Of a DNA stretch of 64,000 nucleotides, positions 1 through 64,000 are shown in pieces. Position 1 is the stretch's first letter. Each line of letters begins with the position of its first letter. The stretch lies in assembly GCA_032622095.1 (NCBI GenBank), contig CP136064.1:189149794-189213793 (forward strand), in the 5' to 3' direction. The notes beneath the pieces were generated by a model. The model had not been told where the DNA came from. It worked only from the letters and a program-made list of their open reading frames with translations, and did not search any database. Source of the DNA: Siphonodentalium dalli (lineage: Eukaryota; Mollusca; Scaphopoda; Gadilida; Siphonodentaliidae). The position numbers and the translations under genes were made by a program.

Positions 1-61
1 AATAATATGGTGAGAATTTATGTTGACTTTATTCATGTCACACACCGGTATATACTTTTTT

Positions 62-200
62 AGCTCAACTTGACAAAGTCAAGTTTGAGCTTTTGTCATG
101 GGTTGGCATTAGTGTTGAAACGATTAATTTGACTAGTCAAAGTTGACGCAATTATTAAATTAGTCAATCCCGAAATCTGCCAGTCGATTAGTCAGGGAAA
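62..200 (+). repeat. End of a dispersed AGCTCAACT-type repeat, invaded by a second repeat
   Basis: An inverted repeat (AGCTCAACTTGAC, 3-bp loop, then its complement) at 64-92 opens a repeat whose longer relative starts near 19925. After about 50 bp the similarity ends, and a second sequence with GTGTTGAAACGATTA and ACTAGTCAA follows. That sequence reappears in reverse orientation at 3640-3720. Noncoding. Confidence 0.55.
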
Positions 201-593
201 AGCACTACCTATGTGCTATCATGACAGCAGTGCCATTGCAAGGCCATATTATCATGTAATCTGAAACAGTTAACACATACTAACGTCTTAAAGCCTTATT
301 GCATTGTTCCTTTAACGATGCCACTGGGGGCACTGGGCAGACATCAGTCTTGCACGGGCGGTGAACTCCATGACCTGAACTGAACCCAATGTATGCACGT
401 GTAGGCGCGATTTCTTTTATGTTGATCATCAAAGACATGAAGTGTCGCTGCCGACTGAACACTGTCTAGTTCGATGTGACGCAACTGACCAGTGATAACT
501 TCTCACTGTGGCACGTGTAATACTAAAGTAATTATGCGACAAAATGGCTTCAATGATATACGAAACATAATTCGCGACAAGTCAAGCTGGTAA

Positions 594-596
<3 letters not shown>

Positions 597-625
<29 letters not shown>
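597..625. repeat. Poly(C) tract, 29 bp
   Basis: An uninterrupted run of 29 C lies about 60 bp to the left of the first minisatellite element. The exact length may be unreliable in the assembly. Confidence 0.9.
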
Positions 626-687
626 GCGACATGAGACGCCTATTCAGAGAGACAATAGAAAACACCCGACATTTCATTAGCGAGACT

Positions 688-926
688 TACCCCGCTGGAC
701 AAAACAAGTGTCCACTTAACCGCGGTGCGGTTTGCGTTGCCACCGCGGCCGAACTGCAACAACACCGCGGCTCCACCGGCTGACTGCCGTTCAGCCGCGG
801 TGTACTTGCCGTTCGGCCGCGGTGTAGTTGCCGTTCGACCGCGGTGTAGTTGCCGTTCGACCGCGGTGTACTTGCCGTTCGGCCGCGGTGTACTTGCCGT
901 TCGACCGCGGTGTACTTGCCGTTCTT
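688..926 (+). mobile_element. Minisatellite-cored element, copy 1
   Basis: The left end reads TACCCCGCTGGACAAAACAA and continues AGTGTCCA. After a short unique part come six 22-bp units, each with the palindrome CCGCGG followed by TGTACTTGCCGTTCG or close variants; CCGCGG starts at 795, 817, 839, 861, 883 and 905. The same end and core occur inverted at 3157-3341. Because 22 is not a multiple of 3 and the unit has few stops, several frames stay open by chance. It does not look coding. Confidence 0.7.
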
Positions 927-982
927 GGAATGATGTTGAAAAACACAAAGAGGGCACCATAAATGAGGCTTGATTGAGGCCA

Positions 983-2900
983 TTGTCTAAATACCGTCCG
1001 TCAGACGATCTATTATATGTTTGAGGGTTAATCTGTCTGGTGACAAGGTGTGATAATCTTTTAAGTAGTCAACGTCCCACCAGTAAACTGTCATAATCCA
1101 TCCTGATTAGAAAAGGCTCCCGCTGATAATTATTAGGCGACACGGAAGTGTGATGTTGCCGACAACAGACTTCATCTAGATTTGGCAGCACGTGTCTTTT
1201 TGAGAAATAAGCATTGGAATGTCGTGCACACGTGGCAGCCTCATCATGAGAGAATTGAATCACTATGCTGTCATTTAAGACTGATTATAAAATAAGGATT
1301 GTCGCATCCTACTTTGAACTGTTTGTTTGCCCATTTGAAATATTTGTTATTGTGATGTTGTTTTCTCTTGTTAAAATATATATTTTTTTACATTAATTTA
1401 AACTATTATTTGGTTTGAATTATATACTGACAACATCCACCCATGTGGACCTCCTTTTGGAATTCACTGCCGTCCATTGAATGTATAAAAATCTGTGCCA
1501 GAATTGTCTTCAGAATGAACAATAAAGAGCGTTTGTGCGTGATCAGGTATTTTTCTCCCGCGAAGATTTTATGAACCTAAATATTCAAATCCTTTCAATA
1601 CCGTGGTTACTTTAAAGACAAAACTGCGACAGCATGCCAATTGACCTTTGATAAAACTTGAAAGGGAATATCGAGGAGAAAGTGACATGTCACAATCATC
1701 TTAACTCAAACAGTTACGATGTAGCAAACAATGTCATTGCTACATTCCTCGCGCCCAGTTTCTGAATAATGCTGACGTAATAAATTGTAATTTGCGTGCA
1801 CCTGGCATTTGAGATATACAGATGTGCGCAAAATTAACGGCGGTTATCAACCTCCCAATCGAGGGATTGACTCAATTTTGTGTGGCAATATACGTAAACA
1901 ATACTTTATAATGGATATATAACAAAATAAAAATTTAATGAGGCATGCATGGTTTATACATCCATTGAATAAAAGCGACCACGTGGTTCGTTTTTGTGAA
2001 TTTGCAATAGATCGGATATGGGAGGGAGATCATGGGATCATTAGAATTGTGCTAAATTAATCGGCTTTCTGGGAAACACGCACCAGAGCGCATCGCTTCA
2101 ACAAAACGGGAATATCTGAGAATGTACTGCCGTTGCGAAAACAAAATAATCGTGGTTCTCCGTTTTTTTTATTGACGAAAACGGCGCCGCTGTGTATTCC
2201 AATGTTTATTCCAATGTTTATTTATTTATGAAACTCTATTACAGTAAGCATGTTTGTTGAGATACTATACCTGTCAATATATGTCATATCTGTCTGGTTT
2301 TTAAAATCCAGATTCCTACATAAAATATACCAGTAATAAACGCATGCATGACGTATGGACCGCGTGGTTGTTTGTGCACGCGAGGTTTTCCCCGAATTAT
2401 CTGCATTTTCTGATCAGGGCTAGTGGTTTTCAAAACTTGTCAACATGAAATTTTGTATTTGAATATGATGACTAAATTCTTATATTTTGGAATGTTGGTA
2501 GAGAATACAATAAATGGTGTATTTTCAATAGCTTGTTAATGCATAATAAAACGGAAAACATTAAATGAATTGAAAAGCTTACCGCCCACCCCTAATTTCG
2601 GGGTTTCGTATTTTCAGTTTCTGGCAGTTAATTTTTACTTGGCAATGGATTTGCCACATATATGGATCGATAATATAACACTTTTATTTAATATGCTCAT
2701 TTGATCATATTTTTTTCTCCAAAATAATAGCAACTCTAATAAAAACATGGGAATCATTTTATTTACCAAATCTCGGTTATGGTGTCAAAGCATACCACAT
2801 TAGAACAAAATATCGGTAAGCTCCTCCCACAGCCAACCAATTAAAGCAGAGAATAAAATCTCACAAACTAATCCTGGATGATTGACAGGACTGGTGTATG
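983..2900. other. No gene recognised; AT-rich DNA between two minisatellite elements
   Basis: No convincing exon on either strand. A single ATAAAGAGCGTTT at 1523-1535 is half of the paired 12-mer module described elsewhere. The stretch is enclosed by the two inverted copies of the minisatellite element, so it could be internal to a larger composite element, but no transposase-like sequence is visible. Confidence 0.5.
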
Positions 2901-3156
2901 TCGACGTGCTAGCATGCACAGGATCGACGCATGAAGTTTTTTATATTTGACAACAAAGTTCCATTAAAATCTACCAGTACGTTAGATCGTTGAAACAGTT
3001 GGGTTAAATATAAATGTGATTTGCATAATGACCTTAAAGTCGATATTATGTACGGATTTAAATTTCCTGTAATTAAAAATACTAACCTTCGTATATTTCT
3101 ACTAATAAAACATGTTTTAAACTCGAGAAAAAAAGACGATACAAACCAGGAATCTA

Positions 3157-3341
3157 ACCCCGGTGTACTTGCTGTTCGACCGCGGTGTACTTGCCGTTCG
3201 GCCGCGGTGTACTTGCCGTTCGGCCGCGGTGTACTTGCCGTTCGGCCGCGGTGCTCAGCCGCGGTTCCACAAAGTGACACCGCGGGCCGAACGGCAAGTA
3301 CACCGCGGTGGCATTGGACACTTGTTTTGTCCAGCGGGGTA
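3157..3341 (-). mobile_element. Minisatellite-cored element, copy 2 (inverted)
   Basis: Same 22-bp units, with CCGCGG at about 3180, 3202, 3224 and 3246, then a partly inverted unit and the complement of the copy-1 end (TTGTTTTGTCCAGCGGGGTA, ending at 3341). Copy 1 and copy 2 are therefore oppositely oriented, about 2.6 kb end to end. GAGACTT occurs beside both outer ends but not at the same distance, so I do not claim a target duplication. Confidence 0.7.
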
Positions 3342-3639
3342 CAAACGAGACTTGCCTATTTATTTCCTGGTTACCTGCGACAATTTTGTGTAAATAAAAT
3401 GTTTTTATTACCTGCATTCCCCAAACCGTGAGATTATATGGAGGTTGCAGGAGAGCCGGGTTTAAGACATCAAATTGGGAGACTCGCGGGCAAAACGGGA
3501 GATTATATAGTTCACGTGCTTTCCGTTTCAACGTTCGGAAATGAAGAGTTGGATAATGAAGAGTTGGATACTCAAAACTGCGATGCCACATGGACAATTT
3601 TATACGTCATATGTGCATAGAAACGGGAACTCTTAGAAG

Positions 3640-3780
3640 GGGTCCGACTAGTAGTCGATTACCTCTGGCGACTAGTCGATTCCTTAAAATCGCTAATCGT
3701 TTCAACACTAGTTGGCATCCGTCATATGTCCATGGTCAATATCCTTTAGCACACCCTATAGGCCACATGATGGAGGTGTC
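3640..3780 (-). repeat. Chimeric repeat related to 95-200 and to the 20-kb element
   Basis: Read in reverse it contains GCCAACTAGTGTTGAAACG, closely matching 103-124. In the forward direction 3715-3755 (CATCCGTCAT, CCTTTAGCAC) matches the head of the tandem-repeat element at 19970-20030. Noncoding. Confidence 0.5.
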
Positions 3781-4073
3781 GCAGATTTGTGTTCGTTGGT
3801 GAATTTACAATACATTACCGAAATAAAGTGAGGTTTTCGAAGAACTGGAAAAATATACCTATGGAATGTTGTAGATTGGCATCTAAGGTGTAAGAGGTAC
3901 CAAAAGTTTTTAGTGAAAATATATTTTTTGTAGGAATACAGTTGAGTTCAAAATGGGTGGCAACAAATTTGTGTTTCGTTCCTTCCGTGACCTATGGTCC
4001 CGGGTGGTGGTTCTGCCAATAAAAGAGGGGTTTTGACCAAATTCCAAGCTCCTGTGGTTAGATGTTATATTAA

Positions 4074-4219
4074 CCCTTCTCTTTGACCCATAAATTCAAA
4101 TAATTTGTTTTATTATTACATTTGTATATACTACTTTAGTACAGTTTACTCTATAATTCAACATCTAAACTCTAGATTATGATTCCGATCACAGAAATTA
4201 ATTATCACCAAGGGATGGG
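4074..4219 (+). mobile_element. Decayed TTAACCC...GGGTTAA element
   Basis: Starts after TTAA (4070-4073) with CCCTTCT and ends CCAAGGGATGGG before TTAT (decayed TTAA). The inner part (TATAATTCAACATC, ATGATTCCGATCA) and the right flank (CATCTGCCGATCGTAATCGG) match the copies at 22199-22407 and 25743-25945. Confidence 0.55.
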
Positions 4220-4229
4220 TTATACATCT

Positions 4230-5220
4230 GCCGATCGTAATCGGTCTCTCATTATTATATAACTGTCATTATTTTCACTAAATGCCACTATTGTTTGGTG
4301 ACGGTTTTCCAATTAATCGGATCATGATAGTATTGAGATCCGATTCCATATCATCGTGTCTGAACCAGAATGAGGCTCCAGAACTATTTTCAATTTTATG
4401 CAATTCGTTCATTAAATTTGAATTCAACTGATCACCTTTTTCTCAATAAATTTCAGAGTAGAGCCTGGCGAATCGGCAATTTACGTTCAAATCAAATCTC
4501 GAATACAGTCGGCCAGGTGATGTTGAATCAAATCTTCGAATCAAATCTTATCAAACCTAATTCCGATATAAGACAATGCTATTGTAATTAAACATTGATT
4601 CAATGATTTTCACTGTGAGATTATCTCACTGGAAAAGATGTTAGTCAAATAAACGTACTTGGCTAATACCGTACCCAACCAATTGAATATTACTACGTAC
4701 TCATCAACAATACAATGCTGGCTAAAACCGTTAAAGTTGTGTTGTATCTACAAAGAGGGATTATTATGATAGGGAGTTGGGACTGGTGATGATCAGCATG
4801 CAAAGTCAATACAAGTATTTGTAATTTCAGTTCAGCCATTTTAAGGTCGAAGGTTACATGTATGTGGGCAGTACTCAGCCTCTTGCAGAAATGCATCATG
4901 TTTCCTATTGATTTTATAACTTATATTTCTAATTCTATAACCAGTATGATATTAAGTCTTAGGGTACTTGAATCAGTTGATACTTGATAGGGACATGCTT
5001 TATTAGAAATATTTATGACCTAACTCAATATTTTCCCACATAAAATTTGACGAAACTGACAGTACGAATACATGTATTGAATTTGTATTGTGCCATGCCC
5101 GTGATGATGCTCGATATAACTGAGAATCGGAAATGCACTGATGCAGTTGTCACATTGAATATTATTGGGATAAATAAACTGCCAACTTAATATTGTCAAT
5201 GATTAAAGATGCATAATCCA
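4230..5220. other. No gene recognised
   Basis: Low-GC sequence with only short open frames on either strand. None has splice-site context or a recognisable protein motif. Confidence 0.5.
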
Positions 5221-5224
5221 ATTA

Positions 5225-5570
5225 AGCGCCCCCAATTACTCTTTATTTGGATTCGGGTGGTAAACAATATTTGATTTGAGTCGAGGAACCCACCTATCAA
5301 AGCTCAGAGTTATTAGATATAAATTTTTGAAATCTATTATTTTTCATCATCGAGAATTATAAGTGGCCCAGTAAACAGTCGACGAGCTGACGGTCTCGGA
5401 CCAAATTGTGGATGAAGATGGATAACTCTAAAATCAAGAGGCTTTCTATTGATAATAAGGCCAAATTTCGTCGGAGCAACATGTTGATAAGATAAATAAC
5501 ACGTTTCAGCAATTTTATACTATAGTTGACAGTGCTTAGCATTATTTTTGGAATGGGTATCTTTAAGATT
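5225..5570 (-). repeat. Dispersed repeat family R1, reverse copy
   Basis: The reverse complement matches 18440-18660 and 51720-51990. Shared blocks include GATTTTAGAGTTATCCATCT, CCGAGACC, and the right part GGTTCCTCGACTCAAAT with TTTGATGGGTGGG. Noncoding in all three copies; no terminal structure could be fixed. Confidence 0.55.
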
Positions 5571-5754
5571 TTAACAGGTGTGCTAACTTAAAATGGAATG
5601 ATGTTCCCACACAATATCTGATAATGCTAAGATTCCTTTTGTTGAATCGGCTGACTGATTTCGAATCGAATCATCGGGAGTATATCAAATTTCGAAGCTT
5701 CAAAGTTCAATTGATCTTATAATAAACATATCATTACTACAGTGAAGTTATCGG

Positions 5755-5865
5755 GTCTCAACATCACGTCTTGTTGAGAAGGTGAGATCCTGGATCAGAC
5801 TTGCAACCTGCACCAGCTCGTCTGATCCTGGATTACACCATCTCAACTCGGCGTGATATGGAGAC
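5755..5865. repeat. Imperfect hairpin with arms of about 40 bp
   Basis: GTTGAGAAGGTGAGATCCTG at 5773 onward pairs imperfectly with 5820-5847 (ending CCATCTCAAC) across a 19-base loop. Pairing continues outward through ATCACG/CGTGAT and GTCTC/GAGAC. Either a tiny foldback element or a hairpin transcript; no homologous copy is seen in the window. Confidence 0.6.
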
Positions 5866-5869
5866 TCAG

Positions 5870-7670
5870 ATAATCTCTAATGACTCTCATTTGAGCGCTG
5901 TCTGTCAGTTAGATTTTATATATTTTTTTCTTCGCTTTTCAGGTTTCCATGGAGTTAATTCTAGTTGATATTCATTTGAGTTAAGTTCTGTCAGTTTTAT
6001 CTTAAACGTTTACTTTTCAGGGTTTCCATGGCTAGTTGATGATATTCTTGTTGACGTTCATTTGAGTGCTGATTTATGAAGACAACCACAGAAAGCAGCA
6101 TGACTGTTGGTGGAAGTCGGAAGCTCTGCAGTGGCTCAGCTGAATAGTGACCACAGTATCATAACACATTGGTCTCCCGCCATTCAATCATTTGTCATAA
6201 AAATGCAATATACCAATGATACCATTGTTCGTTTATTTTTATTCGATTAGGGCTGATTAGGGGGGCATAAAATGTTCATTTCTGACTGTTATACATCATT
6301 TGCAAGAGGATCTTATCAGGCCTAAAAAAGAGTGATGTTTCCAGTAACCCACACACCCCTAATTCAGACCTCTACCCTTACTAATTTTATTAACCCCCAC
6401 CCCACCCCCCTAAGAAGTAGAAAATGTACTGATCACAAGCTCTAATTTATTGCCACATTATTTTATCCATGTTATATTAAGTGCCAAATTGTTTTGAAAT
6501 TTGCATATTTCTATCACCTATTAGTATATCTTTATACACCCTGATATACATAATATATAGACCACATATTTCCTATTAATTTTGATGAGCTCGGAATAGA
6601 TTGATATATTTTTGAGGATCCTTTTATTTATAGATGAACCTCATTAATTTATAATGTGCAAATTGATATTCAAAAAAGCACCTGGGCTACTGGGTAACTT
6701 CCGACCCATTATTCAAAATAAATTCATGGATACAATCCTCCTATCAAACCTTAAGAGGAACCTATCTCATTCTGTAAAAAGAAAATGCTCCCAGTAGAAC
6801 CTAGGCCATATGGAAGAAACAAATGGATTACAAAATAAATAGTCGTCACTATCAATAATATACCATTTGTGTTCTGTTTAATGTTATCGGCTTATATTCA
6901 GAATGATTCTATCCCATACCGGTATAGAGTTGTTTCAAAAATTTAAAATAAATTGTATTAATTTCTACCCATCCACCCTTAATTTTTCAATCTTCGTTAT
7001 CGGAAACAAACATTTTTTTAGGCCTCACAGTTATATTCAAGTTATACATGAATATAGATATAATAAAACACAATACGATGCTGCTTCATAATCAAAACAG
7101 TCATGTACACTGAAGTTTGTTTGTTGTGCCTGCTTTCAAATTTCACCCATCGCCTAGCTGAATGCTCTGTATTTGTAACATAACTTTTAGATTCATTAAA
7201 TCTTTATGATGACATATAGATTTCTTTCACTTCACTTTTCTAGAGTATATCAAAACAGAGTATGGTATATTGTTACCAGCCTAATTTGAACCCAACAAGA
7301 TAAAACAAATACTTAGCATAAAGGTAACCTTGAATATTATATGCCCCTGGGATGTGAATGTTTCGTTGTAAATTGTAAAGCTGTTAGGATATCTCCTGCT
7401 GGGTGTATTTTCATAAGGTAGATCTGTTTTAAAGCCTGACTATAACCTTCTCAGCTTCATATCTGTAGGAAAAAATACTAGCAAAGCCTGTCTGCACATT
7501 TCAATGTAAGCTTGCCCCATATCACATGACGGTGTCAGTCTTGTATAAATCTGACTAATTATAGAAGTTATTAAAAGGTTAGGTAGAAATCAGATTCTGG
7601 TCTGAATATATACATCAAAGACATAAGTCAATACCATATATTCCTTTGATTAGTTGTGATGTACATGTAA
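5870..7670. other. No gene recognised
   Basis: AT-rich sequence with short homopolymer runs and a C-rich patch near 6390. No open frame has splice context or recognisable motifs. Confidence 0.5.
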
Positions 7671-7691
7671 TTCCAAAGAATCTTCCCGCAG

Positions 7692-7904
7692 CACATGTTA
7701 CAATATATGAGATATGTTTGGGTTAGGGAGTATCATGCCAATGTGTCTTTGCATAGCCCTGATTTCCTCCAGAAGCTAAACTCTGGTGATCATCAATACC
7801 TTGCAAAATACACCAAGCAGAAATATATCCAGTCTGAGATTTATGAATGGATTGTTCCAATTGCAGATCTTGATAACTTGAGAATATTGTATAAATGTTA
7901 TTAA
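7692..7904 (+). CDS. Possible terminal exon, unknown product
   Basis: A frame of 70 codons ends at TAA (7902-7904) and begins right after a plausible 3' splice site (TCTTCCCGCAG, ending at 7691). The composition is protein-like: aromatic and charged residues are well mixed (for example MRYVWVREYHAN, then SPDFLQKLNSGDHQYL), unlike the surrounding AT-rich noise frames. I do not recognise the family. No upstream exon could be found in the window and the opposite strand offers nothing better. It could be the last exon of a + strand gene starting left of the window, a retrocopy fragment, or chance. Confidence 0.35.
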   Translation, partial: HMLQYMRYVWVREYHANVSLHSPDFLQKLNSGDHQYLAKYTKQKYIQSEIYEWIVPIADLDNLRILYKCY

Positions 7905-9570
7905 TTTATCGTAGATTATTTTTGTTCCAATTGTGTGTTTTCGTATTCAGAATTTTACATCCACGTAATCTATGTTCTATTGTATGTTTTGATGTCTCAA
8001 TTGATTGTCCCAAGGTGTTAACTGTTCCCGATTTTGGTTTTAGATTCTTTATATACCTAGTTATTTCATCATAGGATAATTCTTGATGTGAAATATATTT
8101 GTATATATCATAATTCAAATGCTATAATAAGTGAAGCAAAGATCTTTAACTAATGAGTATGGTTCCATTGACTGAACAGTTCAGAAGCAATTGTCGGATA
8201 CATAAATGACAAATAAAATTGGTTCTTTTGGTCACTGTCACCATGAAACTGTACACATAATTTCTCGCCATAATATTTTTAGTTTAACATGACTGTCAAA
8301 ATTAAGGTGTCATAAAGTTTGATTTTCCCATAGGTTCATTTGTGTTTTGTGCAATTCATAACATTATTTGTGTAGAGGCTCTGAACAGATTGTAATCTTG
8401 ATTGAAGCATAACCATTTGTACTGTACATCTTGGACTCAATTGTTTGACTCAATATGGTTGTAACTAATTGTTATTGCCCTCATTGTGATATATAAATAT
8501 GGATATACATAACATTTATGGATGTCTACTTGTAAATTTTGTTTAAACTTTCTTTTCATATAGACAGCTTGCATGTCAACATTTTGAGACTAAATAAACA
8601 GATTACAGTCAATGTTTGTTTACTTCTACCCCATCAGCATTACCAATATATCCCTGACAAAACAGCTGGATAAATGTGAAATTCATGCAGAAACAATTTC
8701 TTAAACTGTAATGCACCCTAGCTTAGGTGCAATAATTTAAAACTTAAGTAAAAAATAAACCAATGCAAAACTCCCCCCCCCCCCCCATTTACTGTCAAAA
8801 TAATAAGATGTGTGCAGTATCTATCAAAAGTAATGGGTTGACATTGTTTCGGTTTATGTGGGGAATCATGCACAGGCATCAAAGGAAATTTGTGATTGTA
8901 TTTTGAGGCAAGAAAAATGTGAATATTTGATCTTCTGAAGCCTGCTTGATCATCAGACACAAGCGAAAATAAGTTGGCATAAATAGTATACCCTAGCTAT
9001 GGAAATGCTGGTTAAACTGTCAGGACTGAAATGATGACATACCGTTCTCTCCAAATCCCCAACTCTTTAGTCAATTTGTGAATGCTAAGAAGCCTGAGAT
9101 ATTCATCAAATTCCCTCTTAAGATCTGCAGAGGCAGTCACTTTGACACAATTTCAGCATTCCATGACTAATTTGTGCAGCATTTAGGGAGAGGTGGTCAA
9201 TGGGGGCCAAAATATTTTTATGCATCAGCTTTCATCATTTTCAGAATATATAGTCTACAACAGAAGGTGGTTACACATTTGCAAAAATATTCTGGATTCA
9301 TATCTCTATTTCAGTATTTAGGTATTGTTGATTATGTTTAGAAAAAGTTAAGGTATTCTAGCATCATGGCACTAAAGATGGATGCATATGCATTTATATT
9401 TATGTAGAAATAGATTTTTGGTCGCCAGGCGCCAGGACATAACTTACTGACTTTTGTTTCATGCCCATAGAGTAAATCCCTCTTGGTGAAAAAGAAGATA
9501 AAACTAAATCTATGAGACTCCAGCAAGACCACAACTCCTTAAGGAATCCATGTGTATCATCCAGTTCCAC
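7905..9570. other. No gene recognised
   Basis: Gene-free as far as can be seen. Contains a 14-bp C tract at 8773-8786. Confidence 0.5.
8773..8786. repeat. Poly(C) tract, 14 bp
   Basis: An uninterrupted run of 14 C in otherwise AT-rich DNA. Confidence 0.85.
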
Positions 9571-9576
9571 CTAACA

Positions 9577-9600
9577 ACCCCCCCCCCCCCCCCCCCCCCC
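9577..9600. repeat. Poly(C) tract, 24 bp
   Basis: An uninterrupted run of 24 C. Confidence 0.9.
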
Positions 9601-10074
9601 ACAAGAAGTCATGCAATTGTAACATTCTGGGTAGACAACTCAGGATCGATCATGCATCCTATTATCAGAACAAAGGTACTATGTTTTGGAGTCGGGCATT
9701 ATGTCAAGTTCGATAGTTTGTTGCAATTGAATGATCAATGTCAGCAAAATGTCGAACATAGCATTTGAAAGACTGACTCTGGTAATTACGTACAGTTTAG
9801 AAAAACAGCCAGTGGGCTGATTAACCTGTGTACAATAGGATGAACAATCCAGGTTACCAAGTAGTCAAACATTCCAGCGGGAAGATTACCTCGGGTGATC
9901 GCAGATAGTGGCCGGAATACAGTGGCTGTTTAAAATGTAACAATCAATATAACACCCATGTTTTAATACTGAGCACCAACTGTGTATCAAGATGAACCCA
10001 ATGCATGGTCGAACATATAACGATCAATGTAACATTATCAGCGAAGAACAGATCGAACATTATACTGGTACTAT

Positions 10075-10137
10075 AGTTTACTGTGGTTAGAATTATTTTT
10101 AGGCAATTAATCGATTCTGATAACTGAAGCGGCATTT
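10075..10137 (-). repeat. Family R1 fragment, reverse
   Basis: The reverse complement contains GCCGCTTCAGTTATCAGAAT followed by AATTGCC and matches 51613-51665 and 18350-18400. Confidence 0.5.
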
Positions 10138-10289
10138 AAAAAAATGTTGTTGGAATCTGATGATAGGGTCACCATCAAATTGGATTGGAGTACATTTAAA
10201 CGTATATATCCTTTTACTATTTTTGTAGTCTAGCTATCAATAACAGTGAAATATTGACGATAATAAAGACATTCTAAAATCACAACATT

Positions 10290-10720
10290 TGACGTAATTG
10301 ACACCAAGTGCCGCATTCACCTCAGATGACTTAAAGGGGGAGGGGTAATAAATGATATCAACATAGATGATCAATGAAGAGCGTTTATTGTCAGCTCCAA
10401 AAATAGGTGGGAAAATTGGCACACATGTAATTTGACACCAGAAGTGACTAATAATTAAAGCAATATATATATATATAAAGAGCATTTATTTTCAACTTAT
10501 TATTCAAAAGATAAAGTGAACATTGGATTTCAACAACAACAGCAAAAACACAACAATTTAACAACAATGTCAACTTAAATTAAAAGATAGGATAGACTCA
10601 TAGAGGTAACTTGACAACTCACTTGAAATAGTTGGTGTTTATTTCGGTGACTAATAATTAATTTAAATGACTTGAGGGGCAGTAATAATTTAATTTTTTC
10701 TTTACCCTGATCAACGCCTT
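10290..10720 (-). repeat. Reverse copy of the AAGTCATCTGAGGTCAA tandem family
   Basis: The reverse complement of 10316-10440 (TCATCTGAGGTGAAT, AACGCTCTTCATTGATCA, GTGTCAAATTAC) matches units of the array at 62150-62760. A second, weaker unit lies at 10600-10720. It sits just upstream of the TAF9 start codon, so it may overlap the gene's promoter region. Confidence 0.5.
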
Positions 10721-10851
10721 GTACCACAGCTAGTAATAACATAAAATACTAATACATGTATGACCAATTTCAATTTGAATCTTTAAAGCCGCGTCTGCCC
10801 CTTTAAATTAACATTTCTGAAAATAGTGTAACTTCCCTTGTCAAAACAAAA

Positions 10852-10867
10852 CAAAAATGGCGGCTCC
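10852..10867 (+). promoter_or_regulatory. YY1-like motif overlapping the TAF9 start codon
   Basis: The sequence AAAATGGCGGCTCC contains the YY1 consensus AAnATGGCGGC, with its ATG being the start codon. The context also suits initiation: A at -3 and G at +4. In vertebrates this arrangement marks housekeeping genes with very short 5' leaders. That it works the same way here is inference. Confidence 0.5.
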
Positions 10868-10977
10868 GGCGAAAAGTACGCCGCGAGATGCTCAAGTTAT
10901 GGCTGCAATACTGAAAGATATGGGCGTCTTGGAATACGAACCGCGTATTATAAACCAGATGCTTGAGTTTGCCTACA
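10857..10977 (+). CDS. TAF9: TAF9 exon 1
   Basis: Forty codons plus one base. It starts at the ATG inside AAAAATGGCGG and ends at ACA|GTTAGT (phase 1). It encodes the N-terminus and the first half of the histone fold (helix 1 and the start of helix 2). The single A is completed by GG of exon 2 to give Arg. Confidence 0.93.
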
Positions 10978-13900
10978 GTTAGTACACAATAATTACATGG
11001 AAATGAGACGCTCAAGCTCATATTTCCTATTTTCGTGTCGTCGCTCACTTGGGCCAAGTTGGGGCACAACCGGGTGGTAACTACTATTACTAATACTATA
11101 ACAATAACATGATTTTTGTGGGCTGTTAATCATTCCAGAGGGCCGTTAATAAACCATAATGCCCGATGGAATCATGTTATTACTATTATTACCACAGTTT
11201 TGGACATTTGACCCATTTGAGGATTCAGTGGAATAATGAAGTAGATTAAGAGAGAAATATTTTCAAGAACATTTAAATTTGATATCATTTGACTTGTCAG
11301 CTGACACAGAGTCTCGAAAATAGGACAGGAAAAAAACCAGCATTGAAGACGAGTAACAAACAATGAGAGGTTGACAGCTAAAATTATTAATGCATACTTA
11401 CGCTTGATACAATAATTTAATCATATAGCGTGAATTCCAATCATAAAACCACTATAGTGTCGGGAAAATCGGATACCGGTACATCTTCCCATTATTTTCT
11501 TGAAATAAACACGCCAGATCGGAAGTTGAAGGGACGTAACTCGCGCGATAATAAACGAGATCTAGTTTCCGGGCCGCGGGCCGATAATGAACTAGGCTTC
11601 TCATTTTCGGCCCGCGGCCCGCTGTTTTGGTAACAATACGCTATTTGGAACGCCCCGAAAAACATTATCAATGGCCTAGAGAACACCCTATAAAGTGGTA
11701 ATAATATTAAGTTAACTGGCGTAAACTTACGGTAAAGACTTAAAACATGGGCCGAACCAGCCCAGGACTGAATCGACCCCGACCCGTCTGTAATGCCCGA
11801 AAAGGGAGTTGACAGGTAATTCTAGATAGATAATCGATAAATGCACACCAGTCTTGCCTAGTGTAACGTGACAGGGTCAATGTCGTAGTGTTTTCTACAT
11901 AAATGCACACATGTTGATATTTTTGTGTACCGTATTAAAGTTCATTTTCTTCCATTCATTGATCAAACCACAGGCACTTTGCACAGGGAGCTTGTACTTG
12001 TAGAAAAAATATTTCAAAATATACCTTATAATATACATACCAGTTATTACCACAGGGGGTGACAGTATTCGGTACGGAATAGCATATTAGTTAGTACATG
12101 CAGCCGTCACTGTTGAATTTCTGACCCACTGCACTGATTATGGTCGGGTAAACGGTATTGTCGCGTATATTGCTACTTCCAAAAGTGATAGAAACCCTCC
12201 TTACCATTAGTTCAGTCATGAACGTAGTGCGTATCCTTCTGAAAGCAGCAATCTGCGAGATCCCGTGCTATGGTATTATATAATTAATGGGTCCCTCTGC
12301 GGAGTTCATATTCTGCAATTAATTTTGATTTAACGATTTTACAACCACGCACGTGTTCACATTTCCCGCCAAAACTCAATTATATTTTATAACACGTTGG
12401 CTAAAACTCTGTTCTATAGCAGCAGTCGTAACTATAGTTGTTGGACCAATGCAGAATATTGAACAAGCTACGCATTCCGATTTCATTTGAAAGATTTTGC
12501 TACCATTCACATTACGCTGCTATAAATATCCCTTGTAGATAAACCCTGCAGTATGACGTCACAGCGCACAAATAATTTTACGATTGACAGAATATGTCCT
12601 TTCAGTTTCATTTTCACGGAAGCTACTTGAAATTCTAGGAAATACTTAATTCAATTCTCCTTGCTAGGTATTATTGGTCAATGCATAGACGCTTTTTAGT
12701 GTTTAGTACAATTATACCTGTCGGAATCTTATTGTAATTAAGTTATAAATGTGTAAACACTGTAACTTGTAGCTTGTTCATTTATTTAGTCTTCACTCAG
12801 ACAGCAGTCTTACGTGCGTAATTACATAATTAATGATCTGGATACCATCAACACAATTAATGCACCCACGGAAATGATCGACTTGCGTAACATACTTAGC
12901 TTTGGATTGCTTTGTGATTACTCAGGTGCAAGGAAATGGCTACTTTTCAGTGACAAATAACAAATTTTTCACCCGATGGGATGAACCATGGTCTTCCCGT
13001 CGAGTTATATGTTTCCCCCAATACGGACTCATTAAAATCCCCCTGGCGGAAACCCTGTATATAGCAGTGAGCTGAAAGAAAAGTTTATTATTCTCGATCA
13101 TCATCTTCTCATTCCCATATCAGGAATAGAGTGGATATCATGATAAAACATACTAAGGCATATATAATAAAGTCAATATTATTTTTTCACATTGATTCCA
13201 TTCGTGACTGACGGGACAAAAGATAAAATTCCCTGTCCTTTGAGGCACCCTATTTGAGCAATGACAGCCAATTGGCTTTGTTTAATCATTGTATTTTGTA
13301 GGTTTAAACTATCAGAATTGAATAGAAATGAAACATTTAAATATGCATCCATGATATTGTTTTTCTCTCCTTCAAAGTGTATCGTGACTGACGGGACATT
13401 TGAGTCTCACATACCTCACGGTACCGGTACCTTATTTGAGAATGTTGAAACTATCTCAAATCTTATCCTGATTCTAACATATTCTTGATAACTCATGACA
13501 AAGAGATCACACTCTGCATGTCACTCAATGTCATATGTTTAAATAAATTTATATAAATGTTATTCGAATTCCATTAGCGTGACTGACGGGACATGTAATT
13601 GTGACTGACGGGACATTATCTCCAAAACCATACGGCTTGACTACCATAATATGTCTAAATGGTAACCTATTATTTTCTTGCACTGTCATTTCATATTCTT
13701 GTAGTTTTTACGGTATGTAACATGGATATTGATGTTATGAATATTGATGTTAAATGTGATCATGGATGATCAAGTCACAATTGGAACTCAATATGGACAT
13801 GGGACTAAATAGGATTTACAAGTTTATTTCATTGATGCTTAATGTCACTTTCAACGTTACAAATATATTACACATTTACCACCATGATCCCTGGGAGCCC

Positions 13901-16900
13901 ATGAGGTTGGGAAGGAGATTAAATGGGAAGATTATTCATGCTGAAATTATTTGATTAATTTTAAGAACATTTAATCAGAATTCTCATTTTAACAACACAC
14001 TTAGCTAGAGCATGTATGTCATGCTTTATACAGTGATCTACAAGTCTAGTATGGATTAAATATTTTAGTGCAACAAAGTGAAAATAAGGCGACACATGTG
14101 TGCAAAATCACCTGCTCATCAAACACTGGACTTTGTGTGACACCCCATTAAACTTGTAATATGAAATTTGCTAACCTGATTACCTGCTTAAATAATATAA
14201 ATACATTTTTATGTATCGGGTATTTGTTTATAAATATAACTCATGTTTTTGGAAAATTCCAATAACATTTACCCTACATCGATACTATATATACAGGGTC
14301 TTCAAAAGTCAACTACCGATATTACCTGCTGATGGTGCATTTATATGGTAATTTACGTGTTTACTACTAATTTTGATAAGATTATAGGTGGATTTTATTG
14401 GAAGACTTTGTATTTATTTCCAAGAATTTAGGTTCGATTTCTCTTTGAATAGATTATATCCACAGATAATCAGGTTATCGCATCACAAGAATTTCTGGGT
14501 TATTGTGTATTCAAAAACTTTTATACTACTGTCTGTCGACCTACAGTTTATACATCCCTCTTGCATTAATCAAAGATGGTTGTTTCTCCATATGTGACAT
14601 TATACTGGACTTTTGGTACCAAACAGTATCCCTATCATTTTCGAACATGAACGTATCCCCACATTTATTCCTCTGCAGGCACTTTATCTGATATAAATCA
14701 GATTAGATTTCATCTTTTCGCATCTGGCCTTCTGCCTCTCGTATAATGCTGGGCCTATCTTTTATTAAATAAACGCTCTTTCTTTATCACGGGGGGAGAA
14801 CTGCGACGTGAGGATCGGTGGCATTCCGATAAAGAGACGGTGGAAATCCGATAAACGAGACGGTTCGCTTTCGGCGACAAACGAGATATTCTTCGTGTTT
14901 GGGCATTCAAATGGAATTGCCGTGACAAATCAGGTTCATATCATCATATCGTTATTTTAGTTACTAATATCCATCAAAATCTAGACGCTACAGTGAGTAA
15001 AACCAATAGAATCGCCATTTAAAAGTCACGCGACGGTTCGTTTTCCGATAAAAACGAACCGTCGTGTGTCTTTTATCGGCAAACGAACCGTCGCGTGACT
15101 TTTAAATGGCTATTCTCTTGGTTCTAGTCACTGTATCGTCTATATTTTGATGGATATTAGTAACTTAAATAACGACATGATGATATGAAACCTGATTTGT
15201 CACGGCAATTCCGTTTGAATGCCCAAACCCGAAGAAAATCTCGCTTGTCGCCGAAAGCGAACCGTCTCGTTTATCGGATTTCCACCGTCTCTTTATCGGA
15301 ATTCCACCGTCTCTTTATCGGAATGCCACCGATCCTCACGTCGCAGTTCTCCCCCAGTGTTTATACCATATCAGGAATAGACTAACACGGAACACTCTTT
15401 TAAAAAACAAGTGGAAATCCCCAACTTTTTGTTGTCATACGCAACCATGTGTACTATACGTTTACTATTGCATAAGAAATGTACCAAATTGTGTTGATAT
15501 ATTCTTGGCCAACTCAGGTAAAATTGCGTGAATGTGTTTAGAATTCATGAAAGTGAAAGGTGTAGAATGTACAGACTATTGGTGAAATTAAATTATTCTA
15601 ATGATATTTGATGGACGAAATCGCAAAAACTGCGGCCATAGCAGAGAAACCAGGCCAAAAAAGAGGGTAAAATCCTCTAAAACGAACTCATACAAATTGA
15701 AGTAATTTTTTCTCAATTCCAATCATAAATTTTCTCAATTTCAACAATTGACTCGAGTGGAAAAGTAATTACTATAAACAATACATATGTATAATATGAC
15801 ATGCCGGTCCAAAGCCGGGATACATTGGTGATGGAAATTGTTAAACGCACATGCCTTTAATAAAAGATAGGCCCAGCATTATATTATCGCTGCTAAGTCT
15901 TGGTCTATGTGTTAATTAATTACCGGTGACTGAATGCCGTACAGAAGCTTGTGTTCGGCTTTTCTATGCCGAACACAAAAACGTGTTTTACAAAACATCA
16001 AATAAAATGGTTATTATTGGCCCAAACTCTACCAAACTTTGTATAGTAACAGTGTGAACATGAATACATATGCCTATGAACTTATTTGTTATATTTCCCA
16101 TTATTTGGACTTGTGTTCGGTTATGTTTGGTTGTGTCCGGCTTTTATGAGGACCCTAATCGTACTCAGTACGAAATGCCAGATGGTCCCCTGAGCTATAC
16201 TGAACTGTGCCAACCATCATGTCGATGGTTCGATTCGAAGCAATTTTCTCACTTCAAAGTTTACAAAAGTTGTTTTTGGACATTCCACTGCATTTGACAG
16301 TGTTAGGAGGTTTTCTTTCACTCGGTTTCCGATTCCGTAAATTTGTTGCATTTCTGACTCACTGAACCGATTATAGCCGCGTAAACAGCATTGTCGCTTG
16401 TTTTTTTTCGTCTAAAAGTGAAAGAAAACCTCCTAACACTGTCAAATGCAGTGGAATGTCAAAAAAAAACTTTTGTATACTTTGAAGTGAGAAAATTGCT
16501 TCGAATCGAAACATCGACATGAAATCTACAGCTACTAATCAGCAGCAAATGTGATCTTCTTTCTCATTGGTCGATATTTAATATACGTAATGTTTTTTTT
16601 TTTTTCGTAAACAAAGTCAAGTTCAGATCGTGAACACGTGGTTGCGAGTGTAGGACAACAAAAAGTTGGGAATTTCCAAGTGTTGATAAATTTCCATAAA
16701 TATCGACCAATCAGAAAGAGTGTAATATTTTCCCCCACAATAATGGTGATTCATGTCATGTTAATGGTTCGCGCAGAAATATTTCTACCACTAGAAAGTA
16801 TAAAACAAGTTTATATCGGCATACCACAACATTTTACACGGTAAGGATGGTTTCTATCACTTTTGGAAGTAGAAATATACATGTATGTGACAATACCGTT

Positions 16901-19900
16901 TATCCGACCATAATCACTGCAGTGAGTCAGAAATTCAACGGTGACAGCTGTACCACGCTAGAGCTACAAAATCGCGAAGTACTATGTAGATCCAAGCACA
17001 TGGTAACCTTTTCTAGGAATTTTTGTGCGCGCTGTATGCAAGCTACTTGATCGACTGAAATTACAGGAGGACCTCAGCCAAGTGAGGACGATCTTACTCG
17101 AAAAAAAAAAAACCTATGGACAGTGTCTTGATATTATAATCCAAGGCAGTGTTCCATTTCGTTTACGACCACCTCCACCATGTTATGTTGCTATGGCGGT
17201 TATCTCGACCACGTTGAGGAAAATTACAATCGCATTAACACTAGAACCGTGTTGATGGTCATTTTTCAACGTGGTCTCACGGCGATTCCAACTCAGTCCA
17301 GAGGGACACTTATTTTGAGAACATATTTAGTATTTTCATATGATGTTGCTCTGAGGGAGTTAGTTTATCTGATTACTAAAGACAATTTCCTTGTCATTCA
17401 TGGTGTCTAATTGTTTCAGGGTATGTGACAGATGTCCTCGATGATGCAAAGGTTTATTCAAATTACGCAAGCAAGAAACAGATAGATGGAGATGACATCA
17501 AACTGGCAGTACAATGTAAAATGGATCACTCATTCACCACCCCACCACCTAAAGATGTAAGTAGCTCCTTGTTGATAACAAATTTATGTGATATTTATAT
17601 CGAGCTTTTTGAAGCTATTCATACATAACCAATGTACCAGTACATGGATAAGTTAATTTGCCATATACAACTTAAATTTGTCTATCCTTCAAAAAGTACT
17701 ATAAGGTGCCTAATAATAGTGATGACCTAGTATTAATAGTGTTGGATAGGATTTCTGCCTAAAATTAATAATTGTGATGACAATTTCATCATGATCATGG
17801 GAAATTTCAACAAAAATAATAATAGTGCCAACACTATTATTAGTAATCTGAGAGTAGCAAACAGCCTAATACAAATTTGACAAATTTGCTTGATATATAG
17901 TAACATTGCAAGCACAATTCTTTCCATTCATCCCTATTTTCGGTTACGCTTAGCCTTCTTGGTTTCTCTAGTTTCACTGCCTTAAGTACTTTACTGAACT
18001 TTGCAGCTTCTGATGGAAATAGCTCGACACAAAAACAGCCAGGGACTGCCTCTGATAAAACCATACACAGGGCCACGTCTTCCTCCAGATAGGTACTGCC
18101 TGTCGGCTCCTAACTACCGACTGAAGACTGCCAAAAAGGTACAGTATAAAGATAGATAATGTATGTCAGTATTTAAGACCGACTGGAAACTGAACTTCCA
18201 AAAACGGTAAAGAGAGCGCCGGAATGAATTGACTTATAGACAACTGGTCTACCTCCAATAAGTATTTAGAATTAGTTTAAAATTACTCAATCCGATTAGA
18301 CGGTTCCCCATACATCAAGATACAACAACAACAACATTTCTTCAAAATATGCTTTAGTTATCAGAATTGATTTATTACAACAAAATAATGCTAACTACTG
18401 TCAATTATGGTATCAAATTTCCCAATTTTTTTATTTATCAACATTTTTTCAACAAAATATGGCCGTATTATCACTAAAGTATCACGTAATATGACCGTAT
18501 TACCACTTGATTTTAGAGTTATCCATCTTCATCCGCAATTTTGTCCGAGACCCTCCGTTTGACCACGTGTTTCTGGGCCTCGTATTATTACACATCTCGA
18601 GAAATAACAAACTCACAAGCTCACTCTGAGTTTGATGGGTGGGTTCCTCGCCTTGAATCATATATATGGTCTCTTGCATTGCATAATACTTATTGAAACA
18701 TAGAAGGTAAATGGTGGGGTGCTTATTGAACTTTAGTCTTTATGATGTCTCCCTGATTACAATCCACTTCTCCTAAATAAAGGAATAGGGAGATGAGATA
18801 TGAATTTGCTCAATTTGAAACTTCTAGGCAGGTCTCTGGTCAATATCTCCTTTCAAGTCTAGAGTATATCGTTTCATGAATTAAAAAAAGTGACTACCGG
18901 TAGCCATTTGGTTAGACACCAACTATTTTCAGTTACTATGATAACTTTAAAGCTATTCATGTGCTTTCTGATGAAGATTGTTTATATGAGCACCAGTAAA
19001 TTGTCTGCTCTGAATTATGGTAGGCTATTGAAAGAACTGTGTGTTTGAGATGGAATTAAGTTTCATTTCTAAAGACTTTGTTGCATAAAAAAAAGGCAGA
19101 TAAAATTATAAGATCACTCCATTGTGAATTTTATCATAATAACAAATTTCGTTATTTTTCAGCAGAAGATTCAGATTGGAATGCCACATAGAATGCTGCC
19201 GTCACTTCATTCACAAGGTGCGTGAATTATATTTTCCCTCTTGTTTTTTAGAGACCACCTCTTATTGTCATCTTAAGGAAAAGTTTAATAACTCTGCGAT
19301 TGATTTACGTCTCGTATATATGGTACATAATTATAAACAGTCTTCAACTCTTTTTAATTTTTTTTTTTTTATTCAGATCCTTTTTATGTATACCCATACC
19401 ATAGTATGGTAAACATAATGTCGACGTCCAGATTGACCACTCGTCGTGTGTCCGTCCGTCCATCTGTCTGTCTGTCTGTCCGTAGACACTTTACGCATGG
19501 TGCGATAACTCAAAAAAAATTTTCTATCCGATCGGAACCAAATTTTGTATATGAGTTTCTCAGACCAAAATACAGATCGAGTTCAAATATGGGTTTGATC
19601 CGATTTTTTTTTACGGAGTTATGGCCCTTTTTCGATCTCGAATTCACGCATGCTGTCATAACTCGAACAATTTTTATCTGATCGGAACCAAATTTTGTAT
19701 GCGAGTTTCAGAGACCAAAATACAGATCGAGTTCGAATATGGGTTTGATCCGATATTTTTTTATGGAGTTATGGCCCTTTGACATAGAATTCATGAATGC
19801 TTCGTTAAATCAACAATGTTTACTGATAGGAACCAAATTTTGTATGTGAGTTTCTCAACTCAAAATACAGATCGAGTTCGAATATGGGTTAGATCTGATT

Positions 19901-22900
19901 TGTTATACCAGAGTTATGGCCCTTTTTAGCTCAACTTTACTTTGGAAAGTTTGAGCTATTGCCATGGCTTGGTATCCGTCGTCTGTGTGCGTGTATGCGT
20001 GTGTGATTCGTCAACAATTTCCTTTAGCACGGGCTACAGTTCGTACCTTTGGTCCGATTATTATGAAATTTGTCATGGATGTTGACATTGACATGTAGAT
20101 GGGAACGAGTCATTTTGGGGTCATTCGGAAAAAAAACATGGCCGCCATCGGCCATCTTTGATTTCAAATTTCAATCCATTAGCACGGGCTACAGGCCGTA
20201 CTGTTCGTCTTATTGTCATGAAATTTGTCATGGATGTTAATATTGACATGTAGATGGGAACGAGTAATTTTGGGGTCATTCGGCCAAAAAACATGGCCGC
20301 CGGCAGCCATCTTAGATTTTACTCTTTGCATGACTAAATCCTTTGACACGGGCTACAGGTCGTACCTTTGGTCGGATCATCATAAAATTAGTCATGGATG
20401 TTAACAATGACATGTAGATGGGAACGAGTAATTTTGGGGTCAATCGGCCAAAAAACATGGCCGCCAGCAGCCATCTTTGATTTTACTCTTTGTATGACTA
20501 AATCCTTTAGCACGGGCTACAGGTCCTACTTTTAGTCTGATCATCATAAAATTTGTCAAGAATGTTATAATGAAATGTAGATGGGAACGACTAATTTTGG
20601 GGTCATTTGGCCAAAAAACATGGTCGCCAGCAGCCATCTTGGATTTTACTCTTTGTATGACTAAATTCTTTAGCATGGGCTACATGTCTTACCTTTAGTC
20701 TGATCATCATAAAATTTGTCATGAATGTTAATAATGACATGTAGATGGGAACGAGTCATTTTTTGGGTCATTCGGCTAAAAAACATGGCCGCCAGCAGCC
20801 ATCTTGGATTTTACTCTTTGTATGACTAAATTCTTTAGCATGGGCTACAGGGCGTACCTTTAGTCTGATTGTCATAAAATTTGTCATGGATGTTAACAAT
20901 GACATGTAGATGGGAACGACTCATTTTGGGGTCATTCGGCGGAAAATATGGCCGCCAGCAGCCATCTTGGATTTTACTTTTCTCTTCATGTCTATAAACT
21001 AGTATTAGACATTCAACTTTCCACATTCCTAATCGCTCCATTGACTGTAATACATTAAATTATTCCCTTTACAAGTTGAGCTACAGTGTCATTGACACTT
21101 TCATTCAACTAAGAATTGAACAGATTTGAGTTTTTGATAACCCAGGTAGATTACAATTAACTACCAGTAATGCAAGCTTAACTGCATAGATAGTGTTCTG
21201 AGAGACTGCAGAACTGATGTCTTATTGAAATATTAGTTATTTTTAGCCACTGTATATAGGACATAGCTCTATGATAGTGGTGAAGCTGTACCCATTCATG
21301 ATTCAATGGACTGTCCCATTCAGTTCTAAAGTTTTAATTGGAATACTCTATTATTCATTTGTAGGGATGTTCTCATTTTAAATTTCAATTAATCATTCTT
21401 CTGTTATCTCCAGGTTTCTTCTCATTCACTTGCATGGATTTCTGTAGATTAACACATCTCAACATTCCTGATACTTTCATCTGATACCATGTCTCATTTT
21501 ATATTGGTTTATTTTGACACACTCTTTGCCGCTATTGATTGACTAATTTATTTTGATTTTTATGTGTACCTATACCATATTGTGATGTCCGGATTGACCA
21601 CTTGTTTTCATTTAGATATTGATGATTATGATACAAGTTGATTAAAAAGGTTCCAAATGTGTCCCTTTTTTAAAATAATTAAAAATAATTATTTTTTTTA
21701 ATTTGAAAAACTAACACCATTATAACTCTGCCAATGGGTACCCCGAATCACCACACCAAATTTGTTTAAATCGGTCCAAAATCTTGTGTTATGTACTGGT
21801 AAATCTGTTTGGAGCAACATTAAATCCAATTCACCATAGTATGGTACACATATTGTGATGTCCGGATAAAAACTAACACCATTATAACTCTGCAAAGGGT
21901 ACCCCGAATCACCACACCAAATTTGTTTAAATCGGTCCAAAATCTTGTTATGTACCTGTAAATCTGTTTGGAGCAACATTAAATCCTATTCACCAATTTT
22001 ATGCCATGCCTTTGGACTACTTAGCTATTGATAAGGCTATATCATTTTCTGATGTCTCTTATGCCAATGTGCAAATAATCTGATAAAGAAGGCTATGGTA
22101 TCTAATTTAAAATAAAGATTCAACAATAAACATCACATGATATTAGCAGTAGACTTGGACTCTCTTAACCCAAGTATTCCATGTTCAGGTCACACCTTTC
22201 ACATTTAACCCAAGGCTGTGGTGGTTTAGCATTACATATCTTGTACCAGTGCATTCTCTTATATAAATGCCGGTGACCCATACATTCCAATATTTGTGTT
22301 ATATACATTTGTTTATAATAGTACATACAGTATACTCATATAATTCAACACCAAAACTCTCATTTATGATCCCGATCATAGTAAATTTTTATCGCCAAGG
22401 GATGGGTTAACATCTGCCGATCGTGATCGGCCTCTCGTTAATTTATTCATGTGATAATAATATTGTTCAATAGCGCATAGCATTTTCAAAATATTTTCAT
22501 ATACATATAAACATACATTAAGTGTCATTTGTATATATAACAGAACAGTGTATACAGCAAGTAATTTTGAGATAATTAGTGTATTTGAGAAGCGGAAATA
22601 TTTATAATCATAATGACTTATTTCTGAACTGCCGTGGGAAAGTCATTAAGTTCATATAATGAGCATGTATGAGTAATAGGTTTACTCAAAAGTAAATGTT
22701 GCCTCGTTTTCATTTTCTGAGAATTGCTTCAAGGACCTTCCATCCTTCCTTATATTTTTTACTTCTATTGCAAGGAATATGTGTTTAGAAATTCAAATTT
22801 GATTATAATATTAAAAAAATTCAATAGGTCCATTTACAGTTTGGTTAGTAGCAGACATGTTAAGTTTTGAAAATAGCAATCCGGGAGATTTTGCGGGAGG

Positions 22901-25900
22901 GACCACCTCCAATATGCGACCGCATTTCCTGTTCACCGACTGGTTATTCTACATATCACCTGCAATGGGCGTTTGCCTGTTAAACACGAACTCCTAAATT
23001 TCCATTCAGAACACAAATTCCACCTGTGCTGATCGAGAGACTTCCACTATTTATTAAAGAGAATGAAGCAGACAATTCATATAAACTAAGTAAAAATACT
23101 CAGAATTCCACCGGATACAGCTGGATGTGCATGAAACCGAAAGTACAAAATCAGAATAGACTACAAGATGGACTCATCTTACTGTTTAACCCCCAAAAGA
23201 AATGGACACATTCCACCATTTATTAACAAATTTTAAGAAGCAGAAACTTTGTTTAAAATAAGTAAAAATGAACGAGAGTTATACATATTACAACCAGACA
23301 TATATGCGTGAAACCAAAAGTACAAAATGACCCGTCTTACAGTTGGCATGTATGTCTCCATGCATAGCTAACACAATATTTTTGGTTTTAATTCTAGTGT
23401 GATGTTACAATTTTCTTTTAGCCTATGCTGGAGTTGAAGCAGAACTGATTTGAAATTAAGGCAATCCCAAAAAGAGATGTATAATTGTTTCTTTTGTGTT
23501 CCCACAAAAAGAGCATAATTCTGTTTATGACAGTCTGTACTTGAATAATTTTGAATTTGTATAAAGTCCATCTTAGTTAATTTTTTATTGGAAACTTATC
23601 AGACCCATATCATCTGTAATATGATATGGGCTTCCATATCTTTGTTTCCAATCCAAATCACATAAGGATATTCCAAGTCTATTAGACCATTTTTCATATA
23701 TGTGGGAGGGTGCTTCATCAAATCGTCTTAAAAAAAAATGGGTAAAATATCTTACAGGGTTTTAAGGCTTTCCTAAGAATTTCTATTTTTTCTTATTGTT
23801 TCGAGTTTCTCGCTATGTCTCAAACATGCTCTTCATTGGGATGGTATTGCATTCAACAGTCCTTGAGAGTGTGTGAAAGGAACTTGTAGATTATAGTTGC
23901 TACTATTACAAAATTGTGAATAGTCTAAGAGTCCACCATCATCTTTCATCATTGATTGATTATAATTAAAAAAAATTGTGTACATATGAATCTCTATATC
24001 ATATATATTTCTTGCAGTAAAATCTGTACCTACAGTGAACATGTCAAACAACCCAACACTTACGGTCGTTACAAAAGGTGTGTCTCTTCCTACTGTGACC
24101 CTCGTCAACAAACCTACAACTGCTCCAACATTGACATTACCAAAACCTCAGTTCAGGATATCAACGAATGTAGTCAGTAAGTATCAGTCATTGACCACTG
24201 GTCCCCGACAAAAATTAGTCATAACATAAAAGCACCTAAATTTACAACCTCGGAATTAGTGTTATTGCAATGCCGGGTATAGACAGAACCACAAAGGTAC
24301 TGGAATGTGATGATGTTATCGCACTAATTTGTTGTGGAGCAATGATACAAAGAGAGCCATTAGGCTCGTGTTGTAACTTGTGGCATAGAAAATGAGTGTG
24401 ATAAAGTTCACGCCTGTATTGTACTGTATTTATTACAAACCAGCAGTCAATATTCTTTAGTATCAAATAATTGTTTCTGTTTGGTCTCCATGCTAGTTCG
24501 TCTTCTATTCAACACAATTCAAGGTTGAATTATTGTTCCTCGACATTCCGTCCGAGGACTTTAGTAATGATTGTCAGTCCATCCATCCGTCTGTCCATGT
24601 GTGTAGCCATCTGCCTGGAACTTTGTCCGAACCTGTATTTTTTTAAACTTGGCACATATATCAACCAGCATGTGAACCTGCGCACATGCGATTATGAGAT
24701 GGGTCGGACTCATTTTGGCGAAGTTATTGCCCTTATTCAACATAGAATCGTACATCCTGGGACGCATCTTTTGTCTGAGCCTGTATTCCATCATTTTTTA
24801 TTTTTATGTTTACCCATACCATAGTATGGTAAACATAGTGTCGTCTGGATTGATCACTCGTCGTTCGTCCGTCTGTCTGTCCATAGACACTTTACGAGTA
24901 ATGCGATAACTCAAACATTTTGTATTCGATTGGAACCAAATTTTGTATATGGGTTTCTCAGCCCAAAATACAGATCGAGTTCAAATTTGGGTTTGATCCA
25001 ATTTATTTTAAAGGAGTTATGACCCTTTTTCGAGAATTTAAAAAAAAAAAATTTAGATTTATTTTTAACTTTTATACACGTAATAATAATTAAAAAAATG
25101 TCGTTGACTCTTTCATTTGTTTTCATTTAGATATTGAGGATTATGATACAAGTTGATAAAAAGGTTTCCAATGTGTCCCTTTAAATATTTAGTAATGAAC
25201 CTATAAATTAATAGTGTTAAGGTGCCATTACACCACCGAGCCGTTTTTGCATACAGCACGGATCCCCCATTAATGTCAAGTAGCAGTTAAAGAACAGAAT
25301 TCCTCCTGATATCTGATAAAAAAACACATGTTTAGTTCACAATATTGGAGTGTACTGCCACTGGTTAATAGAATGTTATTTATTTGGTGATAGACTATCC
25401 CACAGACCAGTTAATTATTATGGACAGTCTGTGAAAGATTTCCTGATAAAAAAGTGCTTTTAAAAAATTGCTGGATGCTGCATTGCACAGCTGAATATAT
25501 AACTCTACAGATGGTCCGAGGTCATTGTAAATGTTATTGCAGTAATAGAGATGCCAGCATCAATATAAACAATGTCTGTGATTTGTTGACAGCTCTGCTA
25601 TATAATTGATATTAATGGGTCAGCAGTGAGGTGTCTTTATTTTGATGCGTGTTGTTGGTAGAATTTGAGATATTATCATTGTAAACTTAAATTGGACTCT
25701 CTTGACCCAAGTATTCCATGTCCAGGTCACCTTTTTCACATTTAACCCAAGGCTGTGGTGGTGCAGCATTACAGATCCTGTACCAGTGCATTCTCTTATA
25801 TAAATGCGAGTGACCCATAAATTCCAATAATTTGTTTTATGTACATTTGTCTATAATAGTACATAACAGTATACTCTATAATTCAACATCAAAACTCTCA

Positions 25901-27652
25901 TTTATGATTCCGATCATAGTAATTTACTATCGCCAAGGGATGGGTTAACATCTGCCGATCGTGATCGGCCTCTCGTTTAAAAACTAGGAAAAGATGTCAA
26001 CCAGCATGGGTACCTGCGATTTTGAGTTTGGTCAGACTCATTTTGGCGGAGTTATTGCCCTTTTTCGACATAGAATTGTATATTCTGCGACAAATATTTT
26101 GTCCGAGTCTGTATTCTGTCATTTTCCAGTCAATTATTTTTAAACTTGGCACAGATGTCAACCAGCATGGGAACCTGCAATTTTTTTACCTGTGAGTTTA
26201 GTCGGAGTCCTTTTGGTAGAGTTATTGCCATTTTTCCACCTAGATTTTAGAATTATTGACCCTTTCTCCACACATGTGCAACAAATTTAAGAGAATATGC
26301 ACTTTGTATTATATTGGTGTAATCAATTCGTCCTACCATCTGGGCACCTCATTCTGCTTAGGCCTCATCTTCTGGGAAGTATCTCTAGTCTCAACATAAC
26401 ATTGTTTTTAGTTAATTTTTCCCTTCTGTTCAGTTTCTATATCCCCTAATTTGCAGAAGATAAAATGCATAATCAAGATGTCTAGGTAATGTGTGAACAT
26501 CACCAACTTCATCTGGGGAACTTCAATCTGGTCCAAGCCACCAAGGTCCCCAATAGCACTTGAGACCTATACAGAATTCGGTCCTCAGAGGGTGAATTTG
26601 GTAATGCTAGCCCGCTATGTGGGATAGTGTCACTAAATCCCCCCTCTGCAAATGTCAAACATACTAAATTCAGGCTTGCTTCCAAAATGGATTGCGATGA
26701 TTATATTTGTCAGAGACCAGCCTTGAAATAGTGTGTCTGTCATTTGCAGAATGAGGTCCCCAGAGGGCGAATTTAGTGATGCTACCCTGCATAGCGGGCT
26801 AGCATCACCAAATTCACCCTCTGGGAACCTCATTCTGCTGAGGTGTAAGCAGAATCGGTCTGAATTAATTGTGGTACATTTTTGATGAGATCGAACAAAC
26901 CCATTATTGATTAAATTTTTCGATTCATTTACTGTAATTGGTAACTATGTTCAAACTTGTGTTAAACACGTGTTGTCTGCAAACTCAGTAAAAAATGTGT
27001 CAATGATACTTTATTGGGTGATTTTTGACGAAATTAAAACATGGACTCTATCAATTAACTTTTATGGCCACGTCAACTAAATTTAATTTTATTATTACAC
27101 CCAGATATAGCCGATGCAGATATGGAAAACATTGTTAGAGTGTGCCCCAGATTTTATAAATAGCGAACACATGCTTTTCAAAATTGTTTGGCCTAAGAAA
27201 TAGAAAATTTACTTTGCTGGCCTTCTGCACTTTCCTGTATATATAAGAGAATGCATTGGCTTAAAAGGTCAAGGTAAATATTGTTTAGCCAATGTATTCT
27301 CTTAAATATACAAGGCTCCCTATCGAAGACTCGCATATATAGGAGAAATCATTGGCACATGGTTTCACAAAATTTCAGGAAGCTCCAGTCATGAAAGGGT
27401 TAAAAGTCCAATCTCTCTCAGTCTCTCTCTTGTTTCAGGTTATTTAAATATGAATTAAACAAGAAAGGAATAACATGACTATATTTGTTTTCAGCAACAC
27501 CACAGCCAGCAACAATACTTGCTGATCCCCTCGGTAATATTAACCCAAGCCACTTGATGTCTGACCCGGGGGTTATACATATGCACTCTGCTCCAGTGTC
27601 GACTCTCGGCAACCCACTGAAACGAAAGCTCGATGATGACTACGATATATAG
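10857..27652 (+). CDS. TAF9: TAF9, TFIID/SAGA histone-fold subunit; complete six-exon gene
   Basis: Coding exons: 10857-10977, 17420-17556, 18007-18138, 19163-19217, 24018-24176 and 27495-27652. All introns are GT-AG and the phases join without error to give 253 codons plus stop, close to the ~264 residues of vertebrate TAF9. Residues about 8-80 form the TAF9 histone fold ([52 protein letters not shown]). They are followed by the family's conserved block [33 protein letters not shown]. The last residues, [13 protein letters not shown], match the basic-acidic tail of the family. By family knowledge TAF9 pairs with TAF6 in TFIID and TAF6L in SAGA and acts in the nucleus in Pol II initiation. 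The middle is a Thr/Val/Pro-rich linker. No lesion is seen. Confidence 0.95.
11573..11625. repeat. GC-rich hairpin in TAF9 intron 1
   Basis: GGGCCGCGGGCCGATAATGA and, 12 bases on, TCATTTTCGGCCCGCGGCCC form a nearly perfect stem. The patch is far richer in GC than its surroundings and overlaps a possible foldback element extending to about 11680. Confidence 0.6.
12100..12210 (+). repeat. Dispersed repeat R2, forward copy
   Basis: GAATTTCTGACCCACTGCAC, GATTATGGTCGGGTAAACGG and CTTCCAAAAGTGATAGAAAC recur in reverse complement at 16843-16945 and, more diverged, at the centre of the foldback at 16330-16420. Confidence 0.6.
13204..13615 (+). repeat. Four exact copies of GTGACTGACGGGACA in TAF9 intron 1
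   Basis: The 15-mer occurs at 13204-13218, 13384-13398, 13579-13593 and 13601-13615. The first three are about 180-195 bp apart, and TATTTGAG also recurs 181 bp apart behind the first two. This looks like a decayed ~180-bp tandem array in which only this motif stayed intact. No protein or RNA function is evident. Confidence 0.75.
14771..15411 (+). repeat. Paired AACGCTCTTT module, split by a MITE
   Basis: AACGCTCTTTCT at 14771-14782 is followed, after removal of the 572-bp palindromic insertion, by TTTATACCATATCAGGAATA and then AACACTCTTTT around 15400. The rejoined layout (12-mers 42 bp apart with CCATATCAGGAAT between) equals the intact module at 56844. Confidence 0.65.
14788..15359. mobile_element. 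572-bp palindromic MITE with 5-bp target duplication
   Basis: Almost the whole element is one inverted repeat: CACGGGGGGAGAACTGCGAC at the left pairs with the complement ending CTCCCCCAGTG at the right. It is flanked by TTTAT at 14783-14787 and 15360-15364. The arms carry short repeats of CCGATAAAGAGACGG and CGAACCGTCGCG type, and the right arm has one extra ~22-bp unit. CAC/GTG ends with a 5-bp duplication are known from Transib-like elements, but the superfamily is only a guess because no transposase is present. Confidence 0.8.
16218..16521. mobile_element. Foldback element, about 304 bp, in TAF9 intron 1
   Basis: The left arm 16218-16322 (CATGTCGATG, TTCGATTCGAAGCAATTTTC, TGCATTTGACAGTGTTAGG) is the complement of the right arm 16417-16521 with a few mismatches. 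The ~95-bp centre is a diverged copy of repeat R2. No target duplication was identified. Confidence 0.75.
16557..16722. mobile_element. Small foldback with ATTGGTCGATATTTA ends
   Basis: CTCATTGGTCGATATTTA near 16563 and TAAATATCGACCAATCAG near 16697 form inverted ends about 160 bp apart. The interior contains a T run and sequence resembling 15405-15450 in reverse. Confidence 0.5.
16843..16950 (-). repeat. Dispersed repeat R2, reverse copy
   Basis: Reverse complement of 12105-12205 with scattered differences: GTTTCTATCACTTTTGGAAG, CAATACCGTTTATCCGACCA and GAGTCAGAAATTCAAC. Confidence 0.6.
17420..17556 (+). CDS. TAF9: TAF9 exon 2
   Basis: Begins after TTGTTTCAG. The first two bases complete Arg, then 45 codons run to AAAGAT|GTAAGT (phase 0). 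It encodes the second half of the histone fold (VTDVLDDAK through [10 protein letters not shown]) and the conserved TTPPPKD turn. Confidence 0.95.
18007..18138 (+). CDS. TAF9: TAF9 exon 3
   Basis: Forty-four codons between CTTTGCAG and AAAAAG|GTACAG, in phase 0 at both ends. It carries the most conserved stretch after the histone fold ([36 protein letters not shown]). A good pyrimidine tract precedes it. Confidence 0.95.
18270..18660 (+). repeat. Dispersed repeat family R1, forward copy in TAF9 intron 3
   Basis: Matches 51550-51990 throughout (ACAACAACAACATTTC, TTTAGTTATCAGAATTGA, TTATTTATCAACATTTT, TTTGATGGGTGGGTTCCTCG) and 5225-5570 in reverse. Confidence 0.55.
19163..19217 (+). CDS. TAF9: TAF9 exon 4, with tandem NAGNAG acceptor
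   Basis: Eighteen codons plus one base, between TTATTTTTCAG and CACAAG|GTGCGT. The acceptor reads CAGCAG, so splicing at either AG would keep the frame and add or drop one Gln. It encodes the start of the linker ([10 protein letters not shown]). This short exon is less conserved than its neighbours, but it joins both in frame. Confidence 0.85.
19385..19925 (+). repeat. Dispersed element with ACCATAGTATGGT head and three ~120-bp units
   Basis: Starts TACCCATACCATAGTATGGT, followed by TTGACCACTCGTCGTGTGTC and short GTCTGTCC repeats. Three tandem units follow, each with GGAACCAAATTTTGTATG, CAGATCGAGTTC, GGGTTTGATCCGAT and GGAGTTATGGCCC (about 19535, 19684 and 19828). Related copies lie at 24804-25190 and, as fragments, at 21568-21640 and 21837-21870. 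Confidence 0.65.
19925..21075 (+). repeat. AGCTCAACT element with six ~165-bp tandem units
   Basis: Begins TTTTTAGCTCAACTTTACTT and ends near CAAGTTGAGCTA (21070), so the ends are inverted. Inside, a unit containing CACGGGCTACAGG, AAATTTGTCATGGATGTTA, GACATGTAGATGGGAACGA and AACATGGCCGCC recurs six times, starting near 20026, 20180, 20346, 20511, 20673 and 20839. Long open frames on the reverse strand come from the repeat unit and are not genes. Confidence 0.7.
21710..21993 (+). repeat. Two tandem copies of a ~165-bp unit
   Basis: CTAACACCATTATAACTCTG, CCGAATCACCACACCAAAT and TCTGTTTGGAGCAACATTAA occur twice, separated by a fragment of the ACCATAGTATGGT element head (TGTGATGTCCGGAT). Confidence 0.65.
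22199..22407 (+). mobile_element. TTAACCCA...TGGGTTAA element, copy in TAF9 intron 4
   Basis: Flanked by TTAA on both sides, with ends CCCAAGGCTGTGGTGG and CGCCAAGGGATGGG. TTAA targets with CCC/GGG ends suggest a piggyBac-type nonautonomous element. The left third contains a piece of the shared GTGCATTCTCTTATATA core. A nearly identical copy is at 25743-25945. Confidence 0.65.
22940..23350 (+). repeat. Degenerate two-unit tandem repeat
   Basis: TTCCACTATTTATTAA, AGTAAAAATACT, GTGCATGAAACCGAAAGTA and the following ATGGACTCATCTTACTG recur about 180 bp downstream in diverged form (TTCCACCATTTATTAAC, GCGTGAAACCAAAAGTACAA). Confidence 0.5.
23365..23825 (-). pseudogene. Relic of a LINE reverse-transcriptase ORF C-terminus
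   Basis: Reading the - strand from about 23700 downward, frames with interspersed stops spell [17 protein letters not shown], then [18 protein letters not shown] and [13 protein letters not shown]. The layout resembles the C-terminal part of L1/Tx1-type ORF2 proteins, with a W-rich stretch, a Cys-containing finger region and an FWDC-like motif. Several stops and at least one frame change show it is dead. It lies antisense in TAF9 intron 4. The clade assignment comes from motif resemblance only. Confidence 0.45.
24018..24176 (+). CDS. TAF9: TAF9 exon 5
   Basis: Follows ATTTCTTGCAG. The first two bases complete Val, then 52 codons and one base run to GTCA|GTAAGT (phase 1). It encodes a Thr/Val/Pro-rich linker ([27 protein letters not shown]) resembling the low-complexity C-terminal half of vertebrate TAF9. 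Confidence 0.9.
24540..24800 (+). repeat. Dispersed repeat with GTCCATCCGTCTGTCC head
   Basis: AAACTTGGCACATATATCAA, CCAGCATGTGAACCTGC, GGACTCATTTTGGCG, GTTATTGCCCTT and GTCTGAGCCTGTATTC recur twice in 25990-26245. Noncoding. Confidence 0.55.
24804..25190 (+). repeat. Second copy of the ACCATAGTATGGT element
   Basis: The head TACCCATACCATAGTATGGT is followed by one GGAACCAAATTTTGTATA unit and the tail TTCATTTAGATATTGAGGAT, ending near GTGTCCCTTTAA. The tail also occurs at 21608-21668. Confidence 0.6.
25743..25945 (+). mobile_element. TTAACCCA...TGGGTTAA element, copy in TAF9 intron 5
   Basis: Near-identical to 22199-22407, with the same TTAA flanks and the same right-hand neighbour (CATCTGCCGATCGTGATCGG). 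Since that neighbour is shared by all three copies, the mobile unit may extend past the inner GGGTTAA. Confidence 0.65.
25985..26280 (+). repeat. Two units of the 24540-type repeat
   Basis: ATGTCAACCAGCATGGG occurs at about 25994 and 26156, each followed by the TTTTGG(C/T)(G/A)GAGTTATTGCC block. Confidence 0.55.
26318..26672 (+). mobile_element. GAGGTCCCCAGAGGGTGAATT element, truncated copy
   Basis: Contains the family's inner part (CCTCATTCTGCTTAGGCCTC, CCCTTCTGTTCAGTTTCTAT, ACTTCATCTGGGGAACTTCA) and the right end. The left end is missing compared with 54265-54707. Confidence 0.55.
26727..26850 (+). mobile_element. GAGGTCCCCAGAGGGTGAATT element, solo palindromic end
   Basis: Holds only the terminal palindrome: GCAGAATGAGGTCCCCAGAG, then GATGCTACCCTGCATAGCGG, then the complement ending CCTCATTCTGC. 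Confidence 0.6.
27236..27399 (+). mobile_element. TTAA/CATGAAAGGG MITE, right part
   Basis: Ends CAGGAAGCTCCAGTCATGAA then AGGG before TTAA (27400-27403). It contains two partial copies of the shared CATTCTCTTATATA palindromic core and matches the element at 50774-51028. The left end was not found. Confidence 0.55.
27495..27652 (+). CDS. TAF9: TAF9 exon 6 (stop codon at 27650-27652)
   Basis: Follows TTTGTTTTCAG. CA completes Thr, then 51 codons and TAG. It ends [15 protein letters not shown], the basic patch plus acidic YD tail typical of TAF9. The following 85 bp hold a decayed duplicate of this coding end. Confidence 0.93.
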
Positions 27653-27675
27653 AAGAGTTACTTCCCGGTCATATG

Positions 27676-27738
27676 GACAGTGCAACCCTCAGCAACTCAC
27701 TGAAAATGCAGCTGGATGATGACCTTGATATATAGAAG
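27676..27738 (+). repeat. Decayed tandem copy of the TAF9 coding end
   Basis: Eighty-three bp after the real end, AGCAACTCACTGAAAATGCA, then TGGATGATGACCTTGATATA and TAGAAGAG, repeat the exon-6 end with about 12 changes. It would encode NSLKMQLDDDLDI and a stop but lies behind the first TAG, with an offset that is not a multiple of 3. Confidence 0.8.
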
Positions 27739-27798
27739 AGACCCAAACTTTTACAGACTCTCCGGTCATATATAGAGTTCTGCTCAGCCTGGAAACTA

Positions 27799-27932
27799 CA
27801 GTAATGCCCTAAATAACCGACTCCTTAACCACAGCAGAACTATGGATAACTTTTCAGGATTTAGTCGGAAATATGGCTTGTTGCCATTCATCGGAAAGCT
27901 CTCAGAGGAGTCGATTATTTAGGGCATTACTC
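27799..27932. mobile_element. CAGTAATGCCC MITE 1, in the likely TAF9 3' UTR
   Basis: Left end TA/CAGTAATGCCCTAAATAA and right end AGGGCATTACTC/TA. The right arm is mostly deleted. TA flanks with CAGT ends suggest a Tc1/mariner-type nonautonomous element. The family has ten members in the window. Confidence 0.75.
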
Positions 27933-28035
27933 TATTTATTGATATTCACCTATCATCGTAGTTTGTTGTGTTAAAAACATTGCCAGAATTCTAGAGAAAT
28001 TTTGTTGGAACACTTTAAACCATTTCTACACTTAA

Positions 28036-28633
28036 TTGATCCTCCCATTCAGTTATAACAGTATACATTGGAACAGTCTATTAGTCATTTTGAGGTGTGT
28101 TCACGTAATAAAGTCAGATGACAGACAGAAAGACAGATAATACAAGTGCAGAAGGATTCATATTCATCGGTGTGAAATGTTCAGATAATAAGTTCAACAT
28201 AGAACTTATTATCTGAACATTTCTAAGGGAACTACTCATCAATGAGCATTTAGTATAGAAAGAGCTAAATGATTTAAATTTTTGTTAATCAGTTACTGCG
28301 GCATAAATAAAAGAAAAACACAGACATTTTGAGTGGTTATATGAAATTCAGACCTCTTAGTCATCGATCATAGATGCCGAACAAAGGCTCCAGTCGCACC
28401 AAGTTGCTGTCAATGAACCACAGTAGCGTCTATGTTTTGCTGTCAGTACTAGCCATTCATGATTATTTGATATTTCTCATAGGTTGTTGAACTTATCTAA
28501 AAAAAATCCTCAAAAAAATAGGACTCCTTCTGTACTTGTATTATCTGTCGTCTGCTTATATTTCTTGTACATCCCTTCATCCCTTCTAATCAATGATAGA
28601 CTATTCCAATATATAAATTTATAACTGAAAGGA
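28036..28633. mobile_element. Foldback element with TTAA flanks, about 600 bp
   Basis: The left part (CAGTTATAACAGTATACATT, CAGATAATACAAGTGCAGAAG) is the complement of the right part (CTTCTGTACTTGTATTATCTG, ATATATAAATTTATAACTG). TTAA stands at 28032-28035 and 28634-28637. Nested inside is a perfect 21-bp inverted repeat with a 6-base loop at 28175-28222. Relatives: 63035-63268 and partial ends at 58828 and 30205. Confidence 0.65.
28306..28311 (+). promoter_or_regulatory. Possible poly(A) signal for TAF9
   Basis: AATAAA about 650 bp after the stop codon; another lies at 28107-28112. Both sit inside the TTAA foldback element, so the true 3' end is uncertain. Confidence 0.2.
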
Positions 28634-28699
28634 TTAAACCAGACACATTGTCTGATGACAAGGGACCACATTCAGATTGTAATCTCAAGCATCAAGCCT

Positions 28700-29112
28700 G
28701 TCTAGTGTGTCTGTCGTTTGCAGAATGAGGTCCCCAGAGGGTGAATTTAGTGATGAATCACCAAATTCACCCACCCTCTGAGGACCTCATTCTCCTTTGG
28801 CTTCATCTTCTGTGAAGTATCTGTATAGTCTCAAATTAACATTGATTCAGTTACTTTTTCTGTTCTGGGAAGTTTCTATATCTATTTCAGAAGATAAATT
28901 GCATAATCGAGGTGACTAATGGATGAACATCACCAAATTCAACTTGGTAACTTCAATCTGATATGTAGGTATCCCAAAGCTGTTGAGGCCAAAGCAGAAT
29001 GAGGTCCCCAGAGGGTTAATTTGGTGATACTAGTCCGCTATGCGGGATAGCATCACTAAATTCACCCTCTGGGGACCTCATTATGAAAATGTTAGACACA
29101 CTAAATTCAGGC
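28700..29112 (+). mobile_element. GAGGTCCCCAGAGGGTGAATT element, full-length copy
   Basis: Ends TAGTGTGTCTGTCGTTTGCA and the complement ATGTTAGACACACTAAATTC, with terminal sub-palindromes at both ends and the same centre as 54265-54707. The next element (CAGTAATGCCC family) abuts it directly. Confidence 0.65.
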
Positions 29113-29215
29113 TAATGCCCTAAATAATCGACAAGCCATATTTCCGACTAAAGTCTGAAAAATTACTCATAATTCTGCTGTGGTTAAGGAGTCGATTATT
29201 TAGGGCATTACTGTA
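29113..29215. mobile_element. CAGTAATGCCC MITE 2, internally deleted
   Basis: AATGCCCTAAATAATCGAC is followed directly by the right arm (CAAGCCATATTTCCGACTAA) and ends GGGCATTACTG/TA. Confidence 0.7.
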
Positions 29216-30980
29216 ATTGGCTCAAAAATGGTGACCAGATGTCTCACATCAAAGTGATTTATTCGTCGTTTTCTTCACGTATAAAAATACCCGTAACTTT
29301 TCTTCACGTATATAAGTACCCGTAACTCAACCAACAAAGATAGCCAATGGGCCATGTATAAATATTTGCAATCTCACTATGATTCCCATCCACGTAAACA
29401 AGACTGTTGAGAAGATATGTGTTCAAGTAACTTCGGTCACCATTTTTTGAGGATATGAAAGTTGAATGCCAGAATCTCCCTAAAAGCAAATCTGTCAATA
29501 TCTGGCTTTTGCAGTATCCGAGATGAGTTGTTGGGATAGGTCATTAATCTAATAGCTTGCTGATATCTTCGGAAAATATTGAAAAAAAGGAATGTTCAAA
29601 TTTCCAGCCACAATATTTTTCCATCATTTTCAGCAATTTATGACATAGGTTCCTGGCATTGATGTCAATTAGTAAATTAGAACTGAATCAAAAGTATGAT
29701 GTAGTTTCTCTCGTTTACATTCATGTGAAATATGTGCTATTCTTTCAAGCTTCTCACCGAACTCCTACTTGTTAAGACTCGTTTAGTCAGACTCAAAATT
29801 CGCAATATCATGAGATACAGTGGGAAGCTTGGATTAACTGTTTTTTTTGTATATGAATATGTTAATTGTGAATAAATAATTTTTGTATTTATAAATTTGT
29901 TAACTTGACAAATAGTTCTCTTGGTGGGATTCTTTCCAATTTTCATGCCTTAATCAGGACTCAGTATGTGTAGGATAATGGCTGAAAACTATGTTATTTC
30001 AGCAAATGGATCGATTGTAAATACATTGAAATTGTACATAATGAAATAACTGTCCATTAGTTCATATTGAGAATCCATTTATAATAGTATGATATTGGCA
30101 ATAACCATCCATTATCTAAATTGAACAATGGAGTGATGCCATGTTTTAAGGTGTTAAGAGCCACTGAATTCATCTGCTTGTCATAATAAATTCAACAAAT
30201 GACCCTTGAACTTATTATTGAATATTTCCTTATGGAACTACTCGTCAATGAGTATTTAAAGAAAGTGTTAAAATTTATCTGTAACCTGCACACATACCGA
30301 TCTATTTATAGTCCAGGCACATTAGGTTTCACTACGGCAAAAAATAGGAGAAAGCTGAATTTTTCAGGGATTACTAAGAAGATGTTTATGGACAATATGG
30401 CAAAAGTCCCCTAGAATCCGAGTTGAGCTTTTTGAGATATCATAATTTTTCGTAATGGTGCAAATTCTGACGAAATTCCATCAGACCATACGCGAATGCA
30501 GTCATATGTAGGCTAATTTATGGACTCAATCTTTACACATACCTGTTCATCATGGAGCAGGTGTCGCTAGATATGTGTAATTGATACTAGAGCTTACTAA
30601 CAGTCGATATTCCATAATTGTGATCACATTTATTGCAGAAGAGCATATAAATCGCATGATGATTCAACATTTTCCTAATAAAAGAGTGCGAGTAAAGGTA
30701 TTCAGACAATGAGCTCAAATATGAACCATTATATTAGACCAGTGGTTAATTCAGTAAAGGAAAGTGATAAGATATATCGAACTATCACCATCCTTAAGAT
30801 TTTATAGCCGGAAACTTAACACTAACCCCTAAATTGTATGCCATGGCTTCGAGTGTCTAAAAGGCCAAACTACCACATAATATTCCTGGCGTTTGGCGTA
30901 ACAATTGTGCAAATGGTGATAACACTATGATACTGGGCACATAGGTTCCCTATACAATGTTAATCATTTTCAGATGTGTA
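29216..30980. other. No gene recognised
   Basis: AT-rich. It holds a partial right end of the TTAA foldback family at 30205-30273 (AAGAAAGTGTTAA) and nothing protein-like. Confidence 0.5.
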
Positions 30981-30984
30981 GACA

Positions 30985-31580
30985 TCGCGGTAGGACCTTC
31001 CTTAGCAACGGTTGCTAGGCAACTGTCCGACATCGAAGAAATACAAATATGACTGATATTATGGCAGTTTTAACAATCTAAACTATGTCATGCAGCATTT
31101 TTATGGTGAAAATAAAATTAGTTGTTGTTAGAGTGGATCTGGCTGGAAAATTACCATATTTCTTACTTACTGGGGTGGTAACGGTTGCTAGTGACATACC
31201 CGAAATAGAAAAATGCCGAACTGACTGATATTATGGTAGTTTTAACAAACTAATATAAACTACGTCATTATCATTTTATGGTGAAACAACTTTAATAGTT
31301 GTTAGTGTGGATTCGATTTAAACAATTACTATATATTTCTGGTAACGGTTGCTAGGGACATACCCGAAATCGAAAAAATTCACACATGACTGATATTATG
31401 GTAGTCTAAACAGACTAAACTACGCCATGTAACATACATAATTTTTATATTGAAAACAATTATTGAAATTTTTGTATGTGTGAACATGACAGTAAAGTTG
31501 CTGCATTCGTTACCTAACGGGTGGTGTAATGGTTGCTATGGACATTTCCACCTTTGAAAACATACCATATGTATGAGTTT
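30985..31580 (+). repeat. ~170-bp tandem repeat carrying GGTTGCTAGG sites
   Basis: Four units each carry (A/G)(C/A/T)GGTTGCTA at about 31009, 31182, 31346 and 31530, plus ATGACTGATATTATGG and CATTTTTATGGTGAAA blocks. The first unit has GGTTGCTAGGCAAC, a near-palindromic RFX/X-box-type site. A reverse-oriented array of the same family is at 46960-47425. Confidence 0.65.
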
Positions 31581-31959
31581 CTGGTAATTTAACGGATATA
31601 ACTGTTTCATAATATGGTATGCATTTCGGACAATTTACATGATATAATTGTTTCATAATATGCCACATTATGCTTACATTGACAATAATGCATCACTAAA
31701 GGTTGTTGTATTGTGTACTGATGCATTCTCATGTGATTCCCATGTGGCAGATTGGTATTGAGGTTTCAATGCTGCTAGGTAACCACCTACCATTGACAAA
31801 TCTACTTAAAACTGACAAGACTATTCAGTTATTTTTATCAAAATGATATACCTGTGTGGAGTTTATGATTGTATCTTCCATCAATCGATTGTTGGAATAC
31901 ATTTTAATGAGACATGTAAAAAAATATTGACCCACATTTATGTCGATACCACCTGACCA

Positions 31960-31975
31960 CCCCCCCCCCCCCCCC
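31960..31975. repeat. Poly(C) tract, 16 bp
   Basis: An uninterrupted run of 16 C. Confidence 0.85.
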
Positions 31976-32413
31976 ATGGAATCCGACATTCACACTACAT
32001 TTGGCAATGGAATCCATGCATAACATTATATCATGGTGTGGTAGCATCCCCACTAGTTGCTATACGGTAGGAACTAACTGTGTGTCCTTCCTAATCATGC
32101 CATAACTACATATATGTGAATACATTTGGCATGGGTCATTTACATGTCTATTGGAGCTCGTACATGAGCATGGCCTATATATTTCAGACTGCGATACCAT
32201 GAACTACCTTTAGGAACCGGTGCCCATTTCCTATTTACATCGGCAGCCATGGGCCCATTATCAACCCATAGTTACCATGGTTCATGACCTATCTATATGG
32301 AACTGCATCAAATGACGTGTCTTAACTACTCTGTCCATGTCATAGAAATTTAAGGGGTCTGGACCGATGATACACAATTTAGGGCTGGTTCTATGGATTT
32401 GCTGTATAGACCT
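31976..32413. repeat. Degenerate GTCCATGG satellite, left block
   Basis: Loose repetition of GGTCCATG-, CCTA- and CATATA-type words, continued after the inserted element at 33900. Too diverged to give a firm consensus by eye. Confidence 0.4.
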
Positions 32414-33897
32414 GGGCCCTGTTTCATGAAGGCAACTTAGGACATAGTTGGGACTTAAGATGGTCATAAGTTCAAACTTCAGTCATAAGTGCGTTTCACG
32501 AACAAAGTCTTAACCTAAGATGGTCTTAACTTCGGTCTTAACTTTAAGACTGGTGTGAGGTGTCATAAGATAATCTTAAAGTTAAGACCTACGTTGTGAT
32601 CCGCAGTTGGTCCGAAATGTGGATGGGATCTAGTTCATGTATATATTATTATAAACACATTTAACTGAATAACACCTTGCTAGCACGGAGGGGTGTTTCA
32701 GAAATGGTAGTAATTAATAACCAACTGGTAAGATATAGCAATGACGTGGCCAGTGGTTGCAAGATTGGCGGGTGTCCGCTACTAACTGTAAACCGCCAAG
32801 ACCGGACTATATATACATTTCTAATTGCTGTTACAAAAATAATATATTTACATAGAGTTGAACATCATTTGCGATTCAAATCACCCAATCGCACTGTAGA
32901 CAATAATCATGTTGAGACAATTAGTCCGAACATTTTCACATCGAGGATAATAGTGAATGATTTGGTTTTTATTAAAACATATATACAGAATGTCGTTCAA
33001 CGTAACGTACTTTCGAAGTTCATACGCAGTTTGTTAATTATAACAGGCGTTTAGCACATTTGTGAACAGAACCAGAGCAAATGGCACTAACATCATTTAT
33101 ATATGGCTTCTACAAGTATGTCTCAGATTGGAAATAAGTCTATTTGGAGCACGATATGAAGTCCTATTCACATTATATCAATATAAATAAAGAGCGTTTT
33201 GTGTTAGTATTCCATGAATGTTGGCAATCAATACAGAGCGTTTAGCACAGTGCTTCCATTGTGGTGTATTGTATGTGTATGCCGTGTTGGTGACATATTC
33301 GGTTTCCTGGTATTATAGATGCTTCAAAGACGTATAATGTATTAGAACCTAATATCAGCATTGAAAGGAGCGAACATATGTCTCGCGTCGCTTTAATGGC
33401 ATGTTATATGGGTGAAGGTTCACATTCTGAGTGAGGATGTATAAGTCCCTTTAATAACTGAAATAATATATTTGAGCTCGATACGTTTGTATAAAATAGG
33501 CATTGGAAGCATGCAGCTATGTGTGGATGGGGTCTGACGCGAAAACACAGTTAAAAAGCGCGCTCGTGCAGTTAAGTATGCACCAGTCATTATACTGATT
33601 ATCGCCCTTGCATTAAAATATCATAATTATTCTTAGACACGCCCTATTATCTGTCACCAGACACTGTACCTAGGCATATAACACACACAGAACCAACATT
33701 TTCTGTGCATAGCTGTAATAAATTGTCGAGAGCCAGTCTAAAAGCGCGCGAACTTAAATTACCACTTAAGTAGGACTTAATCTTGTTTTGTGAAACGCGT
33801 TCTTGAAACGGAAAAGTTACATCATAAGATCCACCTTAGATCTTAGATTAAGTCCATCTTAAGAAAATCTTATGACATTGCTTCATGAAACAGGCCC
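32414..33897. mobile_element. 1.48-kb element with long inverted ends (CCTGTTTCATGAAG)
   Basis: The left end GGGCCCTGTTTCATGAAG and the right end CTTCATGAAACAGGCCC are inverted. Both arms continue with related CTTAAGATGG, CGTTTCAC and ATAAGAT words for about 130 bp. The ends resemble those reported for PIF/Harbinger-type elements, but the target duplication is not resolved and no transposase is encoded. The only sizeable frame (32677-33054) has no known motif. It carries the paired AACGCTCTTTAT module on the - strand at 33187-33242. Confidence 0.65.
33187..33242 (-). repeat. Paired AACGCTCTTTAT module, reverse copy
   Basis: On the - strand AACGCTCTGTAT is followed 44 bp later by AACGCTCTTTAT. 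The spacer keeps CATGGAATACTAACAC, similar to CAGGAATAGACTAACAC at 15372-15388. Confidence 0.65.
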
Positions 33898-33899
33898 CC

Positions 33900-35279
33900 G
33901 GGCACATGTGATGAGTTCATAAATATAGGCACCTGTGTAATTGCGCTACATCTGGTGTCCACATGGGTCCATGGCGTATGCGTGGCTGTGATTATAACCT
34001 AGTCATGTAACATGTACATCCATGGGATGGGTTCATGTCTTACATATAAATGATGCCTGGTAATAAGGTCATAACTGTTGGACAAGGTCATAATTAAATC
34101 AGCCTGGATACATGGGCTGTCCATAGTGGCCGTCTCAATTTCCTACTTGTATGAGCCTGGGTCCATAGCCATAGTGGTGCACACTGCCAATCTATAGGGA
34201 CCTCCATCCTATAGGGCATTGCATGGCATGCATATAGAGACGTTGGATCCATGCACATGCATTTTGGTCCATGACTTACCCGTAGGGCCTGGAGTCCATA
34301 TGTCTCCTATATATGTGGATCAGTCCATTGCCTACCAGCAATGGTCCAGCATATATGTGAAGCTATGAACTGACTAATAACGTCGGTTCCGTAGCTTATA
34401 TTTAGGGACCTGTATCCAATGCATACATAATTATAGTCACCTTGGTATTAGCACTACTTAAAGGTGCCTGGGTCTTTGGTGTAGATATATCACGTATAAG
34501 GGGTGGGTCCATATCCTACATATAGGCATCTGCTTATGCCTGGGTACAATGCTATATGGCATACATATATCGGCCTTGGTCCATGGTCTACATGTATGGG
34601 CATGTGTCCATGGCCAACCTACAGTGCCATGTGTGTGGGCTATTTATAGGCGCCTCCACCCTTAACCTTCATATATGTGGCATCGGTCCAATATCTATGT
34701 ATAGGTTAATCTGTCACAAAACTGTCCCATATGTTCATACCATATATATGGTCATGAATCCATGGTGTACTAATGCATTGTGCATCAGACTTGGTCTATG
34801 GTACCCGAGTACATGGGCACTTGAACCATGCAACCGTGTCATGGTCCTTGAAAATGCAGCTTCGGTATCATACATGTATAATGGGCTTGGTCCATCACCA
34901 TAGAGTATACTATTGTATTTCTATAACACGGCATCACTCCATTGCGGCCTTGGTGACCAGGTATAACCCATCTAACATCGTGGTTAAATGGTGTATGCCG
35001 AGTCTGTAGATGCCTGGATCCAAGGCCAATATATAAGGGCTTATATGAAGCGGTCTGGTTCATGGACTATACATATCCTAGTCTATATGTTAGGCCATGG
35101 GTCCTATGACCATGTATATGTGCCTGGGTCCTAACCCAACTATTGTAGGGTAGGTCCATGGCTAACATATTGGTGGCTGGCCCTATGTTCTTCATATATA
35201 GTAGAGTGGGTCCGTGACTTACATTATACATCTAGCTGTGTTGGCCTATGGCTTATATAACTATTATGGTCATGCCTCA
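33900..35279. repeat. Degenerate GTCCATGG satellite, right block
   Basis: Dozens of words like GGGTCCATGGC, CCTACATATAT and TATAGGGGCCTGG follow each other, at roughly 28-bp spacing in the clearer parts (34286-34350, 34570-34640) and wider elsewhere. Frames across it are chance. Confidence 0.5.
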
Positions 35280-35283
35280 TCTA

Positions 35284-36379
35284 TCTATACTATATATTTT
35301 GAGACTTCGTATATATGTGTGTACTTCATAGAATCCAAAACGCGTGTAAAGATTGAGCTCAAACTTCCTATGTAAGTGTCAAATCCCACCGACACGACCG
35401 TGGTCGCGGTTTAGAGAAGCTCAGAGCACCCGTTCTCCAATCTCAAATCACCGCAAAGGCACGGCGTGGGTTAATCAAGTGATTATTTAATGAGCGTTTG
35501 TTTTTGACGCATCTCTATAAAGAGTGTCTGTTTGCCATTCAACGTTATTTGCATCTGCAGAGAGATATACGGAACATACATTAAATTTAAAAAACATTTG
35601 TTTCTGACCAACCCTGCGAGCACGGATGGCGCGCTTTGTTTTTACAGTATATAATTATATACCGAAATCATCCCAGATATTCACGAATATAGCATCAGAT
35701 TTCTCCCCAGATATACCGTTATAAAGCTACTGGAATCTGCCAATCTACGGGAAATTCCAGGGAATGCCGATTGAGCTCAAACTTGCTACCCATGGGAAGT
35801 GTCATATATATGAGTGTGTCCTTTATAGACTCGAACCGATTGAGCTCAAACTTGCTAAATAAGAAAATAGCCCCCAAGCCGTAAATATCAACAACAACGA
35901 TATTACTAAATACACGTTTTCGGCAATGTGAGAGTTTTCGGGGAGCCGTGATGCCAACAACAATGACCCGAAGCCCTGAATGCCAACAACAGATTCAATG
36001 CAATGTTATCTATTATGCAGAGAAATTTCACGACATTACGACAGGTACGGCAGACTCAAAATATTATGCAGACAGATTTCCCGACGGGAAGCGTTTGTTT
36101 TAAATTCAATGCAATGTTATCGTAGAGAGATTTCACGAAACAAAGAATGCGTTGTCTGTCGTTCCTAGGAAGGGGGGATTTCTACAGGTAAATTTTTCCG
36201 CCAGAAACAATTTACAATTTAATTAAAACAATTTAAAATTAAAAAAAATTAACAATAAAAAAACAATTCAGAAACAAAATATATTAAATTTAAAAAACAT
36301 TAAATTCATATTCAAAAATGTCATGTTTCTGAAACAAAGCCATGGGACGAATGCCGCCAGTGGCGGGCTAACCTGCTAG
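35284..36379 (+). mobile_element. Helitron A, nonautonomous, 1096 bp
   Basis: 5' end TCTATACTATATATTTTGAG after A at 35283; 3' end GCCAGTGGCGGGCTAACCTG then CTAG at 36376-36379. The first ~190 bp (CATAGAATCCAAAACGCG, GAGCTCAAACTTCC) are shared with B and C. The interior has no coding sequence and ends in an A-rich stretch. Confidence 0.85.
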
Positions 36380-37531
36380 TCTATACTATATATTTTGAGA
36401 CTTCGTATATATGTGTGTGTGTGTGTGTGTGTGTACTTCATAGAATCCAAAACGCGTGTACAGATTGAGATCAAATTTCGTATGTAAGTGTAAAATCCCA
36501 CCGACACGACCGTGGTCGCAGTTTAGAAAAGCTCAGAGCACCCGTTCTCCACTCCCATTCATCAAAATCAGCTCAAACGGCACGGCCGGGGTTAATAACG
36601 TCATTATATATATATATGAAGTCAGAGTCTCCAGAGTTATACCGGAACAAACACGTGTTTACGTCGTCTTGGGGGTCCACGATGGGAGTCTGACTTCAAT
36701 GCAATGTTATCGCTCGAAACACGTGTTTACTTCGTGTTGAGGTTCACGATGGGAGTCTGACAATTGTTATCGCTCGAAATAGTACAACGGCTGGACAGAT
36801 TGAGCTCAAACTTCCCATCTAGAGGTAAAATCCTGCGTACGATGTCGTCCACGCGTTTTCCAGAAGCTCCGAGCACCCGTACTCCACTCCCAGTCATTAA
36901 AATCAGCTCAAACGGCACGGCCGGGGTTAATAACGTCATTATATATATATATGAAGTCAGAGTCTCCAGAGTTATACGGGAACAAACACGTGTTTACGTC
37001 GTCTTGGGGGTCCACGATGGGAGTCTGACTTCGATGCAATGTTATCGCTCGAAACACGTGTTTACTTCGTGTTGAGGTTCACGATGGGAGTCTGACAATT
37101 GTTATCGCTCGAAATAGTACATTAGGACGGGTACGAAATGCATTTATCTCGATTAAAAAGGCAGATCTCGGAAACGGGTGGAGCTATCGACTTGAAAATT
37201 GCAATGTGAATGTATCTTGCGCCGCGTACAAATGTTATCGGGTCGCCGAGCCCATGCGACGCCCGTGCAGCGCATGCGCAGACGAGATATCGGAAACGGG
37301 TGGAGCTATCGACTTGAAATTTGCTATGTGAATGTATCTTGGGCCGGGTACAAATTTGATCGGGTCGCCGAGCCCGTGCGAAGCCAGCTTCGCGCATGCG
37401 CAGACCAGATCTCGGAAACGGGTGGAGCTACCGGGTACAATTTTTTCTTATTGAAACGCGTGGAGCTAAAAATTAAAAAAAAATATAAACAATGTTTCGG
37501 ACAAGCCGCCGGTGGCGGGCTACCCTGCTAG
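36380..37531 (+). mobile_element. Helitron B, nonautonomous, 1152 bp
   Basis: Starts immediately after the CTAG of A and ends GGTGGCGGGCTACCCTG plus CTAG at 37528-37531. The interior contains a ~205-bp segment present twice, 334 bp apart (36580 and 36914; CATTATATATATATATGAAG, CAAACACGTGTTTACGTCGT), and 2.3 units of a ~130-bp repeat (37150-37430; CGGAAACGGGTGGAGCTATC, GATCGGGTCGCCGAGCCC). Matching open frames in the two copies are repeat artefacts. Confidence 0.85.
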
Positions 37532-37679
37532 TACTATATATTTTGAGAACTCCGTATATGTGTGTGTGTGTGTGTGTGTGGGTACTTCATAGAATCCAAA
37601 ACGCGTGTAAAGATTGAGCTCAAACTTCCTATGTAAGTGTCAAATCCCACCGACACGACCGTGGTCGCGTTTTAGAGAA

Positions 37680-38700
37680 GCCCAGAGCACCCGTTCTTCA
37701 ATCTCAAATCACCGCAAAGGCACGGCATGGGTTAAGGCATCAACGCTCTTTATATATAGCATATACGGAGTTGTTAACGACGAACGCTCTTTATTGCAAT
37801 CGGCAGTTTGTTTACCGAGCACCGACGGTCATGCATTAGTTCAGTGCGTTTGTCGCATTCATTCGATAGCAGACCATTAATTCGATCAGTGCTTTACTGT
37901 CATTCATCTTATCAGACGGCATTGTTATCATTCATTCGATAGCATTGCATTCATCTGACCATTGTTAGCAGACTGCATTGTTATCAGTTTGCTTGGTTTT
38001 GTTTGCCGACGCTCCTCGATAGCATTCTTTTCCTACGGCCAGGTTTTGTTTACCGAGCGCCGTTGCATTGCATTCTGACCATACGAATCAGACTGCCTAC
38101 ATTTTTTTGGCATTCTGACCATACAAATCAGACTGCCTACATTATTGTGCATTTCTTGCTTTGTGTATTGTGAAAACAGACTGCCAAAATAATTATATTG
38201 TATTTTTGTTATCAGACTGCAAACATTATTCTGCATTCATAATACTTTGAATCATTTTGTATTGTGACACTCCCAAATCACTGCAAAGGCACTTCGGGGG
38301 TTAAGGCATCAACGCTCTTTATCTATACCATATACGGAGTTGTTAACGACAAACGCTCTATATTTCAATCGGCAGTTTGTTTACCGAGCACCGACGGTCA
38401 TGCATTAGTTCAGTGCGTTTGTCGCATTCATTCGATAGTAGACCATTAATTCGATCAGTGCTTTACTGTCATTCATCTTATCAGACGGCATTGTTATCAT
38501 TCAACGAGCGCCGTTGCATTGCATTCTGACCATACAAAAATCAGACTGCCTACATTATTGTGCATTTCTTGCTTTGTGTATTGTGAAAACAGACTGCCAA
38601 AATAATTATATTGTATTTTTGCATTCTGACCATTGTTATCAGACATTTCCTCAACATTCATCCAGTTTGTGTCATTTTATGGCTTGAATAAGGTCATTTT
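37680..38700 (+). repeat. Duplicated leader segment of Helitron C
   Basis: 37728-37930 and 38290-38490 are near-identical (GGTTAAGGCATCAACGCTCT, CAATCGGCAGTTTGTTTACC, TTCGATCAGTGCTTTACTGT). Further short repeats of GACTGCCTACATTATTGTGC type continue to about 39200. Each copy carries one paired AACGCTCTTTAT module (37745-37797 and 38309-38361), with the 12-mers 41 bp apart. The segment lies upstream of the Rep start codon, so it may be the element's promoter. Confidence 0.7.
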
Positions 38701-39229
38701 CGGCTTTTTTCGCTGCCAAAATGGCAAAATGTATTAATCAGAAGCATATCTTCCCCTGTTCGGGTGTGAATTGCTGGTCGCCCCTGACGAGATTGGTCAC
38801 CCCTGACGAGATTCCACCATGAGAGAATCGAAACTTCACTTTAAATGCCCATCATTGTAAGTGATGTCGGGCAATGTACCACGCAAATTTATCTTCATAA
38901 ATTTTCGATCTTTTCAGAAGTTGTTAGTATTATCTCGGTTCCCTCGAAGTTCATATAATTTGAACGGCCCTTCTGAGGGCCACTATTAGCGCAAGGGACT
39001 CGATAATTCTGCATTCTGACACTGCAAACATGATTGTGCATTCATAATACTTTCAATCATTTTGTATTGTGACCAATACGAATCAGACTGCCTACATTAT
39101 TGAAAGTCAGACTGCCTTCGATCATTATTCATTCTTGCTTTGTGTATTGTGAAAACAGACTGCCAAATTAATTATATTGTATTTTCTGCATTCTGATCAG
39201 ACTGCCATTGTTGAGTCCTGCATTTTGGC

Positions 39230-41317
39230 ATGCCGCCCAAGAAGAGACCAATCATTGGCCGGACAAGTTCAGGTGCCAAACGTAAGAAAATAGAAAAGGC
39301 TACTGAAACTGGACAGCAGCGTGAACAACGCCTATCAGATAAACGGGAGACGGCTGTTCAGGCTCGAGAAGTGGAAACTGAGCAGCAGTGTGAACAGCGC
39401 CTATTAGATAAACGGGAGAGGGCTGTTCAGGCTCGAGAAGTGGAAACTGGACAGCAACGTGAACAGCGCCTATCAGATAAACGGGAGACGGCTGTTCAGG
39501 CTCGAGAAGTGGAAACTGAGCAGCAGCGTGAACAGCGCCTATTAGATAAACGGGAGAGGGCTGTTCAGGCTCGAGAAGTGGAAACTGGACAGCAGCGTGA
39601 ACAGCGCCTATTAGATAAACGCGAGACGGCTGTTCAGGCTCGAGAAGAGGAAACTGGGCAGCAGCGTGAACAGCGCCTATTAGATCTCAGGGAGAGGGCT
39701 GTTCAGGCTCGAGAAGTGGAAACTGGGCAGCAGCGTGAACAACGCCTATTAGATCTCCGGGAGAGGGCTGTTCATGCTCGAGCCGTTGAAACCGATGAGC
39801 AGCGGCATCATGAGGCTGATCGTCGCCGGCGACATGCACATGCGATCAGGGAGTGGCAAAACTCCGCTTTCGTTTATGACCCTCACATCGACTACAAGTC
39901 GCACAGAATTTTGCAGATTGCCCGAATGACCGAATTGTGTCAACATTGTCGCGCTTTTAAATGGCAAGGTGAACCACCAGGGATGTGCTGCTTGAATGCC
40001 AAAGTTATGCTTCAACATGCTGACCCACCTGAACCTCTTCAAGACCTGCTTCGTGGTTCAACCCCAGAATCTAAACATTTTCTCAAGAACATCCAGAAAT
40101 ATAATGCCGCATTCCAAATGACATCTTTTGGGGCAAATATCATAACTGAAGGTGTGTATATGCCAACGTTCAAAGTTCAAGTTTACCATCGCAATGGCCC
40201 TCTACAACCCAATGATGATGCACAACCTCAATACATGCAGATATACTTTGTTGGTGATTTTAATAGAGAGGTAGAACTCCGTTCCGCTTTGTCTGATGGC
40301 ACCAGACCTGAAGTTATTTACACTCTCCAGCAAATGATCCATCAACACAACTCTTATGTGTCCAGTTTTAAATATGCTCTAGAAACCCACAACACACCAA
40401 ATTTGCAGGTGGTCATAGACGCGGACAGAAGACCACTCAATCAACACAGTGGTCGATTTAATGAACCTGCGTGCAATGAGATAGCGGTCGTTTTAGCAGG
40501 CGCAGAACATGGAAAGCGTGATATTGTTTTAAAGCGTCGTGACGACACTATACTTCGCATTTGCGAGACACATAGATCATACGACCCTCTCCAGTATCCC
40601 CTCCTCTGTGTCTTCGGTGAAGACGGATATAAGTTCGGTATACCACACTCAATCGGCAACAAAAATGTGTCATGTAAGGACTTTTATTCGTATCATTTCA
40701 TGGTTCGTGATGGGTCCTTCAACCACTTGCACCGAAGCCGGAACCTGTTCAGTCAGATTGCCGTAGATGTGTACGCCAAAGTGGAGGGTGAACGACTCCT
40801 CTATATTCGGAACAACCAGAATAAACTCCGTGCAGATTCATATATACACCTCTGTGATAGCATCAATAATGATCAGGAAAGAGCCGGAGTCGGCCAACTG
40901 GTAATCCTCCCGTCGACATTCACAGGTAGCCCGCGATATATGCAGAAGACGCAGGATGCTATGACATTTGTCAGGCACTTCGGTCGTCCGGACCTGTTCA
41001 TAACATTCACGTGCAACCCTGCATGGCAGGAATTGAAGGTTGAATTGTTCGAGGGCCAGGTTTCTAAAGACAGGCATGACTTGACAGCTAGAGTGTTCCG
41101 TCTGAAACTGACGAAGCTCATGAACCTTTTGAAGAAATCGCACATTTTGGGCCAACCTGTGTGCGATATGTATACGGTTGAATGGCAAAAGAGGGGATTA
41201 CCACATGCGCACATTTTAACTTGGCTTAAAAACAAAATACACCCCGAACAGATCGACAGCTTCATTTCTGCCGAATTTCCTGATCCTGATAGGATCCAGA
41301 ATTGTTCGAGACTGTGA
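39230..41317 (+). CDS. Helitron Rep, N-terminal part (frameshifted at its end)
   Basis: 695 codons. A basic start (MPPKKRP) is followed by seven 23-residue repeats (residues about 26-187; [20 protein letters not shown] and variants) encoded by 69-bp units, predicted to form a long charged coiled coil. From about residue 205 it follows the Helitron-like N-terminal/Rep family: [19 protein letters not shown] near 584-602 and [13 protein letters not shown] with the HUH histidines at 659 and 661. By family knowledge Rep nicks and joins single-stranded DNA in rolling-circle transposition. A frameshift near 41290 gives a false stop; the family sequence continues in another frame ([20 protein letters not shown]). 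Confidence 0.85.
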
Positions 41318-41646
41318 AGGCTCAGATGATACACGGTCCATGTGGTCCATTCAATTTCAATTCGCCCTGCATGGAAAATGTACGAAGCGGTACCCTCGGC
41401 CGTTCATCTTAGAAACGCAAACTGGCCATGATGGCTATCCACTTTACAGGAGGAGATCACCAGATGATGGTGGAAATGTCGCCAGTATAAAACTTAAAAA
41501 TGGACAGGATTTTGTTGCAGACAATAGGTGGGTTGTTCCATATTGTCCCATGTTATCAAAAATCTTCAACGCACACATAAACGTGCAACTCTGTAAAAGC
41601 TATAAAGTATGTATGCAAATACATCAATAAGGGATCAGATGCGGCG
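41293..41646 (+). pseudogene. Helitron Rep, middle part, three frames
   Basis: The expected Rep sequence continues from 41293 in one frame to about 41373 ([10 protein letters not shown]). It then moves to a second frame ([42 protein letters not shown]) up to about 41600, and to a third (IKYVCKYINKGSDAAMF). The last stretch holds the two Rep tyrosines (KYVCKY). The residues survive but are separated from the HUH part by three small indels, so no single protein can join them. Confidence 0.75.
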
Positions 41647-42792
41647 ATGTTCGCCCTACGCGACATGAGAACAAAGGACGAGTTGAGCCAATTCCAAATG
41701 GGTAGGTACATCAGTACCAATGAAGCGTTTTGGCGCATTTTTGACTTCCCCATCCACGATAGACACCCAGCCGTTTTTCGACTTGCTGTGCATTTAGAAA
41801 ATGGACAGAGAGTGTACTTCACCGAACAAACAGCGGCACAAGTTGTATCGGCTCCAAAAGAGACGACACTCACTGCCTTTTTCAAACTTTGCCAAGATGA
41901 TGATTTTGCCAAGACAATTTTGTACTGTGACCTCCCATCTTATTTCACCTTTGTCAATAATCGATGGGTCCGCCGCAAGCGTGGTGAACCCGTCGAAGGA
42001 GGCATGGGCGTGTTCAAAGACTATGCTCTCGGTAGGGTCTACACTGTTCATCCCACACAACAGGAATGTTTTTTCTTGAGAATGCTGCTGCATGAAGTGG
42101 AAGGTCCAACATCTTTTAACTCCTTGCGAACTGTCGACGGCCAATTATGCATTAGCTACAGAGAAGCGTGCTTCAAAAGGGGACTATTGGAAGACGACCA
42201 CCAATGGGAGGCAACGATGACAGAGGCAGCCATGTCAAAGTCACCTAGGAGTTTGCGTAGTTTGTTTGTGACTCTCTTGCACATATGTGGTATTGCTAAT
42301 CCTCTTGAATTGTGGCTCCAATTCAGAGAAAACCTCTCGGAGGATCTTAAATACAGGTTGCAGGTTGCAAATCCTGGCATTGACGTTTCATTCAACGATG
42401 ATATTTTCAATGCTTCTCTCGTCGAGATCGAAAACAAAATCCTGGCTCTTGGGGGACCAGAGCTCCACACTTTCGGTCTCCCTCGCACTCAACATTCTCG
42501 CCCGTCTGCACTGCCCCGAGAGGTGCTGCGTGAACTGTCATACGATTTAGATACTATCGAGCAAACACTTTCATCGGGCGAACCAAATCTTCTCCCAGAG
42601 CAGCGACACTGTTATGTCACCATACTGCAGAGTGTTGCCAATCACCTTGGTGGCATTTATTTTCTCGACACTCCCGGGGGCACTGGGAAAACATTTGTGA
42701 CAAACCTTATTTTGGCGAGTCAGGGAAGAAAGGAAAATCGCTGTTGCAGTTGCATCCTCTGGCACAGCTGCAACACTTCTTCCTGGAGGTAG
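41647..42792 (+). CDS. Helitron Rep-helicase linker and helicase Walker A part
   Basis: 381 codons shown from the first ATG; the frame is open from about 41602 with the Rep tyrosines. The first ~300 residues match the linker between Rep and helicase (WRIFDFPIHDRHPAVFRLAV, VEGPTSFNSLRTVDG). The helicase then begins with IYFLDTPGGTGKTFVTNLIL; Walker A GGTGKT is at residues 344-349. A one-base-type frameshift near 42715 makes the final ~25 residues false. The other frame restores the family sequence (IAVAVASSGTAATLLPGG) leading into the next segment. Confidence 0.8.
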   Translation: MFALRDMRTKDELSQFQMGRYISTNEAFWRIFDFPIHDRHPAVFRLAVHLENGQRVYFTEQTAAQVVSAPKETTLTAFFKLCQDDDFAKTILYCDLPSYFTFVNNRWVRRKRGEPVEGGMGVFKDYALGRVYTVHPTQQECFFLRMLLHEVEGPTSFNSLRTVDGQLCISYREACFKRGLLEDDHQWEATMTEAAMSKSPRSLRSLFVTLLHICGIANPLELWLQFRENLSEDLKYRLQVANPGIDVSFNDDIFNASLVEIENKILALGGPELHTFGLPRTQHSRPSALPREVLRELSYDLDTIEQTLSSGEPNLLPEQRHCYVTILQSVANHLGGIYFLDTPGGTGKTFVTNLILASQGRKENRCCSCILWHSCNTSSWR

Positions 42793-42826
42793 AACTGCAC
42801 ATTCAACATTCAAACTGCCACTCAAT

Positions 42827-43948
42827 TTGAATGCGAGCGATACTCCGACATGTAATATAAGCAAGGGTACTGGTCTTGCTCACCTGTTGAGAGAGGCTGT
42901 GTTGATTGTCTGGGATGAGTGTACTATGTCACATAAGAGAGCATTCGAGGCACTGGATCGAACACTGCAAGATCTAAGGGGCTGTAACAATATCATGGGT
43001 GGTATAACCTTACTATTGTCTGGAGACTTCCGACAAACTCTGCCTATTGTACCAAAAGGCACAAAGGCTGATGAATTAAAAGCTTGCATCAAATCATCTT
43101 ACCTTTGGAAGAGTGTTCGAATGCTCGAGCTGACAATTAACATGAGGGCGCATCTGTTCGGTAATGACGTGGCTGCACATTTTTTCGACCAGTTACCCAG
43201 AATTGGCGATGGCAAGTGCAATGCTGATGCCGAGGGACGAATAGATCTACGTGCTTTGAGCTCGATTGTTTCCTCTCTTGATGAGCTCATTGTGAATGTT
43301 TTCAGAGATCTTCCTCGCAAGCTCTCGAATCACACATGGCTCTGTGAGAGAGCCATTCTAGCTCCTACAAATGATATTGTTGACGAGGTGAACTTGAAGT
43401 TGTTGGAACAAGTCCCTGGACAGCTTCATTCTATGCACTCCATTGATACCATTCCAGACCAATCAGAAATTGTCAATTACCCGACCGAGTTCCTCAATTC
43501 ACTGAAACCCCCAGGCATGCCACCTCATCAGTTGCAATTGAAGGTAGGTGCACCAATCATGTTGCTCCGAAATCTTGAACCACCTAAGTTGTGTAATGGT
43601 ACACGACTTTCTATCAAGAAAATATCACCTCATATCATTGAGGCAACTATTCTCACGGGATGTGCGAAAGGGGAGCATGTTTTTCTCCCTAGGATTCCAT
43701 TGATTCCAACTGAGTCGCCAATACAGTTCCGCCGGCTTCAGTTCCCAGTTCGATTGAGCTTTGCAATGTCAATCAACAAATCACAAGGACAGACACTTAA
43801 AGTTGTTGGCCTCCAACTTCAGAGTCCCTGTTTCTCACATGGACAGCTATACGTTGCATGCTCACGGGTCGGCTCCCCCTCCAGTCTGTTCGTTTATGCA
43901 CCAGAAGGGAAAACTAGGAACGTTGTCTACCCAGAAGCATTGAGGTAA
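42827..43948 (+). CDS. Helitron Pif1-like helicase, C-terminal part
   Basis: 373 codons. Superfamily 1 Pif1-type motifs occur in order: Walker B VWDECTM (D30, E31), GDFRQTLPIVP (from residue 66), LTINMR (about 102-107), GAPIMLLRNL, NGTRL, the RLSFAMSINKSQGQTL box (about 308-323) and YVACSRVGS. The end, NVVYPEALR plus stop, is the normal Helitron helicase C-terminus. No OTU, RPA or endonuclease domain follows. The helicase unwinds DNA during rolling-circle transposition in the family. The segment is intact apart from being out of frame with its N-terminal half. Confidence 0.85.
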   Translation: MNASDTPTCNISKGTGLAHLLREAVLIVWDECTMSHKRAFEALDRTLQDLRGCNNIMGGITLLLSGDFRQTLPIVPKGTKADELKACIKSSYLWKSVRMLELTINMRAHLFGNDVAAHFFDQLPRIGDGKCNADAEGRIDLRALSSIVSSLDELIVNVFRDLPRKLSNHTWLCERAILAPTNDIVDEVNLKLLEQVPGQLHSMHSIDTIPDQSEIVNYPTEFLNSLKPPGMPPHQLQLKVGAPIMLLRNLEPPKLCNGTRLSIKKISPHIIEATILTGCAKGEHVFLPRIPLIPTESPIQFRRLQFPVRLSFAMSINKSQGQTLKVVGLQLQSPCFSHGQLYVACSRVGSPSSLFVYAPEGKTRNVVYPEALR

Positions 43949-43969
43949 ATTTTCAAAAGCAGAATGGTG

Positions 43970-44135
43970 AACCCGTCGAAGGAGTAATGGGCGTGTTCAA
44001 AGACTATGCTCTCGGTATGGTCTACACTGTTCATCCTACACAACAGCAATGTTTGTTTTTCTTGAGAATGCTGCTGCATGAAGTGGAAGGTCCAACATCG
44101 TTTAACTCCTTACGAACCGTCGATGGCCAATTTCT
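43970..44135 (+). repeat. Second copy of a Rep-helicase linker fragment
   Basis: Repeats 41984-42148 with about a dozen differences (GGTGAACCCGTCGAAGGAG, GTGTTCAAAGACTATGCTCT, CTGCATGAAGTGGAAGGTCC). It begins 22 bp after the helicase stop codon and runs directly into the 260-bp array. Confidence 0.8.
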
Positions 44136-44139
44136 CTTG

Positions 44140-46010
44140 ATTAAAAAGGAAGAATTAACTCATTGAAAAACCAAAACATTGTCTTCGATTTTTGAGACCT
44201 CCCCTTTCATTCGATGTGGGTGCGCTTAATGGTTATATTGATATCTCTTCCAACATTTTCATTCGTTGTACATTCCCCATTATCGCTCTGCACACAGTCT
44301 GGTTCATTCACTTGATTATTTAACTCATGTGTCTCCTCACGTTTTCAGTTCTGTATTCTGACCACTCAGTTTAATTAACGAATCAATGAACAACGATAAT
44401 TATTGGATTAAGACACTCTTAGATGAATGAATGTATAGACAGAAAAATACAAATCCAGTTACTCAGGAAATTGAATTGGTGAGAACATTATCTCTCTTGA
44501 TTTAAAAGGCATAATTAACTCATTGATTATCTCATGTGTGTCCTCACTTTTTCAGTTCTGTATTCTGACCACTCAGTTCAATTAACGAATTAATGTATTA
44601 AGAAACTCTTAGATGAGTGAATGTATAGACAGAAAAATACAAATCCAGTTACTCAGGAAGGTGTGGGGAAAAATTCCCGAATGTTGTACTTGAATTGTTA
44701 TTGGTCCATGGTGAGACCACAATTTCTCTTGATTTAAAAGAAGGCAGAATTAACTCATTGATTATCTCATGTGTCTCCTCACTTTTTCAGTTCTGTATTC
44801 TGACCACTCAGTTCAATTAACGAATTAATCAACAACGACAATTAATGTATAAAGACTCTCTTAGATGAGTGAACGTATAGACAGAAAAATACAAATCCAG
44901 TTACTCAGGAAATTGAATTGGTGTGGGGAAAAATTCCCGAATGTTGTACTTGAATTGTTATTGGTCCATGGTGAGACCACAATTTCTCTTGATTTAAAAG
45001 AAGGCATAATTAACTCATTGATTATCTCATGTGTCTCCTCACGTTTTCAGTTCTGTATTCTGACCACTCAGTTCAATTAACGAATCAATGAACAATGATA
45101 ATTATTGGATTAAAAAACTCTTAGATGAATGAATGTATAGACAGAAAAATACAAATCCAGTTACTCAGGAAATTGAATTGGTGTGGGGAAACATTCCCGA
45201 ATGTTGTACTTGATTTGTTATTGGTCCATGGTGAGACCACAATTTCTATTGATTTAAAAGAAGGCAGAATTAACTCATTGATTATCTCATGTGTGTCCTC
45301 ACTTTTTCAGTTCTGTATTCTGACCACTCAGTTTAATTAAAGAATCAATGAACAATGATAATTATTGGATTAAAAAACTCTTAGATGAATGAATGTATAG
45401 ACAGAAAAATACAAATCCAGTTACTCAGGAAATTGAATTGGTGTGGGGAAAAATTCCCGAATGTTGTACTTGAATTGTTATTGGTCCATGGTGAGACCAC
45501 AATTTCTCTTGATTTAAAAGAAGGCAGAATTAACTCATTGATTATCTCATGTGTCTCCTCACTTTTTCAGTTCTGTATTCTGACCACTCAGTTCAATTAA
45601 CGAATTAATCAACAACGACAATTAATGTATAAAGACTCTCTTAGATGAGTGAACGTATAGACAGAAAAATACAAATCCAGTTACTCAGGAAATTGAATTG
45701 GTGTGGGGAAAAATTCCCGAATGTTGTACTTGAATTGTTATTGGTCCATGGTGAGACCACAATTTCTCTTGATTTAAAAGAAGGCATAATTAACTCATTG
45801 ATTATCTCATGTGTCTCCTCACGTTTTCAGTTCTGTATTCTGACCATTCAGTTCAATTAACGAATCAATCAACAATGATAATTATTGGATTAAAAAACTC
45901 TTAGATGAATGAATGTATAGACAGAAAAATACAAATCCAGTTACTCAGGAAATTGAATTGTGTGGGGAAAAATTCCCGAATGTTGTACTTGAATTAACCA
46001 TTCAGTTCAA
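44140..46010 (+). repeat. 260-bp tandem array, about seven units, in Helitron C
   Basis: The full units have an exact 260-bp period. Each contains GAATGTATAGACAGAAAAAT, AGTTACTCAGGAAATTGAAT, TGTGGGGAAAAATTCCCGAA, TCCATGGTGAGACCACAATT and TTCAGTTCTGTATTCTGACC. The first two units have deletions and the last is cut short. Each full unit holds the same 71-codon frame, but 260 is not a multiple of 3 and the frame has no known motif, so coding is unlikely. Confidence 0.9.
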
Positions 46011-46186
46011 TTAACGAATCAATCATTAACAAATTAAAATAAAAATTTATTTTAAAAATGTCATGTTTCTGACCAACCACGCCAGTGGCGGGCTAACCAG
46101 CTCACAAGTGTCTCGGAACCTGTTGCAATTGCTTTTTTGAACAAAGCCATGGGACGAATGCTGCCAGTGGCGGGCTAACCTGCTAG

Positions 46187-46875
46187 TCTATTATATATTT
46201 TGGAAGATCTGTGTGTTTGTGTGTGTGTTCGCGATGGACTCGAACACGGCTGGACCGATTTCGACCAAACTTGGTACGGACACGTAATTCGACCCGGGAA
46301 CGAACATGGGCCCGTCCATTTGTCCGTGCGGCATGACCTTCAAACCGGTGACCTTCAACCTGTATCTCGGCTCCTGCTGGGCCGATTTGGACCAAATTTG
46401 GTATGTGGGGGCAGTGTGAGGCACCGAGCCATTTCGTCGCGTCTGGATGCTCGTGCAGCGTGACCTTGAAACCGTATCTCGGGATCCGCTGGGCCGATTT
46501 CTCCCATTTTTGAGGTGCTGGTGTAGGTTGACCCCAGGAGTAACACGGGCATGTCTGTCTGTCGGTGCGGCGTGACCTCAACCTCCGAATGACCTTGAAC
46601 TTATATCTCGGGATCCGCTGAGCCGAATTTGGTGGAAACGGGTAGTATGAAGCGCTGAGCAATTTCATCACATCCGGATGCCCGTGCGTTGTGACCTTGA
46701 CCTTCACTCTCTAAATCGGGTCAAGCCGGATGGATTTCGACGGGTACTTTTGGACCGGTCAAATCGTGACCCCACCTGACCTTGACCTTCAAAATGGAAA
46801 ATTCAAGGTCAAATCGCGCAATTCGCTGAAAAGCAGAGGGCAAACAGCCCGGACGAAGTCGGGTCCACCTGCTAG
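46187..46875 (+). mobile_element. Helitron D, nonautonomous, 689 bp, a different family
   Basis: Starts TCTATTATATATTTTGGAAG directly behind the CTAG of C and ends GTCGGGTCCACCTG plus CTAG (46872-46875) before T. The stem CCCGGACGAAGTCGGG stands 10 bases from the end. The interior is GC-rich with loosely repeated words (CTCGGGATCCGCTGGGCCGA, GACCTTGA). Long open frames on the reverse strand reflect this composition. Confidence 0.8.
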
Positions 46876-46959
46876 TATAAAATATAACCAACGACTTTTC
46901 AACTCTCACTTTGAATTCCCGATATCTGAACTGGTGGAACATAACGGATAATTGTACCC

Positions 46960-47425
46960 ATATGGAAACTAAATTTGTAGCACATCCTGGTTAGGCTCAC
47001 ATTAACACCATAAAAAACGAGTTTAGTTAAAACTACCATAATATCAGTGCATTTTTGGTATTTCGAGTGTGACCCAGGCAACAGACACCACTCATATAAG
47101 TCAGAATTATATGGTACTGTTTTCAGCCAGCTCAACACTAACAACTATTATTATTGTTTTCGACATAAAAGTGCTATTTGGTGTAGTTTAGTTTGTTAAA
47201 GCAACCATAATATCAGTCATATGTGCATTTTTATATTTTGGGTGTGTCCCTAGCAACTGTCACCACCTGTAAGTCAACAATATGGCAGTTTGTCAGTCAG
47301 GTCAAAACTGATAACAATTTTCTTCACCATAAAAATGCTACACGACGTAATTTAGTTTCTTAGAACTCACATAATATCAGTCATCTGCATTAATTCGATG
47401 CCGGGTAGTTGCCTAGCAACCGTTG
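46960..47425 (-). repeat. ~165-bp tandem repeat with GTTGCTAGG sites, reverse array
   Basis: Reverse complement of the 30985-31580 family: TTAGCAACGGTTGCTAGGCA is shared exactly with 31003-31022. Three units, with the site near 47404, 47255 and 47072, and CATAATATCAGTCAT and CACCATAAAAATGC blocks. Confidence 0.65.
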
Positions 47426-47429
47426 CTAA

Positions 47430-48200
47430 GAAGAGCATTTTGCGAATATCGCCATATGATAAAATGAGCAGTAATGTATAAGAAACATGTGCCAAGTGTC
47501 ATGCATTTATCATCTTTTTCACAGGTGTGGTGTTTTCTACAACAACCGCTTGGACTAGCAGAAGAGCAAAATGTGACGAGAGCCATTTAGGGGGTAGGGT
47601 TATGTTTTTACAAGTATTGGCCACTTATCATAGGTACAGTTGCTAATTCCGCATATTATATTGAAGGAGTGATGCATGTGCAGTTTTTAAAATAAATTGC
47701 TCGTGCCTACGTAATGAGTAGCCTGAGAAATTTGTCATTTTTTGGAGTCATTAAGTTATTTTTTTCCATATCTGCAAAATTCATTCAAATCCCCCCCCCC
47801 GTTCAATTTGTATATCTGGTTCGAGAATTGTGTATTGAACAATATAGAGTACATTTGGTATATGTTTCGGCTGAAAAATTGATATACCATCCAATTATTC
47901 CCATGATTGTGAAAAATATAAAAGTTTGTTTTTTTATATGGAAAAAATGGTTTAACTCAAAGCTCAACTTGGATTTTAGGGGACTTTTCGTGACGCATCC
48001 GTGATGTTATGGCCTAAATAATATAAAAAAAAATCAGCTTTCCCCTATTTATTTCCTTACTATTCCCCTTTCACGCCTAATGTGCCTGGACTATTAGTTA
48101 TTGACATTCTTGTCCCATCTGATCAGTAGGCTATATCAGTATGTGTTAAATTTGATTCAAATTGAAACACATATTCCAGCACCCTACTAATAGTGAACAA
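47430..48200. other. No gene recognised
   Basis: AT-rich; a C10 run at 47791-47800. Short open frames without splice context or motifs. Confidence 0.5.
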
Positions 48201-48207
48201 TTCTTAA

Positions 48208-48330
48208 CCCTTCCATGACTGGAGCTTCCCGAAATTTTGCGAAAATCCTGTGCCAATGCATCCTCTTTTATATGCGAGTCTCCCTAAGGGTCTTTAATGC
48301 TGCACCAATGCAGCTCCCGTTATAAAAGGG
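48208..48330. mobile_element. TTAA/CCCTTCCATGACTGGAGC MITE
   Basis: TTAA at 48204-48207 and 48331-48334. Ends CCCTTCCATGACTGGAGC and the inverted GCTCCCGTTATAAAAGGG. It contains one arm of the shared palindromic core. TTAA with CCCTT ends points to piggyBac-type mobilisation. Confidence 0.7.
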
Positions 48331-48817
48331 TTAATCCCAGTCTATATTTGTACAGAAGGATTGGGGTTATAGAAAACAGATCCAGAGATTAGAAGTTAAC
48401 ATAGATTTTATTACATTCATTTTACCTTTGTAAATATAATAAGCAGGCGGTACCATGTAATAATTGTCTGATAAAATCAAACAACCATTTAAAATGTTAC
48501 TCAGATCAATCTTAACATGGTTAAAAACAGTCACGTGCCTAAAATATAACGATTCAGAGCTCAGTTACGGGTTTTGAGGCTCGTAAATAATGCTTGCAGC
48601 AGCAGGCTGATATAGTGAGGATCAGTAAAGTATTTCACCAGTCATTTCTAAGGTGCATAGATACTCATTATATACACAATTGAAATTGGAGAAATTTCAA
48701 GCTTGGCCTGAGATATGTCATTTAAAAAGCTCAGCAATTGATTGGGTATCAAATCCGCATTCTTGGTTGTGAATGGGTTACCAAGGTGAATATCGTAAAC
48801 AAGTTTTGACAATTTAA

Positions 48818-48941
48818 GCCTTCCATGACTGGAGCGTTCTGAATTTTTGGAAAAACACTGCCAATGCATTCTCGTATATATAAGAGAATGCATTGGCACA
48901 GGGTTTTCGCAAAATTTCAGGAAGCTCCCATCATGAAAGTG
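48818..48941. mobile_element. TTAA/CCTTCCATGACTGGAGC MITE
   Basis: TTAA at 48814-48817, decayed TTAT at 48942-48945. The core CCAATGCATTCTCGTATATA and its complement are both present. The right end CAGGAAGCTCCCATCATGAA is the inverted form of the left end. Confidence 0.65.
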
Positions 48942-48955
48942 TTATGAACTGGCTG

Positions 48956-49169
48956 GGGATAACTGATGTTCGCGGGTTTGGATTCTGACTCCCCAAAAAC
49001 GGGAATTCTAACACAAAGCAAAGGCTTTCCTGGTCTGTTCTCGGTGGTTGAAACGTCAGCAAAGGAGTTGTTATTAAATGTAGCCACATCTGTAAGTATT
49101 GGTCCCACACCAAAACAAAGATCTATTATTGTTGGTGAAGTAACCAATGGAAGACACAACAGAGATTAG
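48956..49169 (+). CDS. Doubtful coding segment, unknown product
   Basis: A frame from about 48956 to TAG (49167-49169) reads FAGLDSDSPKTGILTQSKGF and continues LLLNVATS; a good donor sequence TCT|GTAAGT lies inside it at 49091-49096. The opposite strand is also open (VTSPTIIDLCFGVGPILTD), with a possible acceptor TACTTACAG. Composition is less AT-rich than the surroundings. I recognise no family and cannot choose the strand. It may be an exon of an unseen gene or a piece of a retroelement. Confidence 0.2.
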
Positions 49170-50385
49170 AGCAACACAAGAAATTTCACAGGAAATCTCA
49201 TTAGAAAACAAACAAGGTCTTTATGGAAACATAGCACTAGTATAAATAAAACTCACAAGAGTTGATTGAAATCGGAGGTCTAAACTTAAATAAAAGTAGA
49301 AATTTTACTTTAATGGCTTTGGAATAATAAATTATGGGTTACATAGAACAAGCGTCTAATTTATAGACTATCAATTGTATCCTGATGGGAGTTTATTATA
49401 CAACAGAACTGAATGAATATATTAAATATTGGATATTCATCGGATTGCCAATTTTCCCCGGACTTTGATGTTAGTACATATTAATCTATGCACCCACAAA
49501 ATGACAAGAGAGAATTTAAACATGATTTCTGAGCGACTTATGCAGGAAAGTGTCAACTCCAAAACTACTGTAACTACCCTATCATTCCATATTAAGGAAC
49601 ACATTTTCCAGCAATAGAAAAGATGTGATATAACTCTTTGGAGCTTTTTTGATTGAATATACCTCCATTTTTTTTCCTAAACCTTCAACATTCTTTAATG
49701 GTTTGAATAAACATAACATGGATGTCCCTGAATCAAATGAAATCAAATTTAGGTATCTAATTTACAGCCAGTATTTCAAAATCTGGATGAGGAGAAGATT
49801 ATAGGCACTGATTTGGGAATCAACAGTTGTATGGAAATTTATTAAGTTTCTGTAAATCAATTAAATGAGTGAAGAAAAGACGAATATTTTATGAATTTGT
49901 TGAAGTTATGTGTACATTAATCAAAAAATCAAGCACTGCTCGAAAAATTCTGAATCAATCAAAAACTCAATCAACGTAAAAATTAAACATTCTGATTGCA
50001 AAACATTGAAAACTGATCATGTTAAAAGAATCAAAAGGTTGATATATCAAGCAATTAATCATAAATCAGAAACAAGATCGTTGTAATCAAAGCAACTGAC
50101 AAAATACCTAAATGAGCAAATTTGAGCTTCAAAAATAAAGGAACTTCACTTTAAATCAGCCCAATAAAATGCTACTCCAAGGTGAATCACCCTGCATACT
50201 GCCAGGAAATCAACACCGCTCCAAGCGAAGAAATCCTAGACATACTCCCTGGCATTACATGTTAAAATGGAATATACCGGTAGCTTTCATGGCTATCAAA
50301 GCTTTAAAAATTCAGCCTGTCAATGTCACATAGAACTAATTTTCATAAAAAGAAAGATTCACTCGATCAGCCATTAATGATAATG
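49170..50385. other. No gene recognised
   Basis: AT-rich, with many TCAATCAAAAA-type words around 49900-50060. No exon-like frame. Confidence 0.5.
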
Positions 50386-50390
50386 TCGGG

Positions 50391-50497
50391 GAGAGCTTTC
50401 CGATGAATGGCAACAAGCCATATTTCCGACTAAATCCTGAAAAGTTACCCATAATTCTGCTGTGGTTATGGAGTCGATTACTTAGGTCATTACTGTA
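50391..50497. mobile_element. CAGTAATGCCC MITE 3, right half only
   Basis: Begins GAGAGCTTTCCGATGAATGG and ends GGTCATTACTG/TA; the left arm is absent. Confidence 0.7.
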
Positions 50498-50773
50498 CAA
50501 TATGTCAGTGAACCTTGAAAATATTAATAATTCAATGTGAATTTAATTCATTTCCCCATGTTAATATAAACATTGATATAAAGTGGGGCCGTGGAAAATT
50601 GGTAACATTGATAGAGATAGAAGAAGAGATGTTAACATTATGTCATGTATATTATAGTGGGTATCATAGAGTAAGCACTTTGGCTGGTCAATGGTAACAG
50701 TAGCTTCTAAAATGCTGGAGAAAATAAATGTAGTTGAAACATTTATAGTTTGACTGAGGACATGGCACAATAA

Positions 50774-51028
50774 CCCTTTCATGACAGCTGAGCTGGTGCA
50801 ACATTAAAGATCCTGTGCCATTGCATTCTCTTATATATGCGAGTCTCCCATAGGGAGCCTTACATATATATAAGAGAATGCACAGGCTTACAAGGTCAAG
50901 GTAAATATTGTTAGAGCAATGTATTCTCTTATATAAATGCGAGACTTCCTATGGGAGACTGGCATATATAACAGAATGCATTGGCTCGGGGTTTTTGCAA
51001 AATTTCAGGAAGCTCCATCATGGAATGG
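50774..51028. mobile_element. TTAA/CCCTTTCATGAC MITE with two palindromic cores
   Basis: Left flank ATAA (decayed TTAA), right TTAA at 51029-51032. Ends CCCTTTCATGACAGCTGAGC and CAGGAAGCTCCATCATGGAA. Two complete CATTCTCTTATATA palindromes in series make it about twice the length of its relatives. Confidence 0.65.
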
Positions 51029-51085
51029 TTAAAAGAGGATAAGCTAGCAGCCTCAACTAATTAGTAGTTGTCCCCAGGACTATTA

Positions 51086-51292
51086 CAGTAATGCCCTAAA
51101 TAATCGCCTTAACCACAGCAGAATTATGGGTAATTTTTCAGGATTTAGTCGGAAATATGGCTTGTTGCCATTCATTGGAAAGCTCTGAGAGAGATTTCCA
51201 TGAATGGCATCAAACCATATTTCCGACTAAATCCTGAAAAATTACCCATAATTCTGCTGTGATTAAGGAGTCGATTATTTAGGGCATTACTG
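51086..51292. mobile_element. CAGTAATGCCC MITE 4, full-length
   Basis: TA at 51084-51085 and 51293-51294. Each ~100-bp arm contains CAGAATTATGGGTAATTTTT, TTTAGTCGGAAATATGGCTT and CATTGGAAAGCTCT, facing its complement. Confidence 0.8.
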
Positions 51293-51549
51293 TATGCATA
51301 ATTTCTCAGAGATGTCTAATCTATTTGCAATCTACAAGCCGGTGTATATAAGTCTAATACTTATTATGTGGATAGCTGCAGATAGAATTGACTGAATGAA
51401 ATAAATAACATGTGCGCATCCATACAAATGTTTCGTCTAGTGATAAGAGCATTGTCACCAAATAAACCTTGTATGGCAACCTATGAAATTTTCAGCAGAT
51501 ACACAGGACCTCCTCAGTGAACTGTCGCTAGTGAATATTATTTCTTTTA

Positions 51550-51990
51550 AAGGTACATAATCCGATTCGATTGTTCTCGTATAAACAGATTCCCAACAAC
51601 AACATTTCATGAAATGCCACTTCAGTTATCAGAATCAATTAATTGCCAAAAAATAATGATAACCAATGTTAACTATACATGTAGTATAAAATTGCCCAAA
51701 AAGAGTTATTTATCAACATTTTGTTCAACGCAACTTAGTATCGAGAGTATGTTGGTCGGCATTCATCAAATATTTGCCAGGCTGCCAAATATTCCATTTG
51801 CCAGGCTGCCAAATATTCCAGGTGGAGAAAAATAACAGATTAAAAAAAATCGATATCTGATAACTGAGCTTTGATGGGTAGGTTCCTCGACTCAAATAAA
51901 ATATTTGTTTACCCCCGAAGCCAAAGAAATAGTAATTTAGAAGTGTTAATTTGGATTATGCATCTTTAAAGACCACTTCATTAAAGCTGT
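51550..51990 (+). repeat. Dispersed repeat family R1, forward copy
   Basis: Matches 18270-18660. Inside, ATTTGCCAGGCTGCCAAATA plus TTCC occurs twice in tandem at about 51770-51822, which is not seen in the other copies. Confidence 0.55.
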
Positions 51991-52284
51991 TATTCGTATA
52001 AGGTGAATGCTTATCATTACGAATGCTAAAGATTACTTCATTTCAAGGAAATAGTTTGACAAAAAGTTTTTTTGCTTATCTTGTGATTAAATTATAGAAA
52101 ACAATTACTGATTTTATTTCATTTATGAAGTTATTACTGCTAATTTGAAAACAAACTAACATGTTATAAACAAGATTGCTGAATAAAAAGAGAAAAAGGC
52201 TCAAACTCACTGAGACTGAAATCATTCTAGCCAACAACTAACCAACTAGTCTAATGATATGGGGTGTGCAAATCAGGTCTGGTA

Positions 52285-52497
52285 CAGTAAAGCCCTAAAT
52301 AATCAACTCCTTAACCACAGCAGAATTATGGGTAACTTTTCAGGATTTAGTCGGAAATATGGCTTGTTGCCATTCATTGGAAAGCTCTCAGTGAGAGTTT
52401 TCCAATGAATGGCAACAAGCCATATTTCCGACCAAAATCTGAAAAGTTACCCATAATTCTGCTATGGTTAAGGAGTCGATTATTTAGGGCATTACTG
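52285..52497. mobile_element. CAGTAATGCCC MITE 5, full-length
   Basis: TA at 52283-52284 and 52498-52499; both arms complete. Confidence 0.8.
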
Positions 52498-52499
52498 TA

Positions 52500-53249
52500 A
52501 TTGTGAAAATTCAGCTACAATGTATAACTGAAATTGGCTATTTTAGATGCATTAAGTTATATATCAAAAACATGTTACCGATGTCATGATAACATGCAAT
52601 TCAGCTTCCGGTGGTAAAAGGTATCCATGTCCGTTTTAAAGGAAGACAAATAAGAAATTAAGAGATTTCATACTGGTAAAGAGATTGCCTGACCTGATGT
52701 GACCATACAGATAAAGAGAATTTACCGAAAACTGGCAGTCTTTTATTGTGAAGCACTGATATAGAAAAACAATCATGACATTGATAATGTTTTGATGTGC
52801 ATTTAAAAAAAAATCTCGTTTTGATGCACATTTGAGAACACATGTTGCGTGAAACCTACCAGCTGTGGAGAATAATCTGCAGCTAATTTCAGCTATCGCA
52901 GCTGAATTTTCACATTTCCCAGACCTGCAGATGTGTTTGAGTGTGAATGAAGTGAAACAATACACTTACAATACAATAAGGATGATTTTGGGGGAGTATG
53001 TGAGAGTATCTGGGATGAATCTCATCTCACTCAACATGCTCATAATTTACATGTTTTTTATTTGGACAAACAAATGCATGACTGGTGTATGCTGAGCTCA
53101 ACTAATTGATATGTTAAATAATGAAATAAACTAATGTAAATGGACTGAGTGTAGACACAAATTCTCATGAGAATTTTTAACAGGGACATTTGAGTTCAAG
53201 GTATTCATCTTTAAAGGTATATTTTGCACTGACTAGAATAGTTCAGACT
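52500..53249. other. No gene recognised
   Basis: Open frames at 52636-52965 (-) and 52865-53095 (+) lack motifs and good splice context. Confidence 0.45.
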
Positions 53250-53251
53250 TA

Positions 53252-53467
53252 CATTAATTAATGCCCGAAATAATTGACTCCTTAACCAAGGAGAATTATG
53301 GGTAATTTTTCAGGATTTAGTTGGAAATATGGCTTGTTGCCATTCATCGGAAAGCTCTCACTGAGGGCTTTCTGATAAATGGCAACAAGCCATATTTCCG
53401 ACTAAATCCTGAAAAGTTACCCATAATTCTGCTGTGGTTAATGAGCCAATTAATTAGGGCATTACTG
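53252..53467. mobile_element. CAGTAATGCCC MITE 6, left end diverged
   Basis: The left end is altered to ACATTAATTAATGCCCG; the right end GGGCATTACTG/TA is intact. Both arms are otherwise complete. Confidence 0.75.
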
Positions 53468-53469
53468 TA

Positions 53470-54260
53470 CTCAGAGAAAAGACATTGCACATGCCATCAT
53501 TTTCATGAACATCATTTCCAAATAGCATGGTGAGGTAACTGATCCTGATGGCGTTGTCATGGTGATATTTGTTAGCTTGTTGCAAAAACAAAAAACAACC
53601 CTGGTAATGTCTGAAATTAAGGTGAGCATATGAACTGATACACTGCAACAAACGAAATACTAACAATACACCCCTTCAGCACCGTACAAGATAAATGATT
53701 ACATGTAGTGAGCATCTCAAAATCTTGTGCAATGAACATCTTGTGATTTAACTGTTAAAACTGAATCTGGTTATATTTGTATTACTGAACAGTTTAGACA
53801 ATGTCCCTTGGAAATAGAAATATGTGAGTGGGAGCCACTTTCAACAATAAAAGTTACCTGTATTGTAAGTGACCAGGGTGCTAAAGAAGCAAATATTTAC
53901 CCTAGAATAAACACAAAATATGCCTTTAAATTATGACCTTATGGTAAACTCAACTCATTACTTCTGGTACCACTTACATCTTCTCAGAAACCATCTTTTC
54001 GTGTGCAAATACCAAACATCAATATTGGATTAAACACAAGATAATTCATGGTTGTACTAGTAATTATTCCATTCTGAGCAACGAGTGAATCAGATTGTAT
54101 TACTTCAGCAGAACATGATTCTATTGTAACAAGTTGGCACAGTTTAAAACCATATATACATATTAGATATCTGTGTACAACCTTATATACAGTATGTAAT
54201 GTAACAAGGCAAGAGAAACTGTCAAAAGTTCATGACCAAATTAAGATATGAAATAAGTCT
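53470..54260. other. No gene recognised
   Basis: AT-rich; no exon-like frame and no repeat shared with other parts of the window was noticed. Confidence 0.45.
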
Positions 54261-54264
54261 GAAT

Positions 54265-54707
54265 TTAGTGTGCCTGAATTTAGTGTGACATTTGCAGAAT
54301 GAGGTCCCCAGAGGGTGAATTTAGTGACGCTATCCCACACAGCGGGCTAGCATCACCAAATTCACCCTCTGGTGACCTCATTCTGCTTAGGCCTCATCTT
54401 CTGGGAACTATCTATAATCTCAAATTAACATTGTTTTAGATACTTGTTCCCTTCTGTTCAGTTTCTATATCCCCTAATTTGCAGAAGATAAAATGCATAA
54501 TCGAGGCGACTAATGGGTGAACATCACCAACTTCAACTGGGGAACTTCAATCTAATCCCAGGTCTCCCACAGCAATTTGAGGCCTAAGCAGAGGTTCCCA
54601 GAGGGTGAATTTGGTTATGCTAGTCCAATATGCAGGATAGCATCACTAAATTCACCCTATGGGGACCTCATTCTGCATATGTCAGACACACCAAATTAAG
54701 ATATGAA
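54265..54707 (+). mobile_element. GAGGTCCCCAGAGGGTGAATT element, best full-length copy
   Basis: Inverted ends (GAATTTAGTGTG, GACATTTGCAGAATGAGG; right end as complement with GTCAGACACACCAAATTAAG) each form a nested palindrome around TAGTGACGCTATCCCACACA. The ~200-bp centre (TCATCTTCTGGGAACTATCT, CTGTTCAGTTTCTATATCCC) is shared with copies at 26318 and 28700. No coding capacity. Confidence 0.7.
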
Positions 54708-55240
54708 ATTGAGGAATGAGCATGAATGAATCAAGGTTAAATTTTCAATGAATAAATTAGCCCATGGCCAAACAGTTTTTCACTCAGGTATCTATTTATG
54801 AACAGTTTTGAATCATTCTTTCATTGATTCATGCAAACATGCAGGTGAATTTAATTTGTTACTGACATAATTGGAATAACAGAAATATCCATTGTGACCT
54901 AACTATATGAGAAAATCTCCCTGTGACCCAACTGTAAGATGTTTTTTAATCATAAAACTTGTGTTCATCCCTGCAATCCATAGTTCACTTTCATGGAAAT
55001 AGCAAATTTGCAACTGATCAAGACAGATTTATTTATTTAAGATTATTCTAAATCTGGCAGACCTGAGTTGATTTTTTGGATGACGTTTTCTAGTAATCAA
55101 AGTATAAGAAACAAGTTGAGCTAAAACTTAATTTCAGTTGACTGATGTTACATAATAAAACTGTATGGTGCTGAAATAAGAAATCACATAAATCGCTTAG
55201 TAATTTTCTTACTTCTTTTTAGCACATAATAATTGTACTA
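54708..55240. other. No gene recognised
   Basis: AT-rich DNA downstream of the dlg 3' end; no exon-like frame seen. Confidence 0.45.
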
Positions 55241-55244
55241 TGTA

Positions 55245-55468
55245 CAGTAATGCTCTGAATAATCGACTCCTTAACCACAGCAGAATTATGGGTAATTTTT
55301 CAGGATTTAGTCGGAAATATGGCTTGTTGCCATTCATCGGAAAGCTCTCACTGACTAAATCTCACTAAGAGCTTTCCGATGAATGGCAAGCCATATTTCC
55401 GACTAAATCCTAAAAAATTACCCATAATTCTGCTTTGGTTAAGGAGTCAATTATTTAGGGCATTACTG
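55245..55468. mobile_element. CAGTAATGCCC MITE 7, full-length
   Basis: TA at 55243-55244 and 55469-55470; complete arms around a short centre. About 230 bp beyond the dlg stop codon on the gene's downstream side. Confidence 0.8.
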
Positions 55469-55617
55469 TATCTAGTCATACTGAAGAATAAATTCTCAAA
55501 TTGTGGTCACAGGCTTAAAATTATAATTTTATAAATAAGTACTAGGCCATGGACCAGCATGATAAGAGTATACAGGTCTGTTAGGGGCCTTAATTAGCCT
55601 GTTGATGGCCCTACTGT

Positions 55618-55623
55618 TTATTA
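55618..55623 (-). promoter_or_regulatory. Likely poly(A) signal of dlg
   Basis: AATAAA on the - strand, 74 bp beyond the dlg stop codon. It is the closest canonical signal; longer 3' ends are possible. Confidence 0.35.
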
Positions 55624-55696
55624 TCTGAGCAACTCTTATGAGTTGTGTTGGTTATCACATGGGTATATACATATAATGGATGTTAGGTGACGATTC

Positions 55697-55803
55697 TCAT
55701 AGCTTCTCTTTGGCGGGAACCCAGATCGTTGGCCCTGATTGGTCTCGGATTACCTCCTTTATTTTTGCATAGATTTCATCTAATGTGTCACCCTGCACAA
55801 CAG
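55697..55803 (-). CDS. dlg1: dlg last coding exon
   Basis: After CTATTTCCAG, two bases complete Ala, then 34 codons and TGA (55699-55697). Encodes [18 protein letters not shown], then [13 protein letters not shown]. The very conserved C-terminus fixes both identity and stop codon. Confidence 0.95.
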
Positions 55804-58800
55804 CTGGAAATAGAAAAGTTAGAAATCAGACTACAGATCTTCAATGTGACTCAACCAGTCCCTTCTGACTCCACCAGTCCATTCTTACTCCACCAGTCCC
55901 TTCTGAATGAAAGCAAACTTCCAGTAAATAATTTTAGTCAACTCAATTAATTTCCCAATATATTGATCAATCTGGCACATTTCAATATTTTGATTTTGGA
56001 TCACTAATAAAATCCTGTTGGTGACACCATAATATTTGAGGTATACAGTAATGCCCTAATTAATCGACTCTTTTAACCCTTTCAGTGCCAGGGGCTGTAA
56101 AATCGGCCCTAAAAAAATTAATATTTTTTGTTTTGTTTTGTTTTTTGATAGATTTTTAAAAAATTAATAAAATTGTAAAAAATAATAACAAATGATGAAA
56201 AATTGTTAGGCCAATGCATTCTCTTATATATGCGAGGCGACCTATGGTTGACTCGCATATATAAGAGAATGCATTGGCACAGGGTATATGGGTTGATACA
56301 AAAATCGGACCTGGCACTCAAAGGGTTAACCACAGCAGAATTATGGGTAACTTTTCAGGATTTAGTCGGAAATATGGCTTGTTGCCATCGAGAGCTTTCC
56401 GATGAATGGTAACAAGCCATATTTCCGACTAAATCCTGAAAAGTTACCCATAATTATGCTGTGGTTAAAGGAGTCGATTAATTAGGGCATTACTGTATAT
56501 GCTCAGAGTCTAGAAGTCTAAAATCAAAATTGACAGTTCAAAACAAGTCAATATTCAAGTCATATTTAGTTGTATTTTATCTTCTTTCTGTAAAACAATG
56601 AAATTTATTAATAATCCTTTAAAGGCACGTGAGGCCTTTATTGTCGAAAATATTCATATTTGTTCCAAACACTGTAAACAGAAAAACATTAAAGCGCATA
56701 CAGTTTCGTTCATATATACCATGACCATCGCGTAAACAGCATGTTATCGTAAAGACCTACTATATTTTACCTAAGCAAGAGCCTGATTGTGTTACAGAAG
56801 ACCGCACAATGCTACTGGCTAATCACACACAAATTGCATAAACGCTCTTTATTAGTTCCATATCAGGAATTCACCAACAAAGAACGCTCTTTATGTTTAC
56901 CATCATAATATAAACAAACGCCAGAAAAGTAACTTGTTATGCTTTTGTTTACATAACAATGGTCAAACATATGACAATAACATACTGTTTATGCGATATT
57001 TCTTATTTGTATACGGACAAAGTCTATCTACATTTTGATGTTCTTTCCGTTTGTAGCGGCTTTTGATGGGTGGAGATATTTTCACAGGATACCCACCGCC
57101 AAGGCCAACCGTACCTTTAAGTTCATGGGAAGTAAGATGAAAATGTATTGGCTATGCATTTTGTAACTGCCATATTTGTTTATAGATCATGAAATTTATA
57201 TGTTTTTACTGTTTTTAAGAGTCATCACATTCATGGAAAGTTATCTTTCTGCATGTCATACTTATGAAATACTTGATTTGTTGACAATATGCTGGTGTAA
57301 TAGAAATATTCTTGAGTTTTGTAATTCCATTATATGTTATCTTTCATATTGTCATTGTTGTATCTGTGTCTGTGAGGTCATGTAAATGCTTGTTTTTTAA
57401 GCTATACCTGTGAAATACTCCCCAAACTCTTGTTCTAATTTCATTGCCCTTTCGTAAGTTTTTCTGGCTTGATCTTCGGTTATTCTTTTGTTCATCTCCC
57501 TGAAAGTGAATAAAAACATGAAAAGTGATCACATACAAAATCTTAGTTCAATGAAGAAAATGTCATGTCAAATACAAATCCTATAATTTAAATTATGAAT
57601 TTTAATCATTCCATTTACTGGAGCTTTCTGAAATTTTGCGAAAACCCTGTGCCAATGCATTTTCTTATATGCATATATAAGAGAATGCACTAGCACAGGA
57701 TCTTTAATGCTGCACCAATGCGGCTCCCGTTATGAAATGGGCTAATATAAAGGTTATCAAAGTTAACAAAATGAGAATGAGATGATGGTTTATATTCCCC
57801 TACATTATACTTACATAATTGAGTCAACAGACTTTGGTTTAATAAATACAGCGACCGGATAAAGCCCAGCGACCTGCAACCTCTTAATGGCATTACCACT
57901 CACATCTAATATACAATGCTTTCCCTGAAAATAAAATATCAGTTCCATTACCGCTCACATCAAATATACAATGCTTTCCCTGGAAATAAAATATCAGTTA
58001 TATTACTGCTAACATCTAATATTTCACCTCACCCAGAAATGGCACCTTCTTCGATCACATCACGAATCCTCTTTTTTTTTTAAAGCTGTTTTTGTATTGA
58101 ATATCTGCATCTAATTCCATTGAGATCTGATGACTCATTGTTTGAAAAATATCAACATTTCTGTATAAGATAACAATTAAAAAAGCAAATAACACTTCTT
58201 TGGAAGTCTTTGGAAGTGTTATTTGAGGTAAAACTTCATACCAAATTTCATTGAGATCTCAGGCCTGCAGATTTGAGGCGAATGACCATTCAGTTCGCCT
58301 GGAAGTTATCTAATATGAAAACGACGTGAATGCAAAACAGGTCGCACAAAAGTTTTATGTAGGTCTTGTGATAACTGATTCTCACCTTAATATTTGCTCA
58401 ATCAAGTCCCAAAATGAGACATCCAAACTATTACGGTAGTTCAATGAGTACATAGTACATAGTTAATAATACCAGTTGAAGTGATTATAACTCTTCTGCT
58501 AACCTATGGTATGGGTTACCCAAGCACAAATCAGGCGAACAGAAAAATAGATTACACATAATTTAGAAATCTGCAGGCCTGAGATTTGATAATCCATGAC
58601 TGAGATATTTGTACGGACAGACAAAATATACACATTTCAAGACAAACGAAGGACAATAACTCTAGAATGGAAAATGCAAACAATACCAGTTGACACTTTG
58701 TTGAAAGCCCTTAATAATGAGACCCAAAGAAGTTTAATAAGTCTGCAGAATGGAATATCATGTGGGGTGCGTAGAAAATTACCAATAACAGACCGATATT

Positions 58801-60915
58801 TCATCATCATCTTAAAATCATATTTAATCCTTTCTATACTGAATTATAAAAGTATACATTGGAATGGTCTATTATTCATATAAAATAAGCAGACAGATGA
58901 TAATGAAAGTGTAGAAGGAAAGGGACAAACAATCACTACCAAAATATGACAATTATAATCTTAAGATCAAAACAAACTATTTGGAGTGGATGTTCACACG
59001 TATTGAAATGCCATGAGACTACAACTATTTTTTCCATTGCTTGGTCCATGTTTCCCTTGACAAATTAAATGGCATGAAATGTGGCATGTCTGGGTCAGAT
59101 GTTCAGCATGTCACATCGTGTCAGAAATAACATTGTTGGACTGCTTTGTTTTATCCCTCACCTGTTGGCATGATGCACATGTATTCAATGGAATCATAAC
59201 GATTGAATACATATTGTTTCAATGGAATCATAGCCATTGAACACAAGCTGTCACTACTTTGTGATGAAGTTGTCGCTATTACTTTGTATATATGTGACCC
59301 GCCATATCAAATCCAGTCGGAAGTCGGGATTTTTTTGCCCTGTGCCAATGCATTCTCTTATATATGCGAGTCGACCATAGGTCGCCTCGCATATATAAGA
59401 GAATGCATTGGCCTAACAATTTTTTATCATTTGTTTTAAATAAATGTTTCTGACAATTTTTAGGACATAAAATAAAAAACATCCATTTCCCTGCAGGGAG
59501 CCCCACACATACAATGTATATAGAAGCATATAGAAGAGTGTCGTCTGCTCATGTTTGTCTGGGGCTCTGTATGGGTGAAATTATAAAATTGTTAAAGAAT
59601 ACAAGAAAAAATTATTAAAATTGTAAAAAATTGTTAGGCCAATGCATTCTCTTATATATGCGAGGCGACCTATGGTCGACTCGCATATATAAGAGAATGC
59701 ATTGGCACAGGGTAAAAAAATCCCGACTTCCGACTGGATTTGATATGGCGGGTCACATATAATTCAATGACCCGCTTCCGCTAATGTCCAAAAAAGTACC
59801 ACTTAATTCATCTGGCTTAATTCAGAATTTAAATGTTTTTATGGTACCAATGGGACCACAGTCAAGTATTGTACTTACCTGTCACAAGAGTGTGAAATAA
59901 ATACAGAACATAACTCTATTATCTCAAATTTGTTATCAACTTGTTGCGGATGGCGCAGTTACATTTCTCTTGAGCTCTGCTCTCGCGAAATATACCCTTG
60001 CACCATCCGCAACTCATTTGATAAAAGATTCTCGATTAAGATGTGCATTTTGGTCTGTCTCTTTTACATGATATTGTTTGGGGTCCTCTACACGTTTAAT
60101 GTGATGATTGAAGACTATACACATAGAATATGAAGCCAAGTTTAGATACATATTAAGTAGACAATGATGATAAAGAGTACAAATTAAAAAGAAATAGTTC
60201 TTTGGCAATTTGAAACTGTCCTCGGTTTAAAGCTGTTTTTAAGTGAAAAGCACTTTTCCTTTTTCACAATATGTATCAATTTCAGCGAATTAGTATGAGA
60301 AAGCCTGAAGAATATAATTACATGTTGAAAGTAGTATTGACCAAATAAACTTACATTGAAACACAAGTATATTCAGTAATGCCCTAAATGATCGACTCCT
60401 TAACCACAGCAGAATTCAGTGAGAGCTTTCCGTTGAATGGCAACAAGCCATATTTCTGACTAAATCCTGAAAAGTTACCCATAATTCTGCTGTGGTTATG
60501 GAGTCGATTATTTATGGCATTACTGTACACTAATAAAATTGTTCTGATGTATTAAACTTTTATGCAGCAGGATATTTGCAGACAATAACAGTAGGGAGTG
60601 GTTGATAACTCACTTCATGTCAGACATGCCACTCACTTCATGTCTATACATTTTATCCTGAGATTTGACCAAATCCGATGAAAGTTATGGTCTGGTATAA
60701 AGTAGTAATATTTATAAAGAAGTTTTATCTAGAAGAACTCACTTTTTCTGCTACTTCTCTCACTGAGGCTACGCTGGTACCATATAGATTTTCATTGTAC
60801 TGCCCAGCTTCAATAAAAAGATGATTCTGAATATCCTTCTCCATCTCTTCTCGAGATTGCACGAAATGATAATCCCGGGCATCTTGTTCATACTCTCGTG
60901 GATTTCGAGTGGTAT
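55697..60915 (-). CDS. dlg1: Discs-large MAGUK, C-terminal guanylate-kinase-like domain (5' part outside window)
   Basis: Four exons on the - strand (60915-60743, 57924-57815, 57499-57408, 55803-55697) join in phase with GT-AG introns into about 160 residues. They run from [18 protein letters not shown] through [33 protein letters not shown] and [16 protein letters not shown] to the end IWVPAKEKL, the DLG-type terminus. This is most of the guanylate-kinase-like domain. In the family it is catalytically dead and binds phosphorylated partners at septate junctions and synapses. Vertebrate DLG1-4 cannot be told apart here; most invertebrates have one gene. The PDZ, SH3 and early GK exons must lie to the right of the window. 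Transcription converges with TAF9. Confidence 0.95.
56046..56495. mobile_element. CAGTAATGCCC MITE 8, host of a nested TTAA element
   Basis: TA at 56044-56045 and 56496-56497. The left arm is interrupted inside CGACTCTTTTAA by the element at 56077-56325, resuming as TTAACCACAGCAG; removing the insert and one TTAA restores the family sequence. Confidence 0.85.
56077..56325. mobile_element. piggyBac-type MITE (TTAA, CCCTTTCAGTGCCAG), nested
   Basis: TTAA duplicated at 56073-56076 and 56326-56329. Ends CCCTTTCAGTGCCAGG and, inverted, CCTGGCACTCAAAGGG. The interior contains the complete palindromic core CCAATGCATTCTCTTATATA and its complement. Confidence 0.85.
56844..56898 (+). repeat. Paired AACGCTCTTTAT module, intact copy
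   Basis: AACGCTCTTTAT at 56844 and again 42 bp later, with TTCCATATCAGGAATTC between. It lies in a dlg intron on the strand opposite to the gene. Confidence 0.7.
57408..57499 (-). CDS. dlg1: dlg coding exon (third of four in the window)
   Basis: After TTCACTTTCAG, one base completes Met, then 30 codons and one base run to ACAG|GTATAG. Encodes [20 protein letters not shown], then [10 protein letters not shown], the helical part of the guanylate-kinase-like domain. Confidence 0.95.
57606..57741. mobile_element. TTAA/CATTCCATTTACTGGAGC MITE in a dlg intron
   Basis: TTAA at 57602-57605, decayed CTAA at 57742-57745. Ends CATTCCATTTACTGGAGC and CGGCTCCCGTTATGAAATGG. Both core arms are present with a shortened centre. 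The element ends about 70 bp from the dlg 5' splice site. Confidence 0.65.
57815..57924 (-). CDS. dlg1: dlg coding exon (second of four in the window)
   Basis: After TATTTTCAG, 36 codons and two bases run to ATTAT|GTAAGT. Encodes [20 protein letters not shown], then [16 protein letters not shown]. The 3' splice site and the first 33 bp of this exon are duplicated upstream (57947-58001). Confidence 0.95.
57892..58026 (-). repeat. 55-bp tandem duplication of a dlg 3' splice site and exon start
   Basis: On the + strand copies begin at 57892, 57947 and 58002 (the last partial), with an exact 55-bp period. The second copy keeps a full acceptor (TTTCCAG|GGAAAGCATTG, exon base 57979) and the first codons with a Leu-to-Phe change. 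Using it would shift the frame because 55 is not a multiple of 3. Confidence 0.85.
58190..58620. repeat. Unclassified dispersed-type sequence in a dlg intron
   Basis: Contains words such as CAAATTTCATTGAGATCTCA, AGGCCTGCAGATTTGAGG and its near-repeat ATCTGCAGGCCTGAGATTTG, giving inverted AGGCCTGCAGAT ends about 310 bp apart (58260 and 58570). The open frame that follows (58596-58883) looks like repeat sequence rather than a gene. Confidence 0.4.
58828..58930 (+). mobile_element. Partial TTAA/CCTTTCTATACTG element
   Basis: After TTAA (58824-58827), TCCTTTCTATACTGAATTAT and GTATACATTGGAATGGTCTA match the left end at 63035 and the right end of 28036-28633. Confidence 0.5.
59289..59761. mobile_element. 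473-bp foldback element (TATATGTGACCCGCC ends)
   Basis: The left arm TATATGTGACCCGCCATATC, CAGTCGGAAGTCGGGATTTT is the complement of the right arm. Each arm ends inward with a complete copy of the palindromic CCAATGCATTCTCTTATATA core. The centre (59415-59635) is unique to this element. Confidence 0.8.
59930..60370. other. dlg intron, no second gene recognised
   Basis: Short frames on both strands; none has coding character. A short inverted pair (TTGCGGATGGCG at 59943 and CCATCCGCAAC at 60003) is present. Confidence 0.4.
60374..60525. mobile_element. CAGTAATGCCC MITE 9, internally deleted
   Basis: The left end CAGTAATGCCCTAAATGA lacks its TA (AT/TCAG); the right end GGCATTACTG/TA is intact. 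Most of the left arm is missing. Confidence 0.7.
60743..60915 (-). CDS. dlg1: dlg coding exon (first of four in the window)
   Basis: After GTGATCTTTCAG, two bases complete a codon begun in an unseen upstream exon (His expected), then 57 codons run to GAAAAA|GTGAGT. Encodes [20 protein letters not shown], then [20 protein letters not shown] and [15 protein letters not shown]. Strongly conserved with DLG proteins. Confidence 0.96.
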
Positions 60916-61177
60916 CTGAAAGATCACAATAATTCATTTGTATTATATGCTGTGGGTGTTAACGTGAGCATGACTAGAGTTTAGAGTGGTACTTCTTGCG
61001 ACTACATTGTAAATAGAGTTATTCATCTTGAGAGACATGGTAGTGCATAGGAGTTCTGGCGAGGAATGATTAATGGCGAAAATGACATAGTTTGTGTAAA
61101 TAAATATATGAACAACTGGAACATCGGTATTGGCAAATCGAGTAGCGAGCTACAACGTAGTCGAAGACAGGCGTATA

Positions 61178-61349
61178 CAGTAATGCCCTAAATAATCGAC
61201 TCCTTAACCACAGCAGAATTATGAGTAATTTTTCAGGATTTAGTCGGAAATATGGCCTGTTGCCATTCATCGGAAAGCTCATATTTCCGACTAAAACCTG
61301 AAAAATTACCCATAATTCTGCTGTGTAAAGATTATTTAGGGCATTACTT
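61178..61349. mobile_element. CAGTAATGCCC MITE 10, right arm shortened
   Basis: TA at 61176-61177; the right end GGGCATTACTT/TA is mutated. It lies upstream of the last visible dlg exon, in an intron of unknown length. Confidence 0.75.
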
Positions 61350-61351
61350 TA

Positions 61352-62090
61352 GGTAAGCGCTGCTACTTTATTTTCAGTAGGGAATAGCAAAAAATACAGT
61401 GAATTACTATCTACACTTATAATTCTATCCTCCATTAGTAATATTGTAAACCTGAATTGAATATGGTAAACAAATTTTCATAAAGTTGTCAAAATGCTCA
61501 TCAACACAGCTGAAATTTGCTGTTATATCTTATATTTTGTTATATTTTTACAATAATATTGGAAATTAAACTCTGTGCTGCTATGGCACGCTGTTGGAAT
61601 ACAAACAGACCTACTTCAGCTTCAGTAGCAGTTGGCAATTATTCATAGTTGGAACTCAGTCTCATAGATTTATGCAGTGGTCATTGCATCTCAAAGTTTT
61701 AAAAATTGTATGATGTTCCACGATTCTGCCTGATAATAAGCCTTTCAACGGAGTCAGTTTTAGGGTTTTGTGATATTCTTGTTAAATTTTTCCATTGGTA
61801 AATGTCCAGCACACGACGTCATGATGTCATTTATCAGTGAAGAAGTTAAATGTGTATTTGTATAGTTAAAATGTTCACCCAGACAAACAATAGTGTAAGG
61901 TGAAGCTTTTATCTGGATTCATTCACAATGAATGGGTAGAAATTGGCATACAACACTTGTGTTTAACCTGTAAACTTTCAACAGTCAATAAACTAAATTA
62001 AAGATAATTTGTTATGTTTGCGATCTATGTTTATTTGTAGAGTAGCTGGGGTAAGGGCGTTGTTCAGGTAAAGAAGGAGTAAATTATTAG
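61352..62090. other. No gene recognised (dlg intron)
   Basis: AT-rich; no upstream dlg exon (GK start, SH3 or PDZ) could be found here or to the right edge. Confidence 0.5.
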
Positions 62091-62149
62091 TACAACTTCC
62101 AGTTATTTAAATTAATTATTAGGCGCCTTAGGTAAATATCACATATTGC

Positions 62150-62760
62150 ATGACACTCTCCAGATAAAGTTACCTCTATCTTTTCAGTTCAAAATAAACA
62201 CTCTTTGTTGCTAATTACTAGTGCCTCTTTAAGTCATCTGATGTCAACGGCACCTATCCCATGACACTCCCTGTGTCAAATTACCTCTGTGTGTCAATTT
62301 TCACACATATCTTCTGAGCTGATAATGAACACTCTTCATTGATCAGTTATGTTATTATAACTTATTAGTTCCCCTTTTAAGTCATCTGAGTTCAAAGGGG
62401 CCTATCCCATGAAATTCCCCTGGTCATGTTACCACTGTGTACAAATTTTCTTACATATCATCTAAGCTGATAAGGAATGGTGATATATGATAATATAATT
62501 TGTAAGTTCCCCTTTAGGGTCAATAGCACCTATCCAATGGTTCTCCCCAGGTCAATTTACCCCATGCATACCAACTTCCAGCGACCAGGGTGCAACGTCA
62601 TTTTGGGTATTTGATTAATCATTTAATTAAAATTGTTTAGTAGTGCTGCTTTAAGTCATGTGAGGTCAAAGGCACCTATCCCATGACAATCTTCGGGTCA
62701 ATTGACCAATTTGTACAAATGTTCAGCTCCGAGGGTCCAGCCGTTGATAACTAGGGTTCT
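62150..62760 (+). repeat. Tandem array with AAGTCATCTGAGGTCAA units
   Basis: About four diverged units of 125-150 bp: AAGTCATCTGA near 62231 and 62384 and AAGTCATGTGAGGTCAAAGG near 62652, each followed by CACCTATCCCATGACA and CAAATTACC or similar. The reverse copy is at 10290-10720. Confidence 0.6.
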
Positions 62761-63034
62761 TACCCACATTTCCAGATGAAATTCCTGGATTTTCCAGGAG
62801 TGACCAAGCAAAAATTCAAGGGTTTTCCAAGAGTATACTAGTAGGGATTAATGTTGAAACAAATAGTGGATTCTGGTATTCAAATTTGCGTTTGGAGTAT
62901 TCAATTAGTTTTGAAATAATCGTGATTGTTTCCCCTACCATGAGTATAACTATCGGTGCCACATTTTCAAATGGGATTACAGAACGATCAGCGGTGAGAA
63001 CCAGAATGACAAATGATATAAGATACCATCTTAT

Positions 63035-63268
63035 CCCCTTCTATACTAAATGAATTCTCCCACTCTGTTAAAAAGTATACATCGGAATGGTCTATCATTG
63101 GTTTGCAGGATGTACCTGGATGTACAGGTAATAAAAGCAGACGACAGATAAATAAAAGTATAGAAGGAGTTGTATTTATTGAGTGAAATGGTCGTTTGTT
63201 AAACTTTATTATCTGAACATTTCCTATGGGATAACTACTCATCAATGATGCTTTAGGTATAGAAAGGG
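63035..63268. mobile_element. TTAA/CCCCTTCTATACT element
   Basis: Left flank TTAT (decayed), right TTAA at 63269-63272; ends CCCCTTCTATACT and GGTATAGAAAGGG. The interior shares GTATACAT(C/T)GGAATGGTCTA, CAGACGACAGATAA and TTATTATCTGAACATTTCC with 28036-28633. Confidence 0.6.
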
Positions 63269-63269
63269 T

Positions 63270-63918
63270 TAAAAGACCATAAGTCACTTTGTACAATGCA
63301 TATACATAAAGATTGCCCCGCTAAGATGACAAGACAAAACAAAGTGGGTCACAAATTCATGTTTTAAGAGGACAAAAACAGCATCTCATTCAACATATTC
63401 AAGACGTAATTGTGAGTGAGATTATTGGTCATTAGCAAATAGAGTTGTCTCTCATGAATTGTATTTCTGGTTATCACGCTGTGTTTGAGCTGGTGCACCC
63501 ATGGTCATGTGAACAGTGTGAGAAGACAAAGTATGTTTTGGTGAGATTCGTGCCTCACAATCGCCTGACCGAATGACGGCATACATGGTGACCTACTGAC
63601 CTATGTTGTGACCTTCAATTAATTTCCATGAGTACAGCATTTCTGAGTTTGTTTTGATACCATGAATAAATGAGGTTATGGGGGAACGATGAGATCAAGC
63701 ATGGTAGAAATATATTTATTGAAAGGCTACCAATGTCATTGTAACTGCTGGTTCAGTGCAGCTATATGCAATGCCATGTCTTAAGCACATGCATGGAATG
63801 TGAGGTGTAAGTTCTTGTACGGTGTAAGGCTTAACATGTCACAAGGACCTTTACGTTCCTGATGCTCTTAATTGCACCTCAGGCGACATGCTCTGATCAG
63901 ATGATTTGTTTGTGTGAC
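63270..63918. other. No gene recognised
   Basis: No exon-like frame; slightly less AT-rich than its surroundings. Confidence 0.45.
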
Positions 63919-63922
63919 TTAA

Positions 63923-64000
63923 CCATTTCATGACGGGAGCAGCACTGGGGAAGCATTAAATATCCTGTGCCAGTGCATTCTCTTATATATAGGAGTCTCC
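63923..64000. mobile_element. TTAA/CCATTTCATGACGGGAGC MITE, cut by window end
   Basis: TTAA at 63919-63922, end CCATTTCATGACGGGAGC, then the left core arm (GTGCATTCTCTTATATATAG) running into the edge. Confidence 0.65.

Follow-up and report, generated by a model that had tools for sequence, protein, structure and literature searches.

The locus described here raises the question of how four rolling-circle transposons (Helitrons A, B, C and D) came to form one head-to-tail stack within our window, the whole 64-kb stretch of DNA that was analysed. Stacked, self-inserted Helitrons have been published previously. Our reading, to which we assign a probability of about 0.8, is that these elements are canonical Helitrons of a single superfamily, that they insert at A|T and do so within the 5' ends of related elements, and that stacks grow in the manner proposed below. 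The four elements would lie end to end because newer copies landed at the starts of older copies.

Architecture of the stack and order of arrival

The stack, its flanks and the features inside Helitron C are as follows.

35130..35279, + strand: left host flank, portion of a dispersed repeat, its last base being the target A
35280..35283, + strand: 5' fragment TCTA of Helitron C, its severed first four bases, assigned on the genome-wide pairing of TCTA with CTAG|TACT
35284..36379, + strand: Helitron A, 1,096 bp, non-autonomous
36380..37531, + strand: Helitron B, 1,152 bp, non-autonomous
37532..46186, + strand: body of Helitron C, 8,655 bp, beginning TACTATATA without a TCTA of its own, with RepHel reading frames
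39230..41317, + strand: ORF of 695 aa in C, STPR repeats followed by the Rep domain
39305..39782, + strand: tandem repeat of 69 bp x 6.9, coding for 23-aa STPR units
41647..42792, + strand: ORF of 381 aa in C, beginning of the PIF1 helicase (profile 2-45), slightly below Pfam's cutoff
42827..43948, + strand: ORF of 373 aa in C, remaining PIF1 helicase (profile 81-221) and Pif1_2B, in a frame different from that of the 381-aa ORF
44588..45995, + strand: tandem array of 260 bp x 5.4 in C
46187..46875, + strand: Helitron D, 689 bp, of a different subfamily, with the ends TCTATTATATATTTTGG ... GTCGGGTCCACCTGCTAG
46876..47025, + strand: right host flank, beginning TATAAAATATAA

Inspection of the sequence places the four CTAG ends at 36376, 37528, 46183 and 46872 (final bases 36379, 37531, 46186 and 46875), to the base where the initial annotation had put them. 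Directly 3' of these ends follow, in order, TCTATACTATATATTTTG, TACTATATATTTTG, TCTATTATATATTTTG and the host sequence TATAAAATATAACC. At its other side, the stack starts at 35280 with TCTATCTATACT, in which the TCTA of 35280-35283 is followed by A's own TCTATACT from 35284. The annotated split of C, with TCTA at 35280-35283 and its continuation at 37532, proved equally exact. Both TATATATTTTG and CCTGCTAGT occur four times on the two strands of the window, the former at the four starts and the latter at the four ends, and four TCTA are present for four elements. A, B and D each run from TC to CTAG, and C has its TC at 35280 and its CTAG at 46183. The last 45 bases of all four elements fold into 3' hairpins, with energies of -11.8 to -18.6 kcal/mol under RNA parameters and without shuffle control.

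Identification of the elements as Helitrons is supported by the TC and CTAG termini, by the relatedness of the ends of A and B to those of C, and by the Rep domain and PIF1 helicase pieces predicted in C. Helitrons A and C are 89% alike over the first ~190 bp and 94% alike over the last ~54 bp, and A and B share 57% identity across aligned columns. Another copy of A (L021) displays 97% identity and the same ends, with host DNA on both sides. The 695-aa ORF matches Helitron_like_N (PF14214, E 3.3e-53) and STPRs (PF21107, E 1.9e-9), and the PIF1 helicase (PF05970, E 1.5e-36) is likewise predicted in C, with its frames split. A Pfam scan at E 0.01 of four of the six other ORFs of at least 120 aa, covering all but the two antisense ORFs inside C and D, found nothing. 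A tRNA search under bacterial settings likewise found none.

Copies of the host repeat elsewhere match the joined flanks (35130-35279 plus 46876-47025) across the join; of 522 first-look candidates, 40 were scored. All 20 fetched copies are uninterrupted, reading CCTCA|TATAAAATATAA or a one-base variant, gap-free near the junction. These paralogous copies bear out the predicted empty site A35279|T46876 and an A|T insertion without target duplication.

Good support exists for the nested insertion, for the empty site and for the arrival of D before C and of C before B; C is split into TCTA and TACT around A and B, so that both ends of the older element can be recovered around younger ones. The initial annotation had further taken A to be the newest element, arriving alone. 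This part is not proven, as the joint between the tail of A and the head of B recurs elsewhere: of 39 further scored matches, 8 extend over the complete 401-bp query (89-92% identity). Because of this recurrence, A and B may have entered C in one event as a single composite unit running from the start of A to the end of B, as the annotation had also allowed. The landing point that A would otherwise have used, A|TCTATACT of B, scores as a poor target, which also favours the composite. However, both families are abundant, and the joint may therefore recur by chance. The recurrence is compatible with joint as well as separate movement of A and B, and we place the composite a little below even odds. 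In our reconstruction, D would have arrived first, followed by C at D's A|TCTATTATATAT, by B four bases into C, and by A either last or jointly with B.

Joints and neighbours across the assembly

Insertion at the site four bases inside an element (+4) leaves TCTA on the left and yields CTAG|TACT on the right, as seen in C. In the 2.23-Gb assembly, the exact +4 joint CTAG|TACTATATATTTTGAGA (CTAG|TACT) occurs 2,110 times and the exact TC-end joint CTAG|TCTATACTATATATTTTGAGA (CTAG|TCTATACT) 2,462 times. Reversed control patterns gave no matches in the assembly for either joint, so these joints are not due to chance. For each pattern search the first 100 matches were listed, all of them on C1 except in the search for at least three TCTA, and the direction, flank, joint-class and motif counts given below rest on these matches.

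Neighbours at the two kinds of joint differ in similarity, as judged from alignments of 900-1,400 bp elements only, a range that excludes C|D among others. At TC-end joints, 14 of 18 pairs are at least 94.5% identical (median 0.989) and 6 of 18 exceed the 99th percentile (0.991) of between-array pairs; in one array (L001), neighbouring elements are of equal length and 100% identical. Such pairs are expected if stacks are multimers, in which several CTAG|TC-joined units arise together, either from a circular intermediate copied by rolling circle or through bypass of the 3' terminator. Terminator bypass is how bat and silkworm arrays have been interpreted in print (PMC4067079). Tandem copying probably contributes, since exact TC-end joints often separate near-identical neighbours, and many TC-end joints elsewhere may stem from it and not from separate landings. 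The identity of TC-end neighbours may, however, partly reflect mere membership of the same subfamily.

As an account of the stacks as such, multimer formation is possible, at odds well short of even. It cannot produce CTAG|TACT joints whose missing TCTA lies at the far side, nor junctions between dissimilar elements, among them A|B (57%) and C|D. Moreover, +4 neighbours (16 pairs, median 0.77) are as dissimilar as elements from different arrays (p 0.24), although this class also holds duplicates, given that 6 of the 16 pairs are at least 98% alike. We therefore reject a pure multimer origin for the +4 class on account of its dissimilar neighbours and retain it for many TC-end joints, which in some cases join unlike elements (A|B, C|D) and in many cases near-identical ones. 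Within the window, terminator bypass, with its near-identical units from one event, does not fit, as A and B are 57% identical and the likeness of C and D is confined to short stretches at their ends; many TC-end pairs outside the window do fit it.

Landing sites and TCTA prefixes

The host flanks display a pronounced sequence preference. TATAWA lies within positions 2-12 in 54 of 76 distinct host flanks (the first 100 listed, minus 13 duplicates and 11 Helitron-like), compared with a mean of 3.2 and a maximum of 11 in 2,000 rounds of single-base shuffles; 17 of the 76 lack TATAWA across 20 bases. At host targets, the T is often followed by a TATAWA-like stretch 3-5 bases further on. A weight matrix that omits the first three positions reached an AUC of 0.92 in leave-one-out and, for another subfamily, of 0.94 on 54 flanks selected by hand (distinct flanks only; (AT)n runs, repeats and Helitron-like rows left out). 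The flank patterns of both sets exclude C at the second, third and last base, and one further search pattern bars G at the last base, each with the loss of some host flanks.

The elements' own 5' end contains a target of this type, TCTA|TACTATATAT. This +4 site scores best among the 217 A|T sites in A and, set against 11,376 host A|T sites, ranks in the top 0.07%. The initial annotation had proposed A|TC starts as the landing sites. We dropped this as a general rule for A-type copies, as A|TCTATACT does not stand out in score from ordinary A|T sites (26% of those in the host are equal or better) and the inner TCTA|TACTATATAT is preferred. At D-like, TCTACT and TCTCAT starts, the TC end is itself a good target. 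A mismatch concerns the A-type TC end, which scores low, yet CTAG|TCTATACT outnumbers the other counted joint.

With such a strong motif and the own site near its top, a mere preference for AT-rich, TATA-like sites, with the own 5' end among them and self-attraction absent, might be thought to account for the stacks. Helraiser likewise prefers AT-rich sites, most strongly on the 3' flank (PMC4778049). Nevertheless, we regard the motif alone as unlikely to suffice. It predicts ~0.1-2% self-insertion (~6,900 own against ~340,000 equal-or-better genomic A|T sites, hence ~2% at most; 0.14% by weights), whereas a list of 100 3' ends contains 23 inner joints (19 exact TACTATATATTTTGAGA, 1 variant and 3 TATTATATATTTTGAGA) and 22 host joints, a gap that is rough because duplicated stacks inflate the observed share and the pattern drops some host flanks.

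In the self-insertion reading that we favour, copies would accumulate in readable stacks because their own first bases look like one of the best landing sites. Each insertion would spoil the old site, turning A|T into G|T, and the newcomer would supply a fresh one, so that the stack would grow at its 5' side. RepHel protein would be held at resident 5' ends, its usual start of transposition, and incoming strands would be joined there. The single basis on which we infer this tethering is the crude estimate of the shortfall, as motif strength alone seems insufficient for the level of self-insertion. More doubtful is a self-homing scheme in which RepHel, via its ~7 N-terminal STPR repeats, would read the TATATA-like stretch at its own 5' end as well as in host DNA; each copy would be a preferred, single-use landing pad passed to the newcomer, and the 5' prefix a record of the order of landings. 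The silkworm STPR protein FMBP-1 is described as binding the AT-rich motif ATNTWTNTA (PMC4821344). Our literature search found nothing joining 'Helitron' with 'score and three amino'.

Prefixes vary between copies and reach (TCTA)n with n = 5; exact 5' starts with at least one, two and three TCTA number 4,770, 982 and 260 in the assembly. For 44 multi-TCTA starts (from the first 100 starts listed, C1 0-130 Mb), a CTAG|TACT joint within 4 kb lies downstream only in 19, upstream only in 0, on both sides in 7 and on neither in 18 (19 vs 0, p 3.8e-6). The asymmetry persists at narrower ranges (19 vs 2 at 2.5 kb; 14 vs 1 at 1.5 kb), and the control of 93 single-TCTA joints (from the first 100 joints listed, below 91.8 Mb) likewise leans downstream, 24 vs 12. 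Conversely, we hand-picked 12 CTAG|TACT joints for which no upstream (TCTA)2 start was listed, passing over some arrays. Judged by eye, these showed an extra TCTA before another subfamily in the stack in 9 cases (3 of them, L057, L058 and L067, altered prefixes), none in 2 and an undecided state in 1. Eight host-flanked single-TCTA starts all lack a CTAG|TACT joint in the 3.5 kb that follow, two of them (L068, L073) being without a recognised 3' end and one (L074) having a terminal TATA-rich flank that could pass as Helitron-like.

The bookkeeping is imperfect, as seen in the 18 of 44 multi-TCTA starts without an exact joint within 4 kb and the 2 of 12 joints without an extra upstream TCTA. 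Summed by eye, arrays L003, L005 and the middle stack of L011 hold a surplus of one or more TCTA, and L009, which carries a duplicated two-element block, a deficit of one. Inheritance or duplication of prefixes can therefore occur; in array L014, 7 of the 8 starts seen bear (TCTA)2 or (TCTA)3. Slippage of TCTA repeats at the 5' end, with TACT starts as deletions and nested insertion absent, would account for long and variable prefixes but is highly improbable and was set aside because bare TACT without a preceding CTAG is rare among the listed starts and on the expected side: of 57 starts not classed as CTAG-joined (a loose rule, applied to a list whose pattern bars G at the first base and loses most CTAG-joined starts), 46 have a TC prefix after A and the other 11 mostly altered TC prefixes or altered CTAG joints, with one lacking any TC trace, and extra TCTA and bare TACT keep their preferred strand order.

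Relation to known Helitron systems

The elements share with canonical Helitrons of the Helraiser/Helibat type a TC start and a CTAG end, an A|T target that is not duplicated, a Rep-PIF1 protein and a preference for AT-rich sequence that is strongest on the 3' flank (PMC4778049). Unlike these, they display a positioned TATAWA preference with their own 5' end as a top target, and most of the 3' ends listed here adjoin another Helitron. Their A|T target and CTAG end set them apart from Helentron / Helitron2 elements, with their TT target and asymmetric terminal inverted repeats.

Helitron arrays are shared with Myotis and Bombyx, where tandem arrays occur, and with bat and maize, where unlike Helitrons lie side by side. 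The Myotis and Bombyx arrays have been explained by termination bypass (PMC4067079), whereas here split ends establish that the +4 class arose by insertion. Maize Helitrons similarly favour landing near or inside relatives, producing multiple termini (PMC3288121); the same preference is given in PMC12477314, citing Yang and Bennetzen 2009. In the available text on Helitron self-insertion from these two sources, a base-level landing site is absent, and our literature search found nothing on the four-base bookkeeping or on a self-target motif. An own start among the best targets offers a simple route for a transposon to concentrate itself in stacks, which are raw material also for composite elements and satellite-like arrays.

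A likeness in kind of event is found in Fusarium FoHeli and in a triple copy in Metarhizium, with insertion beside or in a relative's 5' end and composites with several 5' termini (PMC5148889). These cases differ in their non-canonical termini and target and are few in number. They face the same two competing readings as the stacks described here, and for Metarhizium the choice between landings and a single multimeric event was left undecided in print (PMC5148889). In the present stacks, the four-base split end separates successive landings from one multimeric event joint by joint; a single genome offers thousands of such joints, and both processes seem to operate.

The four stacked elements and their empty site

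The sequence confirms every position of the initial annotation for the stack of four Helitrons (A-D): its four CTAG joints, the isolated TCTA (35280-35283) that is read as the first four bases of C, and the flanking A and T. The location of the window and its tandem arrays are as follows.

C4:189149794-189213793: the window, in a 2.23-Gb assembly of 9 contigs
Window 44588-45995: tandem array within C, 260-bp unit, 5.4 copies
Window 20020-20978, 785-924 and 3161-3253: further tandem repeats, with ~164-bp units and, at two places, similar 22-bp units

The empty site had been proposed as A35279|T46876. A query made of the 150-base flanks joined at this point aligned through the junction to a repeat dispersed in the host DNA; of 522 candidates, 40 matches were scored, the best at 97%. 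Of the copies of this repeat that were fetched, 20 of 20 were uninterrupted, with no gap near the join. Because the copies read through the join, the 11.6-kb block is inserted DNA without target duplication.

A, B and C have their 5' ends in common (A and C 89% identical over ~190 bp, B and C 84% over ~243 bp), and the last 54 bp of A and C are 94% identical. At the 5' end D matches C at 80% over ~50 columns, and their 3' ends share 9 bases; judged by sequence, D is a member of another subfamily. In C, a run of STPR repeats is followed by a Rep domain (Helitron_like_N, E 3.3e-53), and pieces of the PIF1 helicase are spread across two further reading frames, a split that may represent an intron or damage. 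A and B look like non-autonomous partners. The STPR run comprises ~7 repeats of 23 amino acids (window 39305-39782). A known STPR protein, silkworm FMBP-1, binds AT-rich DNA (PMC4821344), and the repeats may bear on Helitron targeting. A decayed second 3' end, GGCGGGCTAACCAGCTC (window 46087-46106), lies ~80 bp upstream of the true CTAG end of C, as if it were an older terminator that was once bypassed.

Split 5' ends across the genome

An element landing at TCTA|TACT must leave an extra TCTA upstream and a bare TACT downstream. Exact genome counts gave 4,770 5' starts with at least one TCTA, 982 with at least two and 260 with at least three, along with 2,110 bare joints (CTAG|TACT) and 2,462 CTAG|TCTATACT joints; the reversed control patterns had no match in the genome in the same searches. 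Around 44 multi-TCTA starts on contig C1, taken from the matches listed, a bare joint occurred within 4 kb downstream only in 19 cases, upstream only in 0, on both sides in 7 and on neither in 18. At shorter ranges, downstream and upstream counts were 19 vs 2 (2.5 kb) and 14 vs 1 (1.5 kb), compared with 24 vs 12 at 4 kb for 93 single-TCTA control joints among the matches listed.

A second sample, judged by eye, comprised 12 bare joints picked by hand among those for which no multi-TCTA start was listed upstream. The extra TCTA stood before a different subfamily in nine of them (three with altered prefixes) and was absent in two (L059, L063); at L061 the stack extends beyond the fetched piece. 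No CTAG|TACT followed downstream of eight host-flanked single-TCTA control starts, of which L068 and L073, with no recognised 3' end, say little. Locus L066 is a neat case: its stack opens with three TCTA, and two bare joints, one of them mutated, follow. Per stack, the TCTA sum to roughly one per element, inexactly: L003, L005 and part of L011 have too many, and L009, which contains a duplicated two-element block, has one too few.

The 3' end GGCGGGCTAACCTGCTAG occurs at 9,352 places. Among the first 100, it is followed by a TC read as a Helitron start in 49, a bare inner start in 23, Helitron-like sequence in 6 and host DNA in 22, the search pattern missing host flanks whose seventeenth base is G. 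Apparent solo insertions with host DNA on both sides are also present (e.g., L021, L071, L072, L075). At G000:C1:49027605-49045213, joints repeatedly lie about 1,301 and 1,118 bases apart, in a satellite-like higher-order Helitron repeat. In L014 (G000:C5:157110300-157120000), seven of the eight starts seen bear (TCTA)2 or (TCTA)3, and the lengthened prefix appears to have been copied together with the element. Identical host sequence precedes two stacks of L011 (positions 3697 and 13115 of the reversed joined piece) that differ in elements and prefix lengths, which suggests a duplicated site.

Target preference and the share of self-insertion

In 76 distinct host flanks from the matches listed, the sequence past the joint, read by its commonest bases, runs T, A, T and on into a TATATAA-like stretch. 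The first TATAWA begins at offset 3 in 25 flanks and at offset 5 in 12, and 17 have none; it falls within positions 2-12 in 54 of the 76, compared with 3.2 on average when single bases were shuffled. A weight matrix built from positions 3-11 separated host insertions from A|T sites of the window with a leave-one-out AUC of 0.92, and reached 0.94 on 54 selected flanks of another subfamily.

With this matrix, TCTA|TACTATATAT ranks first among the 217 A|T sites of A and, set against 11,376 A|T sites in host DNA, within the top 0.07%. The earlier proposal that A|TC starts serve as landing sites holds for the TC ends of D-like, TCTACT and TCTCAT starts (top 0.2-1%) and fails for the A-type TC end (26%). 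The matrix thus agrees with what the window shows of C, inserted at the TC end of D, and of B, inserted four bases inside C, whereas the landing of A before B is unexpected, since the A-type end scores poorly.

Extrapolated from one window, ~6,900 own sites face ~340,000 genomic A|T sites scoring equal or better, so that self-insertions are expected at ~2% at most, or 0.14% by weights. Inner joints are about as common as host joints (23 vs 22 in the first 100 listed 3' ends), a share inflated by duplicated stacks. The gap is wide, and the motif seems insufficient. In the simplest reading, the transposase would be held at resident 5' ends, where transposition begins.

Probable tandem copying and published precedents

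The 16 pairs of neighbours across bare joints, with a median of 0.77, are as dissimilar as pairs drawn from different arrays (p 0.24), and 6 of the 16 are at least 98% alike. In contrast, most neighbours at TC-end joints, where CTAG meets a complete TC start, are nearly identical: the median over 18 pairs is 0.989, and the comparison with different arrays gives p 1e-6, or 5e-4 when L014 is left out. Tandem copying, via multimeric insertion or unequal exchange, thus probably contributes beside self-insertion. Six of these 18 pairs lie above the 99th percentile for pairs from different arrays; each of the others may bring together two copies of a single subfamily. Among the TC-end joints, A|B (57% identity) is an exception.

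We found no description of the split-end tally, or of a 5' end as its own preferred target, in the literature searched; as subscription papers were mostly beyond its reach, this is weak evidence of novelty. The word "tandem" is absent from the accessible part of the silkworm paper PMC3789558. In the portions available of the papers cited here, tandem Helitron arrays of bat and silkworm are explained by terminator bypass, and unlike Helitrons adjoin each other in bat and maize (PMC4067079). Maize Helitrons also lie close to or within other Helitrons (PMC3288121, PMC12477314), and Helraiser prefers AT-rich sequence, most strongly at the 3' flank (PMC4778049). In fungi, Helitron self-insertion and landing at the 5' end are described, with rolling-circle copying left open as an alternative in Metarhizium (PMC5148889).
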